From Oscillospiraceae bacterium (GTDB taxonomy: Bacteria; Bacillota; Clostridia; Oscillospirales; Ruminococcaceae): a stretch of DNA of 64,000 bases. Where the stretch lies: positions 62,001-126,000 of the forward strand of contig JAFRTG010000007.1 in assembly GCA_017427265.1 (NCBI GenBank). The letters run 5' to 3'. Made by a program: the position numbers and the translations under genes. Of this stretch, positions 1-64,000 are shown piece after piece; the first letter of the stretch is position 1; the number at the start of each line of letters is the position of its first letter. Below the pieces are notes generated by a model, which saw only the letters and a program-made list of their open reading frames with translations, did no database searches and was not told the origin of the DNA.

Positions 1-240
1 ACGCGACAGATTGGTTGTCGCAACCGCACGCAGGAGTGTACACCAGTCCTCCGGTGTCAGATCCTCGCTCAGACAGTTCAGCGGAATCTGCGTCTCAAAT
101 TCAACAGAAGAAAACGGATTCGCCAGCCGGTAATGCTGTTCAAGAACCGAAAGAGCCGTATTCGCATCACTGCGCCGCGAACCGTCCGCAGACGTCCGGC
201 AGCAGATTGTTCCGCCGGTCAGAATCAGTGCAATCCGCAT
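1..240 (-). CDS. L-asparaginase, N-terminal part (gene runs off the left edge)
   Basis: Not a long frame, but 80 uninterrupted codons run leftward from an ATG at 240 to the window edge. The N-terminus (MRIALILTGGTICC) has the TGGTI motif that carries the catalytic threonine of the bacterial L-asparaginase family, which hydrolyses asparagine to aspartate and ammonia. A GAGAGG ribosome site overlaps the end of the metallophosphoesterase gene, 13 nt upstream, so the two are probably co-transcribed. No signal peptide is visible, which suggests a cytoplasmic enzyme. The second catalytic threonine and the C-terminal domain lie outside the window. The family call rests on the N-terminal motif only. 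Confidence 0.8.
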   Translation of the reverse strand, partial: MRIALILTGGTICCRTSADGSRRSDANTALSVLEQHYRLANPFSSVEFETQIPLNCLSEDLTPEDWCTLLRAVATTNLSR

Positions 241-253
241 AAGCAATATCCTC

Positions 254-1126
254 TCATTTCACAACACGGAATGTAATGCTGACGACCTCAGGATGATTGA
301 ACAGCCGCAGCGGAAAAGCACTGTTGCCGAGTCCGCGGCTGATATACATCGTCGTATCCCCGCTGCGGAAACAGCCCTGCGTATACTTCGGGAAAAAGCC
401 CTGATCGGGCGAAAGCAAGCCCTTGTGCAGAAACGGAATCCGGAACTGACCGCCGTGCGCATGGCCTGAGAGCACAAGATCAACGCCTGCCGGTGCATAG
501 CTGTCCTCCAGGAACTGCGGTTCATGCGCAAGCAGCAGCTGAAATTCATTGTCCGATTCATCCGCAAGCGTTTTGAGGATGTTGGCCTGCAGAGAGTTGT
601 CATCCATGCCGATCAGTGCAAAGGTCTGACCGTTCGGCGCAGCAATCTCTGCTGTTTCATTGTTGAGCACCGTGATGCCATACTCCGCAATTTGTTCCAA
701 AAACGGTTCCAGCTGATCCTTGGAGAGATAATGTTCATGATTGCCCGTAACATAGTAACACGGTGCAATTTCCGAGATTTGCTTCATACTGTGCAGCGCC
801 GCGTCAATATTCGTGTGATTGCTTGCGTCAACCATATCGCCGGTCATGACGATGATGTCCGGGTGCTGATCGCGGATTGCGCGGAGCAGCGGTGCATTGT
901 CCTTCGGGAACTCTTTGTTGTGCAGATCGCTCAACTGAACGACCCGGAATCCGTCAAATGCATATGCAAGCTGATCGCTTTCATAAGTGTACTCTGTCAC
1001 CTCAAGCCGGTTGTTTGCACCGTAGGCCATTGCAATAAACAACAAAACCAGCAGCAGTCGGATGCCGATTCCGCGCAGGATCCTCCTGCGCTTCTCCAGA
1101 ATTTTCGGGTCTTTCTTTTCCTTCAT
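254..1126 (-). CDS. Membrane-anchored metallophosphoesterase (YkuE/YaeI-like)
   Basis: 290 residues. A basic N-terminus is followed by one membrane segment at about residues 20-37. All calcineurin-like metal-binding motifs follow: D67/H69 in QLSDLHN, GD at 96-97, GNHE at 128-131, then LLAHEP and a late SGHAHGGQ. Members of this branch hydrolyse phosphoesters at the outer face of the membrane; some act on lipid substrates, but the substrate here cannot be read. Start supported by AGGAGG 10 nt upstream. The asparaginase start lies 13 nt beyond its stop, and the cellulase gene ends 158 nt upstream on the same strand behind a hairpin. Confidence 0.9.
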   Translation of the reverse strand: MKEKKDPKILEKRRRILRGIGIRLLLVLLFIAMAYGANNRLEVTEYTYESDQLAYAFDGFRVVQLSDLHNKEFPKDNAPLLRAIRDQHPDIIVMTGDMVDASNHTNIDAALHSMKQISEIAPCYYVTGNHEHYLSKDQLEPFLEQIAEYGITVLNNETAEIAAPNGQTFALIGMDDNSLQANILKTLADESDNEFQLLLAHEPQFLEDSYAPAGVDLVLSGHAHGGQFRIPFLHKGLLSPDQGFFPKYTQGCFRSGDTTMYISRGLGNSAFPLRLFNHPEVVSITFRVVK

Positions 1127-1200
1127 TCAGTTTCATCCTCCTGCAACTGCTGTTTTTATCGTCGAAAATACGTGTAAATCTGCATAATCTGTAAACGCCA

Positions 1201-1232
1201 ACGCGGATACGGTCAAATGACCGTATCCGTGT
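1201..1232 (-). terminator. Strong hairpin after the GH9 gene
   Basis: Two 15-nt arms (1201-1215 and 1218-1232) pair almost perfectly around a 2-nt loop. It lies just downstream of the cellulase stop and before the metallophosphoesterase. There is no clear U-tract on the minus strand, so it may stabilise mRNA or terminate only partly. Confidence 0.5.
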
Positions 1233-1284
1233 TGTAGGTATCATTGAAATCTGTTTCTGAAGCAACTGCCTTCAGATGCGTACA

Positions 1285-3402
1285 TCAGAGCTGATTGATC
1301 AGACGTGCAATATACTTCAGAATTCTATCGGCGTCACCGTCATCCAGATTACCGGAACCGTTGACATCGCCGTTCAGCTTGCCCTGATCCTTGACGTTCG
1401 CGGTGCTGTCACCGGAAACGAAGCGCAGGATCATAACGCAGTCACCGACATCGACCAGACCGTCGAGGTTTGCGTCGCCGCGCATCGTGACTTTCGGCTC
1501 CGGCTTTGTCGTCGTGGTCGTCGTGGTTGTGGTCGTCGTCGTGCTCGTAGAAGTGGTCGAGGTGCTGGTAGAAGTGGTCGTTGTCGAAGTAGAGGTAGAA
1601 GTTGTGGTTGTCTTGGAGGTGGTTGTAACCGGATTCACATTTGAACCGCCGCTCAGAACTGCACTCTCCATCGTAGCAGTTTCCGGCCACCAGACCTGGA
1701 AGCTGATCTCATTGACACCGGCCGGAATCTCAAACTCAACCGTGATGATGCCGTTCTGCGGTGTTGCAGACCATCTCTTCTCGCCGTCGCTGTTATAGAA
1801 GATACCGCCGTTTGTCTCGGTATCGTTCGAGTTTGTCTTCATAGTGACGGTCAGCTTTTCAGCGCCGGCAACATTGATCTTGTATTCCTTAGCGCTGATC
1901 TTTGTCACATCGGCATCGCGTGTACCGCTGGGGTTGGGACCGGGGTTCGTCTTGGTTGTGGTAATACCGGGCTGCGGATCGACATACGGAGTGGTTGTTG
2001 TACCCGGCTGCGGGATATCGCTCTTGGTGTAGATCTTCGATACGCCCGGAATGCTGGTTGCAATCGAACCGGTCTTGTAGAAGTGATACAGACCTGCTGC
2101 TGCACCGACGAAGCCGGCGTTGTAGTCAACTGCTACCTCGTTGCCGGTGTAATCGGAACGCTTGTCATAATAAGTACCGTTTGCATCCATCGGACCGCCG
2201 CAGAGTGCGCCGACGAGCAGGTACTGGTTCGGCGTGCCGTCATTGCCCTCAGATGCATCCGCGTTCGGAGAAGCGGCTCTGTGGTGCGGATTCTTCGAGG
2301 AATTATCCTTGAAGCCGACGACGAGGCAGTGGGTCTGACCGTTTGCATACGCCTTGTCACCGGTGATATACTGCATCTGGCCTTTTGCCCATGCAGCATC
2401 GCCCTTCTGGTATTTTGCTGCTACAAGCTGGCAGAACTGACCGGTCGTATTGTATCTTGCGCTGCCCCATTTCCAGCTGTCAGCTGCGAAGCAGTAGCCG
2501 TCGCCCTTGAGGCTGCCGAGGAATCCGGTGCTGCCCCAGTCGCCGGTGATCTCACCCTTCAGAATGCCGGCGCCGAGCTGAACGCTCTCCCAGGAGTGGA
2601 CAGAATAGGACTGTCCTGCCTTGGACAAATCATTTTTGTAGCTGTCATCCTTTGTGGCAAGATAGAGCCAGCCGGCTGCCCAGTTCAGCTCATCATCGGA
2701 ACCGGTCCAGTGACCGTCATAGAAGTCGCAGGCATAGTAGCCGGTATCGCGCTTGGAGAAGTTATAAAGTGCCTTTGCATACTTGAGGTCATCCGGATTG
2801 CCGAAGTTTACGTAGTTCGCAGCAAGTGCAGCTGCGTATTCTGCCGTAATATTTGCAGCACCGCCGGTTGTCCACAGCATACGGCCTCTGTTGCCCTGCT
2901 GCTCCGGTGCGCCCCAGTACATATGATCCTGACCGCCCTCACCCTTTTCAATGAGAACCTTCTGGACATTGTCGCCGCTCATAACTGTCGCGTCACGGAA
3001 GAACTTGCAGAACTTGTCGGTAATCACCTTCAGGTGCTCAGCCTGACCTGTTTCCTCAAATGCATCCTTGAACTCATAGTAAGCCCAGCCGAGTGTCGAA
3101 GCTGCATAGCCCTGCGGCTGACCGAACATCACATGGTCACCGGCGTCATGAAAACCGCCCGGCACTTCGTCAGTTGTATGGCAGTTGCCGCGCCACTCAA
3201 TTCCGCACAGTGATCCGACATCATTGCCGCACATGTTCGCATCGTAGAGATACAGACTGTACTGCAGGAGCTTTGCGTAGTTGTCGCCGTCCGCAGCACT
3301 TGCCTGCATCGGGACGGATGCGCCGGAGACTGCCAGTGCGCCGAGAGACATCACGGCGCTGGTGCAGACTGCACCGACTCGCTTCATAAAATGTGTGTTC
3401 AT
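1285..3402 (-). CDS. Cellulosomal GH9 cellulase with accessory module and dockerin
   Basis: 705 residues from the ATG at 3402, chosen because GAGAGGGG sits 7-9 nt upstream and a signal peptide (MNTHFMKR..., cleavage near ASA-A) follows directly; an upstream in-frame ATG at 3438 lacks a site. Order: signal peptide 1-36; GH9 catalytic domain about 38-456, with the DAGD motif at 86-89 (catalytic base), an HHRA motif and the NEVAVDYNAG acid region; Pro/Thr linker; beta-sandwich module about 494-590, probably carbohydrate binding; a Thr/Ser-only linker about 593-634; dockerin about 640-705 with two calcium loops (DANLDGLVDVGD and DVNGSGNLDDGD). Expected activity is hydrolysis of beta-1,4-glucan, docked to a cell-surface cohesin. 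A small GTCGG/CCGAC hairpin (3458-3471) lies in the leader. Confidence 0.95.
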   Translation of the reverse strand: MNTHFMKRVGAVCTSAVMSLGALAVSGASVPMQASAADGDNYAKLLQYSLYLYDANMCGNDVGSLCGIEWRGNCHTTDEVPGGFHDAGDHVMFGQPQGYAASTLGWAYYEFKDAFEETGQAEHLKVITDKFCKFFRDATVMSGDNVQKVLIEKGEGGQDHMYWGAPEQQGNRGRMLWTTGGAANITAEYAAALAANYVNFGNPDDLKYAKALYNFSKRDTGYYACDFYDGHWTGSDDELNWAAGWLYLATKDDSYKNDLSKAGQSYSVHSWESVQLGAGILKGEITGDWGSTGFLGSLKGDGYCFAADSWKWGSARYNTTGQFCQLVAAKYQKGDAAWAKGQMQYITGDKAYANGQTHCLVVGFKDNSSKNPHHRAASPNADASEGNDGTPNQYLLVGALCGGPMDANGTYYDKRSDYTGNEVAVDYNAGFVGAAAGLYHFYKTGSIATSIPGVSKIYTKSDIPQPGTTTTPYVDPQPGITTTKTNPGPNPSGTRDADVTKISAKEYKINVAGAEKLTVTMKTNSNDTETNGGIFYNSDGEKRWSATPQNGIITVEFEIPAGVNEISFQVWWPETATMESAVLSGGSNVNPVTTTSKTTTTSTSTSTTTTSTSTSTTSTSTTTTTTTTTTTTKPEPKVTMRGDANLDGLVDVGDCVMILRFVSGDSTANVKDQGKLNGDVNGSGNLDDGDADRILKYIARLINQL
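1500..1625 (-). repeat. Low-complexity Thr/Ser linker tract
   Basis: Degenerate ACN/TCN codons produce an imperfect trinucleotide repeat coding for the Thr/Ser linker between the accessory module and the dockerin. Synonymous codons vary, which limits slippage. Confidence 0.8.
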
Positions 3403-3471
3403 GAAATTTCCCCTCTCATGATCGTAAATAACTTCCAAAAATCCCTCTTATTTTTGGGTCGGAAAACCGAC

Positions 3472-3794
3472 ATTTACATTATATCCGAAAACAATCAGTA
3501 TTATATGGACAATTTGTGAACATTCAGTGAATATTCTTCAAATTATTACCGGAAAACATTCTGTTTCTGCGCATAAACTGTCCAGAATACACACTTGCGG
3601 CTTCTTGTCAAGTTAAAATCCGCTCCGTTCAGATACGAAAATCGTTTTCATTTCTTGCTTTTCACACATCGTCCGCTCAATAATTGCGCAGGAAATATGT
3701 AATCATTTTGTCACTTATTACGATTTGTATAGTTTTAGGCTGCTGCCAACTGTATCTTCCCTGCGCCGCTGCTGCTGTCCGCCGCTGACAGGAT
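3472..3794. other. Divergent intergenic region
   Basis: AT-rich stretch between the cellulase leader and the MoxR promoter. Several TATAAT-like sequences occur on the minus strand (for example near 3477 and 3503), but none has a convincing -35 partner. No gene or RNA structure was recognised. Confidence 0.6.
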
Positions 3795-3823
3795 TTGACA
3801 AAATCAGCAGAACATGCTATACT
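3795..3823 (+). promoter_or_regulatory. Sigma-A promoter of the MoxR-DUF58-cohesin operon
   Basis: TTGACA (3795-3800), 17-nt spacer, TATACT (3818-3823), 43 nt before the MoxR start. Confidence 0.8.
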
Positions 3824-3866
3824 ACTTTATGTTCGTGTCTATCCCTGTCACGGAAGGAGTTTTCAT

Positions 3867-4898
3867 ATGTCTGCACCAATTTCCGTTTCTGAAATTCCGG
3901 CACTTGCAAAATCTGTTACAGACGCAGCCGCTGCTGTCGTCCGCGGCGCTGAAGGTACTATTAAATTATTGACCGCAGCACTTCTCTGCGGCGGACATGT
4001 TCTGCTTGAAGATCTGCCCGGTACGGGAAAAACAACGCTTGTCAAAGCGATCGCCAAACTGACCGGCTGTTCCGATAAGCGTATCCAGTGCACACCGGAT
4101 CTGATGCCGGCTGACCTGACCGGCTTTGAAATGCTCGTGCAGGAGCCTGACGGCAGCCGCAAAATGCAGTTCCGGAAAGGGCCTGTTTTTACAAATCTGC
4201 TGCTTGCCGACGAGATCAACCGCATGGCTCCGCGCTCACAGGCAGGACTCCTTGAGTGCATGGCGGAGTATCAGGTGACGGCCGGCGGCGTCCGCTATGA
4301 CCTGCCGAAGCCGTTCTTCGTTCTTGCAACGCAGAATCCGATTGAGCTGCAGGGAACCTTCCCCCTTCCGGAAGCCCAGCTTGACCGCTTTTTCATGTGT
4401 CTGCACCTCGGCACACCCGAACGCGGCGAGGAACGCAGAATTCTGACCGAACGGCAGACTTCCGATCCGCTGGATGCACTGCAGCCCGTCACCGATCCGG
4501 AAACGCTCTGCGCTGCTCAGGAAGCCGTCCGCACGGTCAATGCATCTGAAAGCGTGCTGGATTATCTGCTTGATCTTGCCGACGCGACACGCTCGCACAA
4601 GCAGGTTCAGTACGGTCTGAGCACCCGCGGTGCGCTCGCCCTGCGTCACGCTGCGCAGGCCTTTGCTGCAATGGAAGGCCGCGATTACCTGCTGCCGGAT
4701 GACGTGAAGGCCGTGTTTCCGTCTGTCTGCGCCCACCGTCTCAAGATGGCAGGCGGTCTTTTCTCGGACAGACAGGCAGCTGAAAAAGTCGTGGAGGAAA
4801 TTCTCGCCGGTGTCGGGGTACGCAAGCATACAGACGCAAAGGCCGATACCGTCAAAAGCGTGGATGAAATCCTCGGCGGCGGGGTACCCAAAGCATGA
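3867..4898 (+). CDS. MoxR-family AAA+ ATPase
   Basis: 343 residues. Start at 3867 follows GGAAGGAG with 7-nt spacing; an in-frame ATG at 3795 falls inside the promoter and is rejected. Walker A (EDLPGTGKTT) is at about 48-57, Walker B is LLLADEINR, and the sensor region ATQNPIELQGTFPLPEAQLD is typical of MoxR proteins. These ATPases act as chaperone-like activators and are often encoded beside a DUF58 protein. The stop overlaps the next start (ATGA), implying translational coupling. Here the operon ends in a cohesin lipoprotein, so an envelope or cellulosome-related client is possible, but that is inference. Confidence 0.95.
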   Translation: MSAPISVSEIPALAKSVTDAAAAVVRGAEGTIKLLTAALLCGGHVLLEDLPGTGKTTLVKAIAKLTGCSDKRIQCTPDLMPADLTGFEMLVQEPDGSRKMQFRKGPVFTNLLLADEINRMAPRSQAGLLECMAEYQVTAGGVRYDLPKPFFVLATQNPIELQGTFPLPEAQLDRFFMCLHLGTPERGEERRILTERQTSDPLDALQPVTDPETLCAAQEAVRTVNASESVLDYLLDLADATRSHKQVQYGLSTRGALALRHAAQAFAAMEGRDYLLPDDVKAVFPSVCAHRLKMAGGLFSDRQAAEKVVEEILAGVGVRKHTDAKADTVKSVDEILGGGVPKA

Positions 4899-6010
4899 TT
4901 CTCGCGGCGCTGCTGGTGTGCATCGTGCTGGGACTGTTCCTGCCGCAGTATCTCATCACCAGATTCGGCTACCGCAATCTGACGTATTCACTCGCCTTTT
5001 CTGAGGATGAAGTTACCGAAGGCGACACGGTCACACTGATCGAAACAATCTCGAATAACAAGCTGCTGCCGCTTCCGTGGGTTAAGGCTGATCTGACGAC
5101 GGACGCTTCACTGCTGTTCGCAACCGATCAGACCGCAGTCAGCGGAGACGCCCGTTTCATTTACAGCTATTTCTGCCTGTTTCCCCGCCGGAAGGTCGAA
5201 CGGCGCTGGCGCGTTACCTGCACAAAGCGCGGATGCTTCACGGTATCCCACGCGGTCATTGTACTCAGCGATTTGTTCGGCAATGCAGAATGCTCCCGCC
5301 TGTTCGCGGATATTTCCGCCGCGCTGACTGTGCTGCCGGCCGTACGCCGCTCAGATGCGGCGCAGGCGTTCCCGCTGCAGCTCACCGGCGAGGTCATCCG
5401 CAACCGCACGCTCATTCCAGACCGTTTTGCCGTCTGCGGTATCCGGCCTTATACCGACGGCGATTCCGTGCGAGATGTATGCTGGAGTGCCACAGCCAGA
5501 GCCGATACACCGATGGTCCGGCAGTATCAAGAAACAGCCGTACCGAGTCTGACCGTGCTGCTCAATCTCGAAACCAGAGAAACCGACCGCGATCAGCTGA
5601 CCGATAAGGCCGCGTTCGAGCAGGCTGTCCGTGTCTGCGCTGCTGTGCTCGGAGAGGCTGCCAGACAGCATGTCCCTGTCCGCCTCTGTGCCAATACCGT
5701 CATCGACACGCAGCCGGCGGAAACGCCGTTCCGTTCAGGCGATCCGGCTCTGTACGGAATGCTGCGTCTGCTCGCAGCGCTGCCTGATACCATTTCATTC
5801 CGGTGCGAGACCATGCTCGATTATGCCTGTACAAAGGAGAGCATTTCATCTGTCATTCTGATTACACCGCAGCCGACCGCTGCAATTCTGCGCTATGCTG
5901 ATGCAGAGCCCCGGCTGACCGTAATCTCCGCCCGGCCGCTCCGCGATTCTGAGATCCGGCGGAACGTCCGGCATATTTCAATTTATCAGGAAAGGATACC
6001 GAAAACATGA
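4895..6010 (+). CDS. DUF58 domain protein, MoxR partner
   Basis: 371 residues. The N-terminus has one membrane segment (about 2-18), then a beta-rich extracellular-type region and the DUF58 signature around IRPYTDGDSVRDVCWSATAR, followed by a vWA-like region with LTVLLNLE. DUF58 proteins pair with MoxR ATPases, and some have a vWA metal site. The start overlaps the MoxR stop by four nucleotides and its own stop overlaps the next gene in the same way. The usual additional partners (vWA/BatA-like proteins, transglutaminase) are absent and replaced by a cohesin lipoprotein. The family is certain; its biochemical role is not. Confidence 0.9.
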   Translation: MILAALLVCIVLGLFLPQYLITRFGYRNLTYSLAFSEDEVTEGDTVTLIETISNNKLLPLPWVKADLTTDASLLFATDQTAVSGDARFIYSYFCLFPRRKVERRWRVTCTKRGCFTVSHAVIVLSDLFGNAECSRLFADISAALTVLPAVRRSDAAQAFPLQLTGEVIRNRTLIPDRFAVCGIRPYTDGDSVRDVCWSATARADTPMVRQYQETAVPSLTVLLNLETRETDRDQLTDKAAFEQAVRVCAAVLGEAARQHVPVRLCANTVIDTQPAETPFRSGDPALYGMLRLLAALPDTISFRCETMLDYACTKESISSVILITPQPTAAILRYADAEPRLTVISARPLRDSEIRRNVRHISIYQERIPKT

Positions 6011-6813
6011 AACACTCGAAAAGAATTGCAATCTCTGCGGCGCTGATGCTCGCCGTTTTCTGCTCCGGCTGTACCGTCAGCAATTCCGGACAGTCGCTTC
6101 CGGTCGGTGAAACAACAACCTCGGCACAGTCAGCCGCTCCGGATGCACCTGCCGACTCCGCTGCAGAAACATCCGCGGTACAGGACGACGGCAACGCTGC
6201 AGCAGACCCCGCGCAGAGCGATACCCCTGCTCCCGCTCCCGCCGACCCTGCGGCACAGACACCTGCTGCAACCGATGCAGCTGCACAGCAAGGCGGTCAG
6301 CAGAACGCACAGCCGGACGCACAGCAGAACGCGGCACCCGGTGCCCAGACCTTCGATGACGGCAGCGGAAAATTCGTTGTCGGCAGCGGCCTGACCGTCG
6401 GTGTCGGCACGGTTCATGCAAGAGCCGGCCAGAAGGCTGTTCCGGTTACCTTCCGTATCTGGAACAACCCCGGCTTCTCAATGGGCGGATTCAAGATTAC
6501 CTATGACCCGGTTCTGGTTCCGCTGCTGGCCGGCACCAATGACATTGATGCTAAATTCGATCTCAGCCCGGCAATCAGCGGCGCAACAGCATACGGCGCA
6601 GTCAATTTCAATACGCGCGCAGTTGCAGTCGGAATTTTCAACCCTGAAAATCTGACCGCTGAGGGCGCACTTTTCACGGTATATTTCGATATTCCGGAGA
6701 ATGCGCAGCCCGGCACGGCCTACTCGCTCAAAGTCGAAGCAGATTCGATCACTGACGCACAGGCCAATATGCTCGATTTCACGAATCTTGACGGCGAAAT
6801 CCGCATTGACTGA
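6007..6813 (+). CDS. Lipoprotein with C-terminal cohesin domain
   Basis: 268 residues. Signal peptide with lipobox FCSGC; lipidated Cys at 22. Residues about 25-115 form an Ala/Pro/Gln/Asp-rich linker. Residues about 118-268 form a cohesin: LTVGVGTVHARAGQKAVPV, MGGFKITYDP, GAVNFN, GALFTVYFDIP and LDGEIRID follow the nine-strand jelly-roll pattern of cellulosomal cohesins. It should sit on the outer face of the membrane and bind a dockerin. Coupled by ATGA to the DUF58 gene and followed by a terminator. Dockerin proteins in this window (1285, 32671, 48535) are candidate partners. Cohesin identity is pattern-based; the exact cohesin type is not resolved. Confidence 0.85.
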   Translation: MKHSKRIAISAALMLAVFCSGCTVSNSGQSLPVGETTTSAQSAAPDAPADSAAETSAVQDDGNAAADPAQSDTPAPAPADPAAQTPAATDAAAQQGGQQNAQPDAQQNAAPGAQTFDDGSGKFVVGSGLTVGVGTVHARAGQKAVPVTFRIWNNPGFSMGGFKITYDPVLVPLLAGTNDIDAKFDLSPAISGATAYGAVNFNTRAVAVGIFNPENLTAEGALFTVYFDIPENAQPGTAYSLKVEADSITDAQANMLDFTNLDGEIRID

Positions 6814-6842
6814 TCTGCGGCTTTCTGACCTCGCATCAAACA

Positions 6843-6886
6843 AAAACCGCCTGACTGTTTCCCAATGCAGTCAGGCGGTTTTCTTT
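6843..6886 (+). terminator. Rho-independent terminator of the MoxR operon
   Basis: A perfect 15-bp stem (6843-6857 with 6868-6882) with a 10-nt loop, followed by a T-rich tail. Confidence 0.9.
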
Positions 6887-7080
6887 TCATTTCAGGCTGA
6901 CCGTGCTGCCTTTCCCGCACAATTCGGCATATTGGTCATTTGTAAAACGAAACAGCGCGAATTCTCAGGAATCAGATAACGCGGCTGAAAAACGCGCTGA
7001 TCCGCAGACTGTTCCCGACCGCTTTCGCGGCTTCCGTCCGGTATAATAAAGGTAATCTCTCCGGAAAGGAAGCCTGTCTT

Positions 7081-8301
7081 ATGCCGCAAACCATCCGTCT
7101 GATTCCGCTCCTACTGCTTATGCTGCTGCTGAGCGCCTGCTCATTCCTGCCGCAGCCTGAGCCGCTCAATGAAGGACAAACTGCCGCACAGCTGCATCTC
7201 CTGCCGGAACCGGAATCCGACGCAGAACGTCCGCTCATCGCTGCATGGCTCCCGTATTTCAGCGTGGAAGCGCTGCTCGCGCAGGAGGACGAACAACGCT
7301 GTACCGAGGCCGTGCGCAGTTATCTGCTGCGACTGAAGGATTTTGGCATCAATGCGGTTTTTGTGCATATCTGCGCGTTCGGGGAAAGCTGCTGCCCGTC
7401 CGATTATTATCCGCAGATGCCTGGCGTACACGGACACGACGGCATGAAGATCTTTTCGGATATCTGCAAGGAGACCGGTATCGCGCTGCACGCATGGATC
7501 AATCCGCTCCGGCTGCAGACTGTCGAATATATGGATGCCCAAACCGGCGATGCCCGCCTCTGCACATGGTACCGCGATCCGGCATTGAGAGCGGAAAAGC
7601 TCTCGCTCTGGGAAAAACGCTGCTATCTCAACCCTGCTTCGGAATCAACGGCAGAATTTCTCTGCGGCTTTCTGACAGAGCTCATCACGCGCTATCACCC
7701 AAGCGGGATTCATATTGACGATTATTTCTATCCGACAACAGAACCCGCCTTCGATGCAGAAGCCTTTGCAGCATCCGATGCAGAAAACCTTGCCGCGTGG
7801 CGAACAGGCAATATCACAGCACTGCTGCAGACGCTGTATCAGGCGGTCAAGGCTGCAGATCCGGATACGGTGTTCTCGGTCAGTCCGCAGGGCAGTCTGC
7901 AGTACAATGCAGATAACCTCTACGCCGATGTCTCCGGCTGGTGCCGAAGCGGAAACTGCTGCGATCTCATCATTCCGCAGCTGTATTTCGGATACCGGCA
8001 CGAGACCTGTCCGTTTCCGAAGCTGCTGCGCGAATGGGTCTCACTGCCGCGGGCAGCATCCGTCCGGATAGCCGTCGGACTCGGCATATACAAATACGGT
8101 GAGGAGGATGAACGTGCAGGCACAGGAAAGGATGAATGGTGCACAACTGACGGGCTTCCCGCTGCGCAGGCCGCCGATGTGCTCTCGGAGCCGGCACTGA
8201 GCGGCGCTGTCTTTTATCATGCTGACGCGCTGCTTGAACTGCCGCAGACAGAGTCCGAAGCACTGAAGCAAGCAATCCATGCGATCTTCCCGGCTGAATA
8301 A
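7081..8301 (+). CDS. Lipoprotein with GHL10-type (DUF187) glycoside-hydrolase-like domain
   Basis: 406 residues. Lipobox LLSAC places the lipidated Cys at 20. From about residue 50 the sequence follows the GHL10/DUF187 pattern: IAAWLPYFSVEAL, the FGINAVFVHICAFGES strand, IALHAWINPLR, YLNPAS, then YHPSGIHIDDYFYPT, which carries the acidic residues at the end of a TIM-barrel strand. Family members act on bacterial cell wall or uncharacterised glycans at the surface. Start supported by GGAAAGG 12 nt upstream; a TATAAT at 7042-7047 lacks a good -35. Single-gene unit, converging with the acetyltransferase gene at a shared terminator. Confidence 0.85.
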   Translation: MPQTIRLIPLLLLMLLLSACSFLPQPEPLNEGQTAAQLHLLPEPESDAERPLIAAWLPYFSVEALLAQEDEQRCTEAVRSYLLRLKDFGINAVFVHICAFGESCCPSDYYPQMPGVHGHDGMKIFSDICKETGIALHAWINPLRLQTVEYMDAQTGDARLCTWYRDPALRAEKLSLWEKRCYLNPASESTAEFLCGFLTELITRYHPSGIHIDDYFYPTTEPAFDAEAFAASDAENLAAWRTGNITALLQTLYQAVKAADPDTVFSVSPQGSLQYNADNLYADVSGWCRSGNCCDLIIPQLYFGYRHETCPFPKLLREWVSLPRAASVRIAVGLGIYKYGEEDERAGTGKDEWCTTDGLPAAQAADVLSEPALSGAVFYHADALLELPQTESEALKQAIHAIFPAE

Positions 8302-8337
8302 ATCCGTTATCTTTTATATTATGATATTGCGATACAA

Positions 8338-8370
8338 AAAGGCACTGAACACAAATTCAGTGCCTTTCTG
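8338..8370. terminator. Bidirectional terminator
   Basis: A 12-bp stem (8338-8349 with 8356-8367) with A- and T-rich flanks, between two converging genes. Confidence 0.85.
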
Positions 8371-8394
8371 ATACATCAGCGGAACAATGTCCTG

Positions 8395-9354
8395 TCAGAT
8401 AATATAAAACCAGCTGTCGTCATCATCAAGCGGAACACTTTCTGTTTTCACTTTGGAATCGTAGCGGTAATGCAGCTCCTGATTCTTGATGCTGACCTTT
8501 GCGCCCTCCGGAATCGAGGACGTAATAAACGCATTCGCACCGATGACAGCCCCCTTGCCGATCACGGTATTTCCGCCGAGAATCGAAGCACCGGAATAGA
8601 TCGTGACATTATCGCAGATCGTCGGATGGCGCTTCTTCGAGCGCAGAGACTGTCCGCCGCGCGTTGAGAGCGCACCGAGCGTCACACCCTGATACACCTT
8701 GACATAATCGCCGATCTCGGTCGTTTCACCGATGACGATGCCGGTACCGTGGTCGATGAAGAAATAACGGCCGAGCGATGCGCCCGGATGAATGTCAATA
8801 CCGGTCTGGCTGTGCGCATATTCGGTCATGATGCGCGGAATCAGCGGAACGCCGAGCAGATGCAGCTGATGCGCAATCCGGCTGACCAGAATCGCAAACA
8901 GACCCGGATACGAATAGATGATCTCATCCTTATTATATGCGGCAGGGTCGCCGTCAAATGCGGCTTCCACATCCATTTCCACATAGGTTCGGATTTCCGG
9001 AATCTTTTCGAGAAACGCAAAGGTGATCTCCTCTGCACGGGAAGCAATCAGCTCCGGCGATGCATCCTGATATTCCGGACAATAGACCAGAACAATCGAA
9101 ATCTGACGGATCAGATTGAAAATTACATCCTCCATCAGCATGGAAACATGATTGCGGATTGTATAGACGCGGTACGCCTGATTGCGGAAGTATCCCGGAA
9201 AAATAATCCGCCGCAGCTTCATGACAATATCAATCACGGTATCCCTGTTCGGGTGATCCAGCGTCACCTCTGCGTCGATGGTACGTCCGCCGCCGTAATC
9301 GGCCAGCAGCGTATCCACGAGGCCGTGCACGCGGTCTTCAAATTTATGTGCCAT
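8395..9354 (-). CDS. cysE: Serine O-acetyltransferase
   Basis: 319 residues. An alpha-helical N-terminal half is followed by the left-handed beta-helix with the catalytic region GIDIHPGASLGRYFFIDHGTGIVIGET, then VYQGVTLGALS and RHPTICDNV. It makes O-acetylserine from serine and acetyl-CoA, the first step of cysteine synthesis. The length and long N-terminal region match the EpsC-like form common in anaerobes. GGAGGAGG lies 7 nt before the start and a consensus promoter 36 nt further up. It is a single-gene unit; cysteine supply is relevant to the gamma-glutamyl-cysteine genes at 56523-59833. Confidence 0.93.
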   Translation of the reverse strand: MAHKFEDRVHGLVDTLLADYGGGRTIDAEVTLDHPNRDTVIDIVMKLRRIIFPGYFRNQAYRVYTIRNHVSMLMEDVIFNLIRQISIVLVYCPEYQDASPELIASRAEEITFAFLEKIPEIRTYVEMDVEAAFDGDPAAYNKDEIIYSYPGLFAILVSRIAHQLHLLGVPLIPRIMTEYAHSQTGIDIHPGASLGRYFFIDHGTGIVIGETTEIGDYVKVYQGVTLGALSTRGGQSLRSKKRHPTICDNVTIYSGASILGGNTVIGKGAVIGANAFITSSIPEGAKVSIKNQELHYRYDSKVKTESVPLDDDDSWFYII

Positions 9355-9389
9355 TGAGAAGGCCCTCCTCCGGTTGCTCTTTTCCTATT

Positions 9390-9418
9390 ATTATAATATG
9401 AATCCGGAAAAATGTCAA
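9390..9418 (-). promoter_or_regulatory. Promoter of the serine acetyltransferase gene
   Basis: TTGACA at 9418-9413, 17-nt spacer, TATAAT at 9395-9390. Confidence 0.85.
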
Positions 9419-9630
9419 TGCTTGGACGAATAATATAAATAAATTGTAGCCGATTTATGAATCTGAAACAGTCGTAAAAACGAAGATTTTTTATTTGCGC
9501 GGCTGCATTTTTGTCATTTCCGGGATTGGAGAACGCGCATTTATCCCGAAAATGTTGTGCAGGATTCCCAAAAACTAGCGGTATTATGCGGATGTATTTT
9601 GATTACAAAATGGAAAATCCTGTAATCTCG

Positions 9631-9659
9631 TTGTAATATTTTCAAAAATATGGTATGAT
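9631..9659 (+). promoter_or_regulatory. Promoter of the SleB-like hydrolase gene
   Basis: TTGTAA (9631-9636), 17-nt spacer, TATGAT (9654-9659). A short AGCGCC/GGCGCT hairpin follows in the leader at 9666-9683. Confidence 0.75.
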
Positions 9660-9712
9660 ATGAAAAGCGCCGCACAAGGCGCTGACCATTTTCTTTACGA
9701 AAGGATGAGTTG

Positions 9713-10540
9713 ATGAGAAAAGTGAAGGTCGCAGCAGCCATCGTCTGCCTCCTCTCTGCCGGCGCACTCCGCGGTGTCGTTTTCAACAACAGCGGTGTGT
9801 CTGTTGCGAAAACCGACGAGAGCGGTCAGATCCGGGAGATTGCGGCAGCAACTGTTACAACCACAGCTTCGATCGAGACGACGACTATCGTAACCACAAC
9901 CACCAGGAGCAAAACGACTGCTGCCCGCAAAAAGGCAGCCGTCACAACAACCACGACCGCAACCTCTGCGCCGGCGACGACAACCGCCGTGACCACAACA
10001 GTCACAGAGGCCACCACCGCGGCTACGGTTCTGACAAGCGCGCCTGAGACCACGTTCACACTGCCTGCTTCCGTACCGGCTGAGACGGCCGGTGTCGTGT
10101 CTGATGCAGCACCCGCTGCACCGTCAACTCAGACAGAGACACCTGCAACCACCGTGACAGAAACTGTACCGGAAGTGACAGCGCCTGCATCTGCTGCGAT
10201 TACGGTCACCGACCGTGAATACTGCATGCTCTGCAATGTGGTCGGACACGAATACGGTGCCGACTGGGTACCGATTGAAGAAAAAGCGCTTGTCTGTGAA
10301 GTTATTATGAACCGCGTCAATTCGCCGCAGTTCCCCGACTCGATCTACGAGGTTCTGACCCAGCGCAATCAGTTTGCCGGTCTGAACTACCTCATCGAGA
10401 TGGACGGAATGTCGAGCTACGTGACGGACAGTGTCAAAGCTGCTGTTGACCTGTACCTCTCCGATCCGACGCAGTTCAATCACGGCTACCTCTTCTTTAA
10501 CGGAGACGGCCGCCGCAATTACTTCCGAACCGCATATTAA
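9713..10540 (+). CDS. Secreted SleB-like cell wall hydrolase with Thr-rich linker
   Basis: 275 residues. The ATG at 9713 is preferred over the in-frame TTG just before it (AAAGG 8 nt upstream). Signal-like hydrophobic N-terminus about 5-25; residues about 45-160 are a Thr/Ala/Val/Pro linker; residues about 166-275 are a hydrolase_2 (SleB/CwlJ) domain, with the catalytic Glu probably in VVGHEYGADWVPIEEKALVCEV and the typical VIMNRV and FPDSIYEVL. This family cleaves peptidoglycan, as lytic transglycosylases or amidases. In this setting it may serve wall remodelling rather than only spore germination; no LPXTG or dockerin is seen. Confidence 0.88.
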   Translation: MRKVKVAAAIVCLLSAGALRGVVFNNSGVSVAKTDESGQIREIAAATVTTTASIETTTIVTTTTRSKTTAARKKAAVTTTTTATSAPATTTAVTTTVTEATTAATVLTSAPETTFTLPASVPAETAGVVSDAAPAAPSTQTETPATTVTETVPEVTAPASAAITVTDREYCMLCNVVGHEYGADWVPIEEKALVCEVIMNRVNSPQFPDSIYEVLTQRNQFAGLNYLIEMDGMSSYVTDSVKAAVDLYLSDPTQFNHGYLFFNGDGRRNYFRTAY

Positions 10541-10572
10541 CGGTTACGATCGGCTTGTTACAACTATAAGAG

Positions 10573-10606
10573 AAATCCCGGAGCACATGCTGTTCCGGGA
10601 TTTTTT
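10573..10606 (+). terminator. Terminator after the SleB-like gene
   Basis: A 10-bp stem (10573-10582 with 10594-10603) runs into TTTTTT. Confidence 0.9.
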
Positions 10607-10728
10607 GTATGAAAAGCACGCTGATGCATCGGTTTATTCTTCTGCTCCGATATGTCTCCCCTTGCAAAGTGCACAAGTCTGAACACGGAAATTCGTCAAA
10701 TAAGCCAGATGTAATTTTCGGAAATGTC

Positions 10729-10757
10729 TTGCAAAATTGTTTGGAAAATGTTATAAT
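10729..10757 (+). promoter_or_regulatory. Promoter of the SPFH operon
   Basis: TTGCAA (10729-10734), 17-nt spacer, TATAAT (10752-10757), about 90 nt upstream of the start. Confidence 0.8.
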
Positions 10758-10853
10758 GGAAAAGGACATTTGCAATCGGTAAATGTTTGCATCTATTATT
10801 ATCTTTGCAACGATGCTGGGATTTTCTCAGCAGCACGAAAGGAGTAATTCACT

Positions 10854-12176
10854 ATGGGATTGATTATGGCTGCACTGCAGGCCGGTATTTCAACTGCGAG
10901 AGATCAGTGGCTTGAGTATTTCATCTGCCCCTCTCTGCCGCCCGAAACTCTGATGGTTCAGGGTCAGAAGCAGACAAAGGGCAACAACAAGGGCAATGAT
11001 AACATCATTACGAACGGAAGCGGCATTGTTGTCGCTGACGGTCAGTGCATGATTATCGTTGAGCAGGGCCGCGTCATGGAGATCTGCGCAGAACCGGGTG
11101 AATACACCTACGATATCGGCGCAGAGCCCGGTATCTTCTCCGGCAAGTTCGGTGCAGGTATTGTCGCATCCGTCAAGGAAGCATGGAAGCGCTTCAAGCA
11201 CGGCGGCGATGTCGCTATGGATCAGCGCGTGTACTACTTCAACACCAAGGAGATCATGGGCAATCTGTTCGGTACACCGACCCCGATCCCGTTCCGTATC
11301 GTTGACAAGAACATCGGTCTGGATCTCGATTCCAGCCTCCGCTGCAACGGTACCTATTCGTTCTACATCTCTGACCCGATGCAGTTCTATCAGTTCACAA
11401 CAGGCGGCAACTTCAGCGGCGCCTTCACCAAGGCATCCAACAATCTCGATGTGCAGCTGAGAAGCGAGTTCCTGAAGGCTCTGCAGCCGGCACTCGGCAA
11501 GCTGTCCACGCTCGGCATCCGCTACAGCGATCTGCCGAACCACACCAACGAGCTCTGTGATGCACTGAACGAAGCACTCGCAGATAAATGGGCAGCACAG
11601 CGCGGCATCAAGATCGGCGAGGTCATCATCAACTCCGCCACGATTCCGCCGGAGGATCACGACATGATCAAGCAGGCACAGCGTGCCGCGATCAACCGCG
11701 ATCCGAACATGGCTGCTGCAACAATGGTCGGTGCACAGGCACAGGCTATGCAGGATGCCGCAAAGAATACAAGCGGCGCAGTGAATGCATTCATGGGCAT
11801 GGGCATGGCACAGAACGCAGGCGGCGTCAATGCTGCACAACTGTTTGCAATGGGTCAGCAGGCCGCAGCGCCGGCCGCTCCCGCTGCTGCTGCACCGGCT
11901 GCCAATACATGGACATGCGCATGCGGCACTGCAAATACCGGCAAGTTCTGTATGAACTGCGGCGCAACCAAGCCGGCACCTGCTCAGGGCTGGACATGCT
12001 CCTGCGGTACGGTAAACCAGGGCAAGTTCTGCATGGAATGCGGCAAGACCAAGCCGGCCGGCGCTCCGCTCTATCGCTGCGATAAGTGCGGCTGGCAGCC
12101 CAGCGATCCCGCAAATCCTCCGAAGTTCTGCCCGGAGTGCGGCGATGTCTTTGACGAAAAGGACGTTCAGGCTTAA
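10854..12176 (+). CDS. SPFH-domain protein with C-terminal zinc ribbons (YdjI-like)
   Basis: 440 residues. Residues about 1-290 match the virion-core-like SPFH family (QWLEYFICPSLPPETLMVQG, FGTPTPIPFRIVD, GIKIGEVIINSATIPPED). A Met/Ala/Gln-rich stretch follows, then two near-identical CxC...CxxC ribbons (WTCACGTANTGKFCMNCG and WTCSCGTVNQGKFCMECG, from about 352) and a third longer ribbon. In Bacillus subtilis the related YdjI belongs to a membrane-stress module with YdjG and YdjH. Start has AAAGGAG 10 nt upstream. Probably a membrane-associated scaffold; the ribbons may bind its operon partners. Confidence 0.88.
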   Translation: MGLIMAALQAGISTARDQWLEYFICPSLPPETLMVQGQKQTKGNNKGNDNIITNGSGIVVADGQCMIIVEQGRVMEICAEPGEYTYDIGAEPGIFSGKFGAGIVASVKEAWKRFKHGGDVAMDQRVYYFNTKEIMGNLFGTPTPIPFRIVDKNIGLDLDSSLRCNGTYSFYISDPMQFYQFTTGGNFSGAFTKASNNLDVQLRSEFLKALQPALGKLSTLGIRYSDLPNHTNELCDALNEALADKWAAQRGIKIGEVIINSATIPPEDHDMIKQAQRAAINRDPNMAAATMVGAQAQAMQDAAKNTSGAVNAFMGMGMAQNAGGVNAAQLFAMGQQAAAPAAPAAAAPAANTWTCACGTANTGKFCMNCGATKPAPAQGWTCSCGTVNQGKFCMECGKTKPAGAPLYRCDKCGWQPSDPANPPKFCPECGDVFDEKDVQA

Positions 12177-12247
12177 AACCGAAAACGGGTGCAGGCGGGC
12201 ATTTCTGCCCGCCTGCTTTGTATCATACTGAAAAAGGAGACCGTACA

Positions 12248-13330
12248 ATGGCAGATCTGATCGAATATAAATGCCCGTGCTGCGACGGTAAAATAGAATT
12301 TAACGCCAGTGAACAGAAAATGGTATGCCCGTTCTGCGGAACCGCATTCGATGTGGAAACGCTCCAGAACTATGACAGTGTGCTGAATGAACAGGCACCC
12401 GAATCCGAAATGGAATGGAGCGAAACCGGCGGCAGCGACTGGGAACAGGGCGAGGCCGAAGGGCTCCGCGTCTATCAATGCCAGTCCTGCGGCGGACAGG
12501 TCATTGCGGATGAAACCACGGCTGCTTCCAAGTGCCCGTACTGCGACAACGCGGTCATTATGACAGGACAGTTCAGCGGCGATCTGAAGCCGGATCTGGT
12601 CATTCCGTTCAAGCTCGACAAGGAAGCCGCAAAGGCCGCGCTGCTCAAACATATGGAAGGCAAGCCGCTGCTCCCGAAAATCTTCAAAAGCGACAATCAT
12701 ATTGACGAGATCAAGGGCGTCTATGTGCCGGTGTGGCTGTTTGATGCCGTCGCGGACGCGCAGTTCCGTTACCGCGCCAAAAAAGTCCGGACATGGAACG
12801 ATCAGCAGTATGCGTATACGGAAACAAAGCATTTTTCTGTAAGCCGTGCAGGCTGCATCTCATTCAGCGATGTTCCCGTGGACGGCTCCGCCAAAATGGA
12901 CGATACCCTGATGGAATCGCTGGAACCGTTCAACAGCAAGGAAGCGGTTCCCTTCCAAACGGCTTATCTCTCCGGCTATATGGCCGACCGCTATGATGTC
13001 GATGCGGAAGCAAGCGTCGAACGTGCAAATGAGCGGATCAAGCGGAACACGCGGCAGGAGTTTGCCAAAACGGTTCAGGGCTATCAGTCCTTTGATATTG
13101 AACACGAGAGCATCCGGCTGCGGGACGCCAAAACAAAATACGCGCTCTATCCGGTCTGGCTGCTCAATACCTCATGGAACGGCCAGAAATATACCTTTGC
13201 GATGAACGGACAAACCGGCAAGTTCGTCGGCGATCTGCCTGCAAACAAGAGCAAGGCGTGGGCGATCTTCTTCGCAGTAACCGCGGCCGTGACTGTCCTC
13301 GCCTATCTGATCGGCATGATGCTGCAATGA
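12248..13330 (+). CDS. Zinc-ribbon membrane protein (YdjG-like)
   Basis: 360 residues. Start at 12248 has AGGAG 9 nt upstream; an ATG 30 nt earlier has none. Two N-terminal zinc ribbons: CPCCDGKIEFN...CPFCG (about 9-35) and CQSCGGQV...CPYCD (about 78-100). A conserved central region contains VIPFKLDKEAA and GVYVPVWLFDA, and a single membrane helix ends the protein (about 337-357). The same architecture is seen in B. subtilis YdjG, a partner of the SPFH protein YdjI. The gene lies 71 nt after the SPFH gene and 16 nt before the next one. Confidence 0.88.
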   Translation: MADLIEYKCPCCDGKIEFNASEQKMVCPFCGTAFDVETLQNYDSVLNEQAPESEMEWSETGGSDWEQGEAEGLRVYQCQSCGGQVIADETTAASKCPYCDNAVIMTGQFSGDLKPDLVIPFKLDKEAAKAALLKHMEGKPLLPKIFKSDNHIDEIKGVYVPVWLFDAVADAQFRYRAKKVRTWNDQQYAYTETKHFSVSRAGCISFSDVPVDGSAKMDDTLMESLEPFNSKEAVPFQTAYLSGYMADRYDVDAEASVERANERIKRNTRQEFAKTVQGYQSFDIEHESIRLRDAKTKYALYPVWLLNTSWNGQKYTFAMNGQTGKFVGDLPANKSKAWAIFFAVTAAVTVLAYLIGMMLQ

Positions 13331-13346
13331 AAGGAGTGCACAGACT

Positions 13347-13679
13347 GTGAATATTTTAACGGCTTTGATAATCGGTCTGGTGGTCGGCGGCATCACGCTG
13401 GCTTCGCTGCTCTCACAGCTGAAATCCGTAGCGAAGCAGTATTCCGCTTCGGAATATGTTGTCAAGAACAGCTTTGATCTGCACGAACGGAAGGATGTGT
13501 ATCTTTATACAGACACTGACCGCAGAATGATTCAGCAGGTTCCGCCTCCGGGCGCACCGGGCGGCAACGGCGGCTCCGGCAGTCCCCCGGCGCATCCCGG
13601 CGGGCCCTCTGCACACAGCGGAAGCGGTCATGCAGGCGGCGGACTGACAATCGTTCCCGATTCCCGCAAGAAGCCTTAA
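13347..13679 (+). CDS. Small membrane protein, TPM-family C-terminal tail lacking the TPM domain
   Basis: 110 residues from a GTG at 13347, with GAAAGGAG 8 nt upstream. One membrane helix (about 5-22) is followed by QLKSVAKQYSASEYVVKNS and DVYLYTDTDRR, then a Pro/Gly/Ser/His tail. This matches the segment that normally follows the membrane helix of TPM-domain proteins such as B. subtilis YdjH (a YV..S, DxFLY, RR pattern, then a Gly/Ser/His-rich end). The extracytoplasmic TPM domain is missing; the region upstream is fully occupied by the YdjG-like gene, so it is not hidden by a frameshift nearby. The match is from memory of the family pattern. Confidence 0.7.
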   Translation: MNILTALIIGLVVGGITLASLLSQLKSVAKQYSASEYVVKNSFDLHERKDVYLYTDTDRRMIQQVPPPGAPGGNGGSGSPPAHPGGPSAHSGSGHAGGGLTIVPDSRKKP

Positions 13680-13716
13680 TTGAACGAGAAAGGGCGCTGA
13701 CTCATATAAAAGTATT

Positions 13717-13763
13717 ATGCCATAGTATTTCTGATTCAGAGTCAGAGGTACTATGGCATTTCT
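13717..13763 (+). terminator. Terminator of the SPFH operon
   Basis: Perfect 11-bp arms (13717-13727 with 13749-13759), a smaller CTGA/TCAG stem inside the loop, then TTTCT. Confidence 0.75.
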
Positions 13764-13764
13764 A

Positions 13765-13793
13765 TTGACAAAGCGGCACTGTCATGATATAAT
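13765..13793 (+). promoter_or_regulatory. Promoter of the alpha/beta hydrolase gene
   Basis: TTGACA (13765-13770), 17-nt spacer, TATAAT (13788-13793). Confidence 0.85.
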
Positions 13794-13831
13794 TATTCCT
13801 AAATATCTTACATTGAAAGGCACCGGATCAT

Positions 13832-14791
13832 ATGAAAAAAGCATTCAAAATAATCGGAAAAGTATTCCTCGGACTTCTGATCCTGATTGCGTTATTCCTT
13901 GTCATTATGACGGTATACAATCAGATCATGCTGAAAAAGAACAAAGCCCTCTACGAAACGCCCCTTGGCCAGCTTGTTGAAGTAGACGGTCACAATATGA
14001 GCATCTACACGGAAGGCGAGGGTGAACACACGATCGTGTTTCTGTCGGGACACGGGACTCCCTCGCCGATTCTCGATTTCAAGCCGCTTTTCAGCCGGCT
14101 TTCCGACGATTACAAAATTGTCGTTGTGGAAAAGTTCGGCTACGGCTTCAGCGATATTGTTGACAGTACACGCGATATGGAAACAATTCTCCGTCAGGAC
14201 AGGGAGGCACTCGAAAAATGCGGTATCGAAGCGCCGTATGTGCTGTGTGCACACTCATTTTCGGGCTATGAGGCAACCCGCTGGGCGCAGGAATATCCCG
14301 ATGAGGTCGAGGCGATCGTCGGGCTGGATATGTGTACGCCGCACTGTATGGACGTCAATAAATCGAGGGAAAATGCTGCCTTCAACGATTTCATACCGAG
14401 GCTTGTGAAATATGAAAGATTGTTCGGAATTGTCCGCCTGTTTGACTACAACGAGTCGGGAACGCTTACTGACAGAGAAGCCGCAATCTACAAGGAAATT
14501 GCCTGCCACAAAATTATGAATGATACGATGCTGAATGAAGGCAATACCGAAACCATCATCGCGCTGAATGATGAGCGCAATTCCGCCCCGCTGCCGACCG
14601 TTCCGATGATTCTGTATGTTTCCAACGAGCCCTCGAACGATGCATTCTGGACAGGCGGTATGCAGGCAATGGCCGATGCCTCATCAGACGGTACATTGAT
14701 TCAGCTTGAGTGCGGACATTATGTGCATGACTATGAATATGAGCGAATCAGCAAGGACATGAAGGCGTTGATTGAAAAACTGAATCGCTGA
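13832..14791 (+). CDS. Membrane-anchored alpha/beta hydrolase
   Basis: 319 residues. A membrane helix (about 8-31) anchors an alpha/beta-hydrolase fold. Visible features: oxyanion region VFLSGHGTPSP, strand IVVVEKFGYGFSD, nucleophile elbow CAHSFSGYEA (Ser in an H-S-F-S-G variant of GxSxG), and the late catalytic His in ECGHYVHDYE. The substrate is unknown; relatives include esterases, lipases and haloperoxidase-like enzymes. GAAAGG lies 10 nt before the start. Single-gene unit between two hairpins. Confidence 0.85.
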   Translation: MKKAFKIIGKVFLGLLILIALFLVIMTVYNQIMLKKNKALYETPLGQLVEVDGHNMSIYTEGEGEHTIVFLSGHGTPSPILDFKPLFSRLSDDYKIVVVEKFGYGFSDIVDSTRDMETILRQDREALEKCGIEAPYVLCAHSFSGYEATRWAQEYPDEVEAIVGLDMCTPHCMDVNKSRENAAFNDFIPRLVKYERLFGIVRLFDYNESGTLTDREAAIYKEIACHKIMNDTMLNEGNTETIIALNDERNSAPLPTVPMILYVSNEPSNDAFWTGGMQAMADASSDGTLIQLECGHYVHDYEYERISKDMKALIEKLNR

Positions 14792-14820
14792 ATTCTGTCT
14801 GTGCAGTCAAATCAGCACAA

Positions 14821-14850
14821 TGCCCCGAAGCACTCTAATGCTTCGGGGCA
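14821..14850. terminator. Hairpin between converging genes
   Basis: Perfect 12-bp arms (14821-14832 with 14839-14850) and a 6-nt loop. The following tract is AAAAATT rather than poly-T, so termination strength is uncertain. Confidence 0.6.
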
Positions 14851-14901
14851 AAAATTCTATATGGGTATCCGTCATACAGTCAGCGGCCATTTTTCATATG
14901 C

Positions 14902-15393
14902 TTAATCGACCGCATTCCGGATGATCTTCCATGCTTCAACCAGTCGTTCAAGGCTCCATGCCGCATTGGCAGGAGATGTCGAAGGCAGCCGGACAGCCGT
15001 CCGCTGCAAAACCGGCTGCTGATATTTTTCGTAATATTTTGCTGCGGTTCCACCGTTGACGAAAATCTGCCGGATCGGAGCGCCCTGCAGAATCGCCGTC
15101 AGATCATTCGGAACAACATTCCGGATGCTGCTGTCAGAGGAACCCGTGATCTCGCAGGATGCAATCACATCCCACAGCGCAATGTGACTGCGCAGCAGAA
15201 ACGCCCGCTTTTCTTCAATTGTCTGCGGAACAGAATCCTGAAAAACCGCAGCTGTTACACGCCAGAAGCGGTTCTGCGGATGTCCGTAAAAGAACTTCTG
15301 CTCCCGCGATTTCACAGACGGAAAGCTGCCGAGAATCAAAATCGCGGCGTGCTCGTCAAACAGCGGCGGGAACGGGTGCTTTACGGTTTCGAT
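14902..15393 (-). CDS. DNA-deoxyinosine (hypoxanthine-DNA) glycosylase, start unresolved
   Basis: Uracil-DNA-glycosylase superfamily: LILGSFPSVKSREQKFFYGHPQNRFW is the signature of the deoxyinosine glycosylase branch; ALWDVIASCEITGSSDSSI and LPSTSPANA complete it. It removes hypoxanthine from deaminated DNA. The conserved reading frame continues upstream of the first usable TTG (15339) through HPFPPLFDEHAA to a stop at 15408-15406, but contains no ATG, GTG or TTG there. The family start is expected near 15393, where the codon is ATC. An ATG at 15403-15401, right after GTGAGG, is out of frame by one base. The end given is the expected family start, not a proven one. It lies directly downstream of the AraC-type regulator. 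Confidence 0.75.
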   Translation of the reverse strand: METVKHPFPPLFDEHAAILILGSFPSVKSREQKFFYGHPQNRFWRVTAAVFQDSVPQTIEEKRAFLLRSHIALWDVIASCEITGSSDSSIRNVVPNDLTAILQGAPIRQIFVNGGTAAKYYEKYQQPVLQRTAVRLPSTSPANAAWSLERLVEAWKIIRNAVD

Positions 15394-15411
15394 ACGATCA
15401 CATCCTCACTG

Positions 15412-17646
15412 TCAGTCCTCAGTCTGCTTTTTCCGCTTGCGGTATTCGGTCGGTGTGATGCCGACAATTTTCTTGAACTGATGCATAAAATGGACATAAT
15501 TGCTGTATCCGCTCTGGTCTGCGATACAGGCAATGCTGTAATCCGTGCTGGAAAGCAGCCGCTTGGAAAGCTCAATCCGGCTGTTGATGACATCCTGTGT
15601 GAAGCTGATGCCGAAGCAGCGTGTATACAGCTTCTGAAAGTATCCGCGGCTGAGAATCAGGTCTCGGCACATCGAATCTATGCTCCAGTCCTCCTGCGGA
15701 TTGCTGTAAATGCGTTCCCGCAGATTGACAAATTCGCGGTAATAGGGCGAAGCCTTCTCGTTCTGGCGGGACGCACGGCTCTCTTCAATCTTCTCGGTCA
15801 CCATCGCAGTGATATCCTCAAGTGTCATGTCGGGGCCGATATGATCGCAGAAATAGCCGAAGCTGGCTGTGATCTTATAGGGCTTGAGCGAGCTCTGGTT
15901 GTAGTGCTCCAGATAGCCGGAGATTGCATACACAAGCCGCTGACAGGCGTCCTCCTCATAGTCCTGATAGCCGATGATTGAGAATTCAGCATCTTCAATG
16001 CGTGCACAGCGCTCATAAGTTGTACAGCTGTTGTTCATCGCATTGGCAAGCACCGTCACGGCGCTGTCGCCCTCGGAATGACCGTATGTCTCATTGACCT
16101 GCCGCAGCGAGTCGAAGCTCGCATAGAGCAGCAGGAACCGTCGGTGCTCATTTTTTGCAGCCTCAAAGCATTCGCGTGAGAATTTCTGATATCCCTCATA
16201 ATTATACAGACCGGTCAGCGTATCACGGATCGACGAGAGATAAATACGGTTATTAAACCGCTTGAGGTACGTCTGCATCCGGACAAATTCCAGCGCCGTA
16301 TTGACAACAGAAAGCCACTCGCAATAGAGCGGGTCATAGGAATCCAGCCGTTCGCCGTAGCTGAATGCTGCAACACCGAAGAACCGGTCATCATGATGCA
16401 GCGGCGAGAAGAAGTACGCTGCCGGATGGTCGCGCTCTTCATGCAGACGCGGCAGCATCTTGGCAGTCGGAAACGGCTTGGTCACAATGCCGCCGTTCGG
16501 CTCATCAAACATTTTGAGCAGCATATGCTTCGGGAAGCCCTCTCTGCGGTATTCCGCAGGATTTTCGAGCGCGCCGCCGCCCTCCCAGTCCTCACACAGA
16601 CAGAGGAAAAACTCCGCAACATCACGAATCAGGTAAATATGATTGCGAATAGATTTCATCAGATCGTCGAGCGTTTCCTGCAGTGTCATCTGAATGCTCA
16701 TATTGCTGGAACGGTACATCGTGCGGAATAAATCCAGCCGCTCCTCCACGCGGATCTGATGCTTGAGATAGTCCATGTCCACACCGCAGGTACAGCTCTG
16801 GCCGGTGATGACCTCTGTCCGCTCACACTGCGTCAGCGCACAGGTCTCGCCGGTCATCATCTGATAGAGCTTTGCAACACCGTGCACACCGAGCCGGAAG
16901 TTTTTCCGCACAAAGCTCGTCAGCGGAATCACGCTGCGCGTCTCGGAAAGCGATGCGTCATAGCCGGTAATCATGATATCCTCAGGAATCCGGATATTGC
17001 TTTCGATCAGCTCGTGACAAAGCGCTTTTGCCATCGGGTCATTGCCGCAGACAATACCCTGCGGCCTCGGACGGGTACCGTCGATGATCTCCCGCGCGAG
17101 CTTCTGCGCAGAAGAATACCAGTAATCGCCGTAAATGAGGTTTTCCGGCGGAACCGGAATCCCGGCATCTGCCATTGCATCACAGAAGCCCTGCAGACGC
17201 TGCTCTGAGGTATAGTGTCCCTTGAAACCGGTCAGACAGATGAGATCTCTGAGACCGTGCTCTTTAATCAGGTGGTTTGTGATCGTGTAGAAGCTGCTGC
17301 GGTCATCCATCATCAGATACGGGAACGGACCTGTGTTGTCGTCCAGCACCAGAACCGGAATCTTCTGCTCCATCAGAATGGCATCCAGAATTTCGCGCTC
17401 CTCTTTCGCGCGGATGGAATCACGCAGATACAAAATGCCGTCGAAAGAAGGAAAATGAATATAATTAAACAGATTGAACTCTGATTTCTGATGCGGTGTC
17501 ATCTCCGGCAGATTTGTAATGCAGGAGAAAATTGCAACATCCATATCCAGCGAAAAAGCCTGAGAGGTTATTCCCTTGACAAGCCTGCGCTGCATGAGCA
17601 ATTCTGTCTCACAGACAATCACCCCGATCAGCAGACGTTTTTTCAT
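15412..17646 (-). CDS. Regulator: LacI-type ligand domain, GGDEF-like domain, AraC-type HTH
   Basis: 744 residues from the ATG at 17646 (AAGGAGG 6 nt upstream; an earlier in-frame ATG lies inside the promoter). Residues about 1-280 are a LacI/GalR-like periplasmic-binding fold without the usual N-terminal HTH (MKKRLLIGVIV..., DGILYLRDS, PQGIVCGNDPMAKAL, DIMITGYDAS). A middle region resembles a sensory linker. Residues about 474-640 are a diguanylate-cyclase-like fold beginning DTLTGLYNYEGY, but the active-site loop reads RIEDAEF in place of GG[DE]EF, so catalysis is unlikely. Residues about 644-744 are two AraC HTH motifs ending SGYSNYVHFMHQFKKIVGITPTEYRK. Probably a sugar-responsive activator; no transporter adjoins it. 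Confidence 0.88.
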   Translation of the reverse strand: MKKRLLIGVIVCETELLMQRRLVKGITSQAFSLDMDVAIFSCITNLPEMTPHQKSEFNLFNYIHFPSFDGILYLRDSIRAKEEREILDAILMEQKIPVLVLDDNTGPFPYLMMDDRSSFYTITNHLIKEHGLRDLICLTGFKGHYTSEQRLQGFCDAMADAGIPVPPENLIYGDYWYSSAQKLAREIIDGTRPRPQGIVCGNDPMAKALCHELIESNIRIPEDIMITGYDASLSETRSVIPLTSFVRKNFRLGVHGVAKLYQMMTGETCALTQCERTEVITGQSCTCGVDMDYLKHQIRVEERLDLFRTMYRSSNMSIQMTLQETLDDLMKSIRNHIYLIRDVAEFFLCLCEDWEGGGALENPAEYRREGFPKHMLLKMFDEPNGGIVTKPFPTAKMLPRLHEERDHPAAYFFSPLHHDDRFFGVAAFSYGERLDSYDPLYCEWLSVVNTALEFVRMQTYLKRFNNRIYLSSIRDTLTGLYNYEGYQKFSRECFEAAKNEHRRFLLLYASFDSLRQVNETYGHSEGDSAVTVLANAMNNSCTTYERCARIEDAEFSIIGYQDYEEDACQRLVYAISGYLEHYNQSSLKPYKITASFGYFCDHIGPDMTLEDITAMVTEKIEESRASRQNEKASPYYREFVNLRERIYSNPQEDWSIDSMCRDLILSRGYFQKLYTRCFGISFTQDVINSRIELSKRLLSSTDYSIACIADQSGYSNYVHFMHQFKKIVGITPTEYRKRKKQTED

Positions 17647-17686
17647 ATACGTCCTCCTTCCGGAAAAGTGGTTACGATTCAACAAC

Positions 17687-17715
17687 AGTATAACACAAAA
17701 AGACAGTTGTGTCAA
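17687..17715 (-). promoter_or_regulatory. Promoter of the AraC-type regulator, with a dyad in the spacer
   Basis: TTGACA (17715-17710), 17-nt spacer, TATACT (17692-17687). An ACACAA...TTGTGT inverted repeat spans the -35 edge and the spacer (about 17693-17713), which could be an autoregulatory operator. Confidence 0.75.
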
Positions 17716-17773
17716 GGCGTTCCCCTAATTTTTTCTGAAAAACCGGTCAAACAGGAACAAATTGACCGGATAC

Positions 17774-17811
17774 AAAAAAACAAAAGCCGGAGCGCTTCAA
17801 GCACTCCGGCT
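17774..17811 (-). terminator. Terminator of thrH
   Basis: Stem 17785-17792 with 17804-17811 (extended by partial pairing in the loop), followed on the minus strand by TTTTGTTTTTTTG. Confidence 0.9.
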
Positions 17812-17823
17812 CGGAATCCGGTC

Positions 17824-18426
17824 TCAAACCATTGCGGCCTTGATGGCTGCAAGCAGCTCGTCATATGTCTCATATGCCGGCAGCTGCGGATAATCCTTTT
17901 TGATCTGCTCGGTGCTGCGGAACAGGAAGCCTGCCTTGCTCGCAAGAATCATGCCGAGGTCATTGAAGCTGTCACCGCTGGCGATTGTTTCAAAACCGAT
18001 GGACTGCAGCGCCTTGACCGTTGTCAGCTTGGACTTTTCGCAGCGCATCTTGTAGCCGGTGATTGTTCCGTCCTCTGCGACCTCCAGCGAGTTGCAGAAG
18101 ATCGTCGGCCAGCCGAGCTTTTCCATCAGCGGCGTTGCAAACTGCGAGAAAGTATCGCTGATGATGATAACCTGACCGATCGCACGCAGCGAATCGAGGA
18201 ATTCTCTTGCGCCCGGCATCGGGTCGATCTTTGCAATCGTTTCCTGAATCTCCTTCAGGCCGAGGCCGTGCTCTTTCAGGATCGCAAGACGGTATTTCAT
18301 CAGCTTATCGTAATCCGGCTCGTCTCTGGTTGTTTTTCTCAGCTCCGGGATGCCGCTGGCCTCCGCAAATGCAATCCAGATTTCAGGGACAAGTACGCCC
18401 TCCAGATCAAGACAGGTAATATACAT
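17824..18426 (-). CDS. thrH: Phosphoserine phosphatase / homoserine phosphotransferase (ThrH-like)
   Basis: 200 residues. HAD-family motif I is CLDLEGVLVPEIW, matching the ThrH variant (DLEG in place of DxDxT); motif II is IISDTFSQF; motif III/IV is ASGDSFNDLGMI. It dephosphorylates phosphoserine and can transfer phosphate to homoserine, linking serine and threonine synthesis. Start at 18426 (MYITCLDLEG) is chosen because AAGGAG lies 7 nt upstream, whereas the ATG six bases earlier touches the site. Single-gene unit with its own promoter and terminator. Confidence 0.9.
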   Translation of the reverse strand: MYITCLDLEGVLVPEIWIAFAEASGIPELRKTTRDEPDYDKLMKYRLAILKEHGLGLKEIQETIAKIDPMPGAREFLDSLRAIGQVIIISDTFSQFATPLMEKLGWPTIFCNSLEVAEDGTITGYKMRCEKSKLTTVKALQSIGFETIASGDSFNDLGMILASKAGFLFRSTEQIKKDYPQLPAYETYDELLAAIKAAMV

Positions 18427-18479
18427 AATCATTCTCCTTATTCGGTAATCTCTCCGCAACACAGTGCGGAACCGATATC

Positions 18480-18508
18480 ATTATAGCATATTAGGCCAGA
18501 AAATGCAA
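18480..18508 (-). promoter_or_regulatory. Promoter of thrH
   Basis: TTGCAT (18508-18503), 17-nt spacer, TATAAT (18485-18480). Confidence 0.8.
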
Positions 18509-18609
18509 GCAGAAAGCAGCAAACTATTTTTTTGAGATGCGTTTCGGAGGGCAGTCCGGTTTGCAGATGCAGATTCTGTTTGTTCTCTGTGCAGAATTTC
18601 GCTTCGCAG

Positions 18610-18638
18610 TTGACAAATTCAGTCAAATGTGCTATAAT
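18610..18638 (+). promoter_or_regulatory. Promoter of the zinc-ribbon-ispD-ispF operon
   Basis: TTGACA (18610-18615), 17-nt spacer, TATAAT (18633-18638). Confidence 0.88.
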
Positions 18639-18682
18639 ATTAGTAACGCTTTACGGGCGTACTTGTAAAGGAGGAAAAAATT

Positions 18683-19279
18683 ATGGCAATCGAATTTTTT
18701 GATAGACTGACTGCTTCTGTTTCCAAGACTGCAAAGCAGGTTTCCGACAACGCAAAATCCCTTGCTGACAAGAACCGCGTCCGCAAGGATATTGCTGCAA
18801 TGGAAAATGAAATCCGCAACCGCTTCCGTGATATCGGCGAAAAGTATTTCACCGAGACACAGGGCAGCCCCGCACCGGAATATGCAGAGATGTTCGCTGC
18901 AATCAATGAACTTCAGGCCAACCTGAACGCTAAGCAGCATGAGCTGGAAGCACTTGACGGCACCATGACCTGTGCTGAGTGCGGCCGCCCGATACTGCTC
19001 GGCTCCAAGTTCTGCCCGAACTGCGGTGCAACGGCACCGGTTCCGGCTGCTCCGCCGGCACCTGCTCCGATTCATCCGATCTGTCCGTTCTGCGGTCAGC
19101 CTCTGGCACCGGATGCGGCATTCTGTGCGTCCTGCGGCAACAAGCTGCCTGAGCAGCCTCAGACACCGCCTGCACCTGCTGCACCGGTCTCCAATGTCTG
19201 CCCGAACTGCGGCGAGGTTCTTGCACCGGATGCACTCTTCTGCGCAGTCTGCGGAACCAAGGCACCGGGTGTTGACTGA
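18683..19279 (+). CDS. Coiled-coil protein with three zinc ribbons
   Basis: 198 residues. Residues about 1-90 are helical and charged, with heptad-like spacing (KQVSDNAKSLADKNRVRKDIAAMENEIRNRF). Three CxxC...CxxC ribbons follow, separated by Pro/Ala linkers: CAECGRPI...CPNCG, CPFCGQPLAPDAAFCASCG and CPNCGEVLAPDALFCAVCG. AAAGGAGG precedes the start. No enzymatic motif is present; such proteins are usually scaffolds of unknown role. It is co-transcribed with ispD, whose ATG lies 3 nt after its stop, but the link to isoprenoid synthesis is not understood. Confidence 0.85.
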   Translation: MAIEFFDRLTASVSKTAKQVSDNAKSLADKNRVRKDIAAMENEIRNRFRDIGEKYFTETQGSPAPEYAEMFAAINELQANLNAKQHELEALDGTMTCAECGRPILLGSKFCPNCGATAPVPAAPPAPAPIHPICPFCGQPLAPDAAFCASCGNKLPEQPQTPPAPAAPVSNVCPNCGEVLAPDALFCAVCGTKAPGVD

Positions 19280-19282
19280 TTG

Positions 19283-19981
19283 ATGCAAGTTGATACAGCC
19301 GCCCTTCTGGTATGCGCGGGAAACGCTGCCAGAATGGGCGGCATACACAAAATTCTGCATCCGCTTGGATGCTCCGGCGTATTACAAACTGGGCTCCGCC
19401 GCTTTTGCAGCTGCGAAAGTATTGCGGAGCTCATTGTTGTTTGCCGTGAACAGGATCTTCCGGAATACCGCGCAGTGCTTGACGCAGAGCAGTTCCCGCT
19501 GCCTGTGAAGCTGACCGTCGGCGGCAGCACACGGCAGGAAAGCGTCCGGAACGGTGTTTCGGCAGTCTCAGAGCAGTGCGAATATATTGCGATTCATGAC
19601 GGTGCGCGGCCGCTCATACTGCCTGCTGACATCGAGCGTGTCATCGCAGATGCCCGCAGAACCGGTGCTGCATCGCTCGGTGTTCCGGTCAAGGATACGG
19701 TCAAGATTGTCGGCAGCGGCATCATACTGGATACGCCTGACCGCTCCGCACTTTATCTGACGCAGACACCGCAGGTATTCCGCCGCACGATCTACGCAGA
19801 AGCGATGGAACTCGCAGCCGCACAGGGCAGGGATTATACCGACGACTGCCAGCTTGTTGAGGCACTCGGCCGGCAGGTCACAATGACAACCGGCTCCTAT
19901 TCCAATATCAAGCTGACAACGCCGGAGGATTTTGCAATCGCAGAGGCTCTGCTGCGGGAACAGCAAAAGGAGGAACTCTGA
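19283..19981 (+). CDS. ispD: 2-C-methyl-D-erythritol 4-phosphate cytidylyltransferase
   Basis: 232 residues from the ATG at 19283 (an in-frame TTG directly precedes it). Nucleotidyltransferase motifs: ALLVCAGNAARMGG (CTP-binding loop, with CAGNAARM in place of the common AAGxGxRM), IHDGARPL, VPVKDTVK and LTQTPQVF, then NIKLTTPEDFAIAE. It makes CDP-methylerythritol in the non-mevalonate pathway. No strong ribosome site; translation is probably coupled to the zinc-ribbon gene. The ispF start follows its stop immediately. Confidence 0.93.
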   Translation: MQVDTAALLVCAGNAARMGGIHKILHPLGCSGVLQTGLRRFCSCESIAELIVVCREQDLPEYRAVLDAEQFPLPVKLTVGGSTRQESVRNGVSAVSEQCEYIAIHDGARPLILPADIERVIADARRTGAASLGVPVKDTVKIVGSGIILDTPDRSALYLTQTPQVFRRTIYAEAMELAAAQGRDYTDDCQLVEALGRQVTMTTGSYSNIKLTTPEDFAIAEALLREQQKEEL

Positions 19982-20503
19982 ATGGCAGATATCCGCATCG
20001 GCCACGGCTATGATGTGCACCGTCTGGCTGAAAACAGAAAACTGATTATCGGCGGCGTGGAGATTCCGCACAAGCTGGGGCTGCTCGGTCATTCCGATGC
20101 CGATGTGCTGACACATGCTGTTATGGATGCAATGCTCGGTGCGCTGGCGCTCGGCGACATCGGAAAGCATTTTCCGGATACGGACGAACGCTATGCAGGC
20201 GCGGACAGCATTCAGCTGCTGCGTTTTGTCACCGGCATGATCCGGCAGGAGGGCTGGGAGCTCGGCAATCTGGACGCGACTGTTCTTGCACAGGCGCCGA
20301 AGCTGGCACCGCATATTCCGAAGATGCGGCAAATCCTCAGCGAGGCAATCGGCTGTGATGTCAGTCAGGTCAGCGTCAAGGCGACGACCGAGGAAAAGCT
20401 CGGATTCACCGGAAACGAAGAAGGCATCGCGGCGCACTGTGTTGTCCTGCTGCAGCGGCGACCGCAGCGCGGATTCTCCGCGGGAAGAGTCATTCCGCTT
20501 TGA
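19982..20503 (+). CDS. ispF: 2-C-methyl-D-erythritol 2,4-cyclodiphosphate synthase
   Basis: 173 residues. [11 protein letters not shown] carries zinc ligands Asp11 and His13 and LGHSDADVL the third His; [19 protein letters not shown] and [20 protein letters not shown] complete the family. It cyclises CDP-methylerythritol 2-phosphate. AAAGGAGG lies in the end of ispD, which stops right before the ATG. About 13 extra C-terminal residues ([15 protein letters not shown]) extend past the usual end. A Dxs-like gene of the same pathway lies at 25571-27316 on the other strand. Confidence 0.95.
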
Positions 20504-20585
20504 GATCAAGGTATCGCTTCGCACTTCTTTCTGATTCTGAATTCCGGAAAGCGAAAGCCTCTATAATCAATTTTATATGCAAAGT

Positions 20586-20613
20586 AAGCCGCCTGTTTTT
20601 CAGGCGGCTTTTG
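20586..20613 (+). terminator. Terminator after ispF
   Basis: 10-bp stem (20586-20595 with 20601-20610), T-rich loop and TTT tail. Confidence 0.88.
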
Positions 20614-20624
20614 TGCCATATGCA

Positions 20625-20678
20625 GAAAAAAAGCAGAGGGCAACAGAATTATAATCTGCTGTCCCCTGCTTTTTTTTG
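20625..20678. terminator. Bidirectional terminator, likely end of the MerR operon
   Basis: Poly-A, a GCAGAGGG...CCCCTGC stem and poly-T, so it can act on both strands. It lies just after the minus-strand remnant gene. Confidence 0.8.
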
Positions 20679-20702
20679 ATTTTCGGCGCGAACCGTCAGA
20701 AA

Positions 20703-21152
20703 TCACTTCAAAATTCCGTAGTAATTCTGCTGATCCATCCATTCAACGAACTGTATCACAGCTTCATCGTTCAGATACTTGTTCGACTCGCCGCTGACAC
20801 AGAGCTGAATCTGCCGGTATTCACCGTCATCCTGTTTCAGCAGAAGATACAGATACCATTTGCCGATATCATCAACCGGCTCTTCATATTCTGTCATTTC
20901 CAGACCGTCAAGCGCATCTGCGTGCTCAAAAAAGCGATACATCCGGTAGAGATCATCCTGCGAAACAGAAGGTGCTTCCTCTGCATTCTCTACAAGCTGC
21001 TGCAGCTGCGTTTGCCAGTCTTTGCGGCGTTCATGCTCGGAATCATAAATGGCATCCGAAGCATCAGGCATTCTGCCGTCTGTCGTCAGAACTGTCGCCT
21101 CTGTAAAATACGGAGAATCAGAAAATACTTCATCAGTAATCAGAAAGAGCAT
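20703..21152 (-). CDS. Acidic protein of unknown function, possibly part of a broken gene
   Basis: 149 residues, not recognised. Acidic, with aromatic-rich C-terminal part (GKWYLYLLLKQDDGEYRQIQLCVSGESNKYLN). The ATG at 21152 has only AGGA 3-4 nt upstream, which is weak. The same frame stays open upstream for a long way (SDSAESCAPPDQE precedes the Met), overlapping the CnaB-like remnant that ends at 21140 in another frame. It may therefore be the C-terminal half of one larger gene broken by a frameshift, or a separate poorly initiated gene. Confidence 0.45.
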   Translation of the reverse strand: MLFLITDEVFSDSPYFTEATVLTTDGRMPDASDAIYDSEHERRKDWQTQLQQLVENAEEAPSVSQDDLYRMYRFFEHADALDGLEMTEYEEPVDDIGKWYLYLLLKQDDGEYRQIQLCVSGESNKYLNDEAVIQFVEWMDQQNYYGILK

Positions 21153-21523
21153 TTCCTGATCCGGCGGGGCACAGGACTCCGCAGAGTCAGAACAATACGA
21201 AGCTGATTCTGTTCCAGTGTTGTCGAAACTGTACCGTTCTGGTTTGCGATGACCTTGTTGCCGAGAATCTTGATCGGGAACGATGAGGTGAGATATCTGC
21301 TGCCGGTCACGCCGGTTCTGTTATCAACAGTATAGATCGTGTAATAGCCTGCATCAAGTGCCTCAGTCAGGTAAGCGCCGTTTGCATCTGTTGTCAGCAT
21401 GCAGACAGGATCGGATGTCGGTTCCGTGATGCCGATGCGGATATTCTTGTAGATATACAGATAGCCGTCGCCGCTCAGCTTTTCCAGTCTGACAAAAGCA
21501 TCTGCAAGCAGTGCATTGTTCCT
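21140..21523 (-). pseudogene. CnaB/prealbumin-like domain remnant without a start codon
   Basis: An open frame of about 127 codons whose conserved part (AFVRLEKLSGDGYLYIY, CMLTTDANGAYLTEALDAGYYTIYT) resembles CnaB/prealbumin-like beta-sandwich repeats. It opens after a TGA at 21526-21524 and has no ATG, GTG or TTG before residue 42. A good GAAGGA plus ATG (about 21513) just upstream is in another frame, as if a base had been lost. It lies 5 nt after the stop of the Gfo/Idh-AKR fusion. Probably a decayed secreted or lipoprotein gene. Confidence 0.55.
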
Positions 21524-21528
21524 TCACC

Positions 21529-23382
21529 TTAAAACACATCAAACGCATCGGGATGCTCCCCTGACCAGCCGCGTTCCGACAGACAGGACAAATATGACAT
21601 ATCGTCTGCGGAGATCATAAAGCCGGATACAGCAAGATTTTCCTGCATCCGTTCCGCTGATGACGATTTCGGAATCACCGGTATCCCGCGCTGAATCAGA
21701 TAGCGAAGCAGAAGCTGCGCATTCGTACAGCCGTATTTTGCTGCAAGCCTTGTGATTTCCTCGTCACCAAGCAGTCTTGCGCGGCCGAGCGGGCTCCATG
21801 CCTGCGGCAGAATCCCCTGCTCCCGGAGATACGCGAGTGTGTATTCCTGCATATAACCTACATGCAGCTCCAGCTGATCGACCATCGGGCGGATCTTTGC
21901 CGTTTCCAGCAGCGGACGGATATGGTGCGGCAGGAAATTGGAAAGGCCGATTGCACGAACCTTCCCCTGTCCATAGAGTTCTTCCAGCACAGCCCATGAT
22001 TCCCGCACCTTTCCGAGCCATTCCGTATCGTCCGGATCACATTTCGGCCAGTGCAGCAGCAGCATATCGAGGTAATCGGTTTTCAGCTTCCGGCAGGATC
22101 CCGTAAATGAGGCAAGTGTCTGTTCCCTGCCGAAGTCCGTCGGCCAGACCTTGCTGCACAGAAACAAGTCACCGCGCGGAATGCCGGACTTTGCAACCGC
22201 TTCGCCGATCTCCGCCTCGTTCTGATACATCTTTGCGGTATCAATGTAGCGGTAACCCGCCCGGAGCGCTTCGGCGATTGTCTGCGCGCCGCTTTTCGTC
22301 GAAAGATAGGAACCGTAACCGACTGCCGGAATCGCCGTGCCGTTCGGCAGAATAAACGTCTCTCTCGCTTCGGTATATCCTGCAGCGTCAAGAATGCGGT
22401 CGAGCAGACGCATATTCCGGATTGAAAAATCCTCGCTGATATGCGGCGCAGCTTCTCCGCGGATACAGGCATTCATCTGCTCGATTTCCATGCAGTAATT
22501 TGAACCGGCCGTGACCGTTTCCGTGCGGGTAATCCGTTCGCCGCGTTCATTCCTGACCGTCACATCGAAGGACAGCGCACCCTCGCCGTTGTACTCGGCA
22601 GCGGAGCAAATATAGCCCTTGGAACCGTGGATAAAGAGGCGGTCGTAACGGTCGCAGGTATCAATGCCCAGCATCATGCCCGCATGGAACGATGCCCTCG
22701 CGCCGTTTTCAAATCCGATCAATACGGAAGCCATGTGGTCAACGCCCGTGCTGTCGAGCTCCGCATTTGCCTTGATATACTGCACGGGAGAATCCGTCAG
22801 GGACAGAATCATGGACGTACAGTAGCAGCCGACATCGTAGAGGCCGCCGCCGCCCTGCGCCTTGTGCAGCCGGAAATCTGACGAATAATCCTGCGTCAGA
22901 AAGGCCGTGTCAATATAATCAACCGCACCGATTACGCCGTCAGCAATGACCTGTTTCAGCTTTGTGATGAACGGGCTGTGCAGATACGCAAAGGCTTCCA
23001 TCAGAATCACGCCGTTTTCCTTCGCTGCCCGGAACATCCGGCGAAGCTCGGATTCATTCATTGCAATCGGCTTCTCGCAAAGCACATGCTTATGCGCGTT
23101 CAGGGCTTTGATGACCCATTCGCAGTGCAGATCATTTGGCAGCGGAATATAAACCGCTTCCACGTCCGGGTCAGCGAGCAGTGCATCATAACCCTGATAC
23201 GCCTTCTGAAACCCGAACCGTTCTTTGAACGACTCTGCCTTTTCAAGACTTCTGCCTGCGATTGCATAAAGCGTGCAGTCCTTTGCCTGCTGCATTCCGG
23301 GAACCGTACAGCCCGCTGCGATGCCGGCCGTTCCGAGCACGCCCCATTTGACAGGCTGCAGCCCGCTTTTATCTTGTTTCAT
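21529..23382 (-). CDS. Fusion of Gfo/Idh/MocA oxidoreductase and aldo/keto reductase
   Basis: 617 residues from the ATG at 23382 (AGGAGGT 10 nt upstream). Residues about 1-330 are a Gfo/Idh/MocA enzyme: WGVLGTAGIA nucleotide-binding loop, EAVYIPLPNDLH, HVLCEKPIA with the conserved Lys, GGGLYDVGCYC. Residues about 335-617 are a complete aldo/keto reductase: YIDTAKMYQNE (Asp and Tyr), CSKVW (Lys), LLLHWP (His), VRAIGLSNF, PVIPKSS. The join is uninterrupted. Two NAD(P)-dependent carbonyl or sugar reductases on one chain suggest sequential or substrate-sharing reactions. Last intact gene of the MerR-headed operon. Confidence 0.92.
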   Translation of the reverse strand: MKQDKSGLQPVKWGVLGTAGIAAGCTVPGMQQAKDCTLYAIAGRSLEKAESFKERFGFQKAYQGYDALLADPDVEAVYIPLPNDLHCEWVIKALNAHKHVLCEKPIAMNESELRRMFRAAKENGVILMEAFAYLHSPFITKLKQVIADGVIGAVDYIDTAFLTQDYSSDFRLHKAQGGGGLYDVGCYCTSMILSLTDSPVQYIKANAELDSTGVDHMASVLIGFENGARASFHAGMMLGIDTCDRYDRLFIHGSKGYICSAAEYNGEGALSFDVTVRNERGERITRTETVTAGSNYCMEIEQMNACIRGEAAPHISEDFSIRNMRLLDRILDAAGYTEARETFILPNGTAIPAVGYGSYLSTKSGAQTIAEALRAGYRYIDTAKMYQNEAEIGEAVAKSGIPRGDLFLCSKVWPTDFGREQTLASFTGSCRKLKTDYLDMLLLHWPKCDPDDTEWLGKVRESWAVLEELYGQGKVRAIGLSNFLPHHIRPLLETAKIRPMVDQLELHVGYMQEYTLAYLREQGILPQAWSPLGRARLLGDEEITRLAAKYGCTNAQLLLRYLIQRGIPVIPKSSSAERMQENLAVSGFMISADDMSYLSCLSERGWSGEHPDAFDVF

Positions 23383-23402
23383 CTTCGGACACCTCCTGTC
23401 CG

Positions 23403-24089
23403 TTATGCTTGCCGCAGCCGCTTTTTCAGGACATCGACAATCGCAAGATACAGATATCCCACAAGCAGCAGCGCGCAGAACAGAATCAGAATCCACCAGG
23501 CACACCCCATATACGGCAGTTCATCCGAAAAGCCGAATGCACCCGCCGGACTGCCCCAGTTGAGAAAGAAATACGGATAATTGTAGCCGGCCGCAAACTG
23601 CCAGCCTTTTACATAGCCGATGCCGGCATAGATCACATACAGAATCGGCGGAAGAATTACCCAGAATACATTGCGCTTTCTGATATTTCCGCTGATGCCG
23701 GTCATGAAATAATCCAGAATCGCTGCGGTCGGGACGATCACATGCGTCAGAATATTCTGCGGATTCCATGCGCCGGCGCTGAGTGTCGGTGCCAGCACAA
23801 AGCAAAACACCGCACCCGTCAGCGTGATAGACACCGTGCCGACAAATTTGATGATGTACCACAGATCGCTGACCGCTTTGCCGCGCAGCAGCTTGCCGAA
23901 TCCGACTGCGCAGATCAGCGCGATTGCAATGTTCGACTGGATCGTGAAATACATGAACACTGCCCGGCCGCCCATAAAGGAATTCCGGCCTGCATATGCA
24001 CTCAGGAACGTACCCAGCAGCGCGCAGAGCAACGTCACTGTTTTCAAGATGCCGGACAGCACTTTTTGTTTTGGTGAGAAAATATTCAT
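23403..24089 (-). CDS. Pr6Pr-family integral membrane protein
   Basis: 228 residues with six likely membrane helices. MYFTIQSNIA, a central THVIVPTAAILDYF and YNYPYFFLNW are typical of the Pr6Pr/FAR-17a-like family, in which the conserved Asn and His lie inside the membrane and resemble the androgen-induced fatty-acid-ester hydrolases of animals. The bacterial function is not established. The start lies 9 nt after the aldo/keto reductase stop, without a clear ribosome site, so coupling is likely. Confidence 0.8.
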   Translation of the reverse strand: MNIFSPKQKVLSGILKTVTLLCALLGTFLSAYAGRNSFMGGRAVFMYFTIQSNIAIALICAVGFGKLLRGKAVSDLWYIIKFVGTVSITLTGAVFCFVLAPTLSAGAWNPQNILTHVIVPTAAILDYFMTGISGNIRKRNVFWVILPPILYVIYAGIGYVKGWQFAAGYNYPYFFLNWGSPAGAFGFSDELPYMGCAWWILILFCALLLVGYLYLAIVDVLKKRLRQA

Positions 24090-24098
24090 AGCATCTGA

Positions 24099-25028
24099 TT
24101 ACGGCAAAAACTTTCCGGATGCAAGATACAGCGCATACCAGTCATGATGCGAGAGCTTCACATCGCAGGCTGCGCAGATATCCTGAATATGTGCAGGATT
24201 CATCGTGCCGATGATCGCCTGCATATTCGCCGGGTGCCGCAGAATCCACGCGATTGCGATTGCAGCCTTGGAGACGTTTTCGCGTTCTGCAAGTTCTCCG
24301 AGCACCTTGTTCAGTTCCGGAAAATCCGGACTGTCGATAAAAGTCCCGCCGAACATGCCCTTCTGCAGCGGCGACCACGCCTGTACCGTGATATCGTGCA
24401 GGCGGCAGTAATCAAGCGCACTGCCGTCCCGGCTGACCGAGTAATCGGTCGTCTTGTTGTTCATATAGAGCGGCTGGTCAATCAGCTGCGACTGCTCCAG
24501 AGAAAGCTGCACCTGATTGATTATAAGCGGCTGTTTGACATATTTTTTCAGCAGCTCGATCTGCATGGGCATGAGGTTGCTGATGCCGAAAAACCGTACC
24601 TTGCCGGCCTGCTCCAGCGCATCAAACGTCTCTGCGACCTCTGCCGGATCGAACAGCAGGTCAGGACGGTGCAGCAGCAAGGTATCAAGATAATCTATAC
24701 GCAGTCTGCGGAGACTGTCATCGACACTGGACAGGATGTTTTCCTTGGTCCAGTCAAACTCCTGCCGTTCCGGACAGATGCCGCATTTGCTCTGAATGAC
24801 AATGTCCTCCCGTCTGAGGCCGGTCAGCGGGAACGCCTCGGAAAAGCGGGTTTCTGCTGCGCCGTTTTCGCCGTAGCAGGTTGCGTGGTCAAAGAAATTG
24901 ATGCCGCAGTCAAATGCGGTGCGGATGACCTTTGCCGCGTCCTCCTTTGAAAGTGCCGGCATTCTCATGCAGCCCTGAATGATCGCAGAGACATTCTGCG
25001 GACCGTTTGCAATGCTGATTGTTTTCAC
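24099..25028 (-). CDS. Aldo/keto reductase (YdhF-like)
   Basis: 309 residues from a GTG at 25028 with AAGGAGG 7 nt upstream. TIM-barrel AKR motifs: INFFDHATCYGENGAAE (Asp, Tyr), IQSKCGI (Lys), LLLHRPD (His), GKVRFFGISN, INQVQLSL, IIGTMNPAHI. It reduces carbonyls with NADPH; the YdhF-like branch has no defined substrate. Third gene after the MerR regulator; 11 nt separate it from the nitroreductase gene. Confidence 0.92.
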   Translation of the reverse strand: MKTISIANGPQNVSAIIQGCMRMPALSKEDAAKVIRTAFDCGINFFDHATCYGENGAAETRFSEAFPLTGLRREDIVIQSKCGICPERQEFDWTKENILSSVDDSLRRLRIDYLDTLLLHRPDLLFDPAEVAETFDALEQAGKVRFFGISNLMPMQIELLKKYVKQPLIINQVQLSLEQSQLIDQPLYMNNKTTDYSVSRDGSALDYCRLHDITVQAWSPLQKGMFGGTFIDSPDFPELNKVLGELAERENVSKAAIAIAWILRHPANMQAIIGTMNPAHIQDICAACDVKLSHHDWYALYLASGKFLP

Positions 25029-25039
25029 GGTTTTCCTCC

Positions 25040-25558
25040 TTATTCAGCCCAGAAAACGTAGTGGTCCTTGCGAGGACGGGCCGGAGACGCTTCACAGTCT
25101 GCATAGCCGAGAATGCAGTGACCGATGCCCTCATAATCGCCCTCAATGCCAAGCTCCTTCAGAAGCGCCTTTCCTTCCTTGGATTCAAATTCTTCCTTTG
25201 CGCGGTGAATCCAGCAGCTTGCAATGCCGTATGCATGCGCGGCATTCATCAGGTTGCCCATGACCAGACTGCCGTCATAAAGATAGGTCGGTCTGCTCTT
25301 GTCTGCCAGGACAATCAGAATGACAGGTGCGCCGTAAAACGGGTCGGAATCTGCACCCATGATCTTCGCGTTCCATCCGGAAATGCGGTCGCGCAGTTCC
25401 TTGTTCGTCACAGCGATGATGACCGGCGACTGCCAGTTCATGCCGGTCGGAGCATAAGTACCCGCCTCGATGATCTTTTCAATGATGTCCTTCGGCACAG
25501 GCTCTGCCTTGAACTGACGGACGCTTCTTCTTGTGACCAGATTTTCGATTGCTTCCAT
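25040..25558 (-). CDS. Nitroreductase family protein
   Basis: 172 residues. RRSVRQFKAEPVP (FMN-phosphate binding), AGTYAPTGMNWQSPVIIAV, an AAHAYGIASCWIHRA stretch and GIGHCILGYAD are standard for short FMN-dependent nitroreductases. It reduces nitro compounds, quinones or related electrophiles with NAD(P)H. GAGGAACAG lies before the ATG. It sits 12 nt after the Dxs-like gene. Confidence 0.92.
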   Translation of the reverse strand: MEAIENLVTRRSVRQFKAEPVPKDIIEKIIEAGTYAPTGMNWQSPVIIAVTNKELRDRISGWNAKIMGADSDPFYGAPVILIVLADKSRPTYLYDGSLVMGNLMNAAHAYGIASCWIHRAKEEFESKEGKALLKELGIEGDYEGIGHCILGYADCEASPARPRKDHYVFWAE

Positions 25559-25570
25559 GACTGTTCCTCC

Positions 25571-27316
25571 TCAAAAAATATCGTTATATATCTGCTCCGG
25601 CGTCAGATGATTTGCACGCAGCACATCTTCAACCGCATAGCGATCCAGAAATTCCTTTTTCAGGCCGTAGTTATAAACCTTCATATCTGCCGGGCCGTAA
25701 TAGCGGGCGATCTTTTCGCCGAAGCCGCCGTTCAGAATACCGTCCTCCAGCGTAATCACAACCGAATGCGCAGATTTCAGTTCTTCCAGAAGGGCTTCAT
25801 CCAGTCCGGTAATATAGCGCGGATTGATGAGCGTCGGAACGCTGCCGGTCTTGTCTGCAATCAAGGCAGCAAGCTGTTCACCGAGCTGATAGAAGTCACC
25901 GAGCGCCAGAATCGCCGTTTGGCTGCCCTGCTGTGTCACCAGATACCGGTTCAGATCGCTGTAATCCGTTTCAACCGGCGCCGCCGTATGGTGCACGCCG
26001 TTGCAGGGCATCCGCAGCGCAACGGGATATTGATTCTGCTCGATGCTCCAATCCAGCATTGCAAAATACTCCTCGCAGGTTGTCGGTGCCAGATACACGA
26101 GATTCGGGATATTGGACATCATGGCGATATCAAAAATACCGAGATGCGTGATATCATGCATACCGTAAACAGAGGCGGTATTGACCAGCAGTGTCGCGGG
26201 ATTGCTGTTGATGCAGAGATCCTGCGAGATCTGATCGTAGGTACGCTGGAAGAAGCTCGAATGTGTTGCAAATACAGGCTTTCCGCCGTTTGGGGCAATG
26301 CCGGATGCCATTGCAACGGCGTGCTCCTCTGCAATGCCGACATCGACAAACTGACGGCCTGCTTCCTTCCGCTTGTCCGGCGTAAAGCCGATGCAGACCG
26401 GCACCGCTGCGCACAGCGCCACGACACGCGGGTCTGCCTTCATCTTTTTCAGCAGATATTCACAGGTCAGATCACCGTAGTTCTCCCCGCCGCCGGTATG
26501 GAGTGCATCACCGGTTTCAGGATCAAACGGAATATGCCAGTGCCAGTTTTCCTTTTCGCTCTCCGCCGGGGCATAGCCCTTGCCCTTCTGCGTCACAATA
26601 TGCACGACAGTCGGATGCGGCGTATCCTTCACCGCAGAAAAAGCGTCAATCAGCTGCGCAAAGTCATGGCCGTCAGCGACAAAGCGATAGTCAAGCCCCA
26701 TTGCACGGAACAGATTGCATTCCGCTTTTCCGCCGGACTCCCGCAGCAATCTGAGATTCTGATAAAGGCCGCCGTGGTTTTCTGCAATCGACATATCATT
26801 GTCATTCACAACAATAATCAGATTGCTGCCGAGCTCCGCAGCAAAATCAAGGCCTTCCAGCGCTTCTCCGCCGCTCAGCGAGCCGTCACCGATCACTGCA
26901 ATCACATTTCCGGATTCGCCCATGAGGTCGCGGCTTTTCGCAAGTCCGCAGGCCAGACTGACCGATGTTGAGGTATGCCCGACATTGAAAAAATCGTGCG
27001 CGCTCTCCTCCGGATTCGTATAGCCGGACACATCGCCGAAGCATTCGTCGTTGAAAAATGCGTCCTTGCGGCCGGTGAGAATCTTGTGCGTATAGCACTG
27101 GTGCGAGACATCAAAAACAAATTTGTCCCGCGGAGAGTCGAAAACATAGTGCAGTGCAATCGTGGCCTCAACGATGCCGAAATTCGGCCCGAAATGTCCG
27201 CCTCGTTTGGAAAGCCGGTTCATCAGGCCGCTGCGGATTTCCGCTGCAAGGGTCTGAAGCTGCGTGCGGTCAAAGCCTTTGATGTCGGACGGGGATTGGA
27301 TCGTTTCAATCAGCAT
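25571..27316 (-). CDS. dxs: 1-deoxy-D-xylulose-5-phosphate synthase-like enzyme
   Basis: 581 residues, about 40 shorter than usual Dxs. Thiamine-diphosphate site: VIGDGSLSGGEALEGLD with the NDND stretch; N-terminal RGGHFGPNFGIVEAT and FDVSHQCYTHKILTGR; central VDVGIAEEHAVAMASG with the conserved Glu; C-terminal transketolase domain. It should condense pyruvate and glyceraldehyde 3-phosphate, feeding isoprenoids, thiamine or pyridoxal. Start has GAAGGAG 6 nt upstream. It lies 3 nt after the MerR gene, which is unusual for Dxs and suggests an inducible second copy; whether the genome has another cannot be seen. Confidence 0.85.
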   Translation of the reverse strand: MLIETIQSPSDIKGFDRTQLQTLAAEIRSGLMNRLSKRGGHFGPNFGIVEATIALHYVFDSPRDKFVFDVSHQCYTHKILTGRKDAFFNDECFGDVSGYTNPEESAHDFFNVGHTSTSVSLACGLAKSRDLMGESGNVIAVIGDGSLSGGEALEGLDFAAELGSNLIIVVNDNDMSIAENHGGLYQNLRLLRESGGKAECNLFRAMGLDYRFVADGHDFAQLIDAFSAVKDTPHPTVVHIVTQKGKGYAPAESEKENWHWHIPFDPETGDALHTGGGENYGDLTCEYLLKKMKADPRVVALCAAVPVCIGFTPDKRKEAGRQFVDVGIAEEHAVAMASGIAPNGGKPVFATHSSFFQRTYDQISQDLCINSNPATLLVNTASVYGMHDITHLGIFDIAMMSNIPNLVYLAPTTCEEYFAMLDWSIEQNQYPVALRMPCNGVHHTAAPVETDYSDLNRYLVTQQGSQTAILALGDFYQLGEQLAALIADKTGSVPTLINPRYITGLDEALLEELKSAHSVVITLEDGILNGGFGEKIARYYGPADMKVYNYGLKKEFLDRYAVEDVLRANHLTPEQIYNDIF

Positions 27317-27319
27317 AGA

Positions 27320-27736
27320 TTACTCCTTCTTTGTACGGCCGCATGAACAACACCCCTGGTCGTCGTCCCAGACGAGCTTTCCCGTCTGAACAGCCTTTTC
27401 GTATACTTTGATTTTGGCATCCATTTTTGCAAGCGCGTCATCACATTTCTGACGCTCTGCAAGAATACGCGCTCTTGCTTCCCTGAGCAGCTCACAGCGT
27501 TCCGGAATCGTGCTGTCCCCTTCTTTGTAAAGCCGGACATACGCCGCCAGCAGATCAATCGGCATACCTGCACTGCGAAAGCAGGCTGCTGTTTCCACCC
27601 AGCCGATGTCCTCCTCCGTATAATCGCGGATGCCGCCGGGTGTCCTGTGAACCTCCGGAATCACGCCGACACGCTCATAATAGCGGAGTGTATCCGGACT
27701 GATGCCGAATTTGCTGCAAACCTCTTTGATTGTCAT
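27320..27736 (-). CDS. MerR-family regulator with C-terminal Cys cluster
   Basis: 138 residues from the ATG at 27736 (GGAGGTG 6 nt upstream). N-terminal winged HTH: MTIKEVCSKFGISPDTLRYYERVGVIP, then RDYTEEDIGWVETAACFRSAGMPID. A dimerising coiled coil follows (about 78-115), and the tail ends DDDQGCCSCGRTKKE, three cysteines that could sense metals, thiol stress or electrophiles. Related AdhR-type regulators respond to aldehydes. The gene heads a six-gene operon and is preceded by a classic MerR-type promoter, so it probably controls itself and the downstream reductases. Confidence 0.9.
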   Translation of the reverse strand: MTIKEVCSKFGISPDTLRYYERVGVIPEVHRTPGGIRDYTEEDIGWVETAACFRSAGMPIDLLAAYVRLYKEGDSTIPERCELLREARARILAERQKCDDALAKMDAKIKVYEKAVQTGKLVWDDDQGCCSCGRTKKE

Positions 27737-27763
27737 ATTCACCACCTCCGTGAATGCAGTTCT

Positions 27764-27794
27764 ATTATACAATCTGGAGTTAGCTCCAAGTCAA
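27764..27794 (-). promoter_or_regulatory. MerR-type promoter with 19-nt spacer and operator dyad
   Basis: TTGACT (27794-27789) and TATAAT (27769-27764) are 19 nt apart, not 17. The dyad TGGAG/CTCCA (27775-27779 and 27784-27788) lies centred in the spacer, as expected where a MerR protein untwists DNA to activate. Confidence 0.9.
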
Positions 27795-27874
27795 GAGATT
27801 TCCTGATTTTTGGTAAATCTTACAAATAATACGTTGCCGCATTAGGCAGATTGACGAACGCCTGTGAAGCATAC

Positions 27875-27910
27875 AAAAATCGCCCCTCTGCACATCTGAG
27901 CAGAGAGGCG
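27875..27910 (-). terminator. Terminator of the zinc uptake operon
   Basis: 11-bp stem (27881-27891 with 27900-27910), one mismatch, then ATTTTTG on the minus strand. Confidence 0.85.
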
Positions 27911-27948
27911 TGTTCCGATTGCATATTGGTTATCCGAAATCTGTTTTG

Positions 27949-28539
27949 TCATGACGTAGATTCGTCTGTTGTCATTGCAGCGTCGGTCAACTGAACATAG
28001 GTATAGCCGTTTTCTTCGTAATAATTGAATTTTCCGACAACTGTTATCTCTGTACCGTCAGCCGGATAATCATCCGGATATGAATAGTCACCGTCCAGAA
28101 CAAACTCGATGCCCTGAGCACAGCAAGCCGTCGCATCACTGATCAATACAGCAAAAAACTCTCTTCCGTCTGAATCCTGAAAGTATGAAAACGCGCCCTT
28201 TGCTTTGACGGTTTTTCCGAGGTAATTATCACTGTTATTGATCATATCGGAAACCTGCGCGTATACCATGCTTGAATTCAGCTGTGTCAGATCAATGTCT
28301 GTTTCGCCATCGCCGCTGACTGCCGTTTCCGGTGCCGGACTGATATTGTCCTGCGGCTCCGGATCGCTTTCTGCCGCTGACGATTCCGATTCAGGGGTGT
28401 TATTCACATCAGCCGCATCTGCGGTTTCCTGATAACCGGCAGCACTTTGTTCGGATAAAGCATTGTAATCAGTACTGCCGCATCCCGTTATACCTGCTGC
28501 GACAGCAGCCAAAGCAATCAATAATACTGTTTTTTTCAT
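27949..28539 (-). CDS. Lipoprotein with OB-like domain, zinc operon member
   Basis: 196 residues. Lipobox GITGC; lipidated Cys at 20. An acidic Ser/Glu/Pro linker (about 22-75) precedes a C-terminal beta-rich domain: YLGKTVKAKGAFSYFQD, FAVLISDATACCAQGIEFVL, TEITVVGKFNYYEENGYTYVQL. The CCAQGI stretch and the following strands resemble the C-terminal part of YcgQ/TIGR03943 proteins, which accompany metal permease-like YcgR. GGAGGTTCAAT precedes the start. It is the last gene of the Znu operon, 150 nt after znuB. A role in periplasm-side zinc handling is inference; the two adjacent cysteines are attractive ligands. Confidence 0.75.
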   Translation of the reverse strand: MKKTVLLIALAAVAAGITGCGSTDYNALSEQSAAGYQETADAADVNNTPESESSAAESDPEPQDNISPAPETAVSGDGETDIDLTQLNSSMVYAQVSDMINNSDNYLGKTVKAKGAFSYFQDSDGREFFAVLISDATACCAQGIEFVLDGDYSYPDDYPADGTEITVVGKFNYYEENGYTYVQLTDAAMTTDESTS

Positions 28540-28689
28540 ATTGAACCTCCATCATGTTATGAAAAAATTGCGTTTTCCGCTCAGGGAATCACATTCATTC
28601 GGATCAGCTTTTCAGACGCCGGATATCTGTGTTCGCGCCTTCATGCAAGCGGGGAAAACGATTCGGGGATTCTTTGCTGTTCAGTTTCA

Positions 28690-29628
28690 TCATGCTTTTC
28701 TTTTTCCGGCTACGCCTGAGATCAGGGAGAACAGCAGAAATACGGCTAAGTCTGATACAACGATGGTTGAGCCTACAGGCGTAGAGAACAGTACCGACGA
28801 TATAATGCCGAATGCTGCACAAATAACAGAAATCACAGCAGAGCATATGATTACTCCGCGGAAGCTCTTGAACAGTCTCATCGCTGCAAGCGCGGGAAAT
28901 ATAATCAGCGCTGAGATAAGCAGTGAGCCCACAAGGTTCATTGCAAGAACGATTATAACCGCGGTAATAACGGCAACAAGCAGATTATAGGCACCTGCTT
29001 TCACGCCGGTTGCTCTCATAAAGTTTTCATCAAATGTAACGGAGAATATTTTGTTATAAAACAGGATATATGTCAGAATTACAACGACAGACATATACAC
29101 ACACATTCTGACATCTGCCGGCTTTAATGTCAGGATAGAGGTCGAACCGAACAGCGTACTGCACACATCTCCGGATATGTTAGAACCTGACGGATAGCGG
29201 TTCATAAGCAGATAACCGATTGCAAGCGCCCCCACCGAGATCATAGCGACAGCGGCATCGCCTTTTATCTTGGTGTTCTGTCCTGTTCGCAAAAGCAGAA
29301 TCGCACACAGCAGCGTTACAGGTAACACTAGGATCATATTATTCATCTGTGCCAGATGATTTACGAGATTTTCCATCTGCGGGCTAAGCGCATTGGAGCG
29401 TGAAAATGTGATGACCGTTTCTTTGACGATAACAGGCAGCGTTGCCGCAAGAGACATTGCGCCGAAGGCAACATGAGAAAGCCCGTCACCAATGAAAGAA
29501 AACCGCTTCAGCACAAGGGTAACACCCAGAAGTGACGAGCATAATGCGATCAAAATTCCGACCGCAAAGGCATATCTGACAAACGGATACTCAAAATACT
29601 GCTGGAGCTTCCCGATATTCTCAATCAT
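28690..29628 (-). CDS. znuB: Zinc ABC transporter permease
   Basis: 312 residues from the ATG at 29628 (the frame is open further upstream, but that part overlaps the ATPase gene). About eight hydrophobic segments; LLGVTLVLKRFSFIGDGLSHVAFGAMSLA and LVGSLLISALIIFPALAAMRLF are the ABC-3 (ZnuB/TroC/AdcB) permease motifs. It overlaps the znuC stop by eight bases. It imports Zn(II), or possibly Mn(II), delivered by the ZnuA-like lipoprotein. Confidence 0.92.
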   Translation of the reverse strand: MIENIGKLQQYFEYPFVRYAFAVGILIALCSSLLGVTLVLKRFSFIGDGLSHVAFGAMSLAATLPVIVKETVITFSRSNALSPQMENLVNHLAQMNNMILVLPVTLLCAILLLRTGQNTKIKGDAAVAMISVGALAIGYLLMNRYPSGSNISGDVCSTLFGSTSILTLKPADVRMCVYMSVVVILTYILFYNKIFSVTFDENFMRATGVKAGAYNLLVAVITAVIIVLAMNLVGSLLISALIIFPALAAMRLFKSFRGVIICSAVISVICAAFGIISSVLFSTPVGSTIVVSDLAVFLLFSLISGVAGKRKA

Positions 29629-30340
29629 TGTCAGCCGCCTCCGTTTCCAGGAACATCTTACCTGTCCGACTTTGGACATAGTCGGACGTTTTTCCGAAAA
29701 ACAACTGCCTGTGGCTGCCGATATGAAGGATATGAGAAGCATATTTGACAGCGGCAGCCACATCATGTGATACCATAATAATGGTGATGCCTTCACGGTT
29801 CAGCTTGGCAATCAGCTCGTAAAGTTCAATCTGCGCTTTCGGATCGAGACCGGTGACGGGTTCATCAAGAAGCAGCATTTTTCTTGTCGCGCACAAGGCT
29901 CTTGCAAGGAGCACTCTTTGCTGCTGACCGCCGGAAAGCTCCCGGTAACACCGTTTCGCAAGCGCGTCGATTTCAAGCTGCTTCATTGTATTCTCAGCAA
30001 GCTCTTTTTCCTGTTTGTTATAGAAAGGGCGAAATCCGCATTTGGCAAGGCAGCCGGAACGCACGATCTCACGGACAGAAGCCGGAAAATCCTTCTGCAC
30101 AACGGTCTGCTGCGGCAGATAGCCGACTTCGTTCTTTCTGACATCCCCGCACCACGCAATTTCCCCGCTGATCTGCGGTTTCAGTCCCAGTATTGCTTTG
30201 ATTAACGTGCTCTTACCGGAACCGTTCTCACCGAGGATACAAAGATAATCGCCCTTACTGATCGTAAAATCGAGCTTTTCGGCAACGATCGCGCCTTCAT
30301 ATCCGAGAGAAGCATTTTTACACTGCATTTGCACAGCCAT
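29621..30340 (-). CDS. znuC: Zinc ABC transporter ATP-binding protein
   Basis: 239 residues. Walker A LGENGSGKSTLI, Q-loop LPQQTVV, signature LSGGQQQRVLLARAL, Walker B MLLLDEPVTGLD, switch His in MVSHDV. It powers the ZnuB permease. The start lies 157 nt after the end of znuA; the intervening stretch was searched and holds no other gene. Confidence 0.94.
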   Translation of the reverse strand: MAVQMQCKNASLGYEGAIVAEKLDFTISKGDYLCILGENGSGKSTLIKAILGLKPQISGEIAWCGDVRKNEVGYLPQQTVVQKDFPASVREIVRSGCLAKCGFRPFYNKQEKELAENTMKQLEIDALAKRCYRELSGGQQQRVLLARALCATRKMLLLDEPVTGLDPKAQIELYELIAKLNREGITIIMVSHDVAAAVKYASHILHIGSHRQLFFGKTSDYVQSRTGKMFLETEAADND

Positions 30341-30497
30341 TCACTTTACACTCCGTTCCGTATAAGTGCAGAAGAACACCCTCTCCTGCACCTATGTCAT
30401 TCTTTACGCAGTTACAAGGGCGCTTCCGAAATCCTTGGAGATGTCCGCCCGTTCCTGCATTTCAGCCGCTTGTTACAAAAGCCGGATATCCAGCAAC

Positions 30498-31550
30498 TCA
30501 CTTCAGAACGCCAGCAAGAACATCATAGTTCTTCTGCATAAGGGAGATGTAGCTTGCTCCGCCTGCGATCTCGTCCTTTGATACGGACTGCAGAGAGTTC
30601 AGCTCGGCAATATCCGCGTTCTGACCGGATGTGCTGATAATCGTATTGGCAATATCCTTGCCGGAGTTTTCAAGCGTGAAAACCGTTTTGCAGTCAAGCT
30701 CCCTGATTTTATCCGAAAGGAATGCAATCGTTTCAAAGCTGGCTTCCGTTTCGGCAGAGCAGCCGATGAAAGCGGCATAGTAATCCAGTCCGTAATCGTC
30801 AACAAAATAGCGGAACGGGAATCTGTCGCCGAATACAAGTGTCTTTACGGAAGAACCGTCAACAAGAGCCCGGAATTTGCCGTCAAGGTCATCCAGCTTT
30901 GCAATATAGCTGTCAAGGTTGGCTTGATAGTCAGCAGCGTTGGCGGCATCAACAGTCTCAATGTTTTTCTCGATTTCTTTACAGAACACCTTAGCGTTTT
31001 GAACAGAGAGCCAGACATGTTCATCGTATTCTTCTTCGTCTTCCTCACTGTCATCACCGTGTTCGGCTTCTTCATCCTCCCCCTGCATACCTTCCTTTAG
31101 TTCCTCCGCCTTCGCAGAATCACCGAGAACGTCCATCAGGTTGATAACCTTCATATCTTTGTTTGCGGCATCTGCAAGGGCATCCTCCACCCATTCATCG
31201 GATTCACCGCCGACATATACAAACAGGTCACAGTTCGATATCTTCATCATATCATCAGCTGTAGGCTGATAGCTGTGAAGATCCGCACCGCTATCCAGAA
31301 GATAGGTAAGCTCTGCACTTTCCGCATGACCGCCGAGTATTTCCTTCACCCAGTCATACTCCGGGAAGATCGTGCACACGACATGCAGGGACGCTGAGTC
31401 CGCCGTATCCGCAGACCGGTCGGACGCTTCTGCGATACTGCCTGAGAGGCTTTCAAAAGAACTGCCTGAGCCGTTCGATGAACAGCCTGTCATTCCCATG
31501 GCAGCAACAGCAAATATTAAGGCATAAACGCCGGTTTTTTTCAGAAACAT
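30498..31550 (-). CDS. znuA: Zinc-binding lipoprotein of the ABC transporter
   Basis: 350 residues from the ATG at 31550 (GGAGGTTC upstream). Lipobox GMTGC; lipidated Cys at 23. A cluster A-I metal-binding fold: CTIFPEYDWVKEILGG, SGADLHSYQPTADDM (first His), an acidic His-containing loop (MQGEDEEAEHGDDSEEDEEE, then YDEHVWLS with the second His), FGDRFPFRYFVDDYGL, and a final ELNSLQSVS. The third ligand differs from the usual His (the region reads FGDRFPF rather than HxAFxY), a substitution seen in some relatives. It captures zinc outside the membrane. Confidence 0.92.
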   Translation of the reverse strand: MFLKKTGVYALIFAVAAMGMTGCSSNGSGSSFESLSGSIAEASDRSADTADSASLHVVCTIFPEYDWVKEILGGHAESAELTYLLDSGADLHSYQPTADDMMKISNCDLFVYVGGESDEWVEDALADAANKDMKVINLMDVLGDSAKAEELKEGMQGEDEEAEHGDDSEEDEEEYDEHVWLSVQNAKVFCKEIEKNIETVDAANAADYQANLDSYIAKLDDLDGKFRALVDGSSVKTLVFGDRFPFRYFVDDYGLDYYAAFIGCSAETEASFETIAFLSDKIRELDCKTVFTLENSGKDIANTIISTSGQNADIAELNSLQSVSKDEIAGGASYISLMQKNYDVLAGVLK

Positions 31551-31609
31551 AAAAAATAGAACCTCCGAATTCAAATATTGAAAGCATAACGAAATAAGGC
31601 GTATTGATA

Positions 31610-31686
31610 TCCGGCAAAGCCGGAAATACACCCTGCATTCTCGCATAATGATATAGTTATCCTGCAAAGCATTGCGCAGGCATAAC
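31610..31686 (-). other. Two hairpins between the small membrane gene and znuA
   Basis: TCCGGC/GCCGGA (31610-31624, 3-nt loop) and GTTATCCTGC with GCAGG-CATAAC (31656-31665 with 31676-31686, one bulge). Neither has a U-tract, so they may stabilise or divide the operon mRNA rather than terminate it. Confidence 0.5.
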
Positions 31687-31715
31687 GATCCCATAGAAGA
31701 TCATGCTGTCAATAT

Positions 31716-32018
31716 TCAATTCAAAAGCTCCACTTTCAGAGAAATAAGCGTTGTATGCGCAGAGTGAGACCTTATAATAATCCCGCAGAGGGCCGCGGCA
31801 ACGCAGAGCATCAGTGCAAGCTGCAATCCGCCCGCAACTGCCGTTCCGAGCGTCTGAAGTGTCTTGCGGCACTCTGCAAGCTCCAGACAGACAGAACAGT
31901 CCTCACCCGTGCAATTATGATCTGCGTGTACAATCAGAAAGGCAGATGAGCAAAATATGACAAGGCTGAAAACAATAAGCACAATCCAGGATACAGCCCT
32001 GTTTCTGCTCTTTGACAT
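31716..32018 (-). CDS. Small membrane protein with His/Cys motif, first gene of the zinc operon
   Basis: 100 residues. Two membrane helices (about 8-30 and 60-82) flank HADHNCTGEDCSVCLELAEC, a compact cluster of two His and four Cys likely to face outside. GAGGTGAG lies 7 nt before the ATG. Comparable small proteins accompany zinc transporter genes in other Firmicutes; their function is not known to me. Position behind a Fur/Zur-like site suggests zinc sensing, storage or delivery. Confidence 0.75.
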   Translation of the reverse strand: MSKSRNRAVSWIVLIVFSLVIFCSSAFLIVHADHNCTGEDCSVCLELAECRKTLQTLGTAVAGGLQLALMLCVAAALCGIIIRSHSAHTTLISLKVELLN

Positions 32019-32184
32019 ATCCGCTCACCTCACTCTATTTGCACAAATCGTATATTCCGGAAGCTGCAGTATCTCCGTTCGTTCCTGCCGGGCTGATGGT
32101 TTTCGTTTATTTATGATCCCGCAGCAGGCCGGCTGATTGTACGGTCTTGTGATTCGCCGTCAGATCACAGCTTCCGCCGAAATA

Positions 32185-32199
32185 TGAGAACGATTATCA
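32185..32199. promoter_or_regulatory. Fur/Zur-like operator downstream of the -10 box
   Basis: TGAGAACGATTATCA is a 7-1-7 dyad; the right half ATTATCA equals the Fur-family half site and the left differs at two positions. It begins 12 nt after the -10 box, over the expected start of transcription, a repressing position. Confidence 0.7.
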
Positions 32200-32211
32200 T
32201 TTTAGTTCTAT

Positions 32212-32240
32212 ATTATATCCCGGTATATTGTTTTTGTCAA
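32212..32240 (-). promoter_or_regulatory. Promoter of the zinc uptake operon
   Basis: TTGACA (32240-32235), 17-nt spacer, TATAAT (32217-32212). Confidence 0.88.
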
Positions 32241-32274
32241 TATTTTCCGGACAACTTCTCACTCTCAGCCAAAT

Positions 32275-32289
32275 TGAAAGCCGTTCTCA
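32275..32289. promoter_or_regulatory. Second, weaker Fur/Zur-like dyad
   Basis: TGAAAGCCGTTCTCA; its complement begins TGAGAACG, the same as the site at 32185. It lies upstream of the -35 box. Confidence 0.4.
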
Positions 32290-32581
32290 ATTTGTTTCTG
32301 TGAAGTTTAGACAAGCAAAACATAATCGGCCATAGGCAATGCTTTTTGCACCTTCCGATTTCATGCGGCCTGCATCACACGGCACGGTTTTATACAGACT
32401 GCAATCTTTTTCATCTTGCTTTTTGCTGCACTTTATTCCTGTTTTATTCGTATCTGCTGTTATCAGATATGTAAAATGCATTCACTTATATGCAACAATA
32501 TGACAATACGAAAAACGGACAAAACAATAGGTATTTCAATGTATCCGCGTGCTATTTTGCCAAAACAGCGGATAATCAGGG

Positions 32582-32610
32582 TTGACATTGTAAAATAGAA
32601 AAGATAAAAT
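32582..32610 (+). promoter_or_regulatory. Promoter of the dockerin/LRR protein gene
   Basis: TTGACA (32582-32587), 17-nt spacer, TAAAAT (32605-32610). Confidence 0.75.
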
Positions 32611-32670
32611 AGGATCGTGTCATTTGACTCTGAAATGAACACAATACAATTTCTAACAGGAGGATATGAA

Positions 32671-34323
32671 ATGAAACTTCAAACAAGACTTGCGTCCGCA
32701 ATTCTGTCGGCATCTATGCTGTTTTCCGCAGCATTTGCCGTCACACCGATGCAGGCCGATGCGGCAACCTACAAGTCGCCGGTCTCGCTGAGCACGGTGC
32801 AGAACCAGTGGACAACCCGCATCAACGCTGAGAAAGCGAAGTTCCAGCACGGCAAGTACTGGACCGGCGGCAACGAGGACAGCTGCTCCAATACGCCCTG
32901 CGATCACTTCGGCGGTCCGAGATACTGCTGCCACACATCCTATTTCGCTCCGATCGACGATCAGCACCAGAGACAGCACACCGGCTACGATGAGGATGCA
33001 AGAGGCAACATGTATTCTTCTCTTTCCATGTGCTGCGGCTTTGCAAGAAAGCTCGCAAAGGACATTTTTGAGACCAACTTCTATGTCCGCTATTACATCA
33101 ACAACGGAAAGATCAACTACTTTGCCTCCGGCCAGCGCGACTATGAGCCGCAGATCGGCGACCAGGTCCGTCTGTTCTCCTACTCTCACGGTGAACAGGG
33201 TCACAGCATTTTCATCACAGGCATTTCCGGCAACAACATCACCTTTGCAGAGTGCAACGGCGACCTGAAAACCTGCCAGATTCTCTGGGATCAGACAAAA
33301 TACGTTGACAATTACACCAACAACAGAATGATTACTGTCACAAAATCCTATCTGAGACAGAGAGCTGTCTTTGTTGAGCGCCCGATTCTGCAGGGTGACT
33401 TCAACCTCAACGGCAAGATCGACCTGCAGGATGTCACTGCCTTCAAGGCAACCATGGTTGACAAGGGCACGCTCGTCAGCGGTACTGATTACAATGACTA
33501 CGATGTCAACGGCAGCCGTTATGTCAATGACAATGACTACTATGCAATCCAGCAGTATGCAAACAAGTCTGCTGCAGACGGCTATATCTACCGCTCCGGC
33601 GATTATATCAACGGAACCTCCTGCTACCACAACGAAGTGAAGGATAAGTACTTCCTTTACAATGACGGCATTTATCAGCAGGTTGACTTCTTCAAAGCAT
33701 CGCTGGTTGCACCGTTCCGCAGAGATTATCCGAGCCTGATCGTTCCGGAAACTGTCAAGATGCCTTCCGGCAGAACCCTGACCGTTACTGAGATCGGTGA
33801 AAGAGATCACTCTGTGCGCAGCAGCTCGCTCCTCGGCGAACTGTCCGCAATCACAATCCCTGAGACCGCTACGATCATCAACAAGTATGCTTTCAACAGC
33901 GGACGCAGCTCCAAGCTGCAGAGCGTCACATTCAGCGGATCTGATCCGAAGATGACCACGATCGACGAAGGCGCTTTCTTCTACTGCGAAAAGCTGAACG
34001 CACTCTTCCTCGATAAGCTGAACAGACTTACCACGATCGGCGATGAAGCATTCCCGGATAAGATCAGCTACATCTCCTTCCCGTATGCAAACTCCGGCTC
34101 TTCGCAGAGCACGCCGGCACTCGGTTCGGCCCACGGCGCATTCAGCCCGTATCAGACGACCGCAGTCACTGTCTCTCTGAAGAACCAGACCTCCGGCTGG
34201 AGAAACGTCTATCTGAAGGATAAGGACGTAACGCTTTGGAGAAACAATCTGCTCAAGTTCTCGGTCACCGGCAAAACCAGACTCTACACCCAGAGCGGCA
34301 CGCTGCTGAAGACCTACAACTGA
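32671..34323 (+). CDS. Secreted cysteine-peptidase-like protein with dockerin and leucine-rich repeats
   Basis: 550 residues from the ATG at 32671 (CAGGAGG 8-9 nt upstream). Signal peptide 1-30 (cleavage near ADA-A). Residues about 35-235 look like an NlpC/P60- or CHAP-type fold: adjacent Cys 121/122 in MCCGFARKL, His178 in GEQGHSIFITGI, then an Asn/Glu stretch NITFAECNGD. Residues about 243-305 form a dockerin (GDFNLNGKIDLQDV and YDVNGSRYVNDNDYYAI). Residues about 370-490 are BspA-like leucine-rich repeats (ITIPETATIINKYAF, MTTIDEGAFFYC, LTTIGDEAF). It would be a cell-wall- or peptide-cleaving component attached to a cohesin. The catalytic assignment is tentative. Confidence 0.82.
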   Translation: MKLQTRLASAILSASMLFSAAFAVTPMQADAATYKSPVSLSTVQNQWTTRINAEKAKFQHGKYWTGGNEDSCSNTPCDHFGGPRYCCHTSYFAPIDDQHQRQHTGYDEDARGNMYSSLSMCCGFARKLAKDIFETNFYVRYYINNGKINYFASGQRDYEPQIGDQVRLFSYSHGEQGHSIFITGISGNNITFAECNGDLKTCQILWDQTKYVDNYTNNRMITVTKSYLRQRAVFVERPILQGDFNLNGKIDLQDVTAFKATMVDKGTLVSGTDYNDYDVNGSRYVNDNDYYAIQQYANKSAADGYIYRSGDYINGTSCYHNEVKDKYFLYNDGIYQQVDFFKASLVAPFRRDYPSLIVPETVKMPSGRTLTVTEIGERDHSVRSSSLLGELSAITIPETATIINKYAFNSGRSSKLQSVTFSGSDPKMTTIDEGAFFYCEKLNALFLDKLNRLTTIGDEAFPDKISYISFPYANSGSSQSTPALGSAHGAFSPYQTTAVTVSLKNQTSGWRNVYLKDKDVTLWRNNLLKFSVTGKTRLYTQSGTLLKTYN

Positions 34324-34357
34324 TTGCAGATACCCTGCAATTCATACGCTAAAAAAG

Positions 34358-34392
34358 AAGGCAGATACCCGCGCAAAGGGTATCTGCCTTTT
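34358..34392. terminator. Bidirectional terminator
   Basis: 13-bp stem (34358-34370 with 34378-34390), with A-rich and T-rich flanks, between converging genes. Confidence 0.9.
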
Positions 34393-34475
34393 TATATGTT
34401 GATAAAGATCAAAAAACGGAAATCCGCTCCCCCGCTCGACAGACTTCACCGAACCGCAGCCGCGCCGGTGCAAAT

Positions 34476-35681
34476 TCAGTCAGTCAGCTCCGATCCGGTA
34501 TCGTCGCTGTAAAATGAGATCTGTACACCATCCGCAAGTGCAAACACGTATACGGCCGTTCCGTCCCCGACGGGCGCATCCGTCCAGCGGACATAATCGG
34601 GCTCGGAAGAATCGGGCTCGCCGTAGATTGCTGTCAGCCTTTCTTTCCAGAAAGAAAAGCGTTCGGCACTTGCGTCAAAATAATTGATGCCGACCAGTCC
34701 GAGACTCGTAAAGCAAAGGGCTGCATCGCACGGCTCACCGAGATAGGATACGTCACTGTATTCCAGAATCTGTGACCACGGCTGTCCGGTATCCTCCAGA
34801 CGGTAATCGTACCGCAGAATGCTGTGTCGCATCACGCGGCGTGCTTCTTTGATATTGTCATAAAACGCAAGACCTTCCGGCAGATATGCTGCTTTCGGAT
34901 CGCTTTCTTTCTCAATGATATCTGTTTCCGCCGTTGTCAGAGACGGGACAGTTTCCGTCGTGACAGTCTCCTGAGGATAGGTCACCGTAGTGATCTCCGG
35001 CTGCTCCTCCTGCACAGGAGCGGTAAATTCAGGCATATGCAGGATATGTTCAGAACGTGCTGCCGTCACGCTCTCTGCGTTTTCTGTTGCTGCGGCGGAA
35101 ATATCTGTTTCCGTCACTTCTGGCTGCTCCTCTACCGGAATCACAGGTGACCGCAGCTCAGGCGTAATCACAGCAGCCTTCTGCTTTTTATCGCCCGTAT
35201 CTTTTTTCTGCTCAGGTGTCGCATCCGTCACATAGAACGAAATCTGGACGCCTTCGCGCAGATTGAACAGATAGACCGCCGTATTCTCACCGACCGGATT
35301 CGCATACCATGATGCTATGCCGCTTCCTTCCTCCGTCGGATAGCCGTAATGCGATTCCAAAACATTGAACCACGTCTTATAATCCTGTGTTTTCGCAGTA
35401 TCGTGATAATTGAAGCCGACCAGTCCGTCTGATGTACAGCAGAGCGTCAGCTCGCAAGCAACAGAAAAAAGCTCTGCGCCTGTGCAGTCAATCAGATAAT
35501 TGACATTCTCTCCGCTGCTGCTCTCGCGCTCTGCGGTGATCTGCATACCGGAAAGATCTGACTTTACGTCCTCATAAGAAGAAAACCACTTTAACTCCAT
35601 CAGCGGCGATAAATCCTGATTTGTGCCGCACCCCGTCAGGAAAAGGGCGGCAATGCAGCACAGAGCGATTTTGCATTTCAT
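34476..35681 (-). CDS. Lipoprotein with two copies of an unrecognised domain
   Basis: 401 residues from the ATG at 35681 (AAAGGAG upstream). Lipobox FLTGC; lipidated Cys at 18. Two similar halves, about 25-140 and about 270-395, share the order: short helix, LCCTSDGLVGFNYHD / LCFTSLGLVGINYFD, a W...L...YG[YE]P motif, then NPVGENTAVYLFNLREGVQISFY / APVGDGTAVYVFALADGVQISFY. A Thr/Glu/Pro linker joins them. I do not recognise the family. It follows the sortase gene by 112 nt on the same strand without a terminator, so it could belong to the pilus operon. Confidence 0.75.
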   Translation of the reverse strand: MKCKIALCCIAALFLTGCGTNQDLSPLMELKWFSSYEDVKSDLSGMQITAERESSSGENVNYLIDCTGAELFSVACELTLCCTSDGLVGFNYHDTAKTQDYKTWFNVLESHYGYPTEEGSGIASWYANPVGENTAVYLFNLREGVQISFYVTDATPEQKKDTGDKKQKAAVITPELRSPVIPVEEQPEVTETDISAAATENAESVTAARSEHILHMPEFTAPVQEEQPEITTVTYPQETVTTETVPSLTTAETDIIEKESDPKAAYLPEGLAFYDNIKEARRVMRHSILRYDYRLEDTGQPWSQILEYSDVSYLGEPCDAALCFTSLGLVGINYFDASAERFSFWKERLTAIYGEPDSSEPDYVRWTDAPVGDGTAVYVFALADGVQISFYSDDTGSELTD

Positions 35682-35793
35682 ATCCGTGGACTCCTTTTGC
35701 TCCGCAGATACTGCAAAGCCGAGCATATATTGTTCCGGGTGCTCAGAACCCGCAATTTCACATAGCGGTCAGCGCCTTCTCATTCACCATCGT

Positions 35794-36663
35794 TTATTTC
35801 TGTTCCGGCAGCTGTTTGGTAATACTGCGGTCAATCCGGATTCTTCTGCGCCGTTTCCCGGTGATGAACCAATACAGATTCAGCAGGAACAGCAGCGGCA
35901 GAAAGATAAACGGCATTACCTTCATCCGCTCGATTTGCAGCGCATCCGCCGGTACCCTGATGCTGCGGGCATTGTCATCTGCAATGCGTCTGCCGCGTAT
36001 TAAGAGCCGGTGCGAGTTCACACCGTAAGGCGTACAGGTCATCAGCGTCACATAATCCCCGCCCGGAATGACCGCCAGCTTGGAGGTATCATTCGGGAGC
36101 ACGATATAGATATTCTCAACCTCGTAGGTCATCATCTCTCCCAGCACATTCACAGTGAAAAGATCGCCCTCGACCATCTGATTCAGATCGGTAAACAGCT
36201 TTGCGGAAGGCAGACCGCGATGCCCGGATATCACCGCATGGGTATTCCTGCCGCCGATCGGCAGGGATGATCCCTGAATGTGGCCGGCTGCATTCTGGAG
36301 AACGCCTTCGCTCGTACCGTGAAAAATCGGCAGCTCCACATTGATATTCGGGATGGAAACATAACCCATAATGCCGGTACCGGAGACATTGAGGGCACTC
36401 TCGTACCCCGGAACCTCCGCGAACTGTGAAAACGGGGCAGCCTTCCGGGCAAGCCGTTCATTATAATCCCGCGCTGCATCGAGCAGCTTCTCCGTCTGGC
36501 TGTTGTCGAGCTGCTCAACAGATTCCTTGTATTTCGTAATCGTATGCGAGGACATGTTCCGGTTCCACCAGTTTGAAAAGACCGGATACAGCATCACGGA
36601 GAGGCCAGCAAGAAAGCACACACATAGCATCAGTGTTAAAATCATATCACGTTTCTTCTTCAT
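35794..36663 (-). CDS. Class C (pilin) sortase
   Basis: 289 residues from the ATG at 36663 (AAGGAG 6 nt upstream). An N-terminal membrane helix (about 7-27) and a C-terminal one (about 243-260) bracket the catalytic domain. Catalytic residues: His148 (ISGHRG), Cys210 (TLMTC in TCTPYG), Arg219 (SHRLLIRG). A lid-like segment precedes the core (around 81-95), as in pilin polymerases. It should cleave the LPTTG and LPVTG signals of the two upstream proteins and join pilins. Confidence 0.95.
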   Translation of the reverse strand: MKKKRDMILTLMLCVCFLAGLSVMLYPVFSNWWNRNMSSHTITKYKESVEQLDNSQTEKLLDAARDYNERLARKAAPFSQFAEVPGYESALNVSGTGIMGYVSIPNINVELPIFHGTSEGVLQNAAGHIQGSSLPIGGRNTHAVISGHRGLPSAKLFTDLNQMVEGDLFTVNVLGEMMTYEVENIYIVLPNDTSKLAVIPGGDYVTLMTCTPYGVNSHRLLIRGRRIADDNARSIRVPADALQIERMKVMPFIFLPLLFLLNLYWFITGKRRRRIRIDRSITKQLPEQK

Positions 36664-36693
36664 GCTGCGCTCCTTGCGGATCTCTCCCTGATG

Positions 36694-36720
36694 CCCCCTG
36701 CAGCGCATAACTGCAGGGGG
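36694..36720 (-). other. Strong intercistronic hairpin between pilin and sortase genes
   Basis: Perfect 10-bp GC-rich arms (36694-36703 with 36711-36720), loop of 7, no U-tract. It may protect pilin mRNA or reduce read-through to the sortase. Confidence 0.75.
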
Positions 36721-36767
36721 GGTTCAGGCTCAGATATTTCATTCAGAGTATTGACTTTCCGGAAGCA

Positions 36768-38444
36768 TTACTGTTCTGCAGCTCCTTTTGCACGTTTCTT
36801 GGCAATCAGAACTGTTCCGGCGCCGGCTGCCAGGAGCGAGCCGACAACTGCGAACAGAACAGTACCGGTGCCGCCTGTAGTCGGCAGAGACGTACCCTTG
36901 CGGTTGATGACTGTCGCATCAAATGCACCGGCATCCGTTCCTTCCTCTGCGGTCTTTGCGTCACCTTCACCGGAGAGCAGGTAAACATTTGCAGCTGCGA
37001 AATCGTTATTTTCGCTGCTGACACTCGGCGTTCCGATTGCTTCGGAACCCTCTGTCTTCACCTCGCCGCCGGTGATTGTAAATGTAATCGGATCAATACC
37101 GACATAGCCGCCGTCAGGAGCCTTTGTCTCCGTCAGTATGTATGTTCCGTCGTCCAGACCGTTGAAGACAAATGTTGCGCCAGCATTTGCAGTGACAACG
37201 CCGCATCCAATTGTGGTGTTGTCTTGCAGCTTCTTTTCAAGCGTAAATGTTGCGCCGGGGAGCGGCTGATTCTTTTCATCAACCTTATTGACAACTGCCT
37301 GATAGGTAAAAGCGACGACGCTGTCCTCCGGGCTTGTACCGGTGTTATCGGTGTCTCCGGAGCCGCTGACATTCGGGTTGTTGGAATATTCCAGATAGGC
37401 GCTGTTCCAGTTGCCGGGCGTACCGATTTTTGCTTCACTCGTCAAAGTTGCGGTATAGCTGACCTCAAATCTGCCGCCGGCTGCCGGTGTGATACCGGTA
37501 ATACTCTTGATGTCAGCACAGGTCAGCGTCAGATCTTCGGTTTGATCGCCGTGTGTATCGGAGAAAGCAGTGTTTACATCACCGGAGGTTGTCTTGGTAA
37601 ATGCGGAGGTTACGTTCGTTCCGGTTTCATCGGAGTCGCTTTCATAATACGTAACGGTCACATCGTTATTCAGTGTGAACACAGTATCCTGTAGATTGTC
37701 GTGGAAAATCATCTTATAAGTGTCGTACTTATTAAGATTCGACGGCACCGCAGCAATCAGCTTGAACGGCACACTGTCTCCGATATCGTGATCCGCCGCC
37801 TCATCAAAGTTATATGCACCGGCTTCATCTAACGTATCGTTGATATCGCCGATCTGCTTGTCAAACGACGGAAAATCCATCTTGGTCGTTGCTGTGGTTG
37901 CCTCTCCGTTGACAACAGTCAGAAGGCCGAGTGTATACGAGGTATAGTTATCCTTTACGGCAGCCGCAGTATCCTTTACAATATAGTAACCGGTATCAAG
38001 CCCTGTAATCGACGTATTGCCGGATATTGCTTCTGCTGCCTTTCCGGAACCAGTAGTATTCTGCGCAATCAGTCTGGCGAGCTTATTGGCATTTTCATCT
38101 GTCAATACGGAAATCTTTTCGGCTGCTGCTTTTGCGCCGTCAACAGTATTTTCCAATGCACCGATTGCAGTATTCAAACCATTATCCGCCACGATTGCAT
38201 CGGACAAATCGGAAACATTGACGCCGTTGCCCCATCCGGTCACGATCAGGTTCTTGTTTCCATCAACATCGGCAGTGAAAATCTGGAATGCAGACAGCGT
38301 ATTATGTGTTGCACCGGACTCATCCGTAATCGAGATGGAACCGGTTCGCTCCGCACTTGCGGTAAAACTCATCGCCGGAACAGCCACGCAGGCTGCCAGT
38401 GTCATTGCTGCGGCGATCGCAGCGAATCTTGTCATCTTTTTCAT
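36768..38444 (-). CDS. Major pilin backbone with LPXTG anchor
   Basis: 558 residues from the ATG at 38444 (AAGGAG 8 nt upstream). Signal peptide 1-31 (cleavage near TASA). Internal beta-sandwich domains, one beginning near KMDFPSFDKQIGD; a CnaB-type C-terminal domain with KVDEKNQPLPGATFTLEK and an E-box YILTETKAPDG, which supplies the Glu for an intramolecular isopeptide bond. Sorting signal LPTTGG, a membrane helix and a KKRAKG tail end it. It is the polymerising subunit for the adjacent sortase. The pilin-motif Lys is not certain. Confidence 0.93.
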   Translation of the reverse strand: MKKMTRFAAIAAAMTLAACVAVPAMSFTASAERTGSISITDESGATHNTLSAFQIFTADVDGNKNLIVTGWGNGVNVSDLSDAIVADNGLNTAIGALENTVDGAKAAAEKISVLTDENANKLARLIAQNTTGSGKAAEAISGNTSITGLDTGYYIVKDTAAAVKDNYTSYTLGLLTVVNGEATTATTKMDFPSFDKQIGDINDTLDEAGAYNFDEAADHDIGDSVPFKLIAAVPSNLNKYDTYKMIFHDNLQDTVFTLNNDVTVTYYESDSDETGTNVTSAFTKTTSGDVNTAFSDTHGDQTEDLTLTCADIKSITGITPAAGGRFEVSYTATLTSEAKIGTPGNWNSAYLEYSNNPNVSGSGDTDNTGTSPEDSVVAFTYQAVVNKVDEKNQPLPGATFTLEKKLQDNTTIGCGVVTANAGATFVFNGLDDGTYILTETKAPDGGYVGIDPITFTITGGEVKTEGSEAIGTPSVSSENNDFAAANVYLLSGEGDAKTAEEGTDAGAFDATVINRKGTSLPTTGGTGTVLFAVVGSLLAAGAGTVLIAKKRAKGAAEQ

Positions 38445-38476
38445 AGCAATTCTCCTTTTCAATTCTCATTTTCGGT

Positions 38477-38505
38477 GTCCGGGACGCGAATGCCGCGCCC
38501 CGGAC
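38477..38505 (-). other. Hairpin between adhesin and backbone pilin genes
   Basis: GTCCGGG (38477-38483) pairs with CCCGGAC (38499-38505), with further GC pairing possible in the loop. No U-tract. Confidence 0.6.
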
Positions 38506-38537
38506 GGCTGGATTCTTTGGCACGGTCTGCGCCGGAT

Positions 38538-41500
38538 CTAATCATTCAACCACCTCCGGCGCTTCTGATAAATCAGTCCGGCTGCAGAGAGCAGGAGCAG
38601 AACGCCGCCTGCAAAACAATAACCGGATGCTTTCCTGCCCCCTGTCACCGGAAGTTCGACCGCTTCTTCAGTCGGTGTATTTCGGATGACAACAGAAGGC
38701 TGCTCACCGGGCTGTGCAGCATTGACAGTGTACGAGGTTGCTGCATCGCCGTCTGTAAAGGTATATGCTGACTGATATCCTGCAACCGGATTTCCGTTCA
38801 GCGCGATTTCCTCAGCCCAGTAGTAATTCGTATACACTGTGCCGTCTGCTGCAACGGTATAGACCGGAAGCCCGGTTATCAGCTTTTGCCAGTTGTCTGT
38901 CGCTTTCAGTGTGATGTCCATTGTTCCGCTGCTGCTGAATGCGGATGCTTCTGCCGCGGCTGCATCCGGCTCTCCGGCACGCAGCGGTGCCGCAAGCGGA
39001 ATGCTGACATATGCCTCCGCAGAACCCATTCGCAGTGCACCTGTACTGAACCGGCGCATCAGCGAGCGCCCCTGCGCAGGTGCGGCATTCGTCGAATTAC
39101 CGCCTGTATCCGGAACCTGAGCTGTACAGCTCACAACGGTCAGCCCGGTCTTGTCAATCCCGTTATTGTCCTTTCTGTAGTCCCAGAGCTGAATCTCTGT
39201 TGCGGACAGCGTGACCGGAAGCTGATACGTTATGGTCGCATTGCCGTCTCCGTCCAGATTACCTGTGATACCGTTGGAAGGATAATTGCTCCAATTATTA
39301 TTGGACTCTCTGCCGGATACAGCAAGCTGATAATAAGCATAGGGTTCGCCGCGGAGCTGAATCGTGACCTCTCCCGGAGACACAATCCGGTTCAGATATA
39401 CCTTACCATCCCCGCCAAAGTTCTGATTGCTCACAATCTGCTCGGTCACAGTACCGGGATCGTTTCCTCCCTCAGACTTCACCGTTATGACAATAATTCT
39501 TTCACCGGCGGAACTCATCTTAACATTATTATCACTGGTCATTTCTGCAAAGCTCTTTGTATTGCCGGGTGTCTCAGCTACGGCAGATCCGACATAATTC
39601 AGCCCAAAGTCATTTAGTGTCCATTGAACCGTTCCCTGGTAACTCAATACTTCATGCTTCACCGGAATCAGATTCATGAGTTCCGGAACAGTATCCAGTG
39701 CAGGATATGCGCCGCTGCCCCATTCTTCAAAGTATCCGGTCACCGTGATTGTATGCTGTGCCGGATCGTAAACATAACTGTAGGTCTTATTCTCCTTTAA
39801 TCTGTCACCGACTGTACCGCTGATCGGCTGATTGAGCTCTTCCACGGTGATTTCATGCACTGCGGTTGCGCCGTCGTGTCTTGTGGCAGTGATTGTCACG
39901 GTTCCTTCCGAAACGCCTGTCACCTCACCGGTATCGGGATCAACCGATGCAATACCCGGATCGCTTGAACTCCATGTGAATGTCCCGAACGGCTTGTCAA
40001 TGCCAAGCTGCACAGTCTCGTCTGTATTTACGGTATCCGGACCGGTAACCGAGAACGAATCCGGCAGAGTGACCGTAACGGTCTGTGCAGACGTCAGCGT
40101 GACGCCGTCAACGGTATATGATGCCGTGATGTCAGCACTGCCGACGCCCGTAATCGTCATAGCGCCGGTCTCCGGATCAATCGCAATGACATCGGAATTG
40201 CTTGAAGTATACGATGCGCTGCCGCGTACATCCTGTGCGGTGTCGCCGCCTGCCGGCGTATAATCCACACTCTGCACGTTCGGTGCGGCTTCATCGGCCT
40301 TGCATGTTGTTTTGTCCAGTGTCAGTTCAAGCAGCGGATCGCTGATGATCTGAACCCTGATGACTGCCGTCTGACCGTCCTCGGTTGCAAATGTCAGCTC
40401 AGCTTCGTCACCGGGCTGCGCATCCGCCTTCGGCGTCAGCGTCCAGATTTTCATGCCGCTGTCAGTTGCCCATGTAACCGGTGCGTCTGTATTCGCTTCA
40501 ATCTGAACCGGAATATTCGATGAGATCACGCTGCTTCCGCTCTTGGGGATCTGCACCGTGCTGCCCTCCGGAACACTCAGATTCAGGATCAGCGGATTCT
40601 CCTGTGAAGCCGGCGGATCTGCCGCGGTTTCCCGGTGAATCCTAATCGTGACCGTATCGGCCGCATGATCCCTGTCATCATTCCATTGCTTGATGACCGG
40701 AAGATCGAGCAGCGGAATCCGGTTTGTAAGCGTCACCTCCGCGCTTGTATCCACGGTCAGACCATTATTGGTATAGGTCACACCCGCGATATACGGATGA
40801 TTGCTCAGCTGATAGCTGCTGCCGTTCAGAATATGCGTCCCGGCTTCTTTGAAATAATAGATGTAGACGTCGCCGGAAGCATTTCTGGCATCCAGATCTG
40901 ACAGCACCAAGCGGTATCCGTCGCTGCGGTTCAACGTATATGTTCCGCAGTTTGATGCGCCGCCGAAGTCTGATACAGGATCTGCATCAGCGCCCGGCAT
41001 ATTGACATTGGTCTGATCGGAATCCGTTTTCACCTTCCGGAAAACCTGAACCGAAACCGTCTCCGGCAGCGCTGAAACAATGCCTGCATTGTATGCAGGA
41101 TCGGAAGAATCCGTAACAATCGGACTTCCGTCCTGACCGCACCACTGCTTCTGCACAGCAATCTGCGTCGGAAGACTGTTCGTAATCGTAATCTGCTGAT
41201 CGGATGCCGTACTCACACGCCGATACGTCACGCTGTAGTTTTCCGGTACATCCTTCTCGATGACATAATAATAATAATATTGTTCGGTATCGCTGTCGAA
41301 ATACGGCAAGCTGCTCCAGGTTTTGTTCCAGACCGCAGGCGCACCGTCCTGTCCTCCGAGTTCAACTTCAAATGGAATGACCGTTGCGGTGAATGCCGTC
41401 TGTGTGCCGTCCGTGAAGCTGATTTCCAGCTCCGTGCTGCTCTCAGCCGTGCCGGTAATCGTCAGCGTATCGCCGTTATAGGTTACCGTGCATCCGGAGC

Positions 41501-44500
41501 CTGCGCCGCTCACACCGCTGATTATCTGATTCTCGAATGTAAACTGCTTTGCTTCGCCCAGCGGAATGACCTTTACTTCGTTCGTGGAACGGAACGAATT
41601 CTTGGAATAAACACCGGTCACCGCACCGCCGGCTGCATATGCAGCAAGCTCCTCTGATGTCAGATTCGCGGATGTGGACTGCAGCAGCTCAAATGTCAGT
41701 GTATCCTCGCTGTGATCTATGCCGCCGTCCCGCCAGACCTTTGTCACCGCTGCATTCGTATCCGGCGACAGCGTACTCGTATTGATGATTTCCAGCACGC
41801 CGGTCTTATCGGTGATTTTCCGCGTCGTGACCGGCGGAAGGTATCTGCCGGCCAGCAGCGCCAGCTGTTCGTCTGTGAGCGACTCGGCAATCTCATAATT
41901 GTCAAAATCCGTCAGCTGATAGGAATTGCCGTCTGTATCTGTCACTGTGTCCGGAAGGGCATACATATAATTGTTTGCCTCGTTCAGCTTGTTCACAGGG
42001 AGTACCAGCTCGATGCGCTGTCCGTCCAGAATGCCGTAAACCGTGAAGCCGACCTCCATTTTTGACGCTCCGCCGACATCATTCGGCGGTGTGACCGGCT
42101 TCCCCTGCTGGTTCACCCAGAGCTTGCGCACCATGATGCCTTCGGAATTGTTGACCTCGATCTGCGTGCCGTCCGTGTTTGTTCCGTTCCGTGTATAGAC
42201 CGGCCGGAAGATGCCTGCTTCACTGCCGGATACATACGTGCCGGAATCCGGATCGTAGGTATACGTCTTATTACCGATTTTGTAGGATTCCTCCCGAATA
42301 AAATAGTAGATCGGATCGTGTCCCTTGCCGTTCGGAAGATCCTCCCAGACTGCCGCAGCGGTAGCACTGCCGTCCTTCTGATAGGTCACGGTCTTTGTCT
42401 GCACAAAGTCGGCCGGAACGGAAAGATCCTGCGGCGAAACCGGTCTGAGATCGGTTCCTTTTTTGGTGTACGACCAGTAAAGACCGAGTGTGACCTCCGA
42501 TTCGTCCGGGATATTGCTTTCCGCACCGCTGAAGCTCTTGACAGCGCTAAGCGAAATATTTTTGCTGTTTTTGATGTTGACAACCTTTTTCTCGATCGTT
42601 TCAACCTTGCCGGCCGCATCATCCGGTACTGTTCCGCTGAATGAACCGTAGGCGAAATAGAATATAAATTCTTCGTTGCCGGCAAATCCGTCTGACCAGT
42701 GCGGCTGCCGGTAACCCTCCGGCGCGTCGATCTCAACGAACTTATAAAGTACGCCTTCCTCCAGATCAAAATTGTTTGTCAGATCCGGTGAGATCTCCAG
42801 TGTGCCTGCATCAACCGGATAGGTTGACTCACTCTCAGTGACCGGCGGATCCGAATATATGATCTCTCGGTACACATTACGTGCATCCTCCTGATTGATC
42901 GGGAACGACACAGCATATACCCACTGCTGCAAATCCGGATCGTATTTTGCAATCTTGAACTTTGCGTCGAGATAATTCAGCGCCTCGTTGCTGACATCCG
43001 TTTTGAAGATTCTCGGACGGCGGATTGTTTCAACATGACCGCTTGCGGTCGTATTCAGATCGCTCCAGCCGGTCGAGGAGGAGCCGGAATCGTTATCGGC
43101 TTCAAATGCCGCCGTGTTGCTGAATTTCAGTCCCTGCGTCCCGGTTTCCCAGCCCGTAACATGATAGGTATACTGCACGCGCAGCGGCGTCCGGTCGGGA
43201 ACGCTGATCTCCAGCCTTGCGGGGACATCCGAATGAACGGATGCCGACACAATCTCAAACGGCCAGTTATAATCTAAGATTTTGTAGAATTCCACCCCCG
43301 GAACAGATGGCACTGTAAACTCCAGGGTTATTGAGCCGGTGCCGTCCAGCTGTGAAGTGATATTGTTGAAGTGAATGGCTCCGTATTCGCTGTTGTAATG
43401 ATCTGATCCCGAGAAAACAAGCTCCGTCTGGAATGTCGGAATCTGATCGTATTTCACGGTCAGCGTCACTTGATCGCCCGGCGAAAGCGCGGTTGTTGTC
43501 CATGTTTTCCGTTCGTTGACATCTGTCCATTCCGAGCTGTCAATCACGCTTTCACGCGAGGCATTATATGCAGCATGATAGCTGTACTGACTGCCGTTCA
43601 GCGGGTTGTTTTCATCCGGCTGTCCGTCAACAAGCGGGAACACCTCAACGGAATCCAGCGAAATATCAAGATCCTCCAGCGAAACGCCCGCAGCTTCCGA
43701 TCTGAATGCCAGATCATCCGTGATATCGACCATACCGGAATTGGAAAGCATTCTCCCGTCCGGATTGAAGTCGAAATAGTAGACCAGATAGCCGGGGTTC
43801 GCTTCATGTCTTTTCTTCGTGATTGTCGGTTTCTGGTTATCCGGTCCGCTGCCCGAAAGATGCAGCGCGGCCTCCGCTTCGCTACCGTCCTTTGAAACGC
43901 GGTTGACGAGATCGCCGTTTTCATCGAGCAAATCTCCCAGTTCACTGACGGGAATCGCCGTGTAATAAGCAAATCCTTCTGTTTCATAATGCGCATTGGA
44001 GAAGGTCAGCGTACTGCCGCTCTGGGAAGCTGTAATGTTCCAGTTGTCAAGCGGCCATTCATAGTAACCGTTTTCAAACTTCACGGCCTTCGGCGCAAAC
44101 GCCGACATGCCCGGTTCACTGCCGGTGATATACACCGCGTTTGCCGGAAGCGTATCGGTAAAGGTCTCCGTGCAGCCGCGTTCAAATGCAACGATCCAGC
44201 GTATCAGATAACATTCTGTCACCGTACCGCCGACTGTGGCGCTCCTGCGCGGCACGCTGCTGAGCTCCGCGGAACGGATTCTGCCGGCGCTGCTGTCTGC
44301 TGCATATTTTCCGAAATCCTGATCGGATTTATTCGTCAGGGACATTTCCTGGAAAGCAGACGATGCAGCCGGATCGCTGAACGATATGAGCTGATAGCCG
44401 TTGACGGTATCCTCTTCAATCCTGTAGCAATACCGCACTGCGGTTCCGCTGTCCGCATCGTAGCGCCACTGCGGGAAATCCGTGCCGAGACTGTAAACCG

Positions 44501-47216
44501 TATCGACGCTGCCCGAACTGACCGTCAGCGTATAGGGACTGCCGGCATATTCCGTCCAGCTTCCGGCGTCATCCGCTGCCGGAACATTGCCGCTGCCGTC
44601 AACCTCTGCCTGATAGACTCTGACCGTGATCGTATCGGGACGGGAATTGAACAGATTGTTGTTATCCTGCCAGATCTTCTTCAGGTTCAGCGTCATCGGC
44701 TTCACATCTTCCGGATCCTCTCTGGTATATGTCATACCATCAACCGTTTGATCCGGCGGCGTCTGGTTCAGACCGTATCCGTTGGAGAATTTCACCGAAC
44801 TGCCGTTCGGTACATCCGAAGTGGCTGCTGTTGTGCTGTATCGGAATTCGACATCGCGGTACGTCTTTGTCTCAATCGCATTCGTAAACGTGATCCGGAA
44901 CGCCACGGCATCTTCGTTTGCTGCCGCCTCCTGTGTGCAGCCCGTATCAGTATAGAATGTCAGGGTATACATGCTGCTATCAAGCGGTTCGGCTGTCGAA
45001 GAACCTGTTTCCTTGCCGATCAGCTGCGCCGTAACCGTACTGCGCTGTGCCGGCGTGATATAATGCTGTACGCCGTTCAGATCGGAAAGCAGCACATCCG
45101 TATAATAATCGCCTGCCCGGATGCCAAGGCTCTTTTCGATGCGTCCCTCCCATGTCAGAATCCGGTCATCCGTATCCTGCTGACCGAGCGAAACATTCTC
45201 GTCATTATCGGCACCGAAATAATATTTTGTTACCGCAACCCGCTGCTGAATGCCCGGATTTTCGCCGCTGTGAACTATGATACTGCCGCCATCCGTTGCG
45301 TCCGCATAATTATACAGCTCTGCCTGTTCACCGTTCAGATATTTCTGATACTCACCAGCCGGCATGTTCTTCGTCATGTAGTTTTCGATCGTATCCTTAT
45401 AGTAGATCTTGATCGCATTGACCGGGGTTTCCTTATTATAAGCCGGATCAGTTTCATCGAATACCACTGTCAGTGTATCGGACGCCGTTCTTTCCAGCCG
45501 GAAATTATACGGAAGTTCACCGGTTGCCGTGCTGCCGAGCTGCGTCGTATTGTAATAAAAGTTATAACCGAGCTTGCTTTCGATTTCTGCGTCAGTCATG
45601 GTCTGAAACGCTTCATCCGTGATCTGATAACCGTTGATGCTGCGCTTGCTGTCCCAATCCAGGTTATTGTAGTCACCGTTCAGCGAATTGGAACGCATAT
45701 TGAACTGCCATTCCAGCGTGCCGGTTTCTTCGTTCAAAGCACTTCTCGTCTTGCTGAATGCAAATGTATTCCGGTACTGCTCATAGCCGGTTGCCGGTGT
45801 TGGCGAAATATCGCCGGGTCTTTCGGCAACAATGCTGTTGGAAAGCTGTACGGACTGCTGTGCCTGTGTCGGAATCTGCGCTGCCGGTGCCGAGAATACA
45901 ATCCTGACAGCAGACGGTATTCCGGTATCGGAGCCGAATGTCAGGGTTCTGCCGTTCACCGTGAAATCGGTGACAGCGGCGCCTGTGACGGCATCATAAA
46001 CCGCAATATCGTTTCCGAAATCACAATCCAGCTCTGTCACGACCACATTATGCAGGCTGTCACCGGATTTGTGCGACAGACTGATCTGCCACTGCACATA
46101 TTCATCATCGACGTTTGTGAGTTTATAGCCTGCCTGACCGGACTTGCCGACATCCAGACCGTTTTCAATGCTGATGACCTTCTGCGCAGGAATCGTATTG
46201 CCCTTGCCTTCCAGAGATGCCCTGTTGTCATAGGTCTCACCGAGCGCAGCTTCAGTCGTATAGCTGATCTGCACCGTCCGCGCCGGCTTGGAATCATTCA
46301 GCTGAATGCTGCCGTTCTGAAGCTGTCCGCTTCCCGGCGGATTAAATGTCAGATTGGAGACCTGATTCCAGTCGATCGCTTCGCTGTTCAGCGTATCAGA
46401 GATCGAATAATTGGAAAGATCGACAAGGCCGTCCGGATTCTGAACCGTGAGGATCCAGTCAATATACTGTCTGCCGTTTTCATTCCGAACAACGCCGTTT
46501 TTCTCCATTGAAGGAATTCTGTCAGAAAATTCTGCCTGAATCTGAAAACCGCTGATATTCGCAGTGGCATCGCCTTCTTCGGTATTGCCTCTGCTGAGCG
46601 TCGCATTAAAGCGAAGTGTTCCCTCAATACCTGCGGTGCTGCGCATGTATTCCACATATGCATCGGTAAAGTGAATGACGATCAGTCCTGTTTCTCTGGA
46701 AATCGAAAAATAGGCTGCCGTCTTGGTCTTGCTCCAATCGTCATCGGTGATGAACATGCCTGCATCGAACAGATCATTCGGAATCGACAGCGGCGCCTCC
46801 AGATAATAGTACACATAAGGTGTCTGAACGATCCTGTCCTTTTCGGCATTGTCAAACTGATACTCAAGCTCCAGCATGACATCAACCGAATTTCCGTTGC
46901 CGCCGTCAACCGAAATAATCCGCGGTGCCGGATCATTCAATGATTTGGTATAAACCGAACCGCCGACCTGAACTGTGATTTTATCAATATTGCCGTCCAT
47001 ATCGGTACTCCCGTCCGGAGCCGAGGTCAGCGCTTCTGTCATATACGGGATGCCGTCATTCAGATTGCTGTTCGAGATTGCCCTGCCGGAAGGTGCGGCG
47101 GCAAACGGGACAATAAAAACAAAAATCAGAGAGAGCGTCAGCAGGAAAGCAAGCATACGGGAACGCTGCCGGTTTTCTTCTGCAAGACGCCGGATTCGTT
47201 TCTGAATGTCTTTCAT
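38538..47216 (-). CDS. Giant LPXTG pilus-tip adhesin (2892 residues)
   Basis: A long basic N-terminus and membrane segment (about 20-42) form the secretion signal. Residues about 45-1100 are adhesin-type Ig-like folds (GVVRNENGRQYIDWILTVQN, ISDTLNSEAIDW) of the kind in Gram-positive surface adhesins. CnaB-type repeats then recur, each with a [VL]xKxW strand: LKKIWQDNNN, VRKLWVNQQG, VTKVWRDGG, VQKQWCGQDG, VIKQWNDDRD. Two BIG2-like domains (SDVIAIDPETGAMTITGVGS, PGIASVDPDTGEVTGVSEGT) interrupt them before a last region. LPVTG at 2855, membrane helix and KRRR end it. AAAGGAGGG lies 9 nt before the start. It probably caps the pilus and binds a host or plant-fibre ligand. Confidence 0.93.
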   Translation of the reverse strand: MKDIQKRIRRLAEENRQRSRMLAFLLTLSLIFVFIVPFAAAPSGRAISNSNLNDGIPYMTEALTSAPDGSTDMDGNIDKITVQVGGSVYTKSLNDPAPRIISVDGGNGNSVDVMLELEYQFDNAEKDRIVQTPYVYYYLEAPLSIPNDLFDAGMFITDDDWSKTKTAAYFSISRETGLIVIHFTDAYVEYMRSTAGIEGTLRFNATLSRGNTEEGDATANISGFQIQAEFSDRIPSMEKNGVVRNENGRQYIDWILTVQNPDGLVDLSNYSISDTLNSEAIDWNQVSNLTFNPPGSGQLQNGSIQLNDSKPARTVQISYTTEAALGETYDNRASLEGKGNTIPAQKVISIENGLDVGKSGQAGYKLTNVDDEYVQWQISLSHKSGDSLHNVVVTELDCDFGNDIAVYDAVTGAAVTDFTVNGRTLTFGSDTGIPSAVRIVFSAPAAQIPTQAQQSVQLSNSIVAERPGDISPTPATGYEQYRNTFAFSKTRSALNEETGTLEWQFNMRSNSLNGDYNNLDWDSKRSINGYQITDEAFQTMTDAEIESKLGYNFYYNTTQLGSTATGELPYNFRLERTASDTLTVVFDETDPAYNKETPVNAIKIYYKDTIENYMTKNMPAGEYQKYLNGEQAELYNYADATDGGSIIVHSGENPGIQQRVAVTKYYFGADNDENVSLGQQDTDDRILTWEGRIEKSLGIRAGDYYTDVLLSDLNGVQHYITPAQRSTVTAQLIGKETGSSTAEPLDSSMYTLTFYTDTGCTQEAAANEDAVAFRITFTNAIETKTYRDVEFRYSTTAATSDVPNGSSVKFSNGYGLNQTPPDQTVDGMTYTREDPEDVKPMTLNLKKIWQDNNNLFNSRPDTITVRVYQAEVDGSGNVPAADDAGSWTEYAGSPYTLTVSSGSVDTVYSLGTDFPQWRYDADSGTAVRYCYRIEEDTVNGYQLISFSDPAASSAFQEMSLTNKSDQDFGKYAADSSAGRIRSAELSSVPRRSATVGGTVTECYLIRWIVAFERGCTETFTDTLPANAVYITGSEPGMSAFAPKAVKFENGYYEWPLDNWNITASQSGSTLTFSNAHYETEGFAYYTAIPVSELGDLLDENGDLVNRVSKDGSEAEAALHLSGSGPDNQKPTITKKRHEANPGYLVYYFDFNPDGRMLSNSGMVDITDDLAFRSEAAGVSLEDLDISLDSVEVFPLVDGQPDENNPLNGSQYSYHAAYNASRESVIDSSEWTDVNERKTWTTTALSPGDQVTLTVKYDQIPTFQTELVFSGSDHYNSEYGAIHFNNITSQLDGTGSITLEFTVPSVPGVEFYKILDYNWPFEIVSASVHSDVPARLEISVPDRTPLRVQYTYHVTGWETGTQGLKFSNTAAFEADNDSGSSSTGWSDLNTTASGHVETIRRPRIFKTDVSNEALNYLDAKFKIAKYDPDLQQWVYAVSFPINQEDARNVYREIIYSDPPVTESESTYPVDAGTLEISPDLTNNFDLEEGVLYKFVEIDAPEGYRQPHWSDGFAGNEEFIFYFAYGSFSGTVPDDAAGKVETIEKKVVNIKNSKNISLSAVKSFSGAESNIPDESEVTLGLYWSYTKKGTDLRPVSPQDLSVPADFVQTKTVTYQKDGSATAAAVWEDLPNGKGHDPIYYFIREESYKIGNKTYTYDPDSGTYVSGSEAGIFRPVYTRNGTNTDGTQIEVNNSEGIMVRKLWVNQQGKPVTPPNDVGGASKMEVGFTVYGILDGQRIELVLPVNKLNEANNYMYALPDTVTDTDGNSYQLTDFDNYEIAESLTDEQLALLAGRYLPPVTTRKITDKTGVLEIINTSTLSPDTNAAVTKVWRDGGIDHSEDTLTFELLQSTSANLTSEELAAYAAGGAVTGVYSKNSFRSTNEVKVIPLGEAKQFTFENQIISGVSGAGSGCTVTYNGDTLTITGTAESSTELEISFTDGTQTAFTATVIPFEVELGGQDGAPAVWNKTWSSLPYFDSDTEQYYYYYVIEKDVPENYSVTYRRVSTASDQQITITNSLPTQIAVQKQWCGQDGSPIVTDSSDPAYNAGIVSALPETVSVQVFRKVKTDSDQTNVNMPGADADPVSDFGGASNCGTYTLNRSDGYRLVLSDLDARNASGDVYIYYFKEAGTHILNGSSYQLSNHPYIAGVTYTNNGLTVDTSAEVTLTNRIPLLDLPVIKQWNDDRDHAADTVTIRIHRETAADPPASQENPLILNLSVPEGSTVQIPKSGSSVISSNIPVQIEANTDAPVTWATDSGMKIWTLTPKADAQPGDEAELTFATEDGQTAVIRVQIISDPLLELTLDKTTCKADEAAPNVQSVDYTPAGGDTAQDVRGSASYTSSNSDVIAIDPETGAMTITGVGSADITASYTVDGVTLTSAQTVTVTLPDSFSVTGPDTVNTDETVQLGIDKPFGTFTWSSSDPGIASVDPDTGEVTGVSEGTVTITATRHDGATAVHEITVEELNQPISGTVGDRLKENKTYSYVYDPAQHTITVTGYFEEWGSGAYPALDTVPELMNLIPVKHEVLSYQGTVQWTLNDFGLNYVGSAVAETPGNTKSFAEMTSDNNVKMSSAGERIIVITVKSEGGNDPGTVTEQIVSNQNFGGDGKVYLNRIVSPGEVTIQLRGEPYAYYQLAVSGRESNNNWSNYPSNGITGNLDGDGNATITYQLPVTLSATEIQLWDYRKDNNGIDKTGLTVVSCTAQVPDTGGNSTNAAPAQGRSLMRRFSTGALRMGSAEAYVSIPLAAPLRAGEPDAAAAEASAFSSSGTMDITLKATDNWQKLITGLPVYTVAADGTVYTNYYWAEEIALNGNPVAGYQSAYTFTDGDAATSYTVNAAQPGEQPSVVIRNTPTEEAVELPVTGGRKASGYCFAGGVLLLLSAAGLIYQKRRRWLND

Positions 47217-47254
47217 GCGGTACTCCCTCCTTTCCCAGAGGATTCAGTTGTGTT

Positions 47255-47839
47255 TCACTGTCTCCGGAATGATGACGGCGGCCATACGACTGCCGCAACC
47301 TTTCCGATTACGTTTTCGTCTGCAATGCATCCGACAGATGTCGAACGGCTGTCAACCGAGACAGCTCTGTGATCGCCCATCACAAAGATGCGGTTATCCG
47401 GCACCTGATAGGGCAGCTCGATATTGCATTCGCCAAGCGCCGGTTCACTGAGATACGGCTCGTCAAGCGGATCGCCGTTCAGATAGACCGTTCCGTCCTC
47501 CTGCAGGTCGATCACATCGCCGGCAACGCCGATCACGCGCTTGAGCAGAATTCTATTATTATAGTAAAATGCGATCAGATCGCCGCGTCCGTATCCTGAT
47601 AACTTATTGCAAAGCAGAATTTCATCGTTTTGCAGAGTCGGCGTCATGCTCGTTCCGGTGACACGCAGCACCGGAAACACCAATGAGGAAAGCATAAACG
47701 CCAGCGCCGCTGTCACAAACAGTGACAGCACCGTACTGACAATGGCTTTCCGGAACCGTTCACCTGCCCGGAGCCGTTTCATCTCGCTGAAAAGCTGTTC
47801 TGCCGTCGGAATATCCGGCTTTTGTTTCGTCTTGCTCAT
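47255..47839 (-). CDS. lepB: Type I signal peptidase of the pilus operon
   Basis: 194 residues. One membrane helix (about 38-58), catalytic Ser64 (GTSMTPTL), Lys100 (ILLKRVIGVAGD), then GDHRAVSVDSR. The start overlaps the stop of the upstream small gene (ATGA). Dedicated signal peptidases are common in pilus islands and usually process or assist the pilins. The adhesin gene follows 38 nt later. Confidence 0.94.
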   Translation of the reverse strand: MSKTKQKPDIPTAEQLFSEMKRLRAGERFRKAIVSTVLSLFVTAALAFMLSSLVFPVLRVTGTSMTPTLQNDEILLCNKLSGYGRGDLIAFYYNNRILLKRVIGVAGDVIDLQEDGTVYLNGDPLDEPYLSEPALGECNIELPYQVPDNRIFVMGDHRAVSVDSRSTSVGCIADENVIGKVAAVVWPPSSFRRQ

Positions 47840-48075
47840 CTTCTTTTCTTCTTTGTTTTTCGCTTATTCGCTGTACGGTTCTGCAAAACCGGAGATGCTC
47901 CCGCGGAAGACTGCTGTGCCGCCCGCATTGCGTGAACCGATTCGTCAAATATTGCGTCCAGTTTGGCCTTCAGCCGATCGTTTTCTGCGCGCAGTTCATC
48001 ATTTTCGCTGCGGAGATAATACAGGATCTCGATCAAATCCGCACGCTTCAGCGCACGGAGCTCCTTGTCCGTCAT
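47836..48075 (-). CDS. Small coiled-coil protein heading the pilus operon
   Basis: 79 residues from the ATG at 48075 (GGAG 9 nt upstream; an in-frame ATG at 48129 lacks a site). MTDKELRALKRADLIEILYYLRSENDELRAEND is a helical, leucine-zipper-like segment; the C-terminus is very basic (NKRKTKKKRR). No membrane segment. Proteins of this kind accompany sortase/pilus loci in clostridia; the role is unknown. ATGA-coupled to the signal peptidase. Confidence 0.75.
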   Translation of the reverse strand: MTDKELRALKRADLIEILYYLRSENDELRAENDRLKAKLDAIFDESVHAMRAAQQSSAGASPVLQNRTANKRKTKKKRR

Positions 48076-48151
48076 CTGTTCACTCTCCGTCTCATATTTT
48101 TGTAAAATCAACATCGAATTCAATTTCAAATCGTTGTGATTTATTTATAAT

Positions 48152-48180
48152 ATTATACCATCATACATACAACTTGTCAA
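48152..48180 (-). promoter_or_regulatory. Promoter of the pilus operon
   Basis: TTGACA (48180-48175), 17-nt spacer, TATAAT (48157-48152). The 290 nt further up to the next terminator hold no recognisable gene. Confidence 0.88.
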
Positions 48181-48471
48181 GATATATTTGAAAAATCGAA
48201 GGATTTTTGGCTGATTGTCCAATTCCGGCCGGTTTGTTTTGTACGAATCAATGATTATGCGTTCAGTTTTCAATCTGACAAAACCAGAATGGATTTCGTT
48301 GACTTTGAAAACCAATCCGGTCGCTATTCACGAATATTCTATACTCATGAACCGGAAACGCTCGTTCATTTTTCCCGGAATTCCAGTCTTGCAATATCAG
48401 ACACAAAGCGCAGCTGCACGGGCATTTTACTAAGCCTTGCCGGTGACTGCCCGCGTACACTGCGCAGTATC

Positions 48472-48513
48472 AAAGAACCCGCCTGATTCCGGGATCAGAC
48501 GGGTTCTTTTATT
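48472..48513. terminator. Terminator of the dockerin/SH3 protein gene
   Basis: 16-nt arms (48472-48487 with 48494-48509) with one mismatch and a 6-nt loop, A/T-rich on both sides. Confidence 0.8.
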
Positions 48514-48534
48514 TAGAGCATACACCAAACGGTG

Positions 48535-50772
48535 TCACTGCCGGATTTCCACACCGCCCCATTCAACAACTGAAAAGCCGGTTCTTTCAAAGGTTTCCAG
48601 CTGCTGCGGTTCAATCTCCACAGCATTATCAAGCGGAACATACGCCATAAAGATGCGGCACTCACTGTCCGGGTTCGGCGTGATCGTCAGCTTGGCAGAA
48701 TTCGTATAGGTCTCGCCCTGGAAGGAAATCAGATTGTATGCATGATGCTCCATCAGCGGCAGCCAGTATACGATAAACTCATTCATCTCCTGCTCGGTCA
48801 GCCCCATTTCAGTGAGCTTTTCCTTGAGGAAGCGCTCGGTATCAGCGCCTGCCACGCAGAAGCCCTTGGAAAAATCAAAGTGTGTGCGGCAGTTCACGGC
48901 ATCCCAGAAAAGATATTTGTGATGACTGCCGTCTGCTTTGTTCAGGAGCGTGCCGTCCGGATATGCCGTCACATCCCAGCCGTTGTCATACTTCGGATAG
49001 GTTGTGTTCAGCTCAGCTTCTGTCAGTTCCAGCTCAACATGAACATCGGTTTCCTGTTCAGGATAGAGATAGATGACCGGCTTGGCGGGCACTGCTTCAA
49101 AATAGATCGTTCTATAGCCATTCGAGTCTACTGTTTTGATCCAGCCGTACTGTCCGTTGTATTCTGTAAACAGCCAATCGTTTTTGCCGTTCTGCATGCC
49201 TTTCTCAGCCATGCGTGTATCCGCAGGAATGGAAGCAACTGCTTCATAGCTTTCATCCGGGCCAAGATAAAGCTTCAGACCGTCCTCCCTGACATAGAAC
49301 GGAAAATCGTAGTCATAACGCTCATCCGGTTCAACATAGTCACGGACTGTTTGCGCCGGCAATGCCTTTTTCATCAGACTGAGGTCAGCGGCATTCAGCT
49401 GATTATCGCAGAAAAAGTCTCCTGCTTTCCAGTCTGCAAGCGCTGTACCGGGGACTGCAAGCAGCCAGTTTTTCAGTAGTTCCACATCGGCAGCATCGAA
49501 TTTGCCGTCACCGTTGACATCACCTCTGGAGGTGGATTTCAGCCAGAACTTTACATCCGCTGCGCCGTTGCCGAAGGTTGTCACAGTCATACTGCCTTCC
49601 GGAATAATACTTCCGCCATAATATCCGGGACGCAGATCATCACAGATAAACGAATATCCGCCCGGCAGCGTTTGCCCCTCCAATCCAAATGAAAACCCTG
49701 CCGAACCGAGGGATTTTCCAAGATTGTTATCAACGATGCAAGGATTTGTCTCCAGCATGAAGATCGGCCCTGTGGACACGCGGCCGTCGGTAAAATCAGT
49801 CCAAATATAAGTTTGATCGGCAGCTGTGAGCGCAATCAGCTCACCTGTATGAAAGTCAATCAGATTCGCTCTCATCTGCCCTGACAGAAGAATTGTCTGA
49901 GCGTTATCCAGAACAGCACAGTCCGCAGTCAACGTGCAGGTTGTCGGCTCATCCGGATCCGGTCTGGCGCTGGACGTGCGTGTCCATGAGATTTTCTCGG
50001 TTCCATCCTTCACAGCCTGATAGACATACATGATATCGACAGAACCGTCATCATACATATCCCGTGCCTGCATCGTACAGTCAGATGTCAGGAGATACTT
50101 TATGTTTTCATATTTGTTATTGCTGTCAGGCTCCCATTTGTCTCCGAACTGGTCAACCGTCATCGTGCAGAACACAAGATAGTTATCCTTGACTGAAACC
50201 TCACCGTTGTCCCGGAGATAATCGCTGAATTCTGCTTTGCCGTCCGGCAGCCAGCTGAAAATATCTGTTTCCGTGATGTTCATGTCATCCTGGGCTGAGA
50301 AGGAATACCGGGCAAGGGCATGACCGAATTCCAGGTCCGGATCCGGTTCTTCTGCCCACGAGTCAGTAACCACGATATCAAAATCGCAAGCCTTCTGGGG
50401 ATCAAAGACGGCAATATCGTAGTAATATGCGCTGTTTTCCGAACCGAAATTCGTTTTCCGCAGTCTTTTGACCGATTTGTCGGTTATTTGCGTTTCATAG
50501 CGCAGCATACCCTGCGGCTGACCGTCCGGCACAGGCTCGCGCTTAAAAACAGATACAACACAGACGAGACCGTTGTCAATATGCGTTGCGCCGTAGGTGT
50601 TGCGGAATTCTACGGCAGAATCGAAATCCTTCGGAATCCAGTCCGGAAGCGCTGCGACTGCGCCTTCTGCAATCACAGCGGAGGGTTTGCGCAAAGCGGA
50701 ATCACTGAAAGAAAACGGCGTAACTGCGAATGTTGCTGCGAAAAATGCAGCGGATAGTTTCATAAACTTCAT
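48535..50772 (-). CDS. Secreted dockerin protein with SH3-like and unknown C-terminal domain
   Basis: 745 residues. Signal peptide about 1-24. Residues about 30-420 are a large unrecognised beta-rich region. A dockerin follows (about 428-490): RGDVNGDGKFDAADVELLKNW and GDFFCDNQLNAADLSLMKKAL. Next a bacterial SH3-like domain (about 500-565; LKLYLGPDESYEAVASIPADTRM, WLFTEYNGQYGWIK). The end, starting KPVIYLYPEQETDVHVELELT, is a conserved domain met in various secreted proteins whose function I do not know. The dockerin lies in the middle, not at the end. GGAAGGTG lies upstream of the ATG. Confidence 0.85.
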   Translation of the reverse strand: MKFMKLSAAFFAATFAVTPFSFSDSALRKPSAVIAEGAVAALPDWIPKDFDSAVEFRNTYGATHIDNGLVCVVSVFKREPVPDGQPQGMLRYETQITDKSVKRLRKTNFGSENSAYYYDIAVFDPQKACDFDIVVTDSWAEEPDPDLEFGHALARYSFSAQDDMNITETDIFSWLPDGKAEFSDYLRDNGEVSVKDNYLVFCTMTVDQFGDKWEPDSNNKYENIKYLLTSDCTMQARDMYDDGSVDIMYVYQAVKDGTEKISWTRTSSARPDPDEPTTCTLTADCAVLDNAQTILLSGQMRANLIDFHTGELIALTAADQTYIWTDFTDGRVSTGPIFMLETNPCIVDNNLGKSLGSAGFSFGLEGQTLPGGYSFICDDLRPGYYGGSIIPEGSMTVTTFGNGAADVKFWLKSTSRGDVNGDGKFDAADVELLKNWLLAVPGTALADWKAGDFFCDNQLNAADLSLMKKALPAQTVRDYVEPDERYDYDFPFYVREDGLKLYLGPDESYEAVASIPADTRMAEKGMQNGKNDWLFTEYNGQYGWIKTVDSNGYRTIYFEAVPAKPVIYLYPEQETDVHVELELTEAELNTTYPKYDNGWDVTAYPDGTLLNKADGSHHKYLFWDAVNCRTHFDFSKGFCVAGADTERFLKEKLTEMGLTEQEMNEFIVYWLPLMEHHAYNLISFQGETYTNSAKLTITPNPDSECRIFMAYVPLDNAVEIEPQQLETFERTGFSVVEWGGVEIRQ

Positions 50773-51074
50773 ATGGGTTCACCTTCCATTCTTCAAAATC
50801 AAGATTTATGCCGAAAGAGATTACCGTGTGACCGGCACACGCTGTCTGCACTTCATAAGGGTGCTCCTTTTTCTCATCGACGGTGTCTGATCTGTCGTCC
50901 CATACCTGTCATTGGCAGCTCATTTTGCGTATCTCACCCCCATTGCTGTGAAAAGATTTGCAGTTTCATCTTTATTGGTATCATGATGAACAGGAAGAAG
51001 GGGAATTCATTTGATCGTACTCCCTAGTAATATAGACCGTAAAAGAGCCGTTGGGTTACACGCTGAGAGCAAAA
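50773..51074. other. Intergenic region with no firm gene
   Basis: On the minus strand AAGGAG is followed by an ATG at 50856 and 11 codons ending at 50821, too short to call. No promoter, tRNA or riboswitch structure could be assigned with confidence. Confidence 0.5.
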
Positions 51075-51109
51075 AAATAAAAAAATCCGCTCATGCTCCT
51101 GAGCGGATT
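51075..51109 (-). terminator. Terminator of the MaoC/HD unit
   Basis: 10-bp stem (51084-51093 with 51100-51109), then a long T-run on the minus strand. Confidence 0.9.
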
Positions 51110-51222
51110 GGCTTTATCATGGTATCATCGTTTGTGTATGCAACCGATTCCCGGAAACCCGGCGCTTTTAATCTTTCTTTCAGTACGGAATACATCGAAA
51201 CCGCGACAGGAATCCCCTATCG

Positions 51223-51654
51223 TCAGTTCAGTTTTCTCTTTACGACTGCCTCGGTCACATCGGTCAGCACAAGTTCTCCGTTCTGATTATAGACTTCAAA
51301 CGTGACTGCTGCAAGACCGTTTTTCTCATTCCGTTTTTCCAGTTTCGTAATCGTTGCGCGTCCGGACAGGACATCGTCTGCAAACACCGGTTTCATCCAT
51401 TCAATTTTTGTGGATTTCCCGGCAAGCAGCTCTTCGCCGAAAAAGTCAACCTCCAGATAGTTCGCCCAGACGGCCAGAAACGACATGACGCCCGGCGCGA
51501 TGAGCTTTCCGAAATGGGTTGTCTTTGCATATTCCTCATCCGTATGGATCGGAATATTATCATAATCACGGGCAAACGCCAGCATCTTTTCTTTTTCAAT
51601 TAAAACAGGCGGTATTTCTACTGTCATACCGAGTATCATTTCATCAAAAAACAT
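51223..51654 (-). CDS. MaoC-like hotdog-fold dehydratase
   Basis: 143 residues. RDYDNIPIHTDEEYAKTTHFGKLIAPGVMSFLAV is the hydratase motif with catalytic Asp and His; the C-terminal strand GELVLTDVTEAVVKRK is also typical. It should hydrate enoyl-CoA-like or related thioesters; the substrate is unknown and no fatty-acid genes are near. GGAGGTGCCGG precedes the start. 29 nt after the HD-domain gene, probably one transcript. Confidence 0.88.
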   Translation of the reverse strand: MFFDEMILGMTVEIPPVLIEKEKMLAFARDYDNIPIHTDEEYAKTTHFGKLIAPGVMSFLAVWANYLEVDFFGEELLAGKSTKIEWMKPVFADDVLSGRATITKLEKRNEKNGLAAVTFEVYNQNGELVLTDVTEAVVKRKLN

Positions 51655-51683
51655 CCGGCACCTCCGAAATATCCGGTTCCGTT

Positions 51684-52271
51684 TTACGCCATCTCTGCAT
51701 TGATGGTATCTTCGCTCGCTGCCATTGCCTGCAAAGTCAGATCCAGCAGCTTGTCAAGCTCCCAACCGAGCTGATTTGCACCGCGCTCGATGACTTCGCG
51801 TGAGCATCCGGCTGCAAAGCCCTTGCTCTTATATTTCTTTTTAAGCGATTTCAGTTCCATATCCTTTGTGCTTTTGGAAGGACGCATTAAGGCTGCCGCC
51901 CAGATCAGACCGGTCAGCTCGTCGGCGGCAAACAGCACCTTTTCCATTTCGTGAACCGGCTCCACATCAATCGTCACACCGCAGCCGACCGTGATGCCGT
52001 AGCCGTGTGAGCAGACAGAATGAATGATGTCATCGCTGACGCCGCCCTCTTTCAGCAGCTCCGGTGCTTTGAGGCAATGCTCCTCCGGATACAGCTCAAA
52101 ATCAATGTCATGCAGCAGCCCGACGATGCCCCAGTGTTCCGCTTCATCGGTATATCCGAGTTCACTTGCATACCACTTCATGACCGCTTCCACGGTCAGG
52201 CCATGCTGGATATGGAACGGATCCTGATTGTATTTTTTCAGCAGTGCAAATGCTTCTTCTCTCGTGATCAT
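51684..52271 (-). CDS. HD-domain phosphohydrolase
   Basis: 195 residues. HIQHGLTVEAVMKWYA, the HD pair in GLLHDIDFELYPEEH, CSHGYGI and a later Asp in LFAADELTGLIWAAALMRPSK match short HD hydrolases of the HDIG type. Such enzymes cleave phosphate esters, often nucleotides. GGAGGAATCAGAA lies before the start and a consensus promoter about 40 nt upstream. Confidence 0.88.
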   Translation of the reverse strand: MITREEAFALLKKYNQDPFHIQHGLTVEAVMKWYASELGYTDEAEHWGIVGLLHDIDFELYPEEHCLKAPELLKEGGVSDDIIHSVCSHGYGITVGCGVTIDVEPVHEMEKVLFAADELTGLIWAAALMRPSKSTKDMELKSLKKKYKSKGFAAGCSREVIERGANQLGWELDKLLDLTLQAMAASEDTINAEMA

Positions 52272-52314
52272 TTCTGATTCCTCCGATCATATTTTTTGCG
52301 CGGGGACTGCTCTG

Positions 52315-52343
52315 ATTATACCGGATTCGGGTAGTTTTGTCAA
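52315..52343 (-). promoter_or_regulatory. Promoter of the HD/MaoC unit
   Basis: TTGACA (52343-52338), 17-nt spacer, TATAAT (52320-52315). The -35 lies inside the end of the GNAT gene. Confidence 0.85.
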
Positions 52344-53041
52344 TACAGCGCCTGACTGCGGTATGCCACCGTGAAATCATCACAGGCTGCCTGCCCGGAT
52401 TTCGCCGTCTGCCAGATCATCTGACCGGTTTCGTCAGACACATTGAGATAGTCGCCGTCACACTGCCGCCAGCCGTACAGCAGATACCGCCTGCCATTCT
52501 GATAAAACGAGCATTCACCGCCGGAACGAGCGCAGCGGTACAGCTCCTCCTGAAAATCCAGCCGCATCTGATACCAGACCGCACCGCCGTGCACAGAATC
52601 CGATATCCCCTCGCTGACAAAGCCGAACCGCTGATAAAACGGCAGCAGTTCTTCCTTGCAGGTCAGGACGATGCCGCATTTTTCCTTCCGCTTCATTTCT
52701 TCAATCACATGACTCATCAGTCTGGATGCAAGTCCGTGCTTCTGATATCCCGGATGTGTTGCGACGCCGAACAGCATCAGCCATGCGCCGTCTGCGGAAT
52801 AAAGTGCCGTATCTCCGTACATTTCATCAGTCAGATCACGGCAGCCTGTTGTCATACCGTTTATCATTGAAACAATATTCCCGCCGGATTCTGCCAGCCA
52901 GAAGCATTCCGGAAAGCTGTGCATCCGCTGTGAAAATACGCTGCGGCTCGCCGCATCGGCTTCCGTGAAACACACCTGTTCCAGTGCTGTGACCGCATCC
53001 AGATCGGCGAAATCTGCCGTTCTGATTATTATGTTCTGCAT
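52340..53041 (-). CDS. GNAT-family N-acetyltransferase with C-terminal extension
   Basis: 233 residues from the ATG at 53041, which overlaps the end of tcdA by 13 bases; GGGAGAGG lies upstream with long spacing. Residues about 1-150 are a GNAT fold, with acetyl-CoA loop VATHPGYQKHGLASRLM and LTCKEELLPFYQRFGF. Residues about 170-233 are an added beta-rich part (YQNGRRYLLYGWRQCDGDYLNV) that is not recognised. The substrate is unknown; its place in a tRNA-modification operon does not by itself show an RNA role. Confidence 0.85.
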   Translation of the reverse strand: MQNIIIRTADFADLDAVTALEQVCFTEADAASRSVFSQRMHSFPECFWLAESGGNIVSMINGMTTGCRDLTDEMYGDTALYSADGAWLMLFGVATHPGYQKHGLASRLMSHVIEEMKRKEKCGIVLTCKEELLPFYQRFGFVSEGISDSVHGGAVWYQMRLDFQEELYRCARSGGECSFYQNGRRYLLYGWRQCDGDYLNVSDETGQMIWQTAKSGQAACDDFTVAYRSQALY

Positions 53042-53784
53042 AGATCTTTTATAACCTCTCCCGCGATAATCAGCCCGACAACGGACGGCACAAACGCAGT
53101 GCTGCCGGGAATATCGCGCCGCTCCGTGCATTTATGCTTTGCGCCCGGCGGACAGATGCAGTGCGTCCGGCAGGAAATCGACATATCCTCAATCGGGCGT
53201 GTCGGCTTTTCCTCGGAATACACGACCTTCAGCTTTTTGACGCCGCGCTTGCGGCATTCGATGCGCATGACCTTGGCCAGCGGACAGACCTTCGTTTTAT
53301 AGATATCCGCAACACGGAATGCGGTCGGGTCGAGCTTGTTGCCCGCGCCCATGCTGCTGATAATCGGAACATGCAGCTCCTGCGCCTTCATGACGAGCGT
53401 GAGCTTAGCCGTCACGGTATCAACCGCATCGACAATATAATCATAGTCCTCAAAATGAAATTCATCCGCATTCTCCGGCAGAAAAAAGCATTTGTGAATG
53501 CGGATATCGACATCCGGATTGATCTCGCGCATCCGCTCCGCCATGACCTCCGTCTTGTACTGCCCGACGGTTTTGCGTGTAGCGATAATCTGCCGGTTGA
53601 TGTTGGTCAGGCAGACCTTGTCGTCGTCGATCAGGTCAAATGCGCCGACGCCGCTGCGCACAAGCGCTTCACAGACATATCCCCCGACACCGCCGATGCC
53701 GAACACGGCAACCCTCGACGCAGCGAGCTTCTCCATGCTGTCCCGGCCGAGCAGAAGCTGTGTTCTGGAAAACTGATTCAGCAT
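53029..53784 (-). CDS. tcdA: tRNA threonylcarbamoyladenosine dehydratase (TcdA/CsdL)
   Basis: 251 residues. E1-like ThiF fold: FGIGGVGGYVCEALVRSGVG nucleotide loop, DLIDDDKVCLTNINRQI with the conserved Arg and Asn, DYIVDAVDTVTAK, SSMGAGNKLDPT. It cyclises t6A37 in tRNA to the hydantoin ct6A with ATP. Four cysteines near the C-terminus (CRTHCICPPGAKHKC) are close together and may bind metal or react with sulfur. It directly follows the cysteine desulfurase gene, the same pairing as CsdA-CsdL. Confidence 0.93.
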   Translation of the reverse strand: MLNQFSRTQLLLGRDSMEKLAASRVAVFGIGGVGGYVCEALVRSGVGAFDLIDDDKVCLTNINRQIIATRKTVGQYKTEVMAERMREINPDVDIRIHKCFFLPENADEFHFEDYDYIVDAVDTVTAKLTLVMKAQELHVPIISSMGAGNKLDPTAFRVADIYKTKVCPLAKVMRIECRKRGVKKLKVVYSEEKPTRPIEDMSISCRTHCICPPGAKHKCTERRDIPGSTAFVPSVVGLIIAGEVIKDLCRT

Positions 53785-53785
53785 G

Positions 53786-54907
53786 TTATCCCTCCGAAAT
53801 GATCTCGTGCAGCACTGTGATAAACTGTGCCGCTTCGTCCTCTGTCGTCAGATGCGACAGGCTGATCCGCCATGAGCTGAGCGCGTTTTTCCGGTCATGC
53901 GTGATTGCCATGACAGCGCGTGACGGCGTGTTCGGCACGGAGCACGCTGATTTTACCGAAACAGCAATGCCGCGTGCATCCAGCAGACGGCGCATTTCCT
54001 CGCCTTTGATGCCGCTGACAGACAGATTCAGGATATGCGGCACGGCATTTTCCGGGCTGTTGATGCGGATGCGCGGATGCTTGGCAAGCTCTGTCCGCAG
54101 CTTTTGATTCAGTGCTGTGACAGCTTTCAGCCGTGCGTCAAATTCGCTGTATACAAGTTCAAGCGCCTTTGCACAGGCGGCTGCAGCCGGTGCATCGGGT
54201 GTGCCGCTGCGGTAGATCGTGGTACTGGCTCCGCCGTGAATCAGCGGCTCAACGACAACGCCCTTTGCCTTATACAGCACGCCGCAGCCTTTCAGGCCGT
54301 AAAATTTATGCGGTGCAAAGCTCGCGGTATGGACACCGGATAAATCCAGCGGAATCTTGCCGGCTGCCTGTGTTGCGTCGATATGCAGACGGCAGTTCGG
54401 ATAATCTTTCAGTATCTCCGCAATTCCCTGCACCGGCTGCACCGTACCGAGCTCACTGTCCACGGCACAGACCGCGCAGAGCACGGTATCCTGCCGCAGC
54501 AATGATTTCAGATGCGCAAGGTCGATTCTGCCGTCCGGCTGAATGTTCACAAGGTCGATTTCCCAGCCCTGCTCCTGCAGAAAGGTCAGTGCACCGCTGA
54601 CGGAACTGTGCTCTAAAAATGTGGAAATGATATGCTTGCCGCGCCGGCGGTTCGCAAACGCAATGCCCTTGACCGCAAGGTTATTCGCTTCGCTTGCACC
54701 GCTTGTGAAAATCAGTTCGTCGGGCGAAACATGCAGAAGTTCCGCGATTTTTGCAAGGGAATCGTCCACGGTCTGTTTTGCGGAAAAACCGAAGCTGTGC
54801 GCCGAATTCGGATTTGCGAACGATGCACGCGCCGTATCTGTAAACACGGAAAGCACCCGCTCATCGACGGGTGTGTCTGCCGTATAATCAAGATAGATCC
54901 TGCTCAT
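53786..54907 (-). CDS. Cysteine desulfurase
   Basis: 373 residues from the ATG at 54907, within the end of the ttcA-like gene (GGAGGG 5-8 nt upstream). PLP fold type I: FTSGASEANNLAVKG, STFLEHSSV, IDATQAAGKIPLD, APHKFYGLKGCGVLY with the PLP Lys, and the persulfide Cys in VKSACSVPN. It releases sulfur from cysteine, here most likely for the TtcA-like thiolase and the neighbouring E1-like protein. No IscU-like scaffold gene is adjacent. Confidence 0.93.
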   Translation of the reverse strand: MSRIYLDYTADTPVDERVLSVFTDTARASFANPNSAHSFGFSAKQTVDDSLAKIAELLHVSPDELIFTSGASEANNLAVKGIAFANRRRGKHIISTFLEHSSVSGALTFLQEQGWEIDLVNIQPDGRIDLAHLKSLLRQDTVLCAVCAVDSELGTVQPVQGIAEILKDYPNCRLHIDATQAAGKIPLDLSGVHTASFAPHKFYGLKGCGVLYKAKGVVVEPLIHGGASTTIYRSGTPDAPAAAACAKALELVYSEFDARLKAVTALNQKLRTELAKHPRIRINSPENAVPHILNLSVSGIKGEEMRRLLDARGIAVSVKSACSVPNTPSRAVMAITHDRKNALSSWRISLSHLTTEDEAAQFITVLHEIISEG

Positions 54908-55793
54908 CGCTGCCCTCCGCCTGTGTGCCGCGCACGCTTCTGCCCTCATCGAAATCGTCGAGGAAATGATGATATTCGTCGCCGCGGTGATAGGAAATGA
55001 TCGTCTGCAGATTGACATTCTCCACGCTGCGGAAGATGTTCATATCGACCGCCGGATTGACCGCGCGGAGCTGTTTCAGCAGCGTCTTGATCTCCTGCCG
55101 CTTGGAACCGCCGCCGCCGTTGTCGCACATCGTGCAGTTTTCCGTGAAGCGGCAGGCGCACTGGATAAACTGCAGATCGTTGTACTGCTTCCAGTGAATG
55201 ATATCCGCCTCGCGCACCAGATACATCGGGCGGATGAGCTGCATGCCGGCATAGTTTTCGCTGTGAATCTTCGGCATCATGGTCTGCACCTGCGAGCCGT
55301 AGAGCATCCCCATCAGAATCGTTTCGATCACATCGTCAAAGTGATGCCCCAGTGCAATTTTATTGCAGCCAAGTGCCTGCGCGGTTTTATAGAGATGCCC
55401 TCTGCGCATCCGCGCACAGAGATAACACGGATGCTGATCGACCTTTGCGACCGCATCGAAAATGCCGGTTTCAAACACCTGAACCGGAATGTTCAACAGC
55501 GCTGCATTTTCCTGTATCTTCTGATAATTGATCTCGTTGTAGCCGGGATTCATGACAAGGAACACGACCTCAAACGGCACCTTGGAATACCGCTGCAGCC
55601 GCTTCATGCACATCGCCATGAGCATCGAATCCTTGCCGCCGGAAATGCAGACTGCGATTTTGTCGCCCTCCTGAATCAGCTCGTATTCCTTGATGCCCTT
55701 CAGGAACTTCGTCCAGATTGTTTTGCGGAATTTATTGACAACCGAAAGCTCGATTTCGTTCGGCATTTCGGTTCTGACCGGTTTTTCCGTCAT
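54888..55793 (-). CDS. ttcA: TtcA-like tRNA thiolation enzyme
   Basis: 301 residues. PP-loop SGGKDS at 51-56; Cys123 and Cys126 in HPCYLCARMRRG; KIALGHHFDDVIETILM; a Cys-rich CACRFTENCTMCDNGGGGSKR supplies the third cluster ligand. The TtcA branch inserts sulfur at cytidine 32 of tRNA using a [4Fe-4S] cluster. It overlaps the desulfurase gene by 20 bases, so the sulfur donor is made together with it. AAAGGAGAGG precedes the start. Confidence 0.9.
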   Translation of the reverse strand: MTEKPVRTEMPNEIELSVVNKFRKTIWTKFLKGIKEYELIQEGDKIAVCISGGKDSMLMAMCMKRLQRYSKVPFEVVFLVMNPGYNEINYQKIQENAALLNIPVQVFETGIFDAVAKVDQHPCYLCARMRRGHLYKTAQALGCNKIALGHHFDDVIETILMGMLYGSQVQTMMPKIHSENYAGMQLIRPMYLVREADIIHWKQYNDLQFIQCACRFTENCTMCDNGGGGSKRQEIKTLLKQLRAVNPAVDMNIFRSVENVNLQTIISYHRGDEYHHFLDDFDEGRSVRGTQAEGSDEQDLS

Positions 55794-55832
55794 TCAGCCC
55801 TCTCCTTTTACTATGCATATAGAAACAGTATG

Positions 55833-55861
55833 ATTATACCATAAAGCCTGTGATTTGTCAA
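55833..55861 (-). promoter_or_regulatory. Promoter of the tRNA-modification operon
   Basis: TTGACA (55861-55856), 17-nt spacer, TATAAT (55838-55833). Confidence 0.88.
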
Positions 55862-55890
55862 TCTGTTTCAATCAACTGTTTTGCGGAACG

Positions 55891-55925
55891 AAAACAGGGA
55901 TCCTTTCTCACCGAAAGGATCCCTG
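55891..55925 (-). terminator. Terminator of the Cys-rich peptide gene
   Basis: Perfect 13-bp stem (55895-55907 with 55913-55925), 5-nt loop, TTTT on the minus strand. Confidence 0.9.
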
Positions 55926-55937
55926 CTGCATCCGCCA

Positions 55938-56006
55938 TCAGCAGCAACCGCCGCAGATGTTTCTCAGCATCGCACAAAGCGACTGAAACCAGCTGTTACA
56001 GCACAT
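55938..56006 (-). CDS. 22-residue cysteine-rich peptide
   Basis: An ATG at 56006 lies 9 nt after AGGGAGG (56022-56016) and opens a 22-codon frame ending in TGA at 55940-55938. The peptide begins MCCNSW and ends CGGCC; six of 22 residues are Cys (2, 3, 11, 18, 21, 22), with paired Cys at both ends and an amphipathic middle (FQSLCAMLRNI). It has its own consensus promoter (56072-56044) and terminator (55925-55891), making a transcript of about 150 nt. No known family is recognised. It could be a metal-binding or thiol-reactive peptide, a precursor peptide or a small membrane-active peptide; no modification or export genes adjoin it. Confidence 0.65.
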   Translation of the reverse strand: MCCNSWFQSLCAMLRNICGGCC

Positions 56007-56043
56007 GAGTCTCTGCCTCCCTTCTCTCTTGCAGGTTACTGTC

Positions 56044-56072
56044 ATTATACCAGACCTTCCCCGGCGTTTCAA
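56044..56072 (-). promoter_or_regulatory. Promoter of the Cys-rich peptide gene
   Basis: TTGAAA (56072-56067), 17-nt spacer, TATAAT (56049-56044), giving a leader of about 30 nt. Confidence 0.8.
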
Positions 56073-56183
56073 TGCAAAAATAATGGAAACAAAGGAAAAA
56101 TAAGAGACAGTCAGAGCGGATCCCGCACACGGCAGATCACTGCCTGATATACTCCGGCTATACACTGCAATCGTTTTTCCGTA

Positions 56184-56213
56184 TTGGACAAATACCGGAA
56201 ACTGTGCTATGAT
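56184..56213 (+). promoter_or_regulatory. Possible promoter of a short transcript upstream of the ligase genes
   Basis: TTGGAC (56184-56189), 18-nt spacer, TATGAT (56208-56213). Confidence 0.55.
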
Positions 56214-56243
56214 AAAGCCATACCAAGATAAGGAGTGATGAAT

Positions 56244-56294
56244 ATGAATCAGATCCGATACTATTCCATTTCAGGCGTGAGGACGCGATGTTGA
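56244..56294 (+). CDS. Possible 16-residue peptide or remnant
   Basis: AAGGAG (56230-56235) lies 8 nt before an ATG opening MNQIRYYSISGVRTRC. The frame ends at TGA 56292-56294, which overlaps a second ATG (56289) opening 18 codons to 56345. A promoter lies upstream and a terminator downstream (56371-56400), so a short RNA of about 180 nt is likely. Whether it encodes a peptide, a frameshifted gene remnant or only an RNA cannot be decided. Confidence 0.35.
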   Translation: MNQIRYYSISGVRTRC

Positions 56295-56370
56295 CCGATC
56301 GCTGCCGCATATTGAACGGCCGTACCTTCAGCGGCCCAAAATGAACCTCCATTTTACTGCATTTATAAAG

Positions 56371-56400
56371 ATCCCTTGCACACCGGTGCAGGGGATTTTT
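56371..56400 (+). terminator. Terminator ahead of the ligase operon
   Basis: 11-bp stem (56371-56381 with 56386-56396) with one wobble pair, then TTTTT. It ends the short transcript before the ligase promoter. Confidence 0.88.
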
Positions 56401-56433
56401 GTAAATTGTCCTTCCTATCGCATAGTAAACCTA

Positions 56434-56462
56434 TTGACATACTATATTCAAAGTGGTATAAT
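56434..56462 (+). promoter_or_regulatory. Promoter of the glutamate-cysteine ligase operon
   Basis: TTGACA (56434-56439), 17-nt spacer, TATAAT (56457-56462). Confidence 0.9.
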
Positions 56463-56522
56463 AGGGATAATCAGATTACAATAACTGTATGTACTGAACA
56501 GGAACCCACATGAGGTGATAAT

Positions 56523-57905
56523 ATGAAAGACGTGATCCGCCGTGCTGTCTATGAAAAATACATCGCCCCCACAAAAGCGGAACGACCGGATTATATCGGC
56601 GTGGAGATTGAAATGCCGGTTGTCAATCTGAACGGCGAAGCGGTCGATGAACAGATCGCAGTCCGGACGGCTGAAGCCTTTTCCGCTCATTTCGGATTTG
56701 TACCGGAAAACCGCGATGCAGAAAGCAATCTCATCTCTGCAAAGCATGCTGAAACAGGCGATATTCTCTCCTTTGACTGCTGCTATTCCAATCTGGAGAC
56801 TTCCTTCGGCAAGGCTGCCGGTTTGTTTGAGATCAAAGAGCGTTTTGAGAACTATATCCGCTTCCTGAATGCGGAATTTGCAAAGTATCACTATACGCTG
56901 ACCGGCATGGGCGTCAACCCCGCAGCGAATATCAACCACAATCAGCCGATCAAAAATGAGCGTTACCGGATGCTCTATCACTATCTGCATTCCTATCCGC
57001 AGCATGTCGGCGAGGTTGCGATGCGCTTTCATGAACGCCCCGATTTCGGCACCTTTACCAGCGCGTCGCAGGTGCAGCTCGATGTCCGCTATGACGAACT
57101 GATTGACACGGTCAATGTGTTCGGGCTGCTCGAACCCTACAAGGCGCTGCTCTTTGCAAATTCCTATCTGCCGGATTATCCGGACTTTCTCTGCGTGCGG
57201 AATATGCTCTGGGAGCACAGTATGCAGGGCTACAATCCGCACAATATCGGAATGTTCGCAAAGCCGATTGCCGATGCCGATGAGCTGATTGACTATATCG
57301 GCACACAGTCGATCTACTGCACAATGCGGGACGGGAAATATGTCGATTTTACGCCCGTCACAGTCAATGAGTATTTTTCGCGTGACAGCATCACCGGCGA
57401 ATATTTTGACGGTGAAGCCTATCGGCCGATTACATTTGCACCGGAACACAGCGACCTTGATTATCTGCGGACGTTCAAATTTGAGGATCTGACCTTCCGC
57501 GGCACGATCGAATACCGCAGCTCCTGCTGCCAGCCGCTTTCGGAAGCGCTGACGGTTGCGGCATTCCATACCGGTCTGAAAGAGAAACTCCCCGAACTGA
57601 AGGAACTGCTGGAACAGGATACCGTGATCTATTCGCACGGCTTCAGCGCAGCGGAACTGCAAAAGCTGCTATCCAAACGCAGAAAGCCCGCTTTCGCGGA
57701 CGCAGCGGCAGTTGAAAAGCAGCTCATCCGGATTCTTGACCTTGCAGCAGACGGCCTGCGGAAACGCGGTCGCGGAGAGGAAGCACTGCTTGCGCCGCTT
57801 TATCGCCGTGCGGCAATGCATACCAATCCGGCGAAAACCATGCTGGATGGCATCGAAAACGGAACACCGGTTGCGGAATTTATCCGGCAGTATGCGGCGA
57901 TTTGA
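56523..57905 (+). CDS. Glutamate-cysteine ligase family protein (first copy)
   Basis: 460 residues. GVEIEMPVVN carries the Glu residues of the ATP/Mg site; DCCYSNLETSFGKAAGL, GMGVNPAANINHN, FTSASQVQLDV and GTIEYRSSCCQPLSEAL follow the order seen in GCS2/EgtA-type gamma-glutamyl ligases. It should activate glutamate with ATP and join it to cysteine or another amine. Cys pairs at the substrate side (DCCYS, SSCCQP) are notable. TGAGGTG lies 7 nt before the ATG. The next gene starts 10 nt after its stop and belongs to a different ligase subfamily. Confidence 0.85.
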   Translation: MKDVIRRAVYEKYIAPTKAERPDYIGVEIEMPVVNLNGEAVDEQIAVRTAEAFSAHFGFVPENRDAESNLISAKHAETGDILSFDCCYSNLETSFGKAAGLFEIKERFENYIRFLNAEFAKYHYTLTGMGVNPAANINHNQPIKNERYRMLYHYLHSYPQHVGEVAMRFHERPDFGTFTSASQVQLDVRYDELIDTVNVFGLLEPYKALLFANSYLPDYPDFLCVRNMLWEHSMQGYNPHNIGMFAKPIADADELIDYIGTQSIYCTMRDGKYVDFTPVTVNEYFSRDSITGEYFDGEAYRPITFAPEHSDLDYLRTFKFEDLTFRGTIEYRSSCCQPLSEALTVAAFHTGLKEKLPELKELLEQDTVIYSHGFSAAELQKLLSKRRKPAFADAAAVEKQLIRILDLAADGLRKRGRGEEALLAPLYRRAAMHTNPAKTMLDGIENGTPVAEFIRQYAAI

Positions 57906-57915
57906 GGTGAGCAGA

Positions 57916-59058
57916 ATGAAGCAATATCATCTCGGCGGATGTTTCGGTATCGAGCGTGAAACGCTGCGCGCGGACAGTGCCGGACGGCTTGCGCAGACGC
58001 CGCATCCCTTCTCATATGATCCGCATATCACACGCGATTTCTGCGAAAACCAGATTGAGCTGGTCACGCCGGTTTCCGACAGCATCGACGGCGCATTGCA
58101 GCATCTTGCCGCTCTTGACAGGCAGGTGCGCGATGTGCTTTCGCAGAACGGCGAAACGCTCTGGCTTTACAGCAATCCGCCGCATTTTGATTCAGAGGAC
58201 GAGATTCCGATCGCGGATTTCACCGGGGATCATTCCTCCAAGCGCCAGTACCGCGAGGTACTCGAACAGAAATACGGAAAAAAGCTGATGCTGTTTTCCG
58301 GTATTCACTTCAATTTTTCGTTTCCGGAGGATTATCTGCATACACTGAATACAAAAAACGAGGATTTCCGCAGCTTTCGGGATGCACTGTATCTGCGGCT
58401 CTATAAGCAGCTGATGCGGCACAGCTTTCTGCTCGTGCTGCTGACAGCGGCAAGCAATGTCTATGATTTATCTCTTGACAAGGACGGAGAATGTGGTATA
58501 ATAAGGAGTGTGTATTCTTCCGTGCGCAACAGCGCGCGCGGCTACTGGAACAGCTTTCTGCCGGTGCTTGACCACAGCAGTCTGCGTGCATTTACGGACA
58601 GCATCCGGCGTTATGTCGATTCCGGTGCGCTGTATTCGGTGAGCGAACTGTATCTGCCGGTACGATTGAAGCCGCAGGGCGTCAATTCGCTTGACAATCT
58701 TGCAGAAAACGGTGTCGATCACATTGAGCTGCGGATGTTTGACTTAAATCCGGACGCGCCGCTCGGCATTGACGGCAGAGACCTGAAATTTGCGCATCTG
58801 CTGATGCTGTATCTGCTCTCGCTGCCGGATTTTGATTTCACACCGGAATTGCAGGAACAGGCGATTCAGAATCACAAAAATGCGGCACTGACAGAACCGG
58901 ATGCAGAGCTGCTGATCCGTGCCGAAGCTGTACTGACGGAAATGGCACAGTATTTCTCCGATGATTCGGGTGCACTTGCAGTCATCGGATTTGAGCATGA
59001 CAAGCTGAACAGCCGGAATGCCGGCGCAGTTCTGACAGAAAATTATTACAACCAATAA
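57916..59058 (+). CDS. Glutamate-cysteine ligase (GshF N-domain-like, second copy)
   Basis: 380 residues from the ATG at 57916 (GAGGTGAGC upstream; the frame is open further left inside the first ligase). GGCFGIERETLRADSAGRLAQTPHPF and ITRDFCENQIELVTP match the GshA domain of bifunctional GshF and E. coli-type GshA, followed by LWLYSNPP and HFNFSFPEDYL. The ATP-grasp half of GshF is missing, so the product would be gamma-glutamylcysteine rather than glutathione. It is shorter than E. coli GshA (about 518). The amidotransferase gene follows after 13 nt. Confidence 0.87.
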   Translation: MKQYHLGGCFGIERETLRADSAGRLAQTPHPFSYDPHITRDFCENQIELVTPVSDSIDGALQHLAALDRQVRDVLSQNGETLWLYSNPPHFDSEDEIPIADFTGDHSSKRQYREVLEQKYGKKLMLFSGIHFNFSFPEDYLHTLNTKNEDFRSFRDALYLRLYKQLMRHSFLLVLLTAASNVYDLSLDKDGECGIIRSVYSSVRNSARGYWNSFLPVLDHSSLRAFTDSIRRYVDSGALYSVSELYLPVRLKPQGVNSLDNLAENGVDHIELRMFDLNPDAPLGIDGRDLKFAHLLMLYLLSLPDFDFTPELQEQAIQNHKNAALTEPDAELLIRAEAVLTEMAQYFSDDSGALAVIGFEHDKLNSRNAGAVLTENYYNQ

Positions 59059-59071
59059 GGCGGTGAAACCC

Positions 59072-59833
59072 ATGTGCGAGCTGCTCGGCTTCACATCTGC
59101 GAAAAAAACAGATATTCGTGACTGGCTGCGGAGATTCTATGCCCATAGTGTGCAGAATCCGCACGGCTGGGGCCTGATGTATGAAGCCGACGGACAGCGC
59201 GAAATTGTGAAGGAAGCCGTCAGCGCTGCTGAGAGTCTGTTTCTTGACGATCTGATCGAGAGTATGCCTCCGCAGAAAACAACGCTTGCACATATCCGCT
59301 TTGCGACGGTCGGCTCAATCCAGGAGCGGAATTGTCATCCGTTTACCGCTTCGGATGATTCCGGCCGGGAATGGACGCTGATTCATAACGGCACAATCTT
59401 CAACGGAAAGCACAATCATCGCTATGCTGCCGAGCAGACGGGCGATACGGATTCCGAGCGCTTTTTTCTGTATCTGATTGACACGGTGAATGAGCAGCTT
59501 GCTAAATCTGTTCCGACAGAACGCGCAAGGTTTGAGTGCATCAATCACTTTATTGCAGAAAATGCCCCGCGCAACAAGCTGAATCTGATGATCTGGGACG
59601 GCGATCTGCTGTATGTGCATAAAAATCTCATCAATACGCTCTGCTTCAAGCGGCTCGATGACGGCATCATCTTTGCAACAAAGCCGCTCGATGACGGCGT
59701 TTGGGTACCGTTCCCGATGGCGCAGGTCATCGCATATAAACACGGGCAGGAGGTCTACCGCGGCGACCGGCACAAGGGCGCGTTTGTGCCGACACTCGAA
59801 TATATCACCGCAATGGATGCCATGCATATCTGA
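59072..59833 (+). CDS. Class II glutamine amidotransferase (EgtC/YafJ-like)
   Basis: 253 residues from the ATG at 59072, chosen because it exposes Cys2 (MCELLGF), the N-terminal nucleophile; a GTG 9 nt earlier would bury it. Ntn-hydrolase motifs: NPHGWGLMYE, LAHIRFATVGSIQERNCHPF, LIHNGTIFN. Relatives include EgtC, which cleaves a gamma-glutamyl amide during ergothioneine synthesis, and YafJ of unknown function. There is no synthetase domain, so it probably hydrolyses a gamma-glutamyl bond. Third gene of the ligase operon; AAGGCGGTG lies upstream. Confidence 0.88.
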   Translation: MCELLGFTSAKKTDIRDWLRRFYAHSVQNPHGWGLMYEADGQREIVKEAVSAAESLFLDDLIESMPPQKTTLAHIRFATVGSIQERNCHPFTASDDSGREWTLIHNGTIFNGKHNHRYAAEQTGDTDSERFFLYLIDTVNEQLAKSVPTERARFECINHFIAENAPRNKLNLMIWDGDLLYVHKNLINTLCFKRLDDGIIFATKPLDDGVWVPFPMAQVIAYKHGQEVYRGDRHKGAFVPTLEYITAMDAMHI

Positions 59834-59850
59834 ATACAGGCAGAGAAAAC

Positions 59851-60030
59851 ATGATGTTGCCTCAGCTTTTCCGAATTGAAGGAATGAGGCTGAACAAAAG
59901 CTCTGCAGTCATTCCGATGATTTCATATCAGGCGTCTGCGAAGGAGATGGCGTTTCATTCCAGCTTTGCACCGGATAACAGAATCCATAAGCAGCCTGAT
60001 GAAACATTAGTCCACGAGAACGATATATAA
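59851..60030 (+). CDS. Possible 59-residue protein at the end of the ligase operon
   Basis: An ATG 18 nt after the amidotransferase stop opens 59 codons that end exactly where the terminator stem begins. The ribosome site is weak (AGGCAGAG). Residues MMLPQLFRIEGMRLNKSS and later AKEMAFHSSFAPDNRIHKQ show no known motif, membrane segment or Cys. It fills the only gap before the terminator, which argues for a real gene, but support is thin. Confidence 0.4.
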   Translation: MMLPQLFRIEGMRLNKSSAVIPMISYQASAKEMAFHSSFAPDNRIHKQPDETLVHENDI

Positions 60031-60082
60031 ACGAAATACGCTGTTTTCCTTAGTTTTGGAAAGCGGCGTATTTTCGTTAATT
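60030..60082 (+). terminator. Terminator of the ligase operon
   Basis: Long stem (60030-60049 with 60058-60078) with one bulge, A-rich entry and T-rich exit. Confidence 0.85.
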
Positions 60083-60378
60083 CTACTGCACAGAGCATAC
60101 GGAATCCGGACAAACTTAGCGTTTCTTATCTTCTTATGTTTTATCGCATCTTTCGTAATTATGCAATTTATTATTCATTCTTTGCATATTATCGTGACTT
60201 TCTGTACTTTTTTCATTCTGGAAAAGGAAAAAGGACGGATAAAATGTGTTCGCACATACGCACTATTTCGTTCACTGCCGGAGGTATATTTGAGGAATTG
60301 TCAATCACCAAAAACAATTCGTGTTTTCATTTAAATCTGGTAACATGACAGAAATGTGATCGATTGACAAAAGACTAA
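60083..60378. other. AT-rich intergenic region without a recognised gene
   Basis: Short frames here have no ribosome site and atypical composition. No tRNA, riboswitch or repeat was seen. Confidence 0.55.
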
Positions 60379-60407
60379 TTGACATAGCCGATATTTCACA
60401 GTATAAT
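60379..60407 (+). promoter_or_regulatory. Promoter of the M4 protease gene
   Basis: TTGACA (60379-60384), 17-nt spacer, TATAAT (60402-60407); leader of about 75 nt. Confidence 0.85.
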
Positions 60408-60487
60408 ATTACACGAATATAGATCTATTTTCAAACTTGCATTTTATTTCCAGCATATTTGCTACTACCAGGAGGGATTATCATCTA

Positions 60488-63400
60488 ATGAAAAGAGCAA
60501 AATTGAGAATTGCATCTGTCTTGGCGGTTCTTGGGTTACTCCCGCAGTATGGTGTGTTATCTGCGTTTGCCGCTTTGGATGCAAATACTGCATGTTATGC
60601 ATGCGGTAATCTGAATATTCAGTATCAAGTTGTAGGAGAATGGGAGCATCATCAGAATGTTCAGCTTTCTATTTCAAATCCGACTGATGAACCGGTCTAT
60701 CTTTGGGCATTCCGCTTTCAGGCAGGCGGTACGATTCAGAATCTTTGGAATGCTGCTGTAATTGAAAACAATGAGACCGAATATGTCATTAGCAATCTTA
60801 CGTATAACAATGTGATTCAGCCGAATTCCACTTCTGAAATCGGTTACACGCTCGAATTTGATGAAACCGCTGAGCAGCCGGCGGAATTCTTCGATTGTGT
60901 AGAGACTGTCACATCAGACAGCTGCTACACATTGGAATGCGTCCAGGATGAGAGCTGGGAAGGCGGCAGCTCCGGTACCGTCAGCATCACAAATGATACC
61001 AATGCACCTATGTACGGCTATGAGCTGAGCTTTGAAAGCGACTGCACGCTTGACTATTTCTGGAATGCAGAGCTCGTGTCTCAGGACGGAAATACGTATG
61101 TGCTGCACTGCACGGATTATAATTCGATCATTGAGCCGGGTGCTTCAGTGTCCTTCAGTTATTTGTCCGGAAGCGATGCCGTACCGACGCTTTCCAACAC
61201 CTCGCTCACATATCAGACAATCGGAACCGGACAGAGCATTGAGCCGGTGATTGAAAACGATTTTAAACTGAGCGGATTCAGCGAATACGGTCTGAATATC
61301 CTGAAATGGAACTGCAATTACGATGCAGATTACCGCGTTTTCCGCGCGCAGGACGGTGAATTTGAAGAGCTTGCATCAGTCAGCAAATCGCAGTATTTTA
61401 TTGATGAGGAAGTTGAAGAAAATACAGCGTATCAGTATTATGTAATTGCCGGCGAGGGCGAAGATGCACCGCAGAGCAATACCATTTCCGTCACGACCGG
61501 TGAAGCCCCTGCCGAGGAGCCGGAAGAGCTGCCTGCATGGTATGAGGCTATGGTCAATCTGGAGGAAGATTATGCAGCCTTGCATATCGGATACAACGGA
61601 ACTGATCACAAAGACTATGTTTCGCAGAATCTGACGCTTGCAGATTCCGGTGCATGCGGCAGCCGGATCAGATGGACCAGCAGTGAACCGCTGGTGATTC
61701 TTGAAAGCGGTGAAGTAAATGCGCCGTTCAGCGATGCATTCACACCTGTTACACTGAGCGCCAAACTGACAAACGGCGAGTATTCCATGCTCAAGACCTT
61801 TACCGTTCAGGTTGCGCCGCGCGTACAGAACATTCCTGCTGAAGTTACGCCGCTTGAGCTGGATGATCTTGTTGCAATGAATCACGGCACAACGCCGGAA
61901 CTCCTTTATAACAGCAGAACATTTGCACTTGAGGAACTCAACGGCAACTGCTCGGCAGGACAGATCCGCAATTCCGGAGAGGCATATAATGTCCTTGCTT
62001 CCCTGAAGAATTTTCTGCAGATGGATTCTCCGGCAGAAGAGATCAGTTTTGCCGGCTTTGCATCCGGTTCCGATGATTATATCTATAGCTTCCGTCAGAT
62101 GTATCACGGTCTGCCGGTTTATGGCTATGTGATGCAGGTCCATGTCAATAAGGAGACATTGATCGCAAATCATGTATTCAGCCTGTATCAGCCGCAGCTT
62201 GAGGTCGAGACGGAGCCTGCTCTGTCCGCAGAGGAGATTGCAGAGATCTTGCTCGATACTTACGAGATTTCCGAATTCTCCGAGCCGGTTCTCGCTGTCT
62301 ATTATCCGAACCCGAATCAGGCGAATGCAGAGCCAAAGCTGGCATGGGTCATTGATGAAACAGACACCGTCGTTTCCAGTGTGATTCTTGATGCTGTTTC
62401 GGGCGAAATCCTGACGGCAAATGTACCTGTCAACGACACCTCTTATCTGCACGGTGAAGACAATGATCTTCTGAACAGATATGTTGCTGTCAGCGCACTT
62501 GAAAAAGGTGTGTTCTCGAAAACAAATTATCTGTATGACAAGAGCCGAAATATTAAAATGTATGACGCTTCGTCAGAGAATCATAATACATGGGGCGGTT
62601 GGAAGGAATACAAGCGCTCTGACAGAGACTGGTCAGATGCACAGTATGACGATGCAGTCGCAGCAGAATTCAATGTCGAAAAAACATACGATTATTTTAA
62701 AAATACGCATAGCTGGTGCGGATTTGACAACAGCAACGGCGACACGATGATGAAGATCGGCGTCAATTATGCGCATGAAGCAAATGCATATTCCAGCGAT
62801 GAATCCCTGAAATTCGGTGCAGAGGATCTGACAAACAGCGGCACCAAAGCATACTGTGCCGATATTGATACGGTTGCACATGAATTTACGCACAGTGTAT
62901 CGCGCGCAAAATTCAAGGCCGTCACGGGCGCGGGTCTCCCCTATTCCGGCGAAGCCGGCGCAATCAATGAGGCATACAGTGATATTTTCGGTGAGTTTGC
63001 CGATCCGGATTACAACTGGCTTCACGGTGACAAAATCCGTGATGCAACAGAGTGCGCAAGACTGGGAAAAAATCCGTGGGGACGGAATATCATGAATCCC
63101 TTAAAAGACGGACACCCCATAAGCTATGAAGGTGATAAATGGAAGGATCCGACGAACCTCTCTGATGATGAGGGCGGTGTTCACACCAATCAGAGCGTTC
63201 TGACGTATGCAGCATATCTGATGACACAGGATGATTCGCTGAACGGTCTGCCCGGAATCGCAAAAGAGGATCTGGAACAGATCTGGTTCAAATCCTACGA
63301 TTTCTATTCTACAAGCAATCCGTCCTTCCAGGACTGCCGGCGCGCAGTCACCGTTGCTGCACTGACCTACTCCGGCGGCACGGAAAATGACATCTACCAG

Positions 63401-64000
63401 AAAGTTAAAAACTGCTTCCAGAAGGTCAATCTTACACCGCAGATCGTCACAATTGTTGTCACAAACAACTATGATGACACGCCGCTCCGTGATGTAACCG
63501 TCACGCTGACTGCAGATGACGGAACGTCAACCACGCTGAAAACGGATATGAACGGTGAAGTGCGTTTCACCGGCATCATGCTTGGTAAATATACGATTGA
63601 TCTCTCCTGTACAGGTTATGTTTCTCAGAACAATATCGTTTACATGAATCCGAGCGTTCTGACACACACCTACAAAATGGAAACCCTCCCGAACAAGACG
63701 CTTCAGGGTACCATCACCATTGCTGACACGGATAACGATGTCACAAACAACAGCCCGCTTTCCTGCGGAACACTGAAACTGCGCAACACAAAGACCTCTG
63801 CTGTTGCCGGAACTGTTACAACAGATGCAAACGGCAAATATAAGTTCACAAATATTCCTGCCGGTGAATATGAACTGACGATTTCCAAGACCGGATATAT
63901 CACAACCAAGCAGGTTCTGCGTGTGACGCGCAGCATTGAATACAACTTTATGATCGAGCTGATTCCGGAGACCTTTGCAGGTGAAGGATATGCTTCCGGC
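60488..64000 (+). CDS. Large secreted M4 (thermolysin-like) metalloprotease, C-terminus outside the window
   Basis: 1171 codons without a stop to the window edge. Signal peptide 1-28 (AGGAGGG upstream of the ATG). Two similar beta-sandwich repeats (about 35-135 and 140-250; each has a W-N-A-[AE] and an N-x-[IV]-[IE]-P pattern) resemble carbohydrate-binding or cell-surface modules. A fibronectin-III-like part (about 258-335) and an FTP-like propeptide region follow. The protease core has zinc ligands His798 and His802 (HEFTH) and Glu828 (GAINEAYSDIFG), with the late HTNQS region. Two CnaB/prealbumin-like repeats begin near 985 and 1075 (TTDANGKYKFTNIPAGEYELTI). A dockerin or anchor may lie beyond the edge. 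Confidence 0.9.
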   Translation, partial: MKRAKLRIASVLAVLGLLPQYGVLSAFAALDANTACYACGNLNIQYQVVGEWEHHQNVQLSISNPTDEPVYLWAFRFQAGGTIQNLWNAAVIENNETEYVISNLTYNNVIQPNSTSEIGYTLEFDETAEQPAEFFDCVETVTSDSCYTLECVQDESWEGGSSGTVSITNDTNAPMYGYELSFESDCTLDYFWNAELVSQDGNTYVLHCTDYNSIIEPGASVSFSYLSGSDAVPTLSNTSLTYQTIGTGQSIEPVIENDFKLSGFSEYGLNILKWNCNYDADYRVFRAQDGEFEELASVSKSQYFIDEEVEENTAYQYYVIAGEGEDAPQSNTISVTTGEAPAEEPEELPAWYEAMVNLEEDYAALHIGYNGTDHKDYVSQNLTLADSGACGSRIRWTSSEPLVILESGEVNAPFSDAFTPVTLSAKLTNGEYSMLKTFTVQVAPRVQNIPAEVTPLELDDLVAMNHGTTPELLYNSRTFALEELNGNCSAGQIRNSGEAYNVLASLKNFLQMDSPAEEISFAGFASGSDDYIYSFRQMYHGLPVYGYVMQVHVNKETLIANHVFSLYQPQLEVETEPALSAEEIAEILLDTYEISEFSEPVLAVYYPNPNQANAEPKLAWVIDETDTVVSSVILDAVSGEILTANVPVNDTSYLHGEDNDLLNRYVAVSALEKGVFSKTNYLYDKSRNIKMYDASSENHNTWGGWKEYKRSDRDWSDAQYDDAVAAEFNVEKTYDYFKNTHSWCGFDNSNGDTMMKIGVNYAHEANAYSSDESLKFGAEDLTNSGTKAYCADIDTVAHEFTHSVSRAKFKAVTGAGLPYSGEAGAINEAYSDIFGEFADPDYNWLHGDKIRDATECARLGKNPWGRNIMNPLKDGHPISYEGDKWKDPTNLSDDEGGVHTNQSVLTYAAYLMTQDDSLNGLPGIAKEDLEQIWFKSYDFYSTSNPSFQDCRRAVTVAALTYSGGTENDIYQKVKNCFQKVNLTPQIVTIVVTNNYDDTPLRDVTVTLTADDGTSTTLKTDMNGEVRFTGIMLGKYTIDLSCTGYVSQNNIVYMNPSVLTHTYKMETLPNKTLQGTITIADTDNDVTNNSPLSCGTLKLRNTKTSAVAGTVTTDANGKYKFTNIPAGEYELTISKTGYITTKQVLRVTRSIEYNFMIELIPETFAGEGYASG

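Follow-up and report, generated by a model that had tools for sequence, protein, structure and literature searches.

The window, the whole stretch of 64,000 nucleotides that we analyzed, carries three consecutive genes encoding a MoxR-family ATPase, a DUF58 protein and a lipoprotein that ends in a cohesin. These genes form a single transcription unit with one strong promoter (3795-3823), two ATGA overlaps (MoxR/DUF58 at 4895, DUF58/lipoprotein at 6007) and one terminator (hairpin 6843-6882), which bears out the operon claimed by an earlier sequence-only reading. The features of the locus are as follows.

1285..3402, - strand, divergent GH9 enzyme with a C-terminal dockerin (Pfam Glyco_hydro_9, 1.1e-73)
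3795..3823, + strand, extended -10 sigma-70-type promoter TTGACA-17-TGC-TATACT (11/12 matches, TG before the second hexamer)
3867..4898, + strand, MoxR-family AAA+ ATPase, 343 aa (Pfam AAA_3 8.6e-56, AAA_lid_2 1.6e-23)
4895..6010, + strand, DUF58 protein, 371 aa (Pfam DUF58 4.3e-11)
6007..6813, + strand, lipoprotein with a signal peptide, Cys22, a 110-residue low-complexity linker and a C-terminal cohesin (residues 130-267)
6394..6807 (G000:C3:68394-68807), + strand, cohesin domain (PF00963 genome search, 26 bits, above the cut-off)
6843..6882, + strand, intrinsic terminator-like hairpin, 16 pairs
7081..8301, + strand, GHL10 lipoprotein-like gene (Pfam GHL10 3.3e-27), past the terminator and outside the unit

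The MoxR start codon is the ATG at 3867, preceded by GGAAGGAG. The TTG at 3795, listed as the start of this open reading frame, belongs to the -35 box itself. Our terminator scan gave seven such sites in 6 kb for 5.7 expected, the hairpin at 6843-6882 having by far the longest stem. AAA_3 and DUF58 being encoded by adjacent genes, we are dealing with a MoxR-DUF58 pair. In the sequence of MoxR, GTGKT and LLLADE are the Walker A and Walker B motifs. The AlphaFold2 model of the DUF58 protein (mean pLDDT 84) comprises an N-terminal helix (residues 2-24), a beta-sandwich (29-147) and an alpha/beta domain (180-360). DxSxS is the metal-binding motif of vWA-like domains; it is absent from the vWA-like domain of the window DUF58 protein, whose first strand reads LTVLLNLETRETDRD. 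The beta-sandwich resembles many such folds, cohesins among them, with a TM near 0.5 that we took as generic. Since MoxR has no signal peptide and the single membrane helix of DUF58 is followed by positive residues, both proteins would face the cytoplasm. On the other side of the promoter, the GH9 protein gives a Dockerin_1 score of 20.0 bits, under the cut-off of 22.9. This GH9 gene is a conserved neighbor, found divergent to MoxR at 11 of the 19 operon loci of relatives, and GHL10 is a frequent one, lying 3' of the cohesin gene at 9 of the 19.

The C-terminal domain of the third protein is a real cohesin. It passes the Pfam Cohesin profile narrowly on residues 130-267 (24.8 bits for a cut-off of 24.1), and the profile search and the fold together bear out the cohesin that had been claimed. 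An annotation artefact, conceivable from this weak score, was ruled out by the agreement between fold, family profile and conservation. In the AlphaFold2 model, every block of the domain from residue 131 onward has a pLDDT of 91 or more, and the best 50 Foldseek rows obtained with this model were all, by title, cohesins or cohesin-holding scaffoldin fragments. The top match, 3ul4 (TM 0.84 by target length), belongs to OlpA of C. thermocellum and not to ScaE; the second is the CohG structure 4n2o. A profile built from 21 relatives of the lipoprotein scored best against chains of ScaE (4iu2, 8ajy, 2zf9) and CohG (4wkz, 4n2o), with E values from 1.6e-10 to 9.7e-10, and the window cohesin domain alone had 4wkz and 4n2o as its top two matches (E 0.0018 and 0.0021). 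In a cohesin tree, ScaE and CohG fragments from R. flavefaciens stood apart from all cohesins of the genus, on long branches. This tree was poorly resolved and did not resolve the operon cohesins as a clade; grouping the 25 lipoprotein cohesins as one clade was not rejected (p-AU 0.57), which does not by itself demonstrate monophyly.

One could assume that the domain has kept only the fold of a cohesin, and that it would have lost dockerin binding and would serve as an outside sensor or a ligand-binding lid for MoxR-DUF58. Besides the weak Pfam score of the window protein, 8 of the 21 relatives have no Pfam Cohesin match at E<=0.01, which 13 do have (two other Pfam families appear among the 21, in one member each). 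The lipoproteins are only 21-36% identical among relatives while DUF58 stays at 43-60%, and the non-cellulosomal cohesins 2xdh, 2jh2 and 2vo8 figure among the fold matches. However, the lipoprotein cohesin occurs only in dockerin-rich genomes, the solved sequences closest to it by profile are anchors that bind dockerins, and it persists without MoxR-DUF58 in two genomes described below, G022 and G020. We consider this possibility rather unlikely.

The third gene encodes a protein with a lipoprotein-type N terminus, as had been claimed, whose lipobox cysteine is invariant in the 21 aligned relatives. The lipobox of the copy in the window reads FCSGC; it is weak, with a Cys at -3, and is not PROSITE-like. 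A PROSITE-like box is present in 14 of the relatives and absent from the other 7. The window lipoprotein has no C-terminal sortase signal, the cohesin being the end of the protein. Judging from these N termini, the docking protein is probably tethered to the membrane through a lipidated Cys22. The linkers of the 21 relatives are 16-113 residues long and consist for 75-94% of STAPGQNDEK residues. In 7 of the 21 they do not exceed 45 residues, which should be insufficient to span a thick Gram-positive wall; a membrane-proximal role is therefore favored.

The earlier reading had asked whether the gene order is conserved, and in our survey it was: MoxR-DUF58-cohesin is kept in 20 of the 30 genomes of the genus, which are MAGs of 58-99% completeness. 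Because so many genomes share it, the arrangement exceeds chance and a single odd copy is ruled out. Thus, neither a missing cohesin profile match nor a unique copy among relatives devoid of cohesin, the two outcomes held to speak against the sequence-only reading, was encountered. The DUF58 and cohesin genes share a 4-nt overlap in 10 of the 20 loci, and a promoter of the same pattern lies 57-129 nt 5' of MoxR in 19 of 20 loci examined. The cohesin lipoprotein is present in all 22 genomes with MoxR-DUF58 versus 3 of the 8 without (Fisher p 0.0004, computed ignoring phylogeny and MAG gaps). In this count, the G017 lipoprotein was assigned by the family profile (E 7e-44), Pfam giving it no match, and a two-cohesin dockerin protein of G012 was left out. 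All 30 genomes contain Dockerin_1 (at least 60-149 matches per genome) and Cohesin (3-25 matches per genome), and the cellulosome context of the genus is strong. Altogether, the MoxR-DUF58/cohesin pairing in this genus of fibre-digesting gut bacteria is real and old.

Does the pair act on the cohesin? The link that had been drawn between them is supported in part: it holds as co-occurrence, but not as an obligate one. G022 (96% complete) keeps the cohesin lipoprotein and lacks the MoxR-DUF58 pair: it has no DUF58 and only two MoxRs, at 44-45% identity. Its cohesin gene adjoins the same GH9 gene and is directly preceded by the same kind of promoter. MoxR-DUF58 is therefore probably not required for the cohesin. 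The lipoprotein is also present without the pair in G020 (84% complete), and the two sets of genes are unlinked in G017 and G024. In G029, the cohesin gene lies 123 nt from the contig start and another contig ends in GH9, so that the absence of the pair may come from a gap in the assembly.

These genomes bear on the hypothesis of the earlier reading, that MoxR-DUF58 is a dedicated chaperone machine that would mature the cohesin lipoprotein or load it with its dockerin partner. The order kept in 20 genomes and the strict co-occurrence support it, and so does G001, where pair and cohesin are both missing while the GHL10 and serine-acetyltransferase-like genes are present in a 310-kb contig. In addition, MoxR proteins have been described as chaperones for assembly, and the PFNA operon of bifidobacteria (pkb2, fn3, aaa-atp, duf58, tgm) likewise associates a MoxR-type ATPase and DUF58 with a gene for an extracellular domain, the adhesion protein FN3 (excerpt of PMC8430577). 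This operon differs from ours by its surface domain, FN3, and by its additional kinase and transglutaminase (same excerpt). Against the hypothesis stand the persistence of the cohesin in G022 and G020, the unlinked genes of G017 and G024, the predicted location of the pair on the cytoplasmic side with the cohesin outside, and the 52 loci beyond the genus where the pair has no cohesin behind it. In our opinion, a dedicated machine is improbable.

On the other hand, the lipoprotein could simply exploit a convenient constitutive promoter and be functionally untied from MoxR-DUF58. The promoter pattern found 5' of MoxR at 19 of 20 loci also precedes the G022 cohesin gene directly, and near matches to it occur before the cohesin gene in G024 and G020. 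However, the order survives in species that share only 43-60% identity in DUF58, the 4-nt overlap is frequent and co-occurrence is complete (22/22), which makes shared transcription alone very unlikely.

Outside the genus, the third gene after DUF58 encodes mostly a multi-helix membrane protein, and no cohesin was found behind MoxR-DUF58 at the 52 loci in the stretches examined, whose flanks go down to 1.5 kb, with some ORFs cut and some genomes possibly in both sets. Among the matches listed for 396 genomes of the family, no cohesin-domain match lies on a contig with a DUF58 match; among the best six candidates of each of 394 genomes of the order, a full-length match to the lipoprotein (E<=1e-12) was obtained only in the window's own genome. 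The names R. flavefaciens and R. albus are absent from the 49 loci compared. A relative of the outgroup third-gene family is encoded in 26 of the 30 genus genomes, on contigs other than that of DUF58. Pfam assigns no family to two of the outgroup proteins, and the relative in the window's genome scores 15.2 bits for DUF4129, under the cut-off of 24.8. An appealing possibility would be that MoxR-DUF58 and this displaced membrane protein exert a genus-dedicated, ATP-driven control of scaffoldin assembly or release on the lipid-tethered cohesin. Cellulosome assembly is otherwise regarded as passive self-assembly; if true, this reading, which we find quite unlikely, would introduce an energy-dependent step.

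We favor another explanation, whose chances of being right or wrong we regard as evenly balanced: the lipoprotein would serve, close to the membrane, as a dock or shuttle for scaffoldins that carry dockerins, with MoxR-DUF58 co-expressed and not needed. In the genus ancestor, the cohesin gene would have been placed behind MoxR-DUF58, at the position of the relatives' membrane protein, and would since have been co-transcribed, and often translationally coupled, with the pair. Its product, a single cohesin of the anchoring type tethered to the membrane, would be exported and then lipidated at Cys22, the flexible linker keeping the cohesin near the external side of the membrane. There it could catch dockerin-bearing scaffoldins or other cellulosomal proteins leaving the cell, either holding them as an inner anchor or handing them over to sortase-type wall anchors. 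MoxR-DUF58, presumably an envelope assembly or activation pair, may aid the cohesin and would not be required. The best Foldseek match (OlpA), the separation from ScaE and CohG in the tree, the operon cohesins not being resolved as a clade, and the non-PROSITE-like lipobox of the window copy and of 7 relatives are points against this explanation, as is the 22/22 co-occurrence, which speaks for more than chance linkage.

Sortase-linked ScaE is the known route of cellulosome anchoring in Ruminococcus. A conserved lipid-tethered cohesin would add to it a membrane-proximal station, and bears on the path by which scaffoldins, once through the secretion channel, reach the wall. The steady place in the operon, together with natural genomes that lack the pair or carry it apart from the cohesin gene, makes the role of the ATPase directly testable. 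A cohesin in a MoxR-DUF58 operon was not found described in the open-licence literature that we searched.

A parallel can be drawn with CohG (ScaG) of R. flavefaciens, a small autonomous one-cohesin protein like the window lipoprotein, which has reportedly been proposed as a scaffoldin shuttle. ScaE, one of the solved structures that the family profile matches best, is likewise a single-cohesin scaffoldin at the cell envelope; it is covalently attached to the wall via LPXTG (excerpt of PMC5301203), whereas the window protein begins like a lipoprotein and lacks a sortase tail. The genome of the window also encodes single-cohesin proteins with a sortase-like tail, such as L139:6035-7018, in which the canonical LPXTG was not found. 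In the same excerpt, the known partners of ScaE and CohG are mostly scaffoldin-type dockerins (group-4, X-module) and not GH9 dockerins (PMC5301203). The family being nearest in profile to these scaffoldin-dockerin binders, the dockerins at 1285, 32671 and 48535, proposed as binding targets, would not be the likeliest partners of the lipoprotein cohesin. Another parallel concerns the MoxR-DUF58-transglutaminase (TgpA-like) operons, where DUF58 follows MoxR as in the window and the third protein is a membrane transglutaminase instead of a lipoprotein cohesin. Such a set is also present in the genome of the window, at G000:C18 (L138: AAA_3, DUF58 under the cut-off, Transglut_core).

The genome to which the window belongs (3.82 Mb, 99.3% complete; the window covers 62001-126000 of contig C3) carries the following operon:

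3795-3823, plus strand: promoter upstream of MoxR
3867-4898, plus strand: MoxR (ATG at 3867; Pfam AAA_3)
4895-6010, plus strand: DUF58 protein (Pfam DUF58), gene start in an ATGA overlap with MoxR
6007-6813, plus strand: putative cohesin lipoprotein of 268 residues (Pfam Cohesin), gene start in an ATGA overlap with DUF58
6843-6882: hairpin of 16 pairs, 3' of the cohesin gene

The Pfam Cohesin match of the 268-residue protein lies 0.7 bits above the cut-off. Its C-terminal domain gave a high-confidence predicted model, and all of the best 50 Foldseek rows obtained with this domain are cohesins or cohesin-holding scaffoldin fragments, the top match being 3ul4 (OlpA from C. thermocellum; E 1.5e-10, TM 0.84 by target length).

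A DUF58 protein sharing 43-100% identity with the window copy was found in 22 of the 30 genomes of the genus, each time adjoined by MoxR, and the cohesin lipoprotein is the next gene after DUF58 in 20/30 genomes, that is 20 of the 22 with the pair. The DUF58 and cohesin genes overlap by 4 nt at 10 of these 20 loci, the window included. Because identities among relatives are low (43-60% for DUF58, 21-36% for the lipoproteins), the MoxR-DUF58-cohesin order must be old. The promoter motif TTGACA-17-TGN-TATACT or TATAAT is present upstream of MoxR at 19 of the 20 loci examined, two further loci being cut by contig ends. At the 19 operon loci of relatives, where some contigs end sooner, a GH9 gene is divergent to MoxR in 11 cases and GHL10 stands behind the cohesin in 9. 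Those relatives that carry a name are MAGs with the labels Ruminococcus, Oscillospiraceae or Clostridia; their sources are rumen, omasum, horse faeces, pig and roe deer. Within the open-licence literature searched, we found no paper joining Ruminococcus, cohesin and MoxR, nor, among the papers matched, passages of PMC4035507, PMC2721979 and PMC9112005 included, any account of a lipid-anchored cohesin in a MoxR-DUF58 operon.

The lipoprotein occurs in 22/22 genomes with the pair versus 3/8 without it (Fisher p 0.0004, ignoring phylogeny and assembly gaps); thus, the cohesin can persist without MoxR-DUF58, and the reverse was not seen among the 30 genomes. One exception is G022 (96% complete, 30 contigs), in which a metallophosphoesterase and GH9 precede the cohesin lipoprotein with MoxR-DUF58 absent between them. 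No DUF58 match was found in this genome, its only two MoxRs show 44-45% identity, a level at which second copies also exist in other genomes of the genus, and TTGACA-17-TGN-TATACT lies 76 nt upstream of the cohesin gene. In G020 (84% complete), too, the lipoprotein is present and the pair absent. Pair and lipoprotein are on separate contigs in G017 and G024, with other sequence behind DUF58; in G029, which has the lipoprotein, contig edges may account for the missing pair. Neither is present in G001, G012, G014, G025 and G026 (58-88% complete), and the loss in G001 looks real since GHL10 lies there inside a 310-kb contig without an adjoining cohesin. A bolder reading, that of an ATP-driven step in cellulosome assembly, would fit the strict co-occurrence of pair and cohesin, and G022 could have a substitute for the pair; we consider it unlikely.

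Among 52 MoxR-DUF58 loci outside the genus, none has a cohesin in the examined stretch behind the pair. At 44 of them the ORF behind DUF58, chosen by a simple rule, contains two or more long hydrophobic runs, the remaining eight lacking such an ORF or being cut. A profile of ten of these outgroup third-gene proteins detected a relative in 26/30 genomes of the genus, on a different contig from DUF58 wherever both occur; in the window's own genome it has 517 residues (contig C16). It is absent from G012, G020 and G022, which also lack the pair, and from G028, which has it, giving 21/22 genomes with the pair versus 5/8 without (p 0.048). In our inference, the third place of the operon passed to the cohesin, the membrane protein probably still being part of the MoxR-DUF58 system. 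DUF58 is modelled as one helix followed by soluble domains; as MoxR and DUF58 would be cytoplasmic and the lipoprotein outside, they could not reach it except via a membrane partner. The relative of the outgroup membrane protein in the window's genome stands alone, at L195:6271-7824 (contig C16; DUF4129 match below threshold). This genome also has a second MoxR-DUF58 set at L138:4141-8867 (contig C18), behind which lies a membrane transglutaminase (Transglut_core 1.5e-20), as is usual.

Cys22 is invariant in all 21 aligned relatives. A PROSITE-like lipobox is present in 14/21, the window copy being without one; start codons were chosen by a relaxed lipobox rule, so this choice leans towards a lipobox, and the Cys column is independent of any strict one. 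The linker from this Cys to the cohesin spans 16-113 residues, of which 75-94% are S, T, A, P, G, Q, N, D, E or K. It does not exceed 45 residues in 7/21, for a stretched length of ~16 nm at most. Gram-positive walls are thicker, so that in these species the cohesin must lie within the inner part of the wall. Such a position would speak for capture or hand-over close to the membrane rather than for display at the surface.

As a lone query, the window domain best matches the autonomous cohesin CohG (4wkz, 4n2o; E 0.002). With the 21-relative profile, five chains, all ScaE-type wall anchors or CohG, score from 1.6e-10 to 9.7e-10, versus 4.5e-5 or worse for the remaining cohesins. According to PMC5301203, in R. 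flavefaciens the dockerins of groups 4 and 2, including the X-dockerins of ScaB and CttA, are bound by ScaE and some of them weakly by CohG, and GH9 dockerins belong to group 1, which ScaE does not bind. Scaffoldin-type dockerins would thus be the better guess for the partner of the operon cohesin. Against this guess stand the non-ScaE top fold match and a tree placing the R. flavefaciens ScaE/CohG fragments apart from the operon cohesins, all on long branches. For each R. flavefaciens strain, PMC4081043 mentions between one and three proteins in which a single cohesin is joined to a region of unknown function; relatives could be among them.

The simplest and most likely reading is a membrane-proximal cohesin that would catch dockerin-bearing scaffoldins after their export. 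It would be made together with the envelope assembly pair MoxR-DUF58, which may assist without being required.

Other cohesins are encoded elsewhere in this genome. Single-cohesin proteins lie at L140:2428-5791 (contig C5) and L139:6035-7018 (contig C42); three of the four proteins at these loci have a sortase-signal-like tail (TG-D, hydrophobic, KKKD or RKKH), and no canonical LPXTG was found in them. L139:9508-13764 (contig C42) encodes a scaffoldin with several cohesins, which were detected by the genome search and not by whole-protein hmmscan at E<=1. Two further putative dockerin proteins, from the sequence-only reading, are encoded in the window at 32617-34323 and 48535-50772.
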